Below the pieces are notes generated by a model, which was not told the origin of the DNA, ran no database searches, and worked only from the letters and a program-made list of their open reading frames with translations. Source: Pelosinus sp. (GTDB lineage: Bacteria; Bacillota; Negativicutes; DSM-13327). Taken from it: 36,077 bases of DNA. Positions 1 through 36,077 of the stretch are shown piece by piece. The position numbers and the translations under genes are program-made. The stretch is taken from assembly GCA_029239675.1 (NCBI GenBank), contig JARBUM010000020.1, positions 1 to 36,077 of the forward strand. Direction: 5' to 3'. Each line of letters begins with the position of its first letter. The stretch's first letter is position 1.

Positions 1-531
1 ATTGGTTGTTTCTAAATCAAGGGCGGAAGTGGGTTCATCGCAAAGCAGTATTTTAGGTTTATTGGCTAAAGCCCGGGCAATTCCAACCCTTTGCTTTTGA
101 CCACCGCTCAGTTGACCAGGTAACGCATTCTTCTTATCGCTTAATCCTATAAGCTCAAGAAGCTCATTGACTCGTGGGGCAATTACTTTTTTGTCGGCGT
201 TCGCTGCTTTTAGGGCAAAAGCAATATTGTCGTAGACGGATTTAGTGTGGATGAGATTAAAGTGTTGAAAAATCATCCCTGCATGGGTACGCAGCTGCCG
301 TAGTTGGTCGCCTTGGTAATTGGTAACATCTTGTTTATCAATGATGACTTTGCCGCTGGTTGGCGGCTGTAAAAGATTAATAGTACGGAGCAGGGTGCTT
401 TTTCCTGCTCCGCTTGTACCGATGATCCCGAATATTTCACCTTTCTCAATATGAAGGGATACGTTTTTGACTGCCGCAAAGGATCTTGTTTTTTCTGAAA
501 ATAAGACCTGAATGTCTTGTAGATCGATCAT
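1..531 (-). CDS. metN: MetN-type ABC transporter ATP-binding protein (partial, C-terminus outside window)
   Basis: ATPase of a methionine-type (NlpA/MetQ-dependent) importer, working on the inner face of the membrane. The first 177 codons are visible, starting at ATG 531 with an AGGAGGGG ribosome site 8 nt upstream. Walker A is GTSGAGKST (residues 38-46), the Q-loop lies in MIFQHFN, the signature is LSGGQKQR, and Walker B is ILLCDEPTSALD. The usual MetN C-terminal ACT-like domain would lie beyond the window edge. It starts 22 nt after the end of metQ and is the fifth gene of the operon that starts with the PaaK-like ligase; a permease gene is expected next. The transported molecule may not be methionine, given the catabolic neighbours (inference). 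The ABC assignment is certain; the MetN subfamily is likely. Confidence 0.9.
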   Translation of the reverse strand, partial: MIDLQDIQVLFSEKTRSFAAVKNVSLHIEKGEIFGIIGTSGAGKSTLLRTINLLQPPTSGKVIIDKQDVTNYQGDQLRQLRTHAGMIFQHFNLIHTKSVYDNIAFALKAANADKKVIAPRVNELLELIGLSDKKNALPGQLSGGQKQRVGIARALANKPKILLCDEPTSALDLETTN

Positions 532-553
532 TGGCACTACCCCTCCTGACAAA

Positions 554-1432
554 TTATTTTAGATTCCATTTTTTTGTATACCAATCGGGTTTTTGGAAAT
601 CTTTAAATACATGTTTCGGATCTTCAATGACGGTTTTGAATTCTTCGGATTCAACGATTTCTTTAAGATCTTTAACAAATTGTTTATCGAGATCTTCTGT
701 ACGAACAGCAATTAGATTTTTCAGTTCATCGGATAATTCTTCTTTAATAATGGCAGATGACAAATTAATTCCAGCGGCAATAGCATAGTTGCCATTTACA
801 ACCGATAAGGTGATACTGTCTAAGGAACGAGGCAATTGAGCGGCCTCAATCGGTGAGAATTTTAGACCGTAAGGATTCTGGGCAATGTCTTTTTCCGAAG
901 CTTTTGTAGCATCGATGGATGGTTGAAGTGTTATAATTTTATTTTTCTCCAATAACCGAAGAGCGCGAGCTAGGTTTGTTGGATCGTTAGCAAGAGTGAT
1001 TTCATCACCGGGTTTCAGTGCTTTTTTCAAATCGCTTTCATTGGTAGCATTAATTTTCTTAGAGTAAATGCCTAAACCAGCAGTTGGGACATTAATAACA
1101 GGTGAGAGTTTTAATCCTTTATCCGCTGAGAATTTTTCTAAGTAAGGTTTATGCTGAAAGAGGTTCGCGTCTAATTCTTTGTTGTTAAGCGCAAGATTCG
1201 GCTGAACATAGTCACTAAATTCTTTTAGTTCTACCGTGTAGCCTTTTTTTTCAAGACTTGGTTTAATCGCATAACGAATCATATCACCATAAGGGCCTGG
1301 AGCAACACCAAATACTAATTTCTTTGGTTGCTGTGACTGGCTGCTGGATTGCTGGCTGGACTGGCAGCCAGCAATAAGACCAATGACAAGAAGGAGCAGT
1401 AATGAGGTTATAAAACGTAGTTGTTTTTTCAT
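554..1432 (-). CDS. metQ: MetQ/NlpA-family substrate-binding lipoprotein
   Basis: Solute-binding lipoprotein that captures substrate outside the membrane for the MetN-type ATPase encoded just downstream. I start it at ATG 1432 (MKKQLRF), 7 nt after a GGGAGA ribosome site; a longer reading to 1477 adds 15 residues with no signal-peptide character. The protein is 292 aa: a lysine-rich start, a Leu-rich hydrophobic segment and the lipobox LIAGC (Cys about residue 22), then a Ser/Gln-rich linker (QSSQQSSSQSQQ) and the NLPA domain beginning LVFGVAPGPYGDMI. Family members bind L- or D-methionine, but some bind other ligands. Genes for a CoA ligase, a dehydratase-like flavoprotein and an amidohydrolase precede it in the same operon, so its ligand could be the substrate of that pathway (inference). 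Confidence 0.88.
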   Translation of the reverse strand: MKKQLRFITSLLLLLVIGLIAGCQSSQQSSSQSQQPKKLVFGVAPGPYGDMIRYAIKPSLEKKGYTVELKEFSDYVQPNLALNNKELDANLFQHKPYLEKFSADKGLKLSPVINVPTAGLGIYSKKINATNESDLKKALKPGDEITLANDPTNLARALRLLEKNKIITLQPSIDATKASEKDIAQNPYGLKFSPIEAAQLPRSLDSITLSVVNGNYAIAAGINLSSAIIKEELSDELKNLIAVRTEDLDKQFVKDLKEIVESEEFKTVIEDPKHVFKDFQKPDWYTKKWNLK

Positions 1433-1519
1433 AATGTATCTCCCTATTATTATATTTTTATTTCCTATTCTTCGCATCTTCGTGTTAAAAAAGCTTTTTT
1501 GGAAAGGATTTACTAGTTT

Positions 1520-2422
1520 TTAATAGTTAACGGTAAAACGAGGGGTAGTAGGACGTTTGGTTACATCTACTCCGGGGACTTCTTGCGGGGCGTAATGTAG
1601 TTCTAAGTCGCGAATTAAATCTAAGTAGCGTTCAACAGCTCTATTTAGTACTTTAGAGCCTTTTTCAGCTGTGGAGGAGAGAATTTGCTCTGTGGTGCCA
1701 ATTCCTTTTGAACCGATATGTCCTGGTTCATGTACGGCGATGGGCTGAGAAATATCAAATACTTGGAAGGTTTCTGTAGAATCTTGGGTAATGGAATATT
1801 TTAACAAGGTTTTATCAATCAGAGGAACTAGCTCAGCACCCTGAACTTTATCCATTTTAACGAGATCAGGTCTTACATATAAAATATTGCTGGTTTCATC
1901 TTCTCCGGCGTGATAAAAAGGAGTTGTTAATTCTGTACGTAAGGTCTCAGCAGCTAGCTCCCAGTATGTTGCACCAGCGATGAAAATCGGCTTGCCTTCA
2001 CGGCGCAATTCGGTAGCAACCTCATGAGTAATCACTTGAAAATTAGGCTCTTGTCCATGGCCTTGAATAATAATGACTTTGCGAAATCCAGAAGCCCAAA
2101 GACCTCTTATAATATCTCTTACATAGCTGTGTAAGGTACTGTGACTAACAGCAAAAGTACCTGGTAGGGGATCACCCTTAGTGTCGTAATGGAAGGTGGG
2201 GGAGGTTCCTGCGCGAACAGGGGTAGGGACTATGGCAGGCAATCCTGTTAATTTGCTTAGCTCCAAAGCAATCCATTCTGCTGTGAAAGTATCTGTTCCT
2301 AGGGGTAAGTGATTGCCGTGAGCTTCTGTAGTGGCAACAGGGAAAATAATGATTCCCCGCTCGTTGCTAAGTTCTAAGGCAGTATCCAATGTAAGTTCTT
2401 CCCAGATTATTGGTTTGGACAT
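1520..2422 (-). CDS. Creatininase-family metal-dependent amidohydrolase
   Basis: A 300-aa member of the creatininase/creatinine amidohydrolase family, which uses two metal ions to open cyclic amides or act on related C-N bonds. The metal site is recognisable as TEAHGNHLPLGTD (E33, H35, D44), with further family motifs IIQGHGQE (about 119-125) and YHAGEDETS (170-178). The start ATG at 2422 has a GAGAGGAG site about 10 nt upstream. It sits between the dehydratase-like gene (64-nt gap) and metQ (87-nt gap) in the same operon. The family is functionally broad (creatininase, formamide hydrolases of flavin biosynthesis, MftE-type peptidases), and no flavin or mycofactocin gene is seen here. The substrate is therefore open; hydrolysis of an amide or lactam imported by the MetQ-type system is my inference. 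Confidence 0.82.
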   Translation of the reverse strand: MSKPIIWEELTLDTALELSNERGIIIFPVATTEAHGNHLPLGTDTFTAEWIALELSKLTGLPAIVPTPVRAGTSPTFHYDTKGDPLPGTFAVSHSTLHSYVRDIIRGLWASGFRKVIIIQGHGQEPNFQVITHEVATELRREGKPIFIAGATYWELAAETLRTELTTPFYHAGEDETSNILYVRPDLVKMDKVQGAELVPLIDKTLLKYSITQDSTETFQVFDISQPIAVHEPGHIGSKGIGTTEQILSSTAEKGSKVLNRAVERYLDLIRDLELHYAPQEVPGVDVTKRPTTPRFTVNY

Positions 2423-2486
2423 GAATAAACAGCTCCTCTCATTTGATGAAATAAAAAATGGAGTGATATATCTTTTAGCAAGTATC

Positions 2487-3947
2487 TTATTTTTTTATGA
2501 TGGGGTCCTTTAGTTCTGTTGTAATGCCGGCTATTTTAAGTGCGGATGCAGCATAGTCTTCCCAAGGCTCCAATGCTCTGACCACTAATTTTGCACCATC
2601 TGGCGAGCCGCCGCCATGCATACAACCAGGAACTCCTCCACCAATGGTCAACCATTCTACTAATCTGGCTGCTCGAGCTCTGGTTTCGCCGTCGGCATCT
2701 GCTGCTAGAGCATGTAGCAAATGTTGACCATACTCTGATGATTGAAAATCTGCATAAGAAGGGAAGCAGCCTGTCTCAGCGATACCACCGCTGATATCTT
2801 GTGCTAATAATTTTGTTTCGTAAGGAAGCTTAGCTACTTGAGTTTTATTGACGTGAGCTAGTAACGAATCTGGCAGCCAAACTCCTGAAGGATGACGATT
2901 TCCTAAGAGGATGGCTCCTAAACCTAAACCAAAAGTAACTTCATTGTTGGCGGCCATTTGATTTAATTTATCTTGGAAGATTTTGCGGGAAAGGCCGTTG
3001 GCGCGAGCCATATTAATAGCTGCTCCAATTAATATATCCCCTTGACCAGCCACGCAAGCACCAATGGCAGAGCGATAAAGAGCTGTAAAGTATTCAATGA
3101 ACTTTCCCGCGTAAGCATACTCACCTTGTAGAAAGATCCGATCCTCAGGGACGAAAACATCATCGAAAAGGAGATATGCCTGGGTGATTGCACCGGCTTT
3201 AGGAGAGTCCCAGCCGTCCTCTTCATCTCTAGTATCACTAGGGCGCCGAGTTTCTACAATGGTGAGTCCCTGGACGTCTCGCGGTACGGCAAATGCCAAA
3301 GCGAAATCTTTATCAGACTCCCCATAGGCGTTGCCGGGGACGCAGAGAATTTCATGAACGGCTGCTACTCCGCAGATTTGTGCCTTGTAGCCTCTAACAA
3401 TTATACCGCCGGGCACTATTTTGCTAATGTGCAAATTGCTGTCTTTATGCTTTTGCTGGGATGGTTTTAATGCTCGATGTCCTTTTGCATCTGTAATGGC
3501 GCCTGCCAGGACTAGAGAATTTTCTTCTACATAACGCAAGTATTTTTCTAGTCTACTGTGGTATGGGGTAGTAAGCTCCTGGTCTGTTTCGTAGGTTACT
3601 GCCCATAAAGCGTTAAGAATAGTCCAGCCTGTGCAGGTAGCCCCTTGGCAAGTTCCTGTTTTGCGAAACTGGGCCCGTTTCATGCGAATATTACCAGCCA
3701 CATCTTCTGGACTTTTCATTAACGTGTTCCACCGATGTGCTTTCTGGTTAGAAAAGTGGGAATTGGTGGTGAAGACATCAGCTTGTTCAGGATCAAAGGC
3801 TGCGTCATAGGAAAGGGAAACGGATTGAATGTGAAGGCGAGTGGCTGGATGAGTGGTAACATCCTCAATTAATTTGCCCCACTTATAGATGTTGGGACGG
3901 AGCTTTTTTAGACTTTTAATATACTGAGAGCCATTTTGTAATGTCAT
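2487..3947 (-). CDS. 4-hydroxybutyryl-CoA dehydratase / 4-hydroxyphenylacetate 3-hydroxylase (HpaB) family flavoprotein
   Basis: A 486-aa flavoprotein in the fold shared by HpaB hydroxylases and AbfD (4-hydroxybutyryl-CoA dehydratase / vinylacetyl-CoA isomerase). It follows AbfD more closely: the N-terminal QYIKSLKKLRPNIYKWG, a Cys-containing segment GTCQGATCTGW (C100, C105), TDAKGHRALKPSQQ, VFVPEDRIF, and GACVAGQGD with C298. From memory of Clostridium aminobutyricum AbfD, the [4Fe-4S] ligands are C99, C103, H292 and C299. Here the three Cys have counterparts (the first pair spaced CX4C rather than CX3C), but the His position holds Tyr291. It may therefore be a cluster-containing paralogue with altered chemistry. 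ATG 3947 lies 5 nt after an AGGAGG that overlaps the stop codon of the upstream CoA ligase, indicating coupled translation. An acyl- or aryl-CoA made by that ligase is the obvious candidate substrate (inference). Confidence 0.83.
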   Translation of the reverse strand: MTLQNGSQYIKSLKKLRPNIYKWGKLIEDVTTHPATRLHIQSVSLSYDAAFDPEQADVFTTNSHFSNQKAHRWNTLMKSPEDVAGNIRMKRAQFRKTGTCQGATCTGWTILNALWAVTYETDQELTTPYHSRLEKYLRYVEENSLVLAGAITDAKGHRALKPSQQKHKDSNLHISKIVPGGIIVRGYKAQICGVAAVHEILCVPGNAYGESDKDFALAFAVPRDVQGLTIVETRRPSDTRDEEDGWDSPKAGAITQAYLLFDDVFVPEDRIFLQGEYAYAGKFIEYFTALYRSAIGACVAGQGDILIGAAINMARANGLSRKIFQDKLNQMAANNEVTFGLGLGAILLGNRHPSGVWLPDSLLAHVNKTQVAKLPYETKLLAQDISGGIAETGCFPSYADFQSSEYGQHLLHALAADADGETRARAARLVEWLTIGGGVPGCMHGGGSPDGAKLVVRALEPWEDYAASALKIAGITTELKDPIIKK

Positions 3948-3956
3948 AGGAGCCTC

Positions 3957-5285
3957 CTAGTTCCAAATATTCTTTCGATTATCAATTACACGCTTTGCTT
4001 TGTGTGTTGCCCGGGGTAGCATTCCTGATTCTAGAATTTCTATTTTGGCAGATACGCCAACAACACTTTTTAATGTTTTATTTAGTTTTGCTGCCAATAA
4101 AGCTGTATCTTTATTAGTGCTACGCTCTGCTTGCACAGTTAATTCGTCTAAATGATTGACACCACGGTTCACAATAAGACTATATTCTCCCGTAAAATCA
4201 GAATCTTTCCGGATAATGGATTCTACATCGCTGGGGAAAACATTAACGCCTTTAATAATGAGCATGTCGTCTAGACGTCCGTGTACACCGTGGAGTCTGA
4301 GAGAAGTACGCCCGCATTGACAAGGTTCAGTAGTGTAAGACACGATATCTCCTGTACGAAAACGGATGAGGGGTCTGGCTGTTTTTTTCAAAGTAGTGAG
4401 TACTAATTCACCTCGTTCTCCTTCTTGTACAGGTTCACCCGTTTTTGGATCTAATACCTCGGTGAGAATGTGATCCTCTGCCCAGTGTAGACCATTCTTT
4501 TCCTGGCACATGCCAGCGCAGGAACCAAAGATATCGGATAAACCATAATAATCGTAAACATCGGCACCCCACAGATTTTCAATAGTTGCACGTGTTTCAG
4601 GAATCGATCCTCCAGGTTCTCCAGCAACAAATATCTTTCGTAGGGAAAGATCCCTTGCAGGATTAATGCCTTCCTTTTTTGCTGTTTCCCCTAGATACCA
4701 AGCATAGGATGGCGTTGTCCAAATCGCGGTAACCCTAAATTGACGAATGAGACTCAAAAGACGTTCTGAAGGCACTGTACCTGCGTGGATGGATAGAGCT
4801 CCTACTTTTTGCGCGCCTAATACGCAAGGTCCCCCTACAAATAAGGAAAAATTTAAGGCATGGCAATAGCGATCGTGAGATCGTAAGCCGCTAGAAAAAA
4901 ACTGTCTAGCTTCATAATCAATCCAGTCGTCAAAATCCTTGGCTGTAAAAGGGGAAGCTGTGGGGATGCCGGTTGATCCGCTAGACGTAGAAATATATAC
5001 AATCTCTTCTTCAGGTACGGCAACGATGTCACCAAAAGGTACTGCTGCTTCCTGGCGTTCTCGTAGTATGGATTTTTGTATGGTAGGAAAATGCTTAAGA
5101 TCATTTAAGCTCTTTACTTTATCTGGATGTAAGTGGGCAGCATCAAAAATTTTACGATAATAAGGTGATCCTTCATAGGCATGCTTGAGATGTGAAATGA
5201 GTAGTTGTAGTTTTAAAGAATCCCAGTCAGCTCTAGTTTGTGTTTCCAGTTTATAATCCCAATATTGCTGTTCGCTTTTTGGCAT
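3957..5285 (-). CDS. PaaK-type phenylacetate-CoA ligase family protein (AMP-forming)
   Basis: Adenylate-forming enzyme expected to activate a carboxylic acid to its CoA thioester with ATP. I choose ATG 5285 (MPKSEQQYWDYKLE), which has AAGGAGGA 9 nt upstream and gives 442 aa, normal for PaaK; a longer reading to 5366 would run back through a terminator hairpin. The phosphate-binding loop is STSSGSTGIPT (about 98-108), the central motif YDYYGLSDIFG, the ATP-ribose motif RFRTGDI, then GVNVFPSDVE and a C-terminal KAKRVID with the expected catalytic lysine region. A Cys-containing insert CQCGRTS follows RTGDI, common in PaaK relatives. It is the first gene of the operon, overlapping the ribosome site of the dehydratase-like gene. 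The true acid substrate cannot be read from sequence; phenylacetate is only the family name. Confidence 0.87.
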   Translation of the reverse strand: MPKSEQQYWDYKLETQTRADWDSLKLQLLISHLKHAYEGSPYYRKIFDAAHLHPDKVKSLNDLKHFPTIQKSILRERQEAAVPFGDIVAVPEEEIVYISTSSGSTGIPTASPFTAKDFDDWIDYEARQFFSSGLRSHDRYCHALNFSLFVGGPCVLGAQKVGALSIHAGTVPSERLLSLIRQFRVTAIWTTPSYAWYLGETAKKEGINPARDLSLRKIFVAGEPGGSIPETRATIENLWGADVYDYYGLSDIFGSCAGMCQEKNGLHWAEDHILTEVLDPKTGEPVQEGERGELVLTTLKKTARPLIRFRTGDIVSYTTEPCQCGRTSLRLHGVHGRLDDMLIIKGVNVFPSDVESIIRKDSDFTGEYSLIVNRGVNHLDELTVQAERSTNKDTALLAAKLNKTLKSVVGVSAKIEILESGMLPRATHKAKRVIDNRKNIWN

Positions 5286-5340
5286 AGGGCTATTCCTCCT
5301 TAAGTATGAATGTGATTGTATGAAAATATTTTTTAAAAAA

Positions 5341-5386
5341 ACAAAAAAAGGCTGAACAAATGGCAAATGCCAATTTATTCAGCCTT
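5341..5386 (-). terminator. Terminator hairpin in the leader of the PaaK-like operon (attenuator candidate)
   Basis: On the minus strand AAGGCTGAA pairs with TTCAGCCTT (5378-5386 with 5348-5356), an inner TGGCA/TGCCA pair extends the stem, and a run of seven T plus a second T-rich stretch follows. It lies about 35 nt after the start of a strong minus-strand promoter (5429-5458) and about 55 nt before the ligase ATG. It could end transcripts of the 5473-6039 gene, but it must also be read by polymerase starting at the operon promoter, so it probably acts as a regulated leader terminator. Confidence 0.75.
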
Positions 5387-5428
5387 CAGTATTCTGACCA
5401 GCTGGAACTCTTATTTATTATTTTTTTC

Positions 5429-5458
5429 ATTATAGATTGTAGATATTATAGTTGTCAA
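5429..5458 (-). promoter_or_regulatory. Sigma-A promoter of the PaaK-like/metQN operon
   Basis: Minus strand TTGACA (5453-5458), an 18-nt spacer and TATAAT (5429-5434). Both hexamers are perfect. Transcription should start near 5422, giving a leader of about 135 nt before ATG 5285 that includes the 5341-5386 hairpin. Confidence 0.82.
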
Positions 5459-5472
5459 TCATTTTATTTTAA

Positions 5473-6039
5473 TCAGATTCTAACTTCAAAATTACCTTTA
5501 ATTTTGGATGCTGATTTACCTTTTCCTTGCACTATGGTCTGGGGAGGAGGTGTATTGGTTGTGGAGGAATTCATTAGATCTAAGAGATCTTTTGAGGTAT
5601 CAGTAGAATAATCAAGGATGGTTCTTGACTCCTTTGGAACGTTTTGATTGTTTTTCCATAAACGAAAACAGACAAAGGCTATGACAACTAATAGAACCAA
5701 AGAGAAGAGAAAGCCAATGCCAAGGGGTGACTGCTGTTTTTTTGAAGCGGGTACAATAGGGGCAGCGGTAGTTTGGGACGAGACTTCTTGGTACGTGCCG
5801 AAAGACGGTTGAGGAGGGTTCGTATTCTTGTCAGCAGAAACGGATTTATCCAAAGTGGCTGGAGACGTTTTCATAGTTTTAGATTCTTTTGGTGTTTCTG
5901 CAGTCTGGGATTTCAAAGTACTGGTAGAATTTGAAATAGGGGGAGATGGTGATTCCGTGTTATTGCTTGGTGAAGGCTTTATATTCATGGTAGGAGGCGT
6001 GGGTGGAGTGGGTTTGGTTGGCGGCGTTGGGGTTTGCAT
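5473..6039 (-). CDS. Pro/Ser/Thr-rich single-pass membrane protein, unknown function
   Basis: I do not recognise a family. The 188-aa protein begins with a low-complexity Pro/Thr/Ser-rich stretch (residues 1-100, starting MQTPTPPTKPTPPTPPT), has one hydrophobic segment at about 105-127 (GIGFLFSLVLLVVIAFVCF), then a 60-residue polar tail ending in basic residues. There is no signal peptide or lipobox, so the Pro-rich part and the tail lie on opposite sides of the membrane. AAGGAG lies 8 nt before ATG 6039. It is divergent from the GGDEF-EAL gene and is followed by the hairpin at 5341-5386. Codon use and spacing look like a genuine gene. The architecture (flexible Pro-rich arm plus anchor) suggests a scaffold or envelope linker, but that is a guess. 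Confidence 0.7.
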   Translation of the reverse strand: MQTPTPPTKPTPPTPPTMNIKPSPSNNTESPSPPISNSTSTLKSQTAETPKESKTMKTSPATLDKSVSADKNTNPPQPSFGTYQEVSSQTTAAPIVPASKKQQSPLGIGFLFSLVLLVVIAFVCFRLWKNNQNVPKESRTILDYSTDTSKDLLDLMNSSTTNTPPPQTIVQGKGKSASKIKGNFEVRI

Positions 6040-6216
6040 AAAATAAAACTCCTTTGTAGCTTATATCTGACTCTATTGTACCAAAAAGCCAAGAGGATTG
6101 TACATCATTAAAGTAATGGAATTTCTTTATAGGAATTATGTGGTATCTTGTCGAAGTATAAGGCTAATAAATAATGCTTTTGGGATTTTGAGAGTAAACA
6201 GCGGAGGTAAAGTGTT

Positions 6217-8304
6217 TTGGAATTGGAGTTGGACCCGACTATTGCTCAAGAAATTGTTACTTTAGAATTAGGCAATAAAGTGGATGAATATGAAAAAATA
6301 TTTCATTTGATTCCTATACAAATTTGGTACAAAGATACAAAGAATAATATTATTCGTGTAAATAAACAAGTTGAGAAAGACTTGGGCATGCCAGCTAGCG
6401 ATTTTGCAGGAAAATCTACAGAAGAGTTGTTTCCTGCTTATTCTGCGAAATATTATGAGGACGATTTAGCTGTAATAAATTCTGGTAAGCCTAAAATAGG
6501 CATTATTGAACAGATCAATAATGTTAAAGGTGAGACCCTTTGGGTGCATACTAGTAAAGTGCCGACTATAAATTCTGAGGGAATCGTAACTGGGCTTGTT
6601 GCCTTAACAATTAACATCACAGAGAGTAAAAAACTAGAGGAACAAATTCCCATCTGGGCTAAAATATTTGAAGGTAGTGGTGAAGCTATTTCTGTAACGG
6701 ATACAGAAAATCACTTTGTTGCTGTAAACCGTGCCTTTTCCCTAACTACAGGCTATTCTCCGGAGGAAGTTATGGGGCAGAACCCTCGCCTTTTAAAGTC
6801 TGGTCAGCATGATCCAATATTCTACCAAAATATGTGGGCGGCAATCATTCAAACGGGTTTTTGGGAAGGGGAGATATGGGAGAAGCGGAAAGATGGTGTG
6901 ATTTATTTAAAGTGGTTAAGAATTGATCAGATAAAAGATGAGGAAGGGAATCTGATCAATTATTTGGCTCGATTTACGGATATTAGCGAGAAAAGGGCTA
7001 CTGAGGAACGTATTCGTTACCTGGCAAGGCACGATGCTTTAACGGGATTGTATAATCGAGAAGTGTTAGAGAAAAAAATAGCAAAAGACCTGAAAAAGGC
7101 TAGACGTAGTGGTAACCGTGTAGGAGTTATTTCTCTTAATTTGGATCGGTTCAAAAATATAAATGATTCCTTAGGACATAAGGTTGGCGATGAAGTTTTA
7201 AAAGAACTTGCCCAGCGTTTACAAACTTGTTCAAAGAAGATAAGTCTAACGGCACGCTTTGGTGGGGATACCTTTAACTTTATTGTGCCTGCTATTTCTC
7301 AAAAAGATGAAATAATACCCGTCATTCATGAGATTATGAGTGCTATTGAAAAGCCTCTGCTACATGGTCAATTAGAGCTCATAGTCACAGCGAGTATTGG
7401 CGTTAGTATATTTCCTGATGATGGAGAGTCTGCAGAGGTGCTAATTGGTAATGCGGATACAGCCATGCATACGGCAAAGGAGAATGGGCGCAATTTTTAT
7501 GAATTCTTTGAAGCCAATATGAATGAATATGCAGCAGAGCGCCTTATACTTGAAAATGATTTGCGGCGAGCTCTGGCAAGAGATGAGTTTAGTTTATTTT
7601 ATCAGCCTCAAGTTGATAGTAAAACAGAAAAGGTGATTGGTGTAGAATCTCTCATTCGCTGGATACATCCAACTGGTAAGATCGTATCACCAGGAGATTT
7701 TATTCCCATTTTAGAAGAGACCGGTCTGATTATTCCCGTTGGTAAATGGGTATTAGCAGAAGCATGCAGGCAGCATAAGGAATGGATTGGATTGGGTTTG
7801 CCTCCAATTCCTATTTCGGTTAACATCTCTGCAATTCAATTTAAAGATACAGATTTCTTGCAGTTGCTGGCAAAGACGATAGAAGAGAGCGGCATTGAGC
7901 CTGGCTATTTAGAATTGGAATTAACAGAAAGCGTTGTCATGAGGCAACCTGAATTTGTGATTAAACAATTAGAACGGATTAAAGACATGGGGGTTAATTT
8001 AGCGTTGGATGACTTTGGTACAGGATTTTCAAGTCTTAGTTATTTGCGCTATTTTCCCTTAGATCGACTTAAAGTGGATCAGTCTTTTGTACGTGGATTA
8101 TCAACGGATTCTGTTAATCAGGCAATTGTTGCATCGGTGATTGCCTTGGGAAAAAGCCTGGGCATAAATACCATTGCTGAAGGTGTAGAAACGAAGGATG
8201 AATTAAGCTTTCTGCGCAAACTTGACTGCGATGAAATACAAGGGTATTACTTTTCAAAGCCTTTACCGAATGAAGACTTTGTCAAATGGTTTAGGAGTAG
8301 ATAA
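6217..8304 (+). CDS. PAS-PAS-GGDEF-EAL signalling protein with degenerate GGDEF site
   Basis: Cytoplasmic 695-aa cyclic-di-GMP protein with no membrane segment. It starts at TTG 6217, 8 nt after GGAGGT. Domains in order: PAS at about 24-140 (YEKIFHLIPIQIWYKD), PAS at about 145-260 (IFEGSGEAISVTDTENHF), GGDEF at about 265-430 and EAL at about 445-695. The cyclase signature is RFGGDTF (349-353 GGDTF), replacing the catalytic Glu of GGDEF by Thr, so cyclase activity is doubtful. The EAL side looks complete: ESLIRW (E477), ELTES, DDFGTGFSSL (598-607), KVDQSFV and EGVET. The likely activity is c-di-GMP phosphodiesterase tuned by PAS-sensed ligand, with the GGDEF domain perhaps binding GTP (inference from family knowledge). 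It is transcribed alone, ending at a strong terminator. Confidence 0.93.
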   Translation: MELELDPTIAQEIVTLELGNKVDEYEKIFHLIPIQIWYKDTKNNIIRVNKQVEKDLGMPASDFAGKSTEELFPAYSAKYYEDDLAVINSGKPKIGIIEQINNVKGETLWVHTSKVPTINSEGIVTGLVALTINITESKKLEEQIPIWAKIFEGSGEAISVTDTENHFVAVNRAFSLTTGYSPEEVMGQNPRLLKSGQHDPIFYQNMWAAIIQTGFWEGEIWEKRKDGVIYLKWLRIDQIKDEEGNLINYLARFTDISEKRATEERIRYLARHDALTGLYNREVLEKKIAKDLKKARRSGNRVGVISLNLDRFKNINDSLGHKVGDEVLKELAQRLQTCSKKISLTARFGGDTFNFIVPAISQKDEIIPVIHEIMSAIEKPLLHGQLELIVTASIGVSIFPDDGESAEVLIGNADTAMHTAKENGRNFYEFFEANMNEYAAERLILENDLRRALARDEFSLFYQPQVDSKTEKVIGVESLIRWIHPTGKIVSPGDFIPILEETGLIIPVGKWVLAEACRQHKEWIGLGLPPIPISVNISAIQFKDTDFLQLLAKTIEESGIEPGYLELELTESVVMRQPEFVIKQLERIKDMGVNLALDDFGTGFSSLSYLRYFPLDRLKVDQSFVRGLSTDSVNQAIVASVIALGKSLGINTIAEGVETKDELSFLRKLDCDEIQGYYFSKPLPNEDFVKWFRSR

Positions 8305-8309
8305 AGAAG

Positions 8310-8341
8310 AAAGTACCCCTGCACTAGTGCAGGGGTACTTT
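8310..8341. terminator. Bidirectional terminator between the GGDEF-EAL gene and tRNA-Gln
   Basis: A perfect 15-bp stem (AAAGTACCCCTGCAC at 8310-8324 with its complement at 8327-8341) closes a 2-nt centre. T residues follow on the plus strand and TTTCTTCTTT on the minus strand, so it can end both the 6217-8304 transcript and the convergent tRNA transcript. Confidence 0.88.
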
Positions 8342-8381
8342 TACATAATATGATGCCTTGCAGCTCATTTGTAAGTCATAA

Positions 8382-8457
8382 TGGCTAGGGCGGCAGGATT
8401 CGAACCTACGGATGCGGGAATCAGAATCCCGTGCCTTACCAGCTTGGCGACGCCCCA
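8382..8457 (-). tRNA. tRNA-Gln (anticodon CTG)
   Basis: A 76-nt minus-strand tRNA with CCA encoded. The acceptor stem TGGGGCG pairs with CGCCCTA (one G-T pair). The anticodon loop TTCTGAT within the GGGA/TCCC stem carries CTG, reading CAG. The T arm contains GGTTCGAATCC. It stands alone, with its own promoter (8477-8505) and the shared terminator at 8310-8341. Confidence 0.95.
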
Positions 8458-8476
8458 ATAAAAATTCCTATAAATA

Positions 8477-8505
8477 TTATATACTATTTATCATTGAATA
8501 GCAAA
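8477..8505 (-). promoter_or_regulatory. Promoter of tRNA-Gln
   Basis: Minus strand TTGCTA (8500-8505), a 17-nt spacer and TATAAT (8477-8482), placing the start about 13-15 nt before the tRNA 5' end. Confidence 0.7.
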
Positions 8506-8559
8506 TGAATTAGAATGTAGGAGTGATTCTTATAATTAATGATTGTCCATAGAAAAACA

Positions 8560-8589
8560 TTGCAGTTTTATGAAAAAATCGTGTACAAT
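8560..8589 (+). promoter_or_regulatory. Promoter of topB
   Basis: TTGCAG (8560-8565), an 18-nt spacer and TACAAT (8584-8589). The leader of about 85 nt contains a small hairpin (CTCTA/TAGAG near 8636-8650) before the topB ribosome site. Confidence 0.6.
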
Positions 8590-8680
8590 ATGGAATCGAG
8601 GTAGAAAGTTTTAAAGTTGAACGATAAGATAATCCACTCTAGTTTTAGAGTAGTTTAAAATAGAATGCAGGGAGAGTAGC

Positions 8681-10660
8681 ATGAAAGTATTTATTGCAGA
8701 GAAACCTAGCATGGCAGCAGAGCTTGCAAAATGTCTACCAGGCCCCCTCATACGCAAAGATGGATATATTGAAACTGGTGCTGGTGTGGTAACTTGGGTA
8801 TTCGGTCATATTCTAAGGCAAGCGGAACCCGGGGAATATGATGAAAAATATAAAAAATGGCGAGCTGGGGATTTGCCTATTATTCCTGAAGAGTGGAAGT
8901 TATTAGTGGCTGATTCTTGCATGAAACAATTTAATATTATTAAGACACTCATTGGTAAAGCCACTGAGATTATTCACGCAGGTGACCCTGATAGAGAAGG
9001 GCAATTGCTTGTAGATGAAGTATTAAGTTATACCAATAATGAGAAGCCTGTTATGCGGATTCTTGTGAATGCATTAGATGAAAAAAGCATCAAGAAGGCT
9101 CTTGCTGATCTACGGAATAATCAGGATTTTTATAATTTGAATCAATCGGCTTTAGCTCGTTCCCGTGCAGACTGGCTTGTTGGCATGAATCTTTCTCGAG
9201 CCTTTACCTTAGCCGCCCAAAGTGCTGGTCATGATATTACTCTGCCTATTGGTCGAGTTAAGACTCCCACTCTTGCTCTTGTGGTACGGCGGGAGAGAGA
9301 AATAAAAGATTTTAAAAATGCAGATTATTTTTTGATAAAGGCAGACATAAATCATGAAAATGGGCCTTTTAAGGCAATGTGGAAGCCAAAAGAGGAACAA
9401 CTAGGAAGAGATACGGAAGGACGTTTAATCGACCCTGTTATTGCAAAAGCATTAATGGATAAGCTAGAAAGTACAAAAGAGCCAGTTTCTGTTTTATCTT
9501 GCGATACAAATGAAAAAAAAGAGCCGCAGCGCCTGCCTTTTTCTTTATCGGCTCTACAGGTCGTGGCTGGGAAGAAGTATGGATATGATCCTCAGGCAGT
9601 TCTGACTGGTGCTCAGGCTTTATATGAAAAGAAACTCACTTCCTATCCCCGTTCTGATTGTGATTTCTTACCTGAGTCGCAGAAAGCGGATGCCACTGTC
9701 ATTCTTACAAACTTAGGTAACTGTCAGCAAGAAGAGTTAGCAGCATGGTCAGGTAAGGCTGATACTACAATAAAAAGTCGTGCTTGGAATGACAAAAAAA
9801 TTACTGCCCATCACGCGATCATCCCCACTGAAGTGCCTTGTAAAATGAATACATTGCCAGAGATAGAAAGAAATTTATATTTTTTAATTGCCCAAGCCTA
9901 CGTTGCACAGTTTTATCCTGTTCATGTTTACAATCAAACGAGAGCGGAGCTGGAGCATGCTGGAGAAGATTTTATAGCAAATGGCAGGGTAATAGTAACG
10001 ATGGGCTGGAAAGAACTTTATGGTGGAGAAAGTAAAGACGAAGAAGATGAAGATAGTAAAACTCTGCCGAATATGAAAAAGGGTGATAAAGCTGATTTTA
10101 TCGGTGCGACCCTGGAAAAAAAGACAACAAAACCGCCAGTACGTTTTACGTCTAGTACTTTGCTGCAAGCCATGAAGGAAATTCATAAATATGTTAAGAA
10201 TCCAGAACTAAAAAAGCACCTTAAAGATGTTGCTGGAATTGGGACAGAAGCTACACGGGCTTCTATTATAAAAGAATTGACAGTAAGGTCCTTTTTGGAG
10301 GAAAAGAAAAAATATTTATATCCTACGGATTCTGCGTATCTTCTGATTGATGCATTGCCAGAGGAATTAACATATCCTGACTCTACGGCCATATGGGAGA
10401 TTATCTTTAATCGTATGGTAGAGGGGACGGCACAACTAAATAGTTTTATTGATCAACAGACTCAATTTATTACTGCCTTATGTTTGAAAGCTAAAGAAGT
10501 TCACATTGAAAATAAGGATGCTAATGTTAAAAAATGTCCAAAATGCAAACAAGGCGTATTGAAATTGCGGAATGGTAAAAATGGAGCATTCTGGGGATGT
10601 TCTCGGTTTCCGGAATGTCGAGGTTCTTGCAATGATAAAGATGGACAGCCCCAACTATAG
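8681..10660 (+). CDS. topB: DNA topoisomerase III (type IA)
   Basis: Type IA topoisomerase that cuts one strand, passes another and rejoins, mainly decatenating replication intermediates. Its 659 aa begin MKVFIAEKPSMAAEL with the Toprim Glu (E7). The Toprim acidic triad is in HAGDPDREGQ (D102, D104, E106). The active-site Tyr322 lies in LTSYPRSDCDFLPES. A helix-rich gate region follows, and the C-terminus has one zinc ribbon (CPKCKQG...WGCSRFPECRGSC) rather than the several found in TopA. ATG 8681 has GGGAGAG about 7 nt upstream. It forms a single-gene unit with its own promoter and a hairpin at 10689-10736. It is not linked to conjugation or plasmid genes, so it looks like a chromosomal housekeeping copy. 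Confidence 0.95.
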   Translation: MKVFIAEKPSMAAELAKCLPGPLIRKDGYIETGAGVVTWVFGHILRQAEPGEYDEKYKKWRAGDLPIIPEEWKLLVADSCMKQFNIIKTLIGKATEIIHAGDPDREGQLLVDEVLSYTNNEKPVMRILVNALDEKSIKKALADLRNNQDFYNLNQSALARSRADWLVGMNLSRAFTLAAQSAGHDITLPIGRVKTPTLALVVRREREIKDFKNADYFLIKADINHENGPFKAMWKPKEEQLGRDTEGRLIDPVIAKALMDKLESTKEPVSVLSCDTNEKKEPQRLPFSLSALQVVAGKKYGYDPQAVLTGAQALYEKKLTSYPRSDCDFLPESQKADATVILTNLGNCQQEELAAWSGKADTTIKSRAWNDKKITAHHAIIPTEVPCKMNTLPEIERNLYFLIAQAYVAQFYPVHVYNQTRAELEHAGEDFIANGRVIVTMGWKELYGGESKDEEDEDSKTLPNMKKGDKADFIGATLEKKTTKPPVRFTSSTLLQAMKEIHKYVKNPELKKHLKDVAGIGTEATRASIIKELTVRSFLEEKKKYLYPTDSAYLLIDALPEELTYPDSTAIWEIIFNRMVEGTAQLNSFIDQQTQFITALCLKAKEVHIENKDANVKKCPKCKQGVLKLRNGKNGAFWGCSRFPECRGSCNDKDGQPQL

Positions 10661-10688
10661 CGAGGTAGGTTCAGATTTAAAGACATAG

Positions 10689-10736
10689 CCGCTCTAGGAC
10701 TTCCCCTTATAGAAGATGGGAATCTTGGAGCGGTTT
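10689..10736 (+). terminator. Probable terminator after topB
   Basis: Long imperfect hairpin: CCGCTC (10689-10694) pairs with GAGCGG (10728-10733), and TTCCC with GGGAA inside, followed by only three T. Position fits a topB terminator; the short T run lowers certainty. Confidence 0.55.
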
Positions 10737-10898
10737 AGTCATGGAGTAAAAGGATTTTTCTAGGAGTCTACCATTCCTGTCCAAGATATGGTATTATTTT
10801 CTTATATTGGGTCAAATGGAAATGCTTTTAAGCATATTTTCTTGAAATTCTTAAACGATATGATTTTAGAGTATGTCGCTATATAGGGAGGAACATAA

Positions 10899-11501
10899 AT
10901 GATAAAGGCAAAAGTATTATTGGTTGATGATGATGGTATAGCCCTATTAGTACATAATAAAATGCTAGAAAAGCACGCCCAAGTCGTTACTGCGACCAAT
11001 GCCAATGAAGCTTTGGAAATTATAAAAAAGGATAAGTCCTTTGCTGTGATTGTATCGGATCAATATATGCCTGAAATGAATGGTGCGGAATTGTTGCAAC
11101 ACGTAACTACTATGGCTCCGAATATGGTTCGTATTATGATTACTGGCTTTGCTGATTTAGCTGTTGCTATGCAGGCAGTGAACCTAGGAAATGTATTTCG
11201 CTTTCTTGTAAAACCTTGTTGTAAAGAGGATTTGGTATTGGCGGTTGTTGATGGAATTAATAAATACCGGCAAGATACAGGGCAGATACCTCCGAAGACA
11301 ATGTTAACAGAACAACTGACTGAGCGAGAAAGAGAAGTTCTTCGTTTATTAGGTGACGGCTTTACTAGTGGGGAAATTTCTCTAGCGATGGGTATTACAA
11401 TCGGTACGGTCAAGACCCATGTGCATCACATTTTTGGCAAGCTAGAGGTGAATAATAGGATAAAGGCAGTCGCAAAGGCAAAAAGTATGGGCATTATATA
11501 A
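10899..11501 (+). CDS. Response regulator, REC domain plus LuxR-type HTH
   Basis: A 200-aa DNA-binding response regulator. The receiver has the acidic pocket VLLVDDD (D10-D12), phosphoacceptor D54 (VSDQYMPEMNG), T82 and K105. The wording RIMITGFADLAVAMQAVNLG is that of RpfG/HD-GYP-associated receivers rather than classical NarL ones. The C-terminus (about 137-200) is a LuxR/GerE helix-turn-helix with LTEREREVLRLLGDGFTSGEI and TVKTHVHHIFGKL. A GGGAGGA site precedes ATG 10899. A hybrid kinase gene follows after 177 nt, but a terminator separates them. The kinase carries its own receiver and HPt domain, so phosphotransfer from that HPt to this regulator is an attractive inference. Confidence 0.9.
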   Translation: MIKAKVLLVDDDGIALLVHNKMLEKHAQVVTATNANEALEIIKKDKSFAVIVSDQYMPEMNGAELLQHVTTMAPNMVRIMITGFADLAVAMQAVNLGNVFRFLVKPCCKEDLVLAVVDGINKYRQDTGQIPPKTMLTEQLTEREREVLRLLGDGFTSGEISLAMGITIGTVKTHVHHIFGKLEVNNRIKAVAKAKSMGII

Positions 11502-11521
11502 AGAAAAATCGTATGATTGAC

Positions 11522-11551
11522 GGAATATCTAGAAGAGATATTCCTGTTTTT
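11522..11551 (+). terminator. Terminator after the REC-LuxR regulator
   Basis: GGAATATCT (11522-11530) pairs with AGATATTCC (11536-11544) around a 5-nt loop, followed by TGTTTTTAT. Confidence 0.8.
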
Positions 11552-11678
11552 ATATTAAAAGACAAACTTCTAACTCATAAGTATTATTGTTAGAGTACAT
11601 CTTTTGGTAGATGTTACTTTTGGATAAATCGTCTATATTATGAATGAGGGTGAAGTAGTATGTAAGAAGGTGATTTTC

Positions 11679-14237
11679 ATGGAAAAATTGAGTGTGCAAT
11701 TGATATTGTTATTAATAATATCGGGTATGTCATATTCTATATCTTTTTATACTTGGCGGTATCGCTTTATATATGGATTATGGCTTTTTTGGAGTGTAAC
11801 TGTCATTGGGGTGATTGTACAATTTGTTGGGTATTCACTATATGCAAATTTGGATGTTGCGATTGTAAGTGCAAGCACAGCTTTTCCATCTATTGTAGTT
11901 AGTCTTATCGCTTTGAAATTCTTTGAGATTGTGCCAGCGGCAAAAAGCCTTGTATTTGAAAACATGGGCGAAGGTGTCGTGGTTCTTGATACTGAAAATC
12001 GGATATTAGATATGAATAGTCAGCTAGAAAAAATCTTAGATGTTGAGAAAGTCAATGTTGTGGGAGTTACTGTAGATGCAATAGCAGCCGAGTGGTTTCT
12101 TCAAGCCGTACAAGGAGAAGCAACACGGAAGCATTCTACCCTGCTTCAGCATAATGAAGTATATTATGAAGTAAAATCCACACCTTTGCAGCATAAGCAA
12201 AAAACTTTTGGCAGAGTCATTGTGCTATGCGATGTTACAAGTCGCATGCTGGCAGAACAGCGTCTTAATCAATTGTTGCAATCAGAGGAAAAATTGCTGC
12301 AGACAGAGGCTTTAGCTCATATGATGTTTAATCATCACCAAAACATGATGATGATTATTGAAAGTAAAACAGGACATATATTAGAAGCTAATGCAGCGGC
12401 GGAGAATTTTTATCAGTCTACCCTAAGTGGACGTTTAATTCATGAATTAAGTGAATATTCTCAAGATTTTCCAGAAAAAATAATAGGCCAATATGCAAAA
12501 GTTGGAGAGTACCAATTTCGTACAAGGCAATCATTAGCTTCCGGGCAAGTCAAGGATTTATCTGTGCATCTTACGACGAAGATTATTGGGGAAATGATAT
12601 TATCCTTTTTAATATTGGAAGATATTACGGAAAAATTACAATTGGAGAAGGCTTTGCTTGAGGCTAAGGAAAAGGCGGAAAATGCGAATCAAGCAAAGGA
12701 CAATTTTTTAGCGATTATTAGTCATGAACTTCGTACCCCGATGAATGGAATTTTGGGAATGGCAAAGTTAACGCTAGGAACGAAGCTGCAACCAGATCAG
12801 CGGGAATATTTAGAACTGGTACAGGTTTCTGGGGAAAAGTTATTGGCCCTATTAAATGATTTGCTAGATTTCTCTAAAGTAAGAGATGGAAAATTGGAGT
12901 TAGAAGTGATCGGTTTTTCATTGCGGGATATGATGAATGAATTTTATCGAATCCTAATGACAAAAGCCCGGAAAAAAGATTTAGAATGTGTAATGCATAT
13001 TGATTGTGATGTGCCAGAAAAATTGTATGGTGATCCAAGGCGCTTGCAGCAAATTTTAATGAATTTGGCAGATAATGCAGTTAAATTTACTGAAAAAGGT
13101 TTAGTCACCATTGCTGTTAGTGTTAAGCGATATCAGAATAATAAGGTGAATCTTCTCTTTGCAGTACAAGATACTGGGATTGGTATCCCTCAGGAAAAAA
13201 TTAATATTGTCTTTCAAAAATTTACACAAGTGGATTCTTCTACGACCAGGAAATATGGAGGTACCGGCCTAGGGCTTAGCATTGTCGCGCATTTATTAGA
13301 AATTATGGGTGGTACGGTATGGGTGGAGAGTAGTTTAGGTATTGGTAGTTCTTTTTATTTTACAGTAGACTTTGAAGTTTCTGCTTTCTTATCAGGTCAT
13401 AGTCCTTTAGAAGTTATAGGGCAGCCTCTTAGTAGTAAAGATAGTATAGCAATAGGACCGCTACAGATTCTATTAGTAGAGGATGAATATATTAATCAGA
13501 AAGTAGCTGTTAAAATGTTGACGCAGCAAGGCCATGAGGTTACTTTGGCGAGTAATGGACGCCAGGCTGTAGAATTATTTCATACAGAATTATTTGATAT
13601 TATTTTTATGGATATACAGATGCCCGAAATGGATGGAGTACAAGCCACAGCTGCCATTCGAGCCTTAGAAGAGGGATGGGGGAAGAATACACATATCCCT
13701 ATAGTGGCAATGACTGCTTATGCGATGAAGGGTGATCGGGAACGTTTGATGTCTTCTGGGATGGATGAGTATGTTAGTAAACCTTTGGATTCAGAGGTAT
13801 TAGCTGCCTTGATAAGAAAAATGTTTTCTGATGAGTCTTTGGAGACAAAAGGAGAGGATACGAAGGAGGTACAAAAAGAAGTTGTGACTTACGCCTACTT
13901 AGATCAATTAATGAATGTATGCCAGGGCGACGTAGAAACGGTGAAAGCAGTTATTAGTTGCTTCTTGGAAAATGGTACTCAATATATGCGAAATATTGAA
14001 CAGGCTGTAGAACAAAAAGATGCTAAGAACCTAAAGTTAAGTGCCCATCGTTTAAAAGGAGCTGCAGCATACTTTGGTAACAAAACAGTGGTGGAATATG
14101 CTGCTCAGTTGGAGGATATGGGTAACAATGAACGGCTTGCGGATGTCAATTATACTTTTGCACAACTTAAGACTGCAATAGGTGAGTTAGAGCAAGGGTT
14201 GCAGCAGGCTTGGGGAGCTTTAGCTTCTGAAGAATAA
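11679..14237 (+). CDS. Membrane hybrid histidine kinase (TM-PAS-PAS-HisKA-HATPase-REC-HPt)
   Basis: An 852-aa multistep phosphorelay sensor. I start it at ATG 11679 (MEKLSVQL), 7 nt after AAGGTGA; ATG 11640 would add 13 residues without a good ribosome site. Three hydrophobic segments occupy about 6-85 with almost no external loop. PAS-like domains follow at about 88-195 and 210-325. HisKA has [15 protein letters not shown] with H349. HATPase shows [16 protein letters not shown] and GTGLGLSI. The receiver has [12 protein letters not shown] and phosphoacceptor D645 ([11 protein letters not shown]). The C-terminal HPt carries H790 in [13 protein letters not shown]. All relay residues are intact, so the chain His-Asp-His can pass phosphate to a separate regulator, plausibly the upstream REC-LuxR protein. 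The stimulus is unknown. Confidence 0.93.
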
Positions 14238-14277
14238 TATAAAAAATACACGGCTTATGCCGTGTATTTTTTATATT
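14236..14277. terminator. Bidirectional terminator between the hybrid kinase and the small coiled-coil gene
   Basis: A perfect 19-bp stem (14236-14254 with 14259-14277) with core CACGGC/GCCGTG and loop TTAT. It is flanked by A and T runs on both sides, so it serves the convergent kinase and 14331-14585 genes. Confidence 0.88.
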
Positions 14278-14330
14278 ATTCTTTAGGTGTACCCTTTCCA
14301 AGTAATGGTTTAGAAAAGATACTACATTTT

Positions 14331-14585
14331 TTAATGATGAACTGAATCGTTTGAAAAAACTTTAAGAATTTCAAAGTTAAGTCTTTGTGTTTCCAAGATT
14401 GCTGTAAGTTTCGCATCAATTCGATGTAGAGTTGGGATAACATCATCTTGTTGGTCCGCTGACAAAAGATCAATACTCTCATGCAATTTTTGTAATTCTC
14501 CTGAGGTTAATTCCTCTAGACCATCGAGACGTTTGTTGATGCTCTCCATTGTCACTAATATTTTGTTTAATGTTTCTTCGTTCAT
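14331..14585 (-). CDS. Small helical/coiled-coil protein, unknown function
   Basis: I do not recognise a family. The 84-aa soluble protein is highly charged and heptad-like (ESINKRLDGLEELTSGEL, then IPTLHRIDAKLTAILETQRL), suggesting two helices that form a coiled coil. There is no signal peptide and no Cys. AGGGG lies 7 nt before ATG 14585, a near-consensus promoter lies at 14646-14675, and the shared terminator lies at 14236-14277. These three signals make a real monocistronic gene likely. It is convergent with the hybrid kinase. A role as an adaptor is possible but not supported by sequence. Confidence 0.75.
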   Translation of the reverse strand: MNEETLNKILVTMESINKRLDGLEELTSGELQKLHESIDLLSADQQDDVIPTLHRIDAKLTAILETQRLNFEILKVFSNDSVHH

Positions 14586-14645
14586 ATGATTCCCCTGTCT
14601 TTATCTATTCATTTAAGTAGATAATATATAATTTTTTGTTGACTC

Positions 14646-14675
14646 ATTATACAGTTTCTCTGCTTGGTGCGTCAA
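14646..14675 (-). promoter_or_regulatory. Promoter of the small coiled-coil gene
   Basis: Minus strand TTGACG (14670-14675), an 18-nt spacer and TATAAT (14646-14651), giving a leader of about 55 nt. Confidence 0.72.
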
Positions 14676-14792
14676 GAAGAGTTGTAGCAGTAAAGGACTG
14701 CTTATAATGGTAATTGGCTGTTTGATGTTGTATTCCTCCTGACGGCAGTTAGAAATGTATATAGAAAATAATTAATTAAAGCAGCCCATTTC

Positions 14793-14913
14793 CCATGATA
14801 TTTAATAGAAGAAGTGTATAAATTGGTAACTATCATGGCAAGATCTTAAGGAAGAATCCATGATAATTACTTACTTATAAGGAGATACAATGAACGATAG
14901 ACAAAAAACCTGA
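14793..14913. other. Intergenic region with three mutually complementary 8-mers and a 7-codon ORF
   Basis: The 395-nt gap 14586-14980 holds no long gene. CCATGATA occurs at 14793-14800 and 14858-14865, and its complement TATCATGG lies between them at 14831-14838, so two alternative hairpins compete for the same middle segment. About 15 nt later the plus strand has AAGGAG and, 6 nt on, ATG 14890 opening a 7-codon ORF (MNDRQKT) that stops inside the hairpin at 14903-14932. This could be a small regulatory RNA or a leader fragment. No confident promoter is visible. Confidence 0.3.
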
Positions 14914-14932
14914 CAGTGTGAACTGTCAGGTT
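14903..14932 (-). terminator. Terminator of amtB-glnB
   Basis: AACCTGACAG (14907-14916) pairs with CTGTCAGGTT (14923-14932) around a 6-nt loop, and the minus strand continues with TTTT. It lies about 50 nt beyond the glnB stop. Confidence 0.82.
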
Positions 14933-14980
14933 AAAAAGGAGGACTATCTAAAATGGTAGGAATATCTTAGTGAAGACGCA

Positions 14981-15352
14981 TTAGGGGTTGCTTTCTTGTG
15001 GATCAATGATGGCAATGTCGCCTTCCTCGCCAGTGCGAATGCGAACGGCATTTTCTATAGGATAAATAAAAATTTTCCCATCACCAATTTTGCCTGTGCG
15101 ACATACCTTTTTAATGGTTTCTACAACAGTTGCTACAGGGACTTCGCACACTACGATTTCTATTTTTATGCCAGCTAAGAGATTAATATTATATTCTTTG
15201 CCGCGATATACTTCCGTATGACCTTTTTGCAGACCACAACCAAATACTTGGCTAACGGTCATGCCGGTGACGCCAATGTCAGCTAAAGCTACTTTTAACT
15301 CTTCCAATTTACCCGGGCGAGTCACTACATCAATTTTGGTTATTTTTTGCAT
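14981..15352 (-). CDS. glnB: PII nitrogen regulatory protein (GlnB/GlnK family)
   Basis: Trimeric PII signal protein that binds ATP/ADP and 2-oxoglutarate and reports nitrogen and carbon status. The 123 aa show the PII opening (MQKITKIDVVTRPGKLEEL), the T-loop GCGLQKGHTEVYRGKEY with the conserved Tyr (Y54, equivalent to Tyr51 of enteric PII) and the B-loop RTGKIGDGKIFI (86-97), followed by the C-loop RIRTGEEG. The tail (DIAIIDPQESNP) is slightly longer than in enteric PII. AAAGGTGG precedes ATG 15352. It lies 22 nt after amtB, and such linked PII proteins (GlnK type) usually plug the ammonium channel when nitrogen is plentiful. It shares the amtB promoter and attenuators. Confidence 0.95.
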   Translation of the reverse strand: MQKITKIDVVTRPGKLEELKVALADIGVTGMTVSQVFGCGLQKGHTEVYRGKEYNINLLAGIKIEIVVCEVPVATVVETIKKVCRTGKIGDGKIFIYPIENAVRIRTGEEGDIAIIDPQESNP

Positions 15353-15374
15353 GAAGGATTACCACCTTTCTAAT

Positions 15375-16805
15375 TTAGTGAGATTTAGAATGTGATGCTT
15401 GTAAGATAGGATTTGTTAGTGATTCTGATTGACTAGCGATATGGGAGAAGGATAGAGAAGAGCCAGCAGTTACGTCTTGATAAGTATAACCCCGTTCGCC
15501 ATGTTCTGCAATATCTAGGCCAATATCCTCATGGCTTTCATCAGAACGCACTTGCATGAATAAGCTAATTACTTTCAGAATCACGAAGGTCATAACCGCT
15601 GCAAAAACCCAAGTGACCGCAACGCCAATTAATTGGGTGAACACTAGGCTGGGGTTACCAAAGAAGAATCCATCAGCTCCAGCTGGGTTAACAGCTGTGG
15701 AAGCAAATAAGCCAGTGGCAATTGCACCCCAAGTACCGCCAACTCCGTGAACACCAAATGCATCAAGAGCATCATCATAACCAAGTTTTGCTTTTACAAT
15801 ACTAACAGCGAAGAAACAAATAGAACCGCCAGCTAAACCGATAATAATAGCAGGTAACACACTAACAAAACCTGCAGCAGGTGTAATTGCAACGAGACCA
15901 GCTACACAACCGCTTGCTGCGCCCAATATGGTAGGTTTGCCGTGATAGAGCCATTCTGTTAGCACCCATGAGAGTGTAGCAGCAGCTGCTGCTACATGAG
16001 TAACAACGAAAGCACTAGCTGCCAAACCGTTAGCTGACAATGCACTGCCGGCATTGAAGCCGAACCAGCCGAACCAGAGGAGAGAAGCACCAATGAGAGT
16101 CATTGGCAGATGATGTGGCAACATAATTTCCGTACCATATCCTTTACGTTTGCCGATAAATAAAGCAACGACCAATCCGGAAATACCGGAGGAGATGTGC
16201 ACGACAGTACCGCCGGCGAAATCTAATATACCCATTTCTCGCATCCAGCCGCCTACGCCCCAGACCCAATGAGCTAAAGGATCATAAACGAAAGTAGCCC
16301 AAATGAGAATAAAAACAGCAAATGCAGGGAATCTCATACGTTCAGCAAATGATCCAGTAATCAAAGCTGCTGTAATAATGGCAAACATACATTGGAAAAT
16401 CATAAAAACTAAGTGGGGGATGGTAGCAGCATAATCTGCATTAGGCAACTGCCCTACACCATTTAAACCAAACCAGGCTAAACTGCCGATAAAATGATTA
16501 ATATCGGGACCGAAGGAGAGAGAATATCCCCAAAGTACCCATTGTACTGTAATAAGTCCGATGATAAAAAAACTTTGCATAAGAGTGCTCAATACATTTT
16601 TAGTTCGGACCATACCACCATAGAACAAAGCTAAGCCAGGTGTCATAAGCATAACAAGTGCAGCGCTTAGTAAAATAAAAGTGGTATCACCTGTATCAAT
16701 GGTAGCAACATCCGCAACAGCTTCTGTTGCTTCAGCGAAGGCTGTTCCAAGGCTAAAGAGCATCGTAAGAACAGAGGCGCTCATCATAGTAAGTAGCTTT
16801 TTCAT
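15375..16805 (-). CDS. amtB: Ammonium transporter Amt/AmtB
   Basis: Trimeric ammonium channel of the inner membrane. I start at ATG 16805 (MKKLLTMM), 7 nt after GGGAGGA; five extra upstream residues are unlikely. The 476 aa begin with a cleavable signal peptide (to about residue 24, AFAEA), as in AmtB, then eleven membrane helices. The pore twin histidines are H203 (DFAGGTVVHISSG) and H353 (DAFGVHGVGGTWG), and FAERMRF is conserved at 153-159. The cytoplasmic tail (HEDIGLDIAEHGERGY) is the part that contacts PII in relatives. It heads the amtB-glnB operon and has a consensus promoter and two tandem leader terminators, so expression is probably controlled by antitermination. Confidence 0.96.
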   Translation of the reverse strand: MKKLLTMMSASVLTMLFSLGTAFAEATEAVADVATIDTGDTTFILLSAALVMLMTPGLALFYGGMVRTKNVLSTLMQSFFIIGLITVQWVLWGYSLSFGPDINHFIGSLAWFGLNGVGQLPNADYAATIPHLVFMIFQCMFAIITAALITGSFAERMRFPAFAVFILIWATFVYDPLAHWVWGVGGWMREMGILDFAGGTVVHISSGISGLVVALFIGKRKGYGTEIMLPHHLPMTLIGASLLWFGWFGFNAGSALSANGLAASAFVVTHVAAAAATLSWVLTEWLYHGKPTILGAASGCVAGLVAITPAAGFVSVLPAIIIGLAGGSICFFAVSIVKAKLGYDDALDAFGVHGVGGTWGAIATGLFASTAVNPAGADGFFFGNPSLVFTQLIGVAVTWVFAAVMTFVILKVISLFMQVRSDESHEDIGLDIAEHGERGYTYQDVTAGSSLSFSHIASQSESLTNPILQASHSKSH

Positions 16806-16874
16806 ATAAATTCCTCCCATTTTGTGTTTTTTTAGATAGCTAAATATATTATTTTATACTTCTCTAGGGAATAG

Positions 16875-16920
16875 AAAAGGCGCCTAAAGGTAGTGATACC
16901 TCTAGGACGCCATTGTCCCT
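16875..16920 (-). promoter_or_regulatory. amtB leader attenuator 2: hexaloop hairpin overlapping a terminator
   Basis: Minus strand: the hairpin GGAC-AATGGC-GTCC (within 16904-16920) shares its 3' arm with a second stem, GGCG...TAGAGGTA pairing with TACCTTTAGGCGCC (16879-16911, one bulge and a few G-T pairs), which is followed by TTTT. The two structures exclude each other. The loop AATGGC is identical to that of attenuator 1 and has A at position 1 and G at position 4, the pattern required by ANTAR proteins. Confidence 0.68.
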
Positions 16921-16929
16921 AATAGACAG

Positions 16930-16969
16930 AAAAAGCCTTCGCATGTAGTATGCGAAGGCGCCATTGCCT
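16930..16969 (-). promoter_or_regulatory. amtB leader attenuator 1: hexaloop hairpin overlapping a terminator
   Basis: Minus strand: the hairpin AGGC-AATGGC-GCCT (16956-16969) overlaps by 4 nt the terminator GCCTTCGCAT/ATGCGAAGGC (16935-16944 with 16950-16959), which ends in TTTTT. It begins about 17-20 nt after the predicted transcription start. Forming the hexaloop hairpin would remove the first 4 nt of the terminator stem. Confidence 0.7.
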
Positions 16970-16993
16970 ATTTCGTATAAAATTTATAAATGG

Positions 16994-17022
16994 ATTATAC
17001 CAATATTTCATAGCCGTGTCAA
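16994..17022 (-). promoter_or_regulatory. Promoter of amtB-glnB
   Basis: Minus strand TTGACA (17017-17022), a 17-nt spacer and TATAAT (16994-16999): a full-consensus sigma-A promoter, so regulation probably falls on the leader rather than on initiation. Confidence 0.85.
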
Positions 17023-17145
17023 TAAAAAAATGAAAATAAAAAAACCCGAACAAAAAAACAATTTTTCTATATAAAATTCGGTAAAAATAGTATATAATGA
17101 TTTCTGGATTTGAAACTAAATACAATAATAGCGAGGAGCACGGTA

Positions 17146-18537
17146 ATGAACAATAAATATGATGTAGCGATTATTGGCGGTGGCCCTTCAGCGATTTTTG
17201 CGGCTTATGAACTGATTTCTAGTAACCCTGCTATCTCTGTAGTTATGGTTGAAGAAGGTCATGATATTTATCACAGAACATGTCCTATAGCGGAGAAGAA
17301 AGTAGCTCATTGCATAAATTGCAAACCTTGTAGTATTATGCGAGGCTTTGGTGGCGCAGGAGCTTTTTCCGATGGTAAATATAATTTTACCAGCGAGTTT
17401 GGAGGCTGGTTAAATGAATATCTTACAGATTCCCAGGTGGAAGAATTAATTGATTATGTAGATTCAATTAATATAAAATATGGTGCACCTAAGGAATTTT
17501 TCACCACTAAAAATAGCAGCATTCGCAAAAGTGCAATTGCGCATGATCTACATCTCCTGCAAGCGAAAGTTCGCCATTTAGGCACAGAAAATAATTTGCA
17601 AATATTAAAATGTATATATGAGTTCTTAAAAGATAAAATTACGATTTTGTTTAATCAACATGTGGAAGAGTTTAAAAAACAAGACGATAGCTTTGTCCTA
17701 AAACTGAAAAATAGCCAAGAAGAGATTTGCTGTGAATATTTAATCGCAGCTCCTGGTCGTGCTGGTTCAGAGTGGTTTTCAGCAAGATGTAAGAAGATGG
17801 GACTCACTATATCTAGTAATCAAGTAGATGTTGGAGTGCGAGTTGAGATTCCTGCAGAAGTCTTTCAGCATATTACAGATGAAGTATATGAGGCTAAGTT
17901 AGTATATCGGACGAAACAATACGGGGATTTAGTTCGTACATTTTGTATGAACCCCAAAGGATATGTTGTGGCAGAAAATACAGATGGTATTATTACTGTG
18001 AACGGGCATAGTTACCGTGATGAAAAACTTCATAGTAAAAACACTAACTTTGCTTTATTAGTAAGTAATCGCTTTACAGAACCCTTTAATGAACCACAAC
18101 AATACGGTAAACGAATTGCTTCTTTCTCAAATATGTTAGGTGGCGGAGTTTTAGTGCAGCGATTTGGTGATCTGATAAAAGGTCGTAGAACCAATGAACA
18201 TCGTTTAGCTCAAAGCTTTACAAAGCCGACACTTGCCGCGACGCCTGGAGACCTAAGCTTAGTTCTTCCAAAACGTCATTTGGATAATTTAATTGAGATG
18301 ATTTATGCTTTAGATAAGATTGCTCCCGGCATGGCCAACGATGATACCCTATTGTATGGTGTAGAAGTAAAATTTTATAGTTCACGCTTAAAACTGACAG
18401 AACAGTTGGAAACTGAAATCCCTAACATGTTTGGTGTTGGAGATGGAGCTGGTGTAACTAGAGGACTTTCCCAAGCTAGTGCTAGTGGAATACATGTAGC
18501 CAGAGTGATTCAAAAGAGAATGCAAAAAAAAGCATAG
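17146..18537 (+). CDS. FAD-dependent oxidoreductase of the uncharacterised COG2509-like family
   Basis: A 463-aa soluble flavoprotein of unknown substrate. I start at ATG 17146 (MNNKYDVAIIGGGPS), 7 nt after GAGGAG. The N-terminal Rossmann motif GGGPSAIFAAYEL (11-23) binds FAD. A Cys-rich segment at 46-62 (TCPIAEKKVAHCINCKPC, pattern CX9CX2CX2C) is followed by RGFGGAGAFSDGKYN. The C-terminal flavin motif is GVGDGAGVTRGLSQASASG. The Cys set could hold a metal or Fe-S cluster or form redox disulfides; I cannot tell which. It is divergent from amtB with a -10-like TATAAT at 17093-17098 and a poor -35. A hairpin at 18549-18581 ends the unit. The oxidoreductase class is sure; the role is unknown. 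Confidence 0.85.
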   Translation: MNNKYDVAIIGGGPSAIFAAYELISSNPAISVVMVEEGHDIYHRTCPIAEKKVAHCINCKPCSIMRGFGGAGAFSDGKYNFTSEFGGWLNEYLTDSQVEELIDYVDSINIKYGAPKEFFTTKNSSIRKSAIAHDLHLLQAKVRHLGTENNLQILKCIYEFLKDKITILFNQHVEEFKKQDDSFVLKLKNSQEEICCEYLIAAPGRAGSEWFSARCKKMGLTISSNQVDVGVRVEIPAEVFQHITDEVYEAKLVYRTKQYGDLVRTFCMNPKGYVVAENTDGIITVNGHSYRDEKLHSKNTNFALLVSNRFTEPFNEPQQYGKRIASFSNMLGGGVLVQRFGDLIKGRRTNEHRLAQSFTKPTLAATPGDLSLVLPKRHLDNLIEMIYALDKIAPGMANDDTLLYGVEVKFYSSRLKLTEQLETEIPNMFGVGDGAGVTRGLSQASASGIHVARVIQKRMQKKA

Positions 18538-18548
18538 TAAAAAGTGTG

Positions 18549-18581
18549 GGGGAATTTTCTTAGCGCCTAAGGAATTTCCCC
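18549..18581 (+). terminator. Probable terminator after the FAD oxidoreductase
   Basis: GGGGAA...CTTAG pairs with CTAAG...TTCCCC with two internal mismatches (18549-18581). There is no T run after it, so efficiency is uncertain. Confidence 0.5.
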
Positions 18582-18654
18582 TATACTATTAATGTAAGAT
18601 CAAGTTAAATAAGAGTTTAGACTAGTAAGTGAAAAAATAGACATAATTCATTGA

Positions 18655-18681
18655 AAAAAACTATAACCATGATAGTTTTTT
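18655..18681. terminator. A/T-rich terminator-like hairpin upstream of ndh
   Basis: AAAAAACTAT (18655-18664) and ATAGTTTTTT (18672-18681) form a 10-bp stem with a 7-nt loop, with T residues in the 3' arm and after. It is the second hairpin in the 291-nt gap 18538-18828; the remainder of the gap holds the ndh promoter and no gene. Confidence 0.5.
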
Positions 18682-18768
18682 GTTATAGCAAAAAAGTGAG
18701 GAAAAGGCCGATTTAAGGAGATATAATAAGTAAAAATATAAAAGATAGCCTGTCAGTACTAGTGAATG

Positions 18769-18796
18769 TTGCTTGTGAATATGTTATTGTTATAGT
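18769..18796 (+). promoter_or_regulatory. Probable ndh promoter
   Basis: TTGCTT (18769-18774), a 16-nt spacer and TATAGT (18791-18796). A TTGTGAA word, a Rex-like half-site, begins within the -35 region, but the other half is not conserved. Confidence 0.45.
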
Positions 18797-18828
18797 GAAG
18801 AGAGAGGAAGAGATGGAGGGCATAAAAA

Positions 18829-20091
18829 ATGCAAAATGAAACAGCGGTAAAACCACCTCATATTGTAGTTGTTGGTGCTGGTTTTGGCGGAATTCGTACA
18901 GCTCGTGCGCTAGCAAAACAAGAGGTGAGAATTACCCTTATCGATAAGTATAACTATCATTTATTTCAACCGTTACTATATCAAGTAGCAACGGCTGGCT
19001 TGTCAGTAGATGATATTGCGTATCCCGTTCGTGCTATATTTAGAGACAAGAAAAATGTAGATTTTCGCTTAGCAGAAGTATCGGATGTGGATTTTGATAA
19101 TAAAGTCGTTACCATGAATACAGGAGAGATTAGTTATGACTACCTAGTGATAGCAGCAGGTGGTATGACTAATTATTTTGGTATGGACTCCATGGAGAAA
19201 AATGGTTTTGGCATGAAAACCCTGGATGAATCCGTTATGATCCGTAATCATGTACTGCGTATGTTTGAATTGGCGGCTCATGAAAAGGATGCTGACAAGC
19301 GTAGGGCTTTATTGACCTTTGTGATTGTTGGCGGCGGTCCTACTGGGGTAGAATCCGCCGGTGCATTATCGGAATTGATTTATCATGTTATGGTGAAAGA
19401 ATATCATAATTTGAACTTTAAAGAAGTACGCATTATGTTAGTAGAGGCTTCGGACAAATTGTTCGCGTCCATGCCGGAAGAACTGCGTGATGCTACTGTA
19501 GAGACTTTAATCCGCAAACATGTGGAAGTGCGTTTATGTGTGCAGGTTACAGACTATGATGGACAAAAAATGAGTCTAAAGGGTGGCGAAGTCATTCCTA
19601 CCTACACGGTAGTTTGGGCAGCAGGGGTAAAGGCTAACACTTTGATGGATACATTGAAAGTGGAGCAGGCAAGCATGCGGCGGGCGATTGTAAATGAGTT
19701 CTTACAACTGCCGAATCGTCCAGAAGTATTTATAATTGGCGATGCAGCTCAATTTATCCAAGATGAAAGACCCTTGCCTATGGTGGCACCCGTAGCAATA
19801 CAACAGGCCGAAATTGTGGCGAAGAATATACGCAGCTTAATGCGTGGTAAGGAACTTAAAAAATTCGTATACAAAGATGTAGGAAATATGGCAACCATTG
19901 GCCGTAATGCAGCCGTCGTGCACATGGGAAACTTTAAGAGCCATGGATTTATCGCTTGGGCCATCTGGTCTTTTGTGCATATTTTACGCCTCATTGATTT
20001 CCGTAACCGAGCTGTTGTATTTGTAAAATGGATGTGGGATTATCTCGTATATGAAAGAGTAGTGCGTATTATTACTCGACAACGGCAATAA
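18829..20091 (+). CDS. ndh: Type II NADH:quinone oxidoreductase (NDH-2)
   Basis: Single-subunit, non-pumping NADH dehydrogenase that passes electrons from NADH through FAD to a quinone at the inner membrane face. The 420 aa show an FAD Rossmann motif VVVGAGFGG (13-21), the family segment YNYHLFQPLLYQVATAGLS, a second nucleotide motif FVIVGGGPTGVESAGAL (about 163-179) for NADH and the FAD-contact IIGDAA. The C-terminus (GFIAWAIWSFVHILRLIDFRNR, then VKWMWDYLVYERVVRI) is amphipathic and is the membrane anchor in this family. GGAGGG lies 7-8 nt before ATG 18829. It is monocistronic with a strong terminator. In an anaerobe it may help dispose of NADH or respond to oxygen exposure (inference). Confidence 0.93.
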   Translation: MQNETAVKPPHIVVVGAGFGGIRTARALAKQEVRITLIDKYNYHLFQPLLYQVATAGLSVDDIAYPVRAIFRDKKNVDFRLAEVSDVDFDNKVVTMNTGEISYDYLVIAAGGMTNYFGMDSMEKNGFGMKTLDESVMIRNHVLRMFELAAHEKDADKRRALLTFVIVGGGPTGVESAGALSELIYHVMVKEYHNLNFKEVRIMLVEASDKLFASMPEELRDATVETLIRKHVEVRLCVQVTDYDGQKMSLKGGEVIPTYTVVWAAGVKANTLMDTLKVEQASMRRAIVNEFLQLPNRPEVFIIGDAAQFIQDERPLPMVAPVAIQQAEIVAKNIRSLMRGKELKKFVYKDVGNMATIGRNAAVVHMGNFKSHGFIAWAIWSFVHILRLIDFRNRAVVFVKWMWDYLVYERVVRIITRQRQ

Positions 20092-20243
20092 GAAAATAGC
20101 AGCAAACAGAACAAACTGTTTGCTGCTATTTTTTGCTTTAGACATACTGGATTATCCTTATCTTTCCATCGTGTGATGCGATGCCATTTCCAGTTAGCCC
20201 TCATTCCCTTCTGATTAGCGTCCAATTTATTCCATTGATCCAT
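20040..20243 (-). CDS. Possible small ORF antisense to the ndh terminator (doubtful)
   Basis: ATG 20243 follows GAGGAAAGG closely and opens a frame beginning MDQWNKLDANQKGMRANWKW that looks protein-like (Trp, Lys and Arg rich) for about 35 residues. It then runs through the ndh terminator hairpin and into the antisense of ndh before its stop at 20040. The first half may be a remnant of a small gene; the second half is unlikely to be selected. No promoter is evident. Confidence 0.2.
   Translation of the reverse strand: MDQWNKLDANQKGMRANWKWHRITRWKDKDNPVCLKQKIAANSLFCLLLFSYCRCRVIIRTTLSYTR
20093..20136 (+). terminator. Terminator after ndh
   Basis: A perfect 17-bp stem (20093-20109 with 20116-20132; core AGCAGCAAACAG) and loop AACAAA, followed by TT and TGCTTT. 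Confidence 0.87.
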
Positions 20244-20329
20244 TATTCCTTTCCTCATGACAATACTTAGGGTATGTTATAAGTGGAATAAATCTTGTAA
20301 ACAATTCGGAAAATAGGAGGAGGTTTATC

Positions 20330-22132
20330 TTGAACGGTATTTATCTTGTTATTATCGCCGCACTTTGGTTAACGCTTGCATATCGTATCTATGGTTCTTT
20401 TATAGCTGCCAAAGTACTTACTCTAGACGCAGAGCGGGTTACACCGGCAGTACGTCTTGATGATGGTCGGGATTACGTTCCAACAAACAAATGGGTTACC
20501 TTTGGTCATCATTTTGCTGCTATAGCAGGTGCTGGCCCGTTGGTAGGTCCAGTAATTGCTGCACAGTTTGGTTATCTGCCAGGAACATTATGGCTATTAA
20601 TTGGTGCGGTTTTTGCTGGTGCTGTCCACGATATGGTTATCCTGTTCGCCTCGGTTCGCCACAATGGTTTATCAGTGGCACAAATTGCAAAAAAAGAAGT
20701 AAGCAATATATCTGGTTTTTGTACTTCGATTGCTGTCTTATTTTTGCTGGTCATTACCCTTGCTGGTATGGCAGTAGTAGTAGCTAATGCCTTATACAAC
20801 AGTCCTTGGGGCACATTTACCGTTGCTGCCACCATTCCAATTGCCCTTTTTATTGGTGTTTACCTGCGCTGGCTGCGCCCTGGAAAGATTCAGGAAGCCT
20901 CAGTCATTGGTGTGTTGTTGGTACTGGCTGCTGTTTTTGCCGGTCCGTGGATACAACATTCTGCATGGGCACCGTATTTTACGTTTAACATAAGACAATT
21001 ATCGATTATGCTGGCTCTTTATGGCTTCTGTGCCGCTGCATTGCCAGTATGGCTGCTATTAGCACCTCGAGATTATTTGAGTACCTATATGAAAATCGGT
21101 ACGATCGCCGCATTGACAATCGGCATCATTGTGGTTAGACCGGAAATTCAAATGCCTGCATTCAGCCAATTTGTGAATGGCGGTGGACCTGTTATTGGCG
21201 GTCCAGCATGGCCCTTCGTATTCATTACGATTGCCTGTGGTGCATTATCAGGGTTTCACTCCTTGATTAGTACTGGCACGACACCTAAGATGCTGACCAA
21301 TGAGAGAGAAATTCTTCCTATTGGCTATGGCGCTATGCTAGTGGAAAGCTTTGTTGCCGTAATGGCATTGATTGCTGCTACCAGCCTAAATCCAGCTGAT
21401 TATTTTGCAATCAACTCTACTCCAGCAGCATTTGCCAAATTGGGATTAGTAGTTGACCAATTACCCCACCTATCTGAAATGGTTGGTGAAAATATAACAG
21501 GTCGTCCTGGTGGTGCCGTTTCTTTGGCTGTCGGTATGGCTCACATTTTCTCCAAAATACCGGGAATGGAATCACTCATGTCCTTTTGGTATCACTTCTG
21601 TATCATGTTTGAAGCCTTGTTTATTCTGACATTGATTGATGCTGGTACTCGCGTTGGTCGTTATCTTCTACAGGAAATGGGTGGTGTAATCTACAAACCA
21701 CTCAAAAACACTCACTGGTGGCCTGGTATCATCTTTACGAGTGCTTTGATTTGCTTTGCTTGGGGCTATTTAGTACTGCAAGGTAATATTTCCACCATTT
21801 GGCCCTTATTTGGTGTTTCGAATCAGTTGTTAGGTACCTTGACGTTAGCGGTGGGTACTACAATGCTGTTCCGTATGGGACGAGGGCGTTATGCCTGGGT
21901 CACGATTATGCCGATGATCTTTTTGGCAACTGTTACATTTACCGCGGATTATATGAACATTTTCAATACATATTTACCAGCGAAAAATTATCTTCTTGCT
22001 GGTGTAAGCGGTGTCATGTTTATCTTGGTAATTGTAGTTCTTGTTGACTCTGTCATTCGTTGGGTGCAGCTATCACGGACAGTTCCACCTGATTATGGCG
22101 ATTCCACGAAACCCAAGACGATTGTTAACTAG
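20330..22132 (+). CDS. cstA: CstA-family carbon starvation protein (peptide/pyruvate transporter)
   Basis: Polytopic inner-membrane carrier; relatives import pyruvate or peptides during carbon limitation. The 600 aa start at TTG 20330, 6 nt after GGAGGAGG. Family signatures include TFGHHFAAIAGAGPLVGPV (57-75) and GFHSLISTGTTPKML, with about 14-16 hydrophobic helices along the chain. The length is shorter than Escherichia coli CstA (about 700 aa) and typical of Bacillota forms. The 235-nt gap upstream holds the ndh terminator and no clear sigma-A promoter. The gene ends at a strong terminator. The hybrid kinase system at 10899-14237 is not adjacent, so I see no direct regulator. Confidence 0.94.
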   Translation: MNGIYLVIIAALWLTLAYRIYGSFIAAKVLTLDAERVTPAVRLDDGRDYVPTNKWVTFGHHFAAIAGAGPLVGPVIAAQFGYLPGTLWLLIGAVFAGAVHDMVILFASVRHNGLSVAQIAKKEVSNISGFCTSIAVLFLLVITLAGMAVVVANALYNSPWGTFTVAATIPIALFIGVYLRWLRPGKIQEASVIGVLLVLAAVFAGPWIQHSAWAPYFTFNIRQLSIMLALYGFCAAALPVWLLLAPRDYLSTYMKIGTIAALTIGIIVVRPEIQMPAFSQFVNGGGPVIGGPAWPFVFITIACGALSGFHSLISTGTTPKMLTNEREILPIGYGAMLVESFVAVMALIAATSLNPADYFAINSTPAAFAKLGLVVDQLPHLSEMVGENITGRPGGAVSLAVGMAHIFSKIPGMESLMSFWYHFCIMFEALFILTLIDAGTRVGRYLLQEMGGVIYKPLKNTHWWPGIIFTSALICFAWGYLVLQGNISTIWPLFGVSNQLLGTLTLAVGTTMLFRMGRGRYAWVTIMPMIFLATVTFTADYMNIFNTYLPAKNYLLAGVSGVMFILVIVVLVDSVIRWVQLSRTVPPDYGDSTKPKTIVN

Positions 22133-22148
22133 AGGCATTTAGAGATTT

Positions 22149-22184
22149 AAAAAATAAGCTCCGCGAAGTCGGAGCTTATTTTTT
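22149..22184 (+). terminator. Terminator after cstA
   Basis: A perfect 15-bp stem (22149-22163 with 22170-22184, core TAAGCTCCG) and a 6-nt loop, with a T-rich 3' arm. Confidence 0.88.
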
Positions 22185-22234
22185 GTGCTGTTAGAATGTA
22201 TACGTTTTAGTGAAAGAGAGCAAGGCAAGAATGA

Positions 22235-22320
<86 letters not shown>

Positions 22321-22359
22321 AAAGGCGAGTTACGTTTTTCTTCTAAATTATGCTCATTA

Positions 22360-22388
22360 TTGCATAGCAGATATGAGTTATATATAAT
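22360..22388 (+). promoter_or_regulatory. Promoter of the 230-aa unknown gene
   Basis: TTGCAT (22360-22365), a 17-nt spacer and TATAAT (22383-22388), about 35 nt before the gene's AGGAGGG site. Confidence 0.68.
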
Positions 22389-22430
22389 AAATTGGAAACC
22401 CAAGGCTAGGTTTTAGGAGGGAGTTGTAGG

Positions 22431-23123
22431 ATGATAGATATAGATATGCCAATTACCGTTGCAAGCAATGTAATGGAAAATATACAGGGATGGAGTACCG
22501 AACTAAAAATACCTGATTTATCTCATGTTATTGCAGTTTTAAAAGAAACTTGGAATTTACAGACTTTTAAAAATTTAGAACAAGGAAAAGTAGCTATTTC
22601 CGATGACATTATTAATGAGTATTTAGCCACAGCTATAGAAGATAGTGAGGAAGTAAAGGAATTATCCATTACTTCTTTAGAAAATCATCAATTGAAAATT
22701 ACGGCATTAACGAAAAAGGCCGGGCATATGGTCTTTCTATGTCGCGTAGAACGGTTTGAACATAATAAACAGTATTCAGTTATGAAGTTAAAAGTAGTAG
22801 ATAAGAAATTACCTGACAAGCCTATAGTATCATGGATCTTCTCCAAAGTAAGTTTGGCCATGGTTACAAAGCTGGTAGGTAATGTAGATCCAGGTCATGG
22901 CTTAGGACTAAAGATTAAGGGGAACGAGGTAAACATTGATTTTCATCAGGCCTTATATAATTCAAATCTTGGCACTATTGATGTATTAGGTTATAAACCG
23001 CTAGATGCTGTGATTGTTAGAGAGGCTATGCCAGAAAAGGGATTTGTCAATTTTACCACAGCTGTAGATTTACCTGATCATATTAAAGAGATGATCAAAA
23101 ATGTACTATCAGATAGTATATGA
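22431..23123 (+). CDS. Soluble protein of unknown function (230 aa)
   Basis: I do not recognise the family. ATG 22431 has AGGAGGG about 10 nt upstream and a good promoter, so the gene is real. No signal peptide, membrane segment or Cys-rich motif is present. The chain alternates beta-like segments (KELSITSLENHQLKITALTKK, HMVFLCRVERFEHN) with a helix near 20-45, and contains VDPGHGLGLKIKGNEVNIDFHQAL (about 151-175). The frame KISDDIINEYLATAIED followed by such strands recalls lipid-binding LmeA-like or DUF2993-like proteins in layout only; I have no firm motif. It converges with the HD-GYP gene, with 54 nt between stops and no strong terminator. Confidence 0.75.
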   Translation: MIDIDMPITVASNVMENIQGWSTELKIPDLSHVIAVLKETWNLQTFKNLEQGKVAISDDIINEYLATAIEDSEEVKELSITSLENHQLKITALTKKAGHMVFLCRVERFEHNKQYSVMKLKVVDKKLPDKPIVSWIFSKVSLAMVTKLVGNVDPGHGLGLKIKGNEVNIDFHQALYNSNLGTIDVLGYKPLDAVIVREAMPEKGFVNFTTAVDLPDHIKEMIKNVLSDSI

Positions 23124-23177
23124 ATCTATTTAAATTAGGAGCACCCTAAAAATAAATGACAAAAGGTCGCGTTTTTC

Positions 23178-24236
23178 TTACTGAATGGGATAATCAGGAG
23201 TGCATATCCGAGTGATAGTACGAGTTTTATCTGTAGAAAGATCAATAAGTTTTTGATCGAGAGTTCTAACAATCGGGTCGTTGGAATTAGATGGAGGGAA
23301 GAAAATTATAGTTGCTTCTTGCCCATCACTTAAAATAACATTGCTATTTACTAAGGAGTCACGAACTTGCTTAGTAAACATTTGACATATGGAAGGGTCA
23401 AGTTTACCAAACATCTCTTTTGTTAGGACGTTAAGGGCGGTGAACGGATTGCAGTAAGCATCACCATAAGAGTGGTAGTGAAATACATCTGCAATTGCAA
23501 TAATTTTGGCGTAGGGATGTATTTTTCTGCTAGGAATACCCATAGGGAAACCAGTACCATCCAGATATTCGTGATGTTGTAAAACGCTTAGTGTTACTTC
23601 ATCAGAAATGCCTTTTACATTTTTAATCAATTGGGCTCCATCAATAACATGGCTCATTTCTGTGGAAGGTTTATTTTCATTGCTGATAACCATTTTCCCA
23701 ATATCATGAAGTAATCCGGCTAAGGTGAGTGCTTTAAGTTCAGACTCATTATAATGGAGCTGCTTGCCGATTAATCCGCAGATATAGGCTACCATGACAG
23801 TATGCCTCACAATCTTATCAGCTAACTGATAATCACTGATTAATAGATAATCCATAAGGGCGGGTCCTGTTGTCAGTATCGAAGAATAGACAGCAAAGGA
23901 GGTGCTCTTAAGAGCTAGAATAGGGACTTTACTTTGGTCGCGTACAAATGCAAAGGAATTTGCTGTGGATGTTAAGATGGAATTATATTCTTGAAAAAAT
24001 TGCATGCATTCAGCAGAAATATTAAATGATGAGGATTGAGGTTGTGCATCCTCTTCGGGCAAAGGCTCATGGTCATCTTCCGAATTAATATAGACGTAGT
24101 TTACGTCCCACATGCTTAATAAAGATATAGCTCGCTCGGTTAAGACTCCGCCGGGATTTAACAATGTTTTCCCGCTAGGAGTGATGACAGCATCACTTAT
24201 TATAAGACCAGGGCTTAGCTCTTTGACAGCAATCAT
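23178..24236 (-). CDS. HD-GYP domain protein (probable c-di-GMP phosphodiesterase)
   Basis: A cytoplasmic protein with a C-terminal HD-GYP hydrolase domain (about 125-270), the class that degrades c-di-GMP to pGpG/GMP. Visible metal and substrate motifs: H145 (VRHTVMVAYICG), HD at 177-178 (LLHDIGK), H197 (SHVIDG), HHE at 221-223 with LDGTGFP (the GYP motif is GFP here), and IIAIADVFH. The N-terminal 55 residues form the small beta-rich domain usual before HD-GYP (VKELSPGLIISDAV), then a linker. The start is unclear: ATG 24236 lacks a nearby ribosome site, TTG 24257 directly abuts GAGGAG, and an ATC at 24248 has ideal spacing. With the GGDEF-EAL protein, it points to an active c-di-GMP circuit. 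Confidence 0.9.
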   Translation of the reverse strand: MIAVKELSPGLIISDAVITPSGKTLLNPGGVLTERAISLLSMWDVNYVYINSEDDHEPLPEEDAQPQSSSFNISAECMQFFQEYNSILTSTANSFAFVRDQSKVPILALKSTSFAVYSSILTTGPALMDYLLISDYQLADKIVRHTVMVAYICGLIGKQLHYNESELKALTLAGLLHDIGKMVISNENKPSTEMSHVIDGAQLIKNVKGISDEVTLSVLQHHEYLDGTGFPMGIPSRKIHPYAKIIAIADVFHYHSYGDAYCNPFTALNVLTKEMFGKLDPSICQMFTKQVRDSLVNSNVILSDGQEATIIFFPPSNSNDPIVRTLDQKLIDLSTDKTRTITRICTPDYPIQ

Positions 24237-24312
24237 TTTGGTAGCGATAAAAAACAACTCCTCTATGCTATAAAATTTTTAAATTATTGAATTTGCAAGC
24301 GAGAAAAAGGAA

Positions 24313-24361
24313 TATTATGTATGAATAGTAATATTATACATAATATAGTGAGAATTATCAA
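24313..24361 (-). promoter_or_regulatory. HD-GYP gene promoter with overlapping inverted repeat (operator candidate)
   Basis: Minus strand TTGATA (24356-24361), a 17-nt spacer and TATAAT (24333-24338). A perfect 10-bp inverted repeat TATTATGTAT / ATACATAATA (24313-24322 and 24336-24345) covers the -10 and start site, a usual repressor position. A hairpin-forming ATGTTTTC/GAAAACAT lies beside it at 24363-24381. Confidence 0.6.
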
Positions 24362-24404
24362 AATGTTTTCAAAGAAAACATCGAATAGTATCATGTAGCC
24401 TCTT

Positions 24405-24433
24405 TTGCATATTGCAGGATAGGGCGTTATAAT
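24405..24433 (+). promoter_or_regulatory. Promoter of the DUF218 gene
   Basis: TTGCAT (24405-24410), a 17-nt spacer and TATAAT (24428-24433), divergent from the HD-GYP promoter. Confidence 0.72.
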
Positions 24434-24486
24434 GAGGTTGCAAGGGATAGTAATGCGTCAGTCGTGAAACGTGGAGGAGAAAAATA

Positions 24487-25239
24487 TTGGTGTATTTGAT
24501 TAAATTTTTATATAGTACTTTCTTATTTCCCCCTGGTATTATTTTAGTGGGTTTATTTTTTCTATGTATACATTTATACAATAATCAGCGTAAGTTAGCC
24601 AAAGTAGTGGGACTATTTACTTTGGTATTTTATTTATTCACCATTTCTTTCGTAAGTGATCGGTTAATTGGAAATTTGGAAGGCAAATATGAGGTTCCAA
24701 ACCCTGTACGGGGAGATGTTATTATCCTGTTAGGCGGGGGAGCGACCTTGGATACACCGAATGTTAATGGATTAGGACATTTATCAGGCTTTGCTGCCAA
24801 TCGACTCCTAACTTGTGCCCAACTGTACAATATACTGCAAGTTCCGATTATCGTATCAGGTGGTAAGGTCTTGGAGACTACAGGTTGTGAGGCTGAAATA
24901 TCGAAAGTGATTTTAATAGGATTAGGGGTTCCTCCAGATAAGATTATAATCGAGAATAAAAGTTTAAATACTACAGAAAATGCTAAGTTTACGAAGGAAA
25001 TTGTAGAAAGAGAAAACTTCAAACAGCCTATTTTGGTAACATCTGCTTTTCATATGGAAAGATCAGTACTGCAGTTTCAGAAAGCGCAGGTAGTCGTCTT
25101 ACCTTATCCAACAGATTATCAGACCAATGTAGAACATAAATTTCAACCGCATCAGTTATGGCCTTCAGCAAATGCTTTATTAGATACTAGTTTGGCATTG
25201 AAGGAATATGTAGGTATTTTAGCGGTAAAATGGTATTGA
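24487..25239 (+). CDS. YdcF/ElyC-family (DUF218) membrane protein
   Basis: A 250-aa envelope protein. It starts at TTG 24487 (GTG 24490 is possible), 7 nt after GGAGGAG. Two hydrophobic helices come first (about 5-28 and 37-55), then a short linker and the DUF218 domain: GDVIILLGGGATLD (75-88), PIIVSGGK, PDKIIIENKSLNTTENAKF and PILVTSAFHMERSV. The order and the conserved NTTENA and SAFHM segments are those of ElyC/SanA/YdcF proteins, some of which affect peptidoglycan or lipid-carrier recycling in Gram-negative envelopes. The exact reaction is not established. It is monocistronic and divergent from the HD-GYP gene; the next gene has its own promoter. Confidence 0.9.
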   Translation: MVYLIKFLYSTFLFPPGIILVGLFFLCIHLYNNQRKLAKVVGLFTLVFYLFTISFVSDRLIGNLEGKYEVPNPVRGDVIILLGGGATLDTPNVNGLGHLSGFAANRLLTCAQLYNILQVPIIVSGGKVLETTGCEAEISKVILIGLGVPPDKIIIENKSLNTTENAKFTKEIVERENFKQPILVTSAFHMERSVLQFQKAQVVVLPYPTDYQTNVEHKFQPHQLWPSANALLDTSLALKEYVGILAVKWY

Positions 25240-25280
25240 GATATGGAAATAAGCAGGTGTAATTTTTAAACTTCTAAGTA

Positions 25281-25310
25281 TAGACATTTCCTATGTAAGA
25301 CTGTTACAAT
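25281..25310 (+). promoter_or_regulatory. Probable promoter of the radical SAM gene
   Basis: TAGACA (25281-25286), an 18-nt spacer and TACAAT (25305-25310). Confidence 0.5.
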
Positions 25311-25389
25311 ATGCAGAGAACGTATATAAAAGTAAGATCAATTTTTTAAGGATTTTACTTATGAAATTATAAAGAAAAGAAGTGAAGAT

Positions 25390-26559
25390 ATGATAGGTGT
25401 AAGCAAATTGCTTTGTGATACAGAAAACTTTGGTGATTCCTTGCGTTATGCTCCAGGAGTTCATGGACAACGTCATGGTGCTGCTCAGGGGATGGGGCCA
25501 GTACTATCTTGGAATATTACAAGAACCTGTAACTTGAAGTGTGTGCATTGTTATTCTGATTCAGATGGGAAAAAATATGAGGGTGAGCTAACGACAGCAG
25601 AAGCCAAGAAGTTTATTGATGACTGTGCTGCTTTTAAAGTACCAGTGTTGTTGTTATCAGGAGGAGAACCTTTAATTCGTCCTGATGTGTTTGAATTGGT
25701 GGAATACGCGAATAAATATGGCATACGTACTACATTTTCTACTAATGGCACATTGATTGATAAACAGCTAGCGAAAGATATTAAAAGGTTAAATGTAGGT
25801 TATGTTGGCATCAGTCTTGATGGACTAGGGGAAGCTAATGATAAATTTCGTGGTAAAGCAGGGGCGTTTGATAAGGCACTAGAAGGCATTCGAAACTGTC
25901 TTGATGTGGGACAAAGGGTTGGCTTACGTTTTACCATTAATCGGTACAATTTTCATGACTTGGAAAATATTTTTCAACTGATTAAGGAAGAAAAAATTCC
26001 TAGGGTGTGTTTTTATCACTTAGTGTATTCGGGTAGAGCTTCACAGATGATGGAACATGATGTTACTCATGAAGAATCGCGGGCAGCGATGGATCTTATC
26101 ATGGCTAAGGCTCAGGAATTAGATAAAACCTGTGAAATACTCACTGTTGATAATCATGCGGATGTTGTATATTTGTATTTACAGTCTCTTAAAAAAGATC
26201 CAGTGCGAGCAGAGAAGGTATGGAATCTGATGATGCGCAATGGTGGTAACCGATCTGGTATTGCATTTGGTAATGTTGATCCTTTAGGTAATGTTCATTC
26301 CGATCAATTTACTCAGAATTATACATTCGGTAATGTGCGTGATAGAGCCATCGGTGATATTTGGACCGATGAAACAAACCCAATTCTTTCAGGGTTAAAA
26401 GATCGTAAAGGGTTGTTAAAAGGCCGTTGCGGTATATGCAAATGGCTGAATGTTTGTAATGGAAATTTCCGTGCCCGTGCGGAAGCTGCTACAGGGGATT
26501 TTTGGGAATCGGATCCAGCCTGTTATCTAACCGATGAAGAGATTGGAATCGTAAAATAA
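25390..26559 (+). CDS. Radical SAM protein of the AhbC/NirJ (NirJ1-like) heme-pathway family
   Basis: A 389-aa radical SAM/SPASM-type enzyme. The SAM cluster motif is CNLKCVHC (C47, C51, C54), followed by LLSGGEPLIRPD. A C-terminal auxiliary-cluster set (C347, C350, C356, C378) lies in CGICKWLNVCNGNFRARAEA and DPACYLTDEEIG. That tail and the opening MIGVSKLLCDTENFGDSLRY match what I know of NirJ1/AhbC proteins, which alter tetrapyrrole side chains (in AhbC, acetate side chains of didecarboxysiroheme to methyls; in NirJ, propionates for heme d1). No other siroheme or Ahb gene lies nearby, so the physiological substrate is uncertain. The ribosome site GAAGTGA is weak. A strong terminator isolates it downstream. 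Confidence 0.85.
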   Translation: MIGVSKLLCDTENFGDSLRYAPGVHGQRHGAAQGMGPVLSWNITRTCNLKCVHCYSDSDGKKYEGELTTAEAKKFIDDCAAFKVPVLLLSGGEPLIRPDVFELVEYANKYGIRTTFSTNGTLIDKQLAKDIKRLNVGYVGISLDGLGEANDKFRGKAGAFDKALEGIRNCLDVGQRVGLRFTINRYNFHDLENIFQLIKEEKIPRVCFYHLVYSGRASQMMEHDVTHEESRAAMDLIMAKAQELDKTCEILTVDNHADVVYLYLQSLKKDPVRAEKVWNLMMRNGGNRSGIAFGNVDPLGNVHSDQFTQNYTFGNVRDRAIGDIWTDETNPILSGLKDRKGLLKGRCGICKWLNVCNGNFRARAEAATGDFWESDPACYLTDEEIGIVK

Positions 26560-26568
26560 TACATGTAT

Positions 26569-26596
26569 GCTGTCACCTTTAGGTGGCAGCTTTTTT
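26569..26596 (+). terminator. Terminator after the radical SAM gene
   Basis: GCTGTCACC (26569-26577) pairs with GGTGGCAGC (26582-26590; one T-G pair) around TTTA, followed by TTTTTT. Confidence 0.9.
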
Positions 26597-26740
26597 ATTT
26601 GTAATTCTTCATAGTTTCCGTTTCTTCGCGTTTCAGAAGTTTCTTATTTGGGACGTATTTTTTGAGTTGGCAGGAATTATAGATAGAATCACAGAAGTCT
26701 TTCTTCAACGTATCAATAGTTTTAGTAAGGGGGACTTGGG

Positions 26741-27565
26741 ATGATTTCATTACTTACCCAAAAGGATACAGCAAAGGTAATGAAATATTTAAAGGGTGAC
26801 AGTATAGCTGGAGCTTTTTTAATGGGGAATGTGCTGGAATTTGGATTGGACAATCGTAAAGAACAGAGAAGATGTGGCGATTATTATGGCTATTTTTCAA
26901 AGGGTGATTTAATAGGAATATTGCCTTTTTATAATATGGGCAGTTGTATACCTTTGTTTGCGGATGAGGAGGTTATTGAGCCTTTTGCTGAAATTATGAT
27001 GCAGCGTCCTTTCGAAGTTCTGATGGGTATGCAGAAGTTTGCTAAACCTCTATACGATGCAATTTCTGGTGTAAAGAATACCTTAACGTATCAGAAGAGT
27101 AGTTACCTTGTAAATAAAAAATTCTCTCCTTTTACCTTAAAAAATGTTACCGTTGCTAAGGCAGATGAAATAGATAGAAATAAAGCAGTTGCTTTTGTAA
27201 AAGAGGCTTATTGGCAGGGGTTTGGCCATAGCTATAGCTTAGAAGAAACTCAAAAGTTTTTGGAACAGCGTGGGTCTGAGGAAGAATTCTTATTTCTAAT
27301 TGCTGAAAAAAGAATAGTCGCTCAGGCTTACATTCAGGCTGTTACGAATAAAATCAATCAAATAGGTGGAGTATTTACGACTGAGGAAGAACGGGGAAAA
27401 GGATATTGTAAGGCAATTTTATCGCACTTGTGTCAAAATATTATAGATAGAGATAAGACTCCTTCCCTTATTGTGCGTAAAGATAATATATCCGCAATAA
27501 GGGCTTATACTTCTCTGGGCTTTACATATTTTGATGATTATCTTTTGATTAAGTTTAGAATATAG
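26741..27565 (+). CDS. GNAT-family N-acetyltransferase-like protein
   Basis: A 274-aa protein with a C-terminal GNAT fold (about 135-274): the acetyl-CoA pyrophosphate loop is FTTEEERGKGYCKAI (212-226), followed by a helix and VRKDNISAIRAYTSLGF, the classic GNAT ending. The N-terminal half (AGAFLMGNVLEFGLDN, then YYGYFSKGDLIGILPF) resembles the partner domain of two-domain GNAT proteins. The acceptor is unknown. GGGGGA precedes ATG 26741. A possible promoter TTGAGT-N16-TAGAAT lies near 26662-26692. The sensor kinase gene follows after 29 nt, so the three genes 26741-29311 are probably co-transcribed. Confidence 0.82.
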   Translation: MISLLTQKDTAKVMKYLKGDSIAGAFLMGNVLEFGLDNRKEQRRCGDYYGYFSKGDLIGILPFYNMGSCIPLFADEEVIEPFAEIMMQRPFEVLMGMQKFAKPLYDAISGVKNTLTYQKSSYLVNKKFSPFTLKNVTVAKADEIDRNKAVAFVKEAYWQGFGHSYSLEETQKFLEQRGSEEEFLFLIAEKRIVAQAYIQAVTNKINQIGGVFTTEEERGKGYCKAILSHLCQNIIDRDKTPSLIVRKDNISAIRAYTSLGFTYFDDYLLIKFRI

Positions 27566-27594
27566 GATGAAATTTCGAAAGAAGGAAGTCCGTT

Positions 27595-28647
27595 ATGCAA
27601 TGGTTTAATAAACAAAATTTGTATAAGAAAATCTTGATCATGTCTTTTATCTTAATTATATTTTGCTGTATGATGACAATTTTTATCTTGTGGGACTTTT
27701 TGGCTAGCCTTTCAGAAGGACAAATACAATATTTAATATTACGGATCGGGATAGGAATTCTGATAGCTATGTTGGTTGCGGAACGATTAGCAGTGAGGAT
27801 TTCTGGGCCTTTGAATGAGTGGGTAGAAGAAACGACCCAGTTAAGTGATGCCAAATTAGGATTAAAGGTGGATGCACTTCATAACAATGAAGAAGATAAA
27901 CTGGCAGTAGTTTTTAATACCTTGGCTTCCAGTTTACTGGAGCTTAGAGCTGACAAAAGTCGTATGGCAGATGAATTTCGTGGAAAAGGAAAATGGCGTG
28001 ACACATTGATCAATAAATTGATCATGGTACAGGAAGAGGAACGGAAACGAATTTCTCGGGAACTGCATGATGAGGTGGGACAGGCATTGACAACCATGAT
28101 GGTATCCATGCGAATCTTATCTGATGGTGCGCAAGATGAAAGACAGCGGCAAATTCTTCTGGGAGCTCGTGATCTTGCAGCAGATACACTGAATAGTATT
28201 CGCATTTTGGCAGTGGATCTAAGACCCCCCGTTATTGATGATTTGGGCCTGGTACCAGCGATGAAGAAATATATAGCTGATTTTAGAGAGTTGCACCGCG
28301 TAGAAGTTGATTTTCATTCTACAGGAGCTAATATTGACATAGCAAGCCATACGGCGATAACCTTATATCGGATTATGCAAGAGAGTTTCAACAATATTAT
28401 TAAGCATTCGGATGCGCAGCAAGTATGGCTGCAAATTGAAATTCGCAAGAATCATATTTCGCTGAGAATTGTAGATGATGGGAAAGGATTTTCTTCTGCG
28501 GATTTAAATAAAAAACGGCGAGAAAATCGTTTGGGCGTGTATGGCATGGAGGAAAGAGTCCAGTTACTAGGTGGAACATTTCAGTTGGAATCTGAGACTG
28601 GGAAAGGAACTAGAATTATGGTGATAGTGCCAAATGAGGGGAGATGA
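27595..28647 (+). CDS. NarL/DegS-type sensor histidine kinase (two TM segments, HAMP, HisKA_3)
   Basis: A 350-aa membrane kinase. Two hydrophobic helices (about 12-34 and 44-64) are joined by only about 10 residues, so there is almost no external sensor domain. A HAMP linker (ISGPLNEWVEETTQLSDAKL) follows, then the HisKA_3 dimerisation helix with H158 (KRISRELHDEVGQAL) and an HATPase with ESFNNIIKHS, VDDGKGF and GVYGMEERV. ATG 27595 follows GAAGGAAG. Its stop lies 4 nt before the start of the response regulator, so they form a pair. Without a periplasmic domain the signal may be membrane-based or come from a partner protein, such as the adjacent transporter (inference). Confidence 0.93.
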   Translation: MQWFNKQNLYKKILIMSFILIIFCCMMTIFILWDFLASLSEGQIQYLILRIGIGILIAMLVAERLAVRISGPLNEWVEETTQLSDAKLGLKVDALHNNEEDKLAVVFNTLASSLLELRADKSRMADEFRGKGKWRDTLINKLIMVQEEERKRISRELHDEVGQALTTMMVSMRILSDGAQDERQRQILLGARDLAADTLNSIRILAVDLRPPVIDDLGLVPAMKKYIADFRELHRVEVDFHSTGANIDIASHTAITLYRIMQESFNNIIKHSDAQQVWLQIEIRKNHISLRIVDDGKGFSSADLNKKRRENRLGVYGMEERVQLLGGTFQLESETGKGTRIMVIVPNEGR

Positions 28648-28651
28648 AAGG

Positions 28652-29311
28652 ATGGCAAAAAGAATAAGAGTAGTATTAGCAGATGATCATAAATTGCTTC
28701 GTGCTGGCCTTAAACTCCTATTGGAAGCGAACTCATCCATTGAAGTGGTGGGTGAAGCGTCAGATGGATTGGAAACCATAGAATTATTAGAAAAAATTAC
28801 TGCTGATGTAGCAATCATAGATTTATCCATGCCAAATATGGATGGCATTGCATGCATTAAAGAAATAAAAAGTAAAGGATATAAACTTTCGATTATTGTT
28901 CTGACCATGCACGAGGATGAAAACTATATTAAAGAAGTCATGCACGCTGGTGCAATGGCTTATATTCAAAAAGCATCTGTCGATACAGAATTGTTTCAAG
29001 CAATTCAAGCAGTGTCAGAAGGCAGAATATATCTCAGTCAACAGAGCACTCAAGCTCTATTGTCCTTGATGTTGCATGATAAGTCAGCTGACGAAAGGAA
29101 CCAGCAAGATCCTTATTCTGTGTTGAGCGCAAGAGAACGGGAAGTTTTGAAGCTATTAGCCTATGGTTATGCTATCGGAGAAATCGCGGCTACCCTCTCC
29201 ATTAGCACAAAGACGGTTGATACTTATAAGACGAGAATCATGGAAAAATTGAATTTTACTCATAAGCGAGAGATCGTTAGTTATGCATTAAAATACCATT
29301 TGTTGTCCTAG
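28652..29311 (+). CDS. NarL-family response regulator (REC-LuxR HTH)
   Basis: A 219-aa DNA-binding partner of the preceding kinase. I use ATG 28652 (MAKRIRVVLADDHKLL), 8 nt after GGGGAG; an upstream ATG at 28634 overlaps the kinase gene. Receiver residues D11-D12, phosphoacceptor D57 (AIIDLSMPNMDG), T85 and K107 are intact. The LuxR/GerE helix-turn-helix is at about 150-215 (LSAREREVLKLLAYGYAIGEI, STKTVDTYKTRIMEKL). Its targets are not shown by sequence; the ferric-type ABC transporter beginning at 29631 is the nearest downstream candidate. Confidence 0.94.
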   Translation: MAKRIRVVLADDHKLLRAGLKLLLEANSSIEVVGEASDGLETIELLEKITADVAIIDLSMPNMDGIACIKEIKSKGYKLSIIVLTMHEDENYIKEVMHAGAMAYIQKASVDTELFQAIQAVSEGRIYLSQQSTQALLSLMLHDKSADERNQQDPYSVLSAREREVLKLLAYGYAIGEIAATLSISTKTVDTYKTRIMEKLNFTHKREIVSYALKYHLLS

Positions 29312-29347
29312 TGCCAGAATGCTTTAGAAACAGTCTTGTTGCTTTTA

Positions 29348-29419
29348 GGCCGTGCCAGAGTTATGTTATTAACGCTTTGTCATTAGCATTTAACCGATCC
29401 TTTTAATAATATGCAGGCC
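29348..29419 (+). repeat. Structured repeated element, copy A
   Basis: The stem ATGTTATTA (29363-29371) with TAATAATAT (29404-29412, one G-T pair) closes a 32-nt loop holding ACGC and CATTAGCATTTAACC (29381-29395). An outer stem GGCC-TGC (29348-29355) pairs with GCA-GGCC (29413-29419). Copy B at 35706-35777 has the same loop length and core. The 319-nt gap 29312-29630 otherwise holds no gene and no clear sigma-A promoter. Confidence 0.6.
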
Positions 29420-29630
29420 ACTTTAGCCGCAGGACGAAAGGTGGGAAGAGCTTTCTCTAAGTAGCATTGCGCATTTTAATAACGTAAGAATTTTTCCTAC
29501 AAAAACATTGTTAAAATCCTTACAGCTTGCTATCCATATTCCCGATATTGCATTGCTCAAAAATGTGAGATAATTCAAATAACGGCATTGTAATATGCCT
29601 AGACTGGAATAGTAGGAGGGGGATTCGGAT

Positions 29631-30662
29631 ATGTTGAAAAAGTCTCGTATGATTGCGGTAGCTTTAACAGTATTTATGCTGGCTGGAGTATTGGCGGGAT
29701 GTGGAAGTAAACCTTCAGGTGAGACGGCAAAGCCTCAGAAATTAACTTTATATTGTGGCTTAATGGAAGATCATATGGTAAAAGCTGTACAGGAATTTGA
29801 AAAAGAAACAGGGATAAAAGTAGATGCTGTCCGTATGAGTTCAGGGGAAATCATGGGCAGAATTAAAGCGGAAAAAAATAATCCAAAAGCCTCTGTATGG
29901 TTTGGTGGCCCAGCAGATGCCTTTGTTCAAGCTAAGGAAGAAGGTCTTTTAGAGAAATATGTGTCACCTAACGCTGGGAAGATCCCAGTGCAATTTAAAG
30001 ATGCTGATGGATACTGGACAGGAATTTATAATGGCTATCTAGGTTTTGTTTCCAATCAAAAATTGCTAAATGAAAAAGGCGTTGCTGCACCTAAGAGCTG
30101 GGATGACTTATTAAAACCAGAATTTAAAGGTCAAGTAGTTCTTGCTAATCCTGGTTCCTCAGGTACTGCTTATACCATGTTAGCTACTATCGTTCAGATT
30201 ATGGGCGAGGAAAAAGGTTTGGAATATATGAAAAAACTTCATGGTCAAGTCAAGACCTATCCTAAGTCTGGAACAGCTCCTGGAAGAATGGCGGGACAAG
30301 GAGAGGCTATAGTGGGACTATCTTTCTTACATGATGGCATTAAATATCGTGAAGAAGGGATGAAGGATATTATACTATCTGCACCTAGTGAGGGGACGGG
30401 TTATGAAATTGGTTCAGTGGCTGTTCTAAAAGGCGGTCCAGATCAAGAAGCTGCTAAGAAATTTGTAGATTGGGCTTTATCCAAAAAAGGGCAAGAGCTT
30501 GGTCAGCAGGTTGGTTCCTATCAGTTCTTAACCAATCCTGAAGCCCAAGCACCGAAGCAAGCTGAAGAACTAAAGGATACGAAGCTGATTAAATATAACT
30601 TAGAATGGGCTGGTAAGAATAAGAGTGATCTTGTAGAAAAATGGAATAATGCGATTAAATAA
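29631..30662 (+). CDS. Ferric-iron-type (FbpA/AfuA-like) ABC substrate-binding lipoprotein
   Basis: A 343-aa extracytoplasmic solute receptor anchored as a lipoprotein: signal LAGVLAGC with C24. The mature domain begins KLTLYCGLMEDHMVKAVQEF and contains VDAVRMSSGEIMGRIKAE, ASVWFGGPADAF, WTGIYNGYLGFV and PAPKSWDDLL-like segments, the layout of group-1 binding proteins for Fe(III), 2-aminoethylphosphonate, thiamine and polyamines. Lobe motifs NPGSSGTAYTML and PKSGTAPGRMAGQGEA fit the ferric/phosphonate branch best. AGGAGGGGG precedes ATG 29631. Permease and ATPase genes follow on the same strand. The actual ligand (iron, another oxyanion or an organic phosphonate) is not fixed by sequence. Confidence 0.87.
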   Translation: MLKKSRMIAVALTVFMLAGVLAGCGSKPSGETAKPQKLTLYCGLMEDHMVKAVQEFEKETGIKVDAVRMSSGEIMGRIKAEKNNPKASVWFGGPADAFVQAKEEGLLEKYVSPNAGKIPVQFKDADGYWTGIYNGYLGFVSNQKLLNEKGVAAPKSWDDLLKPEFKGQVVLANPGSSGTAYTMLATIVQIMGEEKGLEYMKKLHGQVKTYPKSGTAPGRMAGQGEAIVGLSFLHDGIKYREEGMKDIILSAPSEGTGYEIGSVAVLKGGPDQEAAKKFVDWALSKKGQELGQQVGSYQFLTNPEAQAPKQAEELKDTKLIKYNLEWAGKNKSDLVEKWNNAIK

Positions 30663-30696
30663 TCTCCGCGTATCTATGAATAAAGAGTAGTAAGAA

Positions 30697-30735
30697 GAGG
30701 CGAGGCAATTAATCTAAACAGAGTTGCTTCGCCTC
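30697..30735 (+). other. Intercistronic hairpin between binding protein and permease genes
   Basis: GAGGCGAGGCAA (30697-30708) pairs with TTGCTTCGCCTC (30724-30735), one mismatch, without a T run. Such hairpins in ABC operons commonly protect the upstream message and lower expression of the membrane genes; here it probably sets the ratio of binding protein to permease (inference). Confidence 0.6.
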
Positions 30736-30753
30736 AATGTTTAGAGGTGTACT

Positions 30754-32427
30754 ATGAGTATTATTGATCGTCAATTGGAAGAAATGAAGAAGGTTATCCG
30801 TGATCCAATCTTACTGGTGACCATTATTGCGGTTATTATTTCTCTTATTATCTTTACCTTGTGGCCTATTTATGAAGTATTGGTAGAAGGATTTCTTGCT
30901 AAAGATGGAACATTTACGTTGAAATATTACCAAGATGTGTTTCGTCAGTCGGAAAATATGCGTGTTTTAGGTAATACCCTATTATTGGGCTTTGTTGTTA
31001 GTTTATTCTCTACAGCCATTGGATTTTTATTTGCCTATGCAGATGCTTTTATAAAAATCAGATTTAAAAGGCTCTTTAATGTGATAGCAATTTTGCCTAT
31101 CGTATCACCTCCTTTTGCTTTGGCAATGGCCTTTATCATGTTGTTCGGGCAGCGAGGTTTTGTTACTTATTCTCTTTTAGGCATAAAAGATGCTAATATT
31201 TATGGTTTTGCTGGTCTGGCAACGGTACAGGTCTTAGCCTTTTTTCCTACGGCCTATCTAGTGTTAGCTGGGCTTTTAAAACAAATTGATCCTTCCTATG
31301 AAGAAGCTGCACGGAATATGGGGGCATCCCGCTGGCATATTTTCAAGACCGTTATTTTGCCCTTGGTGACACCTGGTATTGCTAACAGTTTTCTGTTAGT
31401 TTTTATCCAAACCGTTGCTGATTTTGGTAATGCCATGGTAATTGGCGGTAATTATACAACCTTAGCAGCAAAAGTATATCTACAGGCAATGGGTAATTAT
31501 GATATTAAGGGTGGTACAGCCCTTGCTACTTTATTGCTGATGATATCTGTTTTAATGTTTGTTGTACAGAAATATTGGGTAGGAGGACGTTCCTACGTTA
31601 CGGTTACAGGTAAGCCTTCTCGTCAGAGAGAACTGATTAATGACCCGATTATTTCCTGGATTGTGGGTGTACCTTGCGCCTTGATTAGCTTGTTTATTCT
31701 GGTCTTGTATATTTTGATACCCTATGGGTCCTTTGTTAATTTATGGGGAATTGACTTTACGCCTACATTGAAACATTATGGTTATGTTTTATCGTTGGGC
31801 TTGAAGCCTATTTTGGATACCACTTATCTAGCTCTCTTATCTATGCCAATTACAGGTATTATGGGTATGGTTATTGCTTTTCTCATTGTGAGAAAACAAT
31901 TTATTGGGCGAGGTATGATTGAATTTACTTCTATGTTGTCTATGGCAATTCCAGGGACAGTTATTGGTATGGGCTATATTCTGGCTTATAATGATGAACC
32001 TTTGGTGCTTACAGGAACAGCAACCATTATTGTTTTATCGTTCCTATTTCGGAATATGCCTGTTGGCATCCGCGCGGGCGTAGCATCCCTTCAGCAGATT
32101 GACCCAGCCATCGAAGAAGCAGCCCAAGATCTAGGGGCGAATTCCTTTAAGGTATTTACTTCTGTGACCATCCCCTTGATTAGTTCTGCCTTTTTTAGTG
32201 GCTTAGTATATAGTTTCGTACGGAGTATGACTGCCATTAGTGCTGTAATTTTTCTGGTTTCTGCCAGCTATAATCTCCTTACAGTTGCTATTATGTCACA
32301 GGTGGATGTGGGACGTCTGGGAGTAGCGGCAGCATATTCCACCGTATTAATTGTAATTGTGCTAGCGGTTACAGGGATTCTCAAACTGCTTCTTGGCCGC
32401 ATGGGGATTAAGATTAACATGCAATAA
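30754..32427 (+). CDS. Fused double-domain ABC permease (FbpB-like, ferric-iron type)
   Basis: A 557-aa inner-membrane permease made of two tandem BPD-transport domains, each with about six helices and a cytoplasmic coupling (EAA) loop: EEAARNMGASRWHIFKTVIL (183-202) and EEAAQDLGANSFKVFTSVTI (454-473). Because both halves are in one chain, it can form the whole channel alone, as in FbpB/SfuB ferric transporters. The ATG at 30754 has AGAGGTG close upstream. It lies 91 nt after the binding-protein gene, past an intercistronic hairpin, and 48 nt before the ATPase gene. The fusion favours the iron-type assignment over polyamine systems, which usually have two separate permeases. Confidence 0.92.
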   Translation: MSIIDRQLEEMKKVIRDPILLVTIIAVIISLIIFTLWPIYEVLVEGFLAKDGTFTLKYYQDVFRQSENMRVLGNTLLLGFVVSLFSTAIGFLFAYADAFIKIRFKRLFNVIAILPIVSPPFALAMAFIMLFGQRGFVTYSLLGIKDANIYGFAGLATVQVLAFFPTAYLVLAGLLKQIDPSYEEAARNMGASRWHIFKTVILPLVTPGIANSFLLVFIQTVADFGNAMVIGGNYTTLAAKVYLQAMGNYDIKGGTALATLLLMISVLMFVVQKYWVGGRSYVTVTGKPSRQRELINDPIISWIVGVPCALISLFILVLYILIPYGSFVNLWGIDFTPTLKHYGYVLSLGLKPILDTTYLALLSMPITGIMGMVIAFLIVRKQFIGRGMIEFTSMLSMAIPGTVIGMGYILAYNDEPLVLTGTATIIVLSFLFRNMPVGIRAGVASLQQIDPAIEEAAQDLGANSFKVFTSVTIPLISSAFFSGLVYSFVRSMTAISAVIFLVSASYNLLTVAIMSQVDVGRLGVAAAYSTVLIVIVLAVTGILKLLLGRMGIKINMQ

Positions 32428-32475
32428 GTATAGATGTTAGCCTTAAAAGAAAAGTTGACGGATAGGGGTGATCCT

Positions 32476-33567
32476 TTGAGTATTATCAATAATATCAATT
32501 CTAAAAGCGTTGCAGTTAAGAATTTAGAAAAAATATATGCAGGACATAATGGTAAGCAGGTAAAGGCTGTTGATACAGTTTCTTTAGAGATTAAGCCAGG
32601 GGAGTTTATGACTCTTCTAGGGCCATCTGGTTGCGGGAAGACTACTATTTTACGAATGATTGCTGGTTTTGAGACGCCTACCAGAGGGGATATTTATATT
32701 GGCAGTGAAAGAGTTAACTCCCAAACCCCAGACAAAAGAGATACGGCTATGGTGTTTCAAAGCTATGCCTTATTTCCCCATTTGAATATTTTTGAAAATA
32801 TTGCTTATGGTCTAAAAATTAAGAAGCTAAACAAAACTGTCATTAAAGAAAAGGTTGAAGGAATCTTGGATCTTATGGGTTTGAACGGTATGGAAGGGCG
32901 GGCTCCCAATCAGCTTTCTGGAGGGCAGCAGCAGAGAATTGCTCTAGCGAGGGCCTTGGTTATGGAGCCTTCGGTACTTCTCTTTGATGAGCCGTTATCT
33001 AATCTTGATGCTAAGCTTAGGGTCTATATGCGCAGTGAAATTAGGAAGATTCAACAAAAGATAGGTATTACGAGTATTTATGTGACCCATGATCAGGCGG
33101 AGGCTATGAGCATGTCTGATCGGGTAATTGTCATGAATAAGGGGATTGTTGAGCAGGTTGGGACACCGGATGAGATCTACAATAAACCTGCCAGCCGATT
33201 TGTTGCTGACTTCATTGGTGTGGCTAATATCCTGGATGCAGAGGTAATGGCAATCGCCCAAAAGAGTATCACTGTAAAGTGCATGGACCATCTTTTTGAT
33301 GTGTCTACTACTTTAAACTTGCAGGCTGGTGATCAAATTAAGATTATACTGCGCCCTGAAGCCGTACAAATCGGTGAGGCTGGCAAAATTCCTGTAATTG
33401 TTGAGGAATCTGTTTTCATGGGAGCCTATCAAGACTATAAATTAGTGGTGAATGGGCAGATCTTGATGGTGATTGATTATAATCCTTCTCAAAAGACGGT
33501 CTTCGCTGTCGGTGATAAAGCATACTTGACGATTAATGAGGCCAATTTGCATATTGTTAAAGGATAA
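32476..33567 (+). CDS. ABC transporter ATP-binding protein with TOBE domain (FbpC/PotA-like)
   Basis: A 363-aa ATPase that powers the importer. I choose TTG 32476 (MSIINNINSK), 5 nt after AGGGGTG; ATG 32434 adds 14 residues but has no ribosome site. Walker A GPSGCGKTT (49-57), Q-loop MVFQSYALFPH, signature LSGGQQQR (147-154), Walker B VLLFDEPLSNLD (167-178) and H-loop YVTHDQAEAMSM are all intact. The last 120 residues form the TOBE region (RFVADFIGVANIL, ILRPEAVQIG) found in CUT1/PotA/FbpC ATPases. It closes the three-gene transporter unit and is followed by a hairpin at 33627-33662. Confidence 0.92.
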   Translation: MSIINNINSKSVAVKNLEKIYAGHNGKQVKAVDTVSLEIKPGEFMTLLGPSGCGKTTILRMIAGFETPTRGDIYIGSERVNSQTPDKRDTAMVFQSYALFPHLNIFENIAYGLKIKKLNKTVIKEKVEGILDLMGLNGMEGRAPNQLSGGQQQRIALARALVMEPSVLLFDEPLSNLDAKLRVYMRSEIRKIQQKIGITSIYVTHDQAEAMSMSDRVIVMNKGIVEQVGTPDEIYNKPASRFVADFIGVANILDAEVMAIAQKSITVKCMDHLFDVSTTLNLQAGDQIKIILRPEAVQIGEAGKIPVIVEESVFMGAYQDYKLVVNGQILMVIDYNPSQKTVFAVGDKAYLTINEANLHIVKG

Positions 33568-33626
33568 AAAAGGAATCACTAGCAATGCTAAAACTTCTTG
33601 GATCATAACAGAGAAGATGTAATAAG

Positions 33627-33662
33627 AAGAAACACACCAGGCAAAGGCGGGGTGTGTTTCTT
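33627..33662 (+). terminator. Terminator after the ABC transporter operon
   Basis: AAGAAACACACC (33627-33638) pairs with GGTGTGTTTCTT (33651-33662) around a 12-nt loop, with T residues in the 3' arm. Confidence 0.72.
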
Positions 33663-33778
33663 ATTGTGTTGGTAAGAAGCTATAGTTAAGAGCGAATGTT
33701 AATTATAACGGTTTGAAACATTAGCTTTCTATAAGAGAGTACATGCAGATAACAGGAAATAACAGTTTTATAGAGAAC

Positions 33779-33805
33779 ATTATATGGTAGAATAACCCAT
33801 ATAAT
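33779..33805 (+). promoter_or_regulatory. Inverted repeat upstream of the sigma-54 activator gene
   Basis: Perfect 9-bp arms ATTATATGG (33779-33787) and CCATATAAT (33797-33805) separated by 9 bp. The right arm contains a -10-like TATAAT (33800-33805). It may be an operator, possibly autoregulatory. The rest of the 291-nt gap 33568-33858 holds the transporter terminator and no gene. Confidence 0.45.
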
Positions 33806-33858
33806 AATTAAAGGTAAGTCAACATGTTTCCAATATTATGGCTTGTAGGAGGATATTT

Positions 33859-35619
33859 ATGCAAAAGGCAATCATAGGGCACGAAGAAGGGTTAAGTGCC
33901 AAATTTACTGCCTTGGTTGTACAGAAAGCGTATCAGCTGCAGCGAAAATATAAAACCAATTTATTTATACATTATAAAAATTACAGAGAGATATCTTGTA
34001 CCCATTTTGGGCTGATTGTGGATGTAAATGTGAAAAAAGGCGAAATACTATATATTTCCAGTAAAGACCAAGAGTCCATTGATGCCAGATATGAGATGGT
34101 TACATTTCTAGAAAGTGGAGGGCCTGGTGATCTTGTTCAAGGAAATGCAGCAGGTTTTTCAGATCAAGAAATACACGAAGAGGAAAAATTGATGCTGGAG
34201 ATGTTGCATGATGGTGTTGCTATTCTAAATCAAGAAGGCTGCATTGTCTTTGTCAATACAAGTTTTGCAAGCCTTGCCCAACAGTCATTTGAACAGCTAA
34301 TTGGAAAATATATAAATGATATTATTCCTACTACTTGGGCAAAGGGAAATTTACAGGGAAAGAGAGAGACTGTAGGAAATATAATTTGTGTTGATACTGT
34401 AGAAGCCATGGTAGTTTCAGTGAAATCAATCCCTGTTAATGGCACGGCAGCAAGATATATTGTAGTAGTAAGGGATGAGCGAGAAATAAAGTGTTTAAAA
34501 GAAAAGCTAGAAATACTGAAATTGAAAACCGTTAATTTGCAGAATCTGTTATCGAAAGAGAAGGAAGCAAGTTGGCATCCACATAGATGGGTAGGAGAAT
34601 CCTCTGAACAGAAATTTATTAGAACAATGAAGTTCGGTTCTGCATTTGAAAAGTTTATTGGCATGAATGAAACTGTTTTAGATGCCATAGCTTTGGCCGC
34701 TAAAGCTGCTAAGGTTCAGTCGACAGTTTTGATTATCGGGAAAAGTGGAACAGGGAAAGAAGTGGTTGCTGAGGGAATCCATTTAGCAAGTCCAAGGGTA
34801 AAGGGACCATTTATTAAGGTGAATTGTGCAGCTATTCCAATGAATCTTTTAGAAAGTGAATTATTTGGCCATGAAAGAGGTGCTTTCACTGGAGCTTTCA
34901 AGAAGAAGTTAGGGAAGTTTGAGTTAGCACACGAGGGAACTATTTTTCTTGATGAGATTGGCGAGATGGACCTTAGTATGCAAACTAAATTATTAAGGGT
35001 TCTTCAAACTAGTAGTTTTGAGAGGGTTGGTGGAGAAGAGACTATAGCTGTTAATGTTAGGATTGTAGCTGCAACAAATCGAGATCTGGAAGCTATGGTG
35101 AAAGAAGGTCGCTTTCGGGAAGATCTTTATTATCGGTTAAATGTCATACCAGTGCTATTACCGTCTTTAAAAGAGAGGAAAGACGATATTCCTTTATTGG
35201 TAGATTACTTTCTGAAAAAGTTTAATAAGGATTTTGGCAAGGAAATACAGGGAATTAAAAAATCTACGATGGATGCATTGATTGGCTATGATTGGCCGGG
35301 AAATGTCAGAGAGTTGAAGAACATTATAGAACGATTTGTTGCATTGGCAGATAGTGAATATATTGAATTAAGTGACTTACCCTTATCCATTCGTCAGAAT
35401 GCAAATGCAAGTTATGACAATAGTATAGGACCTATCTCTACTTCCATCATTCAAGGAGATGTATTCCTTCTAGAAGAGTATGAGAAACAGATTATAACGG
35501 CTGCCTTAGATAAATATGGGAGCTATACTGCAGCAGGTAAAGTCCTTGGGATAACACATAAAACAGTGGCAGCCAAGGCTCAGAAATATGGAATTGATAA
35601 GAAGATACATAATGGATAG
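33859..35619 (+). CDS. Sigma-54-dependent activator: HPr-like domain, PAS, AAA+, Fis-type HTH
   Basis: A 586-aa enhancer-binding protein. ATG 33859 follows AGGAGG by 6 nt. Residues 1-88 read like an HPr phosphocarrier (IIGHEEGLSAKFTALVVQKA, ending ARYEMVTFLES), but the phospho-His of the HPr GLHARP motif is Ser13 (GLSAKF). A PAS domain follows (about 108-212), a short coiled segment, then a complete AAA+ domain: Walker A GKSGTGKE (294-301), GAFTGA (341-346) that engages sigma-54, Walker B GTIFLDEIGEM and the arginine-finger region ATNRDL/GRFREDLYYRLN. The HTH is at the end (YTAAGKVLGITHKTVAAKAQ). It probably drives the sigma-54 promoter at 35979-35994. The HPr-like domain may be bound by PTS proteins without being phosphorylated at this position (inference). 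Confidence 0.9.
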   Translation: MQKAIIGHEEGLSAKFTALVVQKAYQLQRKYKTNLFIHYKNYREISCTHFGLIVDVNVKKGEILYISSKDQESIDARYEMVTFLESGGPGDLVQGNAAGFSDQEIHEEEKLMLEMLHDGVAILNQEGCIVFVNTSFASLAQQSFEQLIGKYINDIIPTTWAKGNLQGKRETVGNIICVDTVEAMVVSVKSIPVNGTAARYIVVVRDEREIKCLKEKLEILKLKTVNLQNLLSKEKEASWHPHRWVGESSEQKFIRTMKFGSAFEKFIGMNETVLDAIALAAKAAKVQSTVLIIGKSGTGKEVVAEGIHLASPRVKGPFIKVNCAAIPMNLLESELFGHERGAFTGAFKKKLGKFELAHEGTIFLDEIGEMDLSMQTKLLRVLQTSSFERVGGEETIAVNVRIVAATNRDLEAMVKEGRFREDLYYRLNVIPVLLPSLKERKDDIPLLVDYFLKKFNKDFGKEIQGIKKSTMDALIGYDWPGNVRELKNIIERFVALADSEYIELSDLPLSIRQNANASYDNSIGPISTSIIQGDVFLLEEYEKQIITAALDKYGSYTAAGKVLGITHKTVAAKAQKYGIDKKIHNG

Positions 35620-35622
35620 CTG

Positions 35623-35658
35623 AAAGTCCCTCTAACGAGTTATTGTTAGAGGGACTTT
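35623..35658 (+). terminator. Terminator after the sigma-54 activator gene
   Basis: AAAGTCCCTCTAAC (35623-35636) pairs perfectly with GTTAGAGGGACTTT (35645-35658), followed by ATTTTG. Confidence 0.85.
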
Positions 35659-35705
35659 ATTTTGTATTAAATGAAGAAAATAACTGATTCGCGTTACTTT
35701 AGGTC

Positions 35706-35777
35706 GCCCGGTGTCCATGTTATTAACGCGACCCCATTAGCATTTAACCTACCTTTATAATAACATGAACACCGGGC
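35706..35777 (+). repeat. Structured repeated element, copy B
   Basis: A 20-position stem: GCCCGGTGT-C-CATGTTATTA (35706-35725) pairs with TAATAACATG-A-ACACCGGGC (35758-35777), one C/A mismatch. It closes a 32-nt loop with ACGC and CATTAGCATTTAACC. Copy A (29348-29419) shares the loop length, the core and the inner stem but has a different outer stem that also pairs. Alternative pairings exist in B: TCGCGTTA (35689-35696) with TAACGCGA (35724-35731), and GGTCGC (35702-35707) with GCGACC (35728-35733). Confidence 0.65.
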
Positions 35778-35853
35778 TTAGGCTGATTGCCAAAAAGATA
35801 TTCTTGATTGGAAAAGGAGTGTTCTCTGAGTTACTGCCATTCAGGGGCGGAGG

Positions 35854-35884
35854 AAAATTCCCCGCGGCGGGTAAAAATTCTCCG
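35854..35884 (+). promoter_or_regulatory. Direct repeats, candidate upstream activating sites
   Basis: AAAATTCCCCG (35854-35864) and AAAATTCTCCG (35874-35884), 10 of 11 identical and exactly 20 bp apart, which places them on the same DNA face. They lie about 95-125 bp upstream of the sigma-54 promoter, the usual distance for an enhancer. A small CCCG/CGGG hairpin lies within the pair. The rest of 35778-35978 shows no gene. Confidence 0.4.
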
Positions 35885-35978
35885 TCATATCCTTATGGGT
35901 GCATCACGTTTATACGGTTTAAGATTGATAAAGGCTTAAGAATATTGAATAAATATATAATTATTTAATTTTAGAAGC

Positions 35979-35994
35979 TGGCATGAAATTTGCA
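35979..35994 (+). promoter_or_regulatory. Sigma-54 (-24/-12) promoter
   Basis: TGGCATGAAATTTGCA matches the consensus TGGCAC-N5-TTGCA at all key positions, with GG and GC correctly spaced. Predicted start near 36005, about 50 nt before the GTG of the last gene. The adjacent sigma-54 activator makes a chance match unlikely. Confidence 0.85.
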
Positions 35995-36054
35995 AGTTAT
36001 ATTTGCAACTACAAATTAATCCAAATTCTAGAAAGGAAGAAGGAGGTGTAACCG

Positions 36055-36077
36055 GTGCAATATGCCGGGAAGACAGG
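36055..36077 (+). CDS. Start of a sigma-54-driven gene (partial, cut by window end)
   Basis: GTG 36055 lies 7 nt after AGGAGGT and opens MQYAGKTG before the window ends; an ATG at 36062 in another frame is an alternative. Too few codons are visible to name the product. Its position about 50 nt beyond the sigma-54 promoter, next to a sigma-54 activator gene, makes it the likely first gene of the regulated operon. Confidence 0.55.

Follow-up and report, generated by a model that had tools for sequence, protein, structure and literature searches.

The window, by which we mean the whole 36,077-nucleotide stretch of Pelosinus sp. DNA analysed here, carries on its minus strand the ammonium transporter gene amtB and, 22 nt after it, glnB, which encodes a PII signal protein. 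The order on this strand is promoter, gate 1, gate 2, ribosome site, amtB and then glnB, where a gate denotes a hairpin with A at position 1 and G at position 4 of its hexaloop (A1/G4) together with an intrinsic terminator that overlaps it. The features, with predicted folding energies, are as follows.

16994..17022, minus strand: sigma-70 type promoter, TTGACA-17-TATAAT, with 12/12 consensus matches and TG before the -10 box
16956..16969, minus strand: putative antiterminator hairpin P1 of gate 1, AGGC-AATGGC-GCCT, loop at 16965-16960, read from the sequence, hexaloop conserved in the class; -4.4 kcal/mol
16930..16959, minus strand: intrinsic terminator T1 of gate 1 with its U tract, which has the 3' arm of P1 in common; -15.7 kcal/mol
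16904..16919, minus strand: putative antiterminator hairpin P2 of gate 2, GGGAC-AATGGC-GTCCT, loop at 16914-16909, read from the sequence, conserved; -5.6 kcal/mol
16871..16911, minus strand: intrinsic terminator T2 of gate 2 with its U tract, one bulge; -20.9 kcal/mol
15375..16820, minus strand: amtB, ammonium transporter (Pfam Ammonium_transp, 9.8e-130)
14981..15352, minus strand: glnB, PII signal protein (Pfam P-II, 1.5e-26)

A first-pass annotation, made from the letters alone, had placed at 16875-17022 a full-consensus promoter and two short hairpins, each with a C-G-closed AATGGC loop and each overlapping the 5' arm of an intrinsic terminator. All of this can be seen in the sequence, and the interval is right, with the U tract of T2 running on to about 16871. 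The promoter boxes lie at 17022-17017 (TTGACA) and 16999-16994 (TATAAT), separated by a 17 nt spacer. The stem of T1, GCCTTCGCATACTACATGCGAAGGC, occupies 16959-16935 and is followed by TTTTT, while that of T2 (16911-16879) begins at G4 of the gate 2 loop, with half of the P2 loop and the P2 3' arm common to both structures, and is followed by TTTTCTAT, a mediocre U tract. The two loops start 51 nt apart, with T1 in between. Since T1 and T2 overlap the 3' arms of the hairpins, hairpin and terminator are predicted to be mutually exclusive folds; the hairpins are weak and the terminators strong, so that the terminators would win unless something holds the hairpins. The amtB start is likely the ATG at 16805 behind GGGAGG, the listed open reading frame start at 16820 being an upstream in-frame ATG. 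In the predicted leader fold, a short segment past each terminator (16928-16922 and 16870-16865, minus strand) is base-paired with the 5' arm of the gate hairpin. A further hairpin with loop AGGGAC, which overlaps gate 2, was dropped by eye, as it is not kept in the leaders of other families that we looked at. No Rfam family reaches its curated cut-off in the leader (best bit score MicC, 30.8 against 90); over the whole window a tRNA at 8385-8457 is the sole family that passes, and the matches at loose thresholds are all far under their own cut-offs.

The window genome (G000), an assembly of 3.88 Mb in 271 contigs with 89% completeness, is placed in the class Negativicutes, together with G012 and G079. 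A 600-base core of the amtB locus of G012 has an exact match in a record of Megasphaera, itself a member of Negativicutes, and the stretch taken from G079 has one in a Veillonellaceae record. We read 126 Amt leaders of the class. Of these, 112 precede close AmtB proteins (at least 51% identity) and 14 precede distant ones (about 35-40%); the 112 were taken from 95 of 114 genomes with AmtB among the matches listed in a 150-genome class sample, and the fragments in G037, a partial gene in G142 and most distant paralogs were not included. Under a strict rule (A1, G4, C-G closing pair, a stem of at least 3 pairs and an overlapping terminator) 17 leaders have no gate, 35 one, 70 two and 4 three. 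A relaxed rule, which allows G1 or U-G closing, demands A at loop position 2 and considers the last 320 nt, gives two gates in 82, one in 22 and none in 8 of the close leaders, and two, one and none in 2, 10 and 2 of the distant ones. Counted by the best close leader per genome (n=95), two gates are found in 75, one in 15 and none in 5, and the 75 two-gate genomes span 37 genus and 25 family labels. Among the eight close leaders without a gate, two are from genus g65 (L144, L145) and two belong to paralogs (L171, L230) whose genomes have a gated main amtB. The loops of L186 and L216 are A1/G4 but carry C or G as their second base and thus fall outside the relaxed rule, and in L229 a loop closed by U-G sits close to the stretch end; only for L187 is there no explanation.

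How specific is the loop? The first-pass annotation had taken A1 and G4 as the signature that ANTAR antiterminators require. When the strict detector was run on the 126 leaders with the loop bases left open, it returned 187 A1/G4 gates against 29 G1/G4 gates and 1 to 9 for each of the remaining 14 combinations of positions 1 and 4 (47 together), making A1/G4 at least sixfold commoner than any other loop type. On the opposite strand 7/126 leaders showed one gate, and dinucleotide shuffles of the Amt leaders contained any gate in 10/378 cases. The detector is home-made, with thresholds that were set after the first leaders had been seen and that differ between scripts. For the stems, alignment A1, the basis of our covariance model R1, was built from 43 of 54 distinct units, near-duplicates and units not resembling gates being left out. 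Its stem is paired in 77.1% of cells, with compensatory changes present, and its covariation score of 0.367 compares with 0.190 in shuffles, 0/500 of which reach the observed value. Because units entered the alignment only with a purine at loop position 1, A at position 2, G at position 4 and C-G closure, its loop and closing columns prove nothing, and the open-loop count over the 126 leaders is the fair test of loop identity.

Model R1 was also used to look beyond amtB. It gives 25.0 bits for the hairpin of gate 1 and 23.5 bits for that of gate 2, both of which are in its alignment, and with 20 positions it is weak on its own: among the matches listed there are 24 in G148 and 6 in G144, two genomes without an ANTAR match. 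For this reason an overlapping terminator, and no open frame of about 100 codons or more, were demanded of every match. We checked 54 non-amtB matches, mainly with E up to 1, from the window genome and 14 others, among the matches listed; 21 had an overlapping terminator, 10 of these were set aside as lying inside open frames of more than 100 codons (L298 among them may be real), and 11 were kept. In the window genome 150 of 1203 candidates were scored, so gates there may have been missed. Judged from their translations and not from searches, the genes behind the kept gates include an amino-acid ABC transporter (L151 in the window genome, and L305), a hydantoinase/carbamoylase-type amidohydrolase (L290, L294), an M20-type peptidase (L292), a carbon-nitrogen hydrolase (L288) and a solute-binding protein (L262), along with four without a discernible nitrogen tie (L251, L276, L277, L312). 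The first-pass annotation had proposed a search for the hairpin pair upstream of other nitrogen genes; gates do stand before several such genes, singly, and the paired arrangement was not seen there. By eye all eleven carry one hexaloop each, which makes amtB unusual in this set for having two. In the ANTAR-less G144 and G148, 0/9 of the R1 matches checked passed, the one with a terminator (L289) lying in long open frames. In the window genome, L151 (contig C78, 28634-28653, minus strand) is one hexaloop gate with its own terminator before a second gene set. Five further matches were rejected: L146 (25.2 bits) is antisense inside a response-regulator gene, L150 lies inside glnB, and L149, L152 and L153 are coding sequence, the last two also without a terminator.

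In the ANTAR sites described so far, two hairpins stand before one terminator; the first-pass annotation had contrasted this with one terminator per hairpin here, and the difference holds in most sampled class genomes. Nor is a partner hidden nearby. A second A1/G4 hairpin of at least 3 pairs, one of them G-C, lies about 0-20 nt upstream of 2 of the 187 gates, against 6.1 expected from shuffled upstream sequence, and the window does not meet the definition of a dual-hexaloop ANTAR substrate, that is, a pair with a short linker before each terminator. With a similar, somewhat looser test we read 30 of 40 listed R1 matches in four genomes from outside phyla. In a deltaproteobacterium (G150, L004) three of four terminator-bearing matches have a strong partner hairpin, 26-28 nt away loop to loop, while the fourth lacks a partner and its terminator is at the threshold of -8; classical elements are thus visible when present. 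A weak partner accompanies one of four terminator-bearing matches in G153 (L038, recorded as Desulfosporosinus), and none was found at the two such matches in G152 or the two in G154. These outside matches without a partner suggest that the single-hexaloop form may extend beyond the class, and some of them may be chance.

We therefore read the leader as ANTAR-type attenuators, each with one hexaloop per terminator, arranged in series before amtB-glnB, and give this reading a probability of roughly 0.8. At the level of genome sequence, the anatomy, the conservation, the loop identity, the lack of a close partner hairpin and the co-occurrence with ANTAR proteins described below are established; that an ANTAR protein binds here and brings about antitermination is inferred.

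The two gates differ from each other in a consistent manner. In the 82 two-gate leaders the second pair, just beneath the closing one, is G-C in 77 of the gate 1 hairpins and A-U in 77 of the gate 2 hairpins, the exact order of G-C then A-U being found in 72 leaders from 23 family labels, and the identity of this pair is not required by the detector. The start of the best terminator stem likewise falls on the closing G or beyond it in 56/82 gate 1 units, and inside the loop in 72/82 gate 2 units. As this order is kept across the class, the gates are probably not spare copies, and probably neither equivalent nor interchangeable. Such a division of roles, together with the presence of two gates in 82 of the 112 close leaders, is also what one would expect of a single classical dual-hexaloop element that has been stretched, in which gate 1 recruits the dimer and hands it to gate 2, along the lines of the successive-binding model for EutV, and T1 is an extra insertion. 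We consider this unlikely. From loop to loop the gates are separated by 44-149 nt (median 54), and in EutV a linker longer by 20 nt abolishes antitermination in vitro (PMC8934654); moreover, the eleven other intergenic gates are single by eye, and 10 of the 14 distant Amt leaders have one gate. Starting instead from attenuators with one hexaloop each, a wider proposal can be made, which we advance tentatively and at somewhat worse than even odds: that the class uses single-hexaloop ANTAR antitermination, and that the two amtB gates, non-interchangeable and in fixed order, have been kept since before the class diversified and act on one regulator as recruiter and then verifier. If so, gates 1 and 2 would differ in affinity or timing, and ANTAR control would work without the dual motif and without a set spacing.

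The absence of an ANTAR protein from the genome had been set in advance as a refutation; two ANTAR response regulators, L001 and L002, were found. L001 adjoins groES/groEL and a kinase (L297) with GAF_PdtaS, HisKA_2 and HATPase domains, so that this locus has the PdtaS-PdtaR-type layout of a REC-ANTAR regulator adjoined by a kinase with GAF_PdtaS and HisKA_2. The best solved relative of L001 is 1s8n, Rv1626 (2.3e-57), which we take to be PdtaR. Aligned to EutV, L001 keeps R142, K143, K149, E160, Y164 and M172, which contact or position the hexaloop, and has D for E146, R for K147 and Q for R168. In the 30/30 best-scoring class ANTAR proteins that were read, R142, K143, K149, E160, M172 and Y or F at 164 are kept; among 20 further ANTAR proteins, mostly from family f25, 13 have T at 149. 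In that family, the amtB leaders L224, L225, L227 and L228 often have a U-G-closed hexaloop, and T replaces EutV K149 in the ANTAR proteins L317-L322. A covariation of the K149 to T exchange with the U-G closing pair was considered and set aside, as it fails in G067 and G139.

With two ANTAR regulators and two gates in the window genome, one might envisage an AND gate for two signals, in which L002 and its kinase also take part or each of the two ANTAR proteins serves one gate. The class gives little room for this, and we regard it as very unlikely: exactly one ANTAR match is present in 55 of the 75 two-gate genomes (two in 18, none in 2), among them G006 of the same genus, an assembly of one contig with two gates and a single ANTAR match of the L001 type. 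The two genomes without a match, G027 and G102, are 87-88% complete. In addition, L002, which has its own GAF_PdtaS kinase, carries Q, A and H at the positions of EutV R142, E160 and Y164. The pair L002/L316 (contig C3 of the window genome) is thus a second PdtaS-type kinase and ANTAR regulator, whose RNA target, if any, may differ.

The serial ANTAR attenuators that we favour should go together with ANTAR proteins. ANTAR is found in 131 of the 150 sampled class genomes (130 over the cut-off), and AmtB, among the matches listed, in 111/131 ANTAR-positive as against 3/19 ANTAR-negative genomes (Fisher p 3e-9, with phylogeny ignored and the lineages not independent); 20 of the 131 have no AmtB among the matches listed. 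In genus g65 amtB is present and gates are absent in both genomes sampled (G128 and G144, 99-100% complete). G144 has no ANTAR match and G128 only one below the family cut-off, and these are the only near-complete sampled genomes with amtB and without an over-cut-off ANTAR protein, among the matches listed; this genus has apparently lost ANTAR and gates jointly. In a wider look at 20 chosen named genomes, three of them class members (L011, L013, L020), ANTAR is present in 12. A plausible amtB gate was seen in five genomes outside the class (L004, L007, L015, L038, L076), all with ANTAR, and four of the 12 ANTAR-positive genomes (L003, L044, L055, L059) show no plausible amtB gate. Neither ANTAR nor a plausible gate was found in two Bacillus, two Alicyclobacillus, one Terribacillus, one Brocadia, one Polyangium and one Bacillales genome. 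Several further outside leaders gave detector matches that, on visual inspection, resembled coding sequence or had odd loops, and these were discounted. With no binding data, and no Rfam family at cut-off in the leader, a non-ANTAR RNA-binding protein or a small ligand could still be what recognises the hexaloops. We judge this marginally less credible even than the AND gate, given that A1/G4 and the C-G closure fit the ANTAR rule, that gates track ANTAR in g65, and that no plausible gate without ANTAR was seen in the outside genomes checked.

Chance was assessed by dinucleotide shuffling of the window leader. Two gates arose in 0/20,000 shuffles, at least two C-G-closed A1/G4 hexaloop hairpins in 1/20,000, and at least one A1/G4 hairpin with any closing pair and an overlapping terminator in 27/20,000. 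Terminator-like sites alone do appear by chance in this AT-rich region, at 0.4 per shuffle, and yet plain tandem terminators or accidental hairpins without regulation would account neither for the two-gate result nor for a loop identity kept over many family labels, and this reading is refuted as far as sequence can refute it. The class-wide conservation is stronger evidence than the shuffles.

From these elements a mechanism may be proposed, in which binding, phosphorylation, the nitrogen signal, the gain in read-through and the effect of having two gates are all inferred. By default, RNA polymerase would halt at T1 or T2. The PdtaS-like kinase would phosphorylate the PdtaR-like ANTAR regulator encoded beside groES/groEL, and the dimer would bind the hexaloop of gate 1 as the RNA emerges from the polymerase, flipping out G4. 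So held, the weak gate 1 hairpin would persist for as long as the polymerase needs to clear the U tract, leaving T1 blocked; at gate 2 binding would be repeated, after which amtB-glnB could be read. If the read-through fractions multiply, as we infer, two gates would leak less when off and respond more steeply. The suggestion of the first-pass annotation that the leader is an ANTAR-type candidate is supported in this sense, with protein binding, termination and the signal not demonstrated.

How does this compare with the known systems? The phosphorylated ANTAR dimer of EutV is described as engaging hexaloops singly, and G4 of the bound loop is flipped onto Tyr164 (PMC3369931, PMC8934654); antitermination in Enterococcus in vivo needs both hairpins and a short linker (PMC3369931, PMC8934654). 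The Enterococcus faecalis eut leaders (Ramesh 2012, Walshe 2022) share with the amtB leader the A1/G4 hexaloop, the C-G closing pair, the overlap with a terminator and a REC-ANTAR regulator with a kinase, and eutP P1 has an A-U second pair as gate 2 does. They differ in having two hairpins, with a linker of 5-12 nt, before each terminator, both of them needed, whereas Negativicutes amtB has one hairpin per terminator, with the wide loop-to-loop spacing given above. Because EutV needs both hairpins, a hexaloop on its own might act more slowly or more weakly than we assume here.

ANTAR control of ammonium transporters is already known as a prediction: in 2012 it was predicted for ammonium transporters, PII and other nitrogen genes (PMC3369931), and Desulfotomaculum acetoxidans was credited with 13 attenuators in six units (PMC3369931). 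Those nitrogen regulons, found by covariance search, resemble ours in their ammonium transporter and PII targets and in having several attenuators per unit, and differ in being defined by a dual-hairpin model. The actinobacterial ANTAR motif is likewise a dual hairpin, with a linker of 2-25 nt (PMC8164766). Walshe 2022 proposed a single hexaloop as the motif for binding, still required the two hairpins for antitermination, and urged further study of lone hexaloops (PMC8934654). One hexaloop being enough for binding agrees with what we propose; lone hexaloops, however, were expected in that paper where no polymerase time limit applies, and here they are the rule in attenuators. What is new is the single-hexaloop attenuator that is common in the class and is doubled and asymmetric at amtB. 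We found no earlier account of single-hexaloop attenuators or of Negativicutes amtB in the open-access literature, supplements excluded, and the other Negativicutes and Veillonella motifs in the passages of PMC8632094 consulted include none at amtB.

Could these leaders help to explain why both hairpins are required if EutV binds one at a time, as was asked in Walshe 2022 (PMC8934654), where the reach of single hexaloops in ANTAR regulation was also raised? Scores of natural leaders with one hexaloop and one terminator make this question testable with short templates. Searches based on a dual-hairpin model may also miss a large regulon. The mycobacterial PdtaS-PdtaR system is alike in its kinase, which has GAF_PdtaS and HisKA_2, and in the neighbouring REC-ANTAR regulator, and unlike in its output: an ANTAR RNA there lies over the start site and was shown to repress translation (PMC8164766), whereas the anatomy here is that of transcription attenuation. 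The reading proposed for amtB would tie ammonium uptake in the class, including Megasphaera, to a PdtaS-type kinase of unknown signal. As a separate observation, resting on short protein motifs, groES/groEL is often found in the vicinity of the main ANTAR regulator and its kinase in class genomes (L001, L297, L315 and several of L113-L142).
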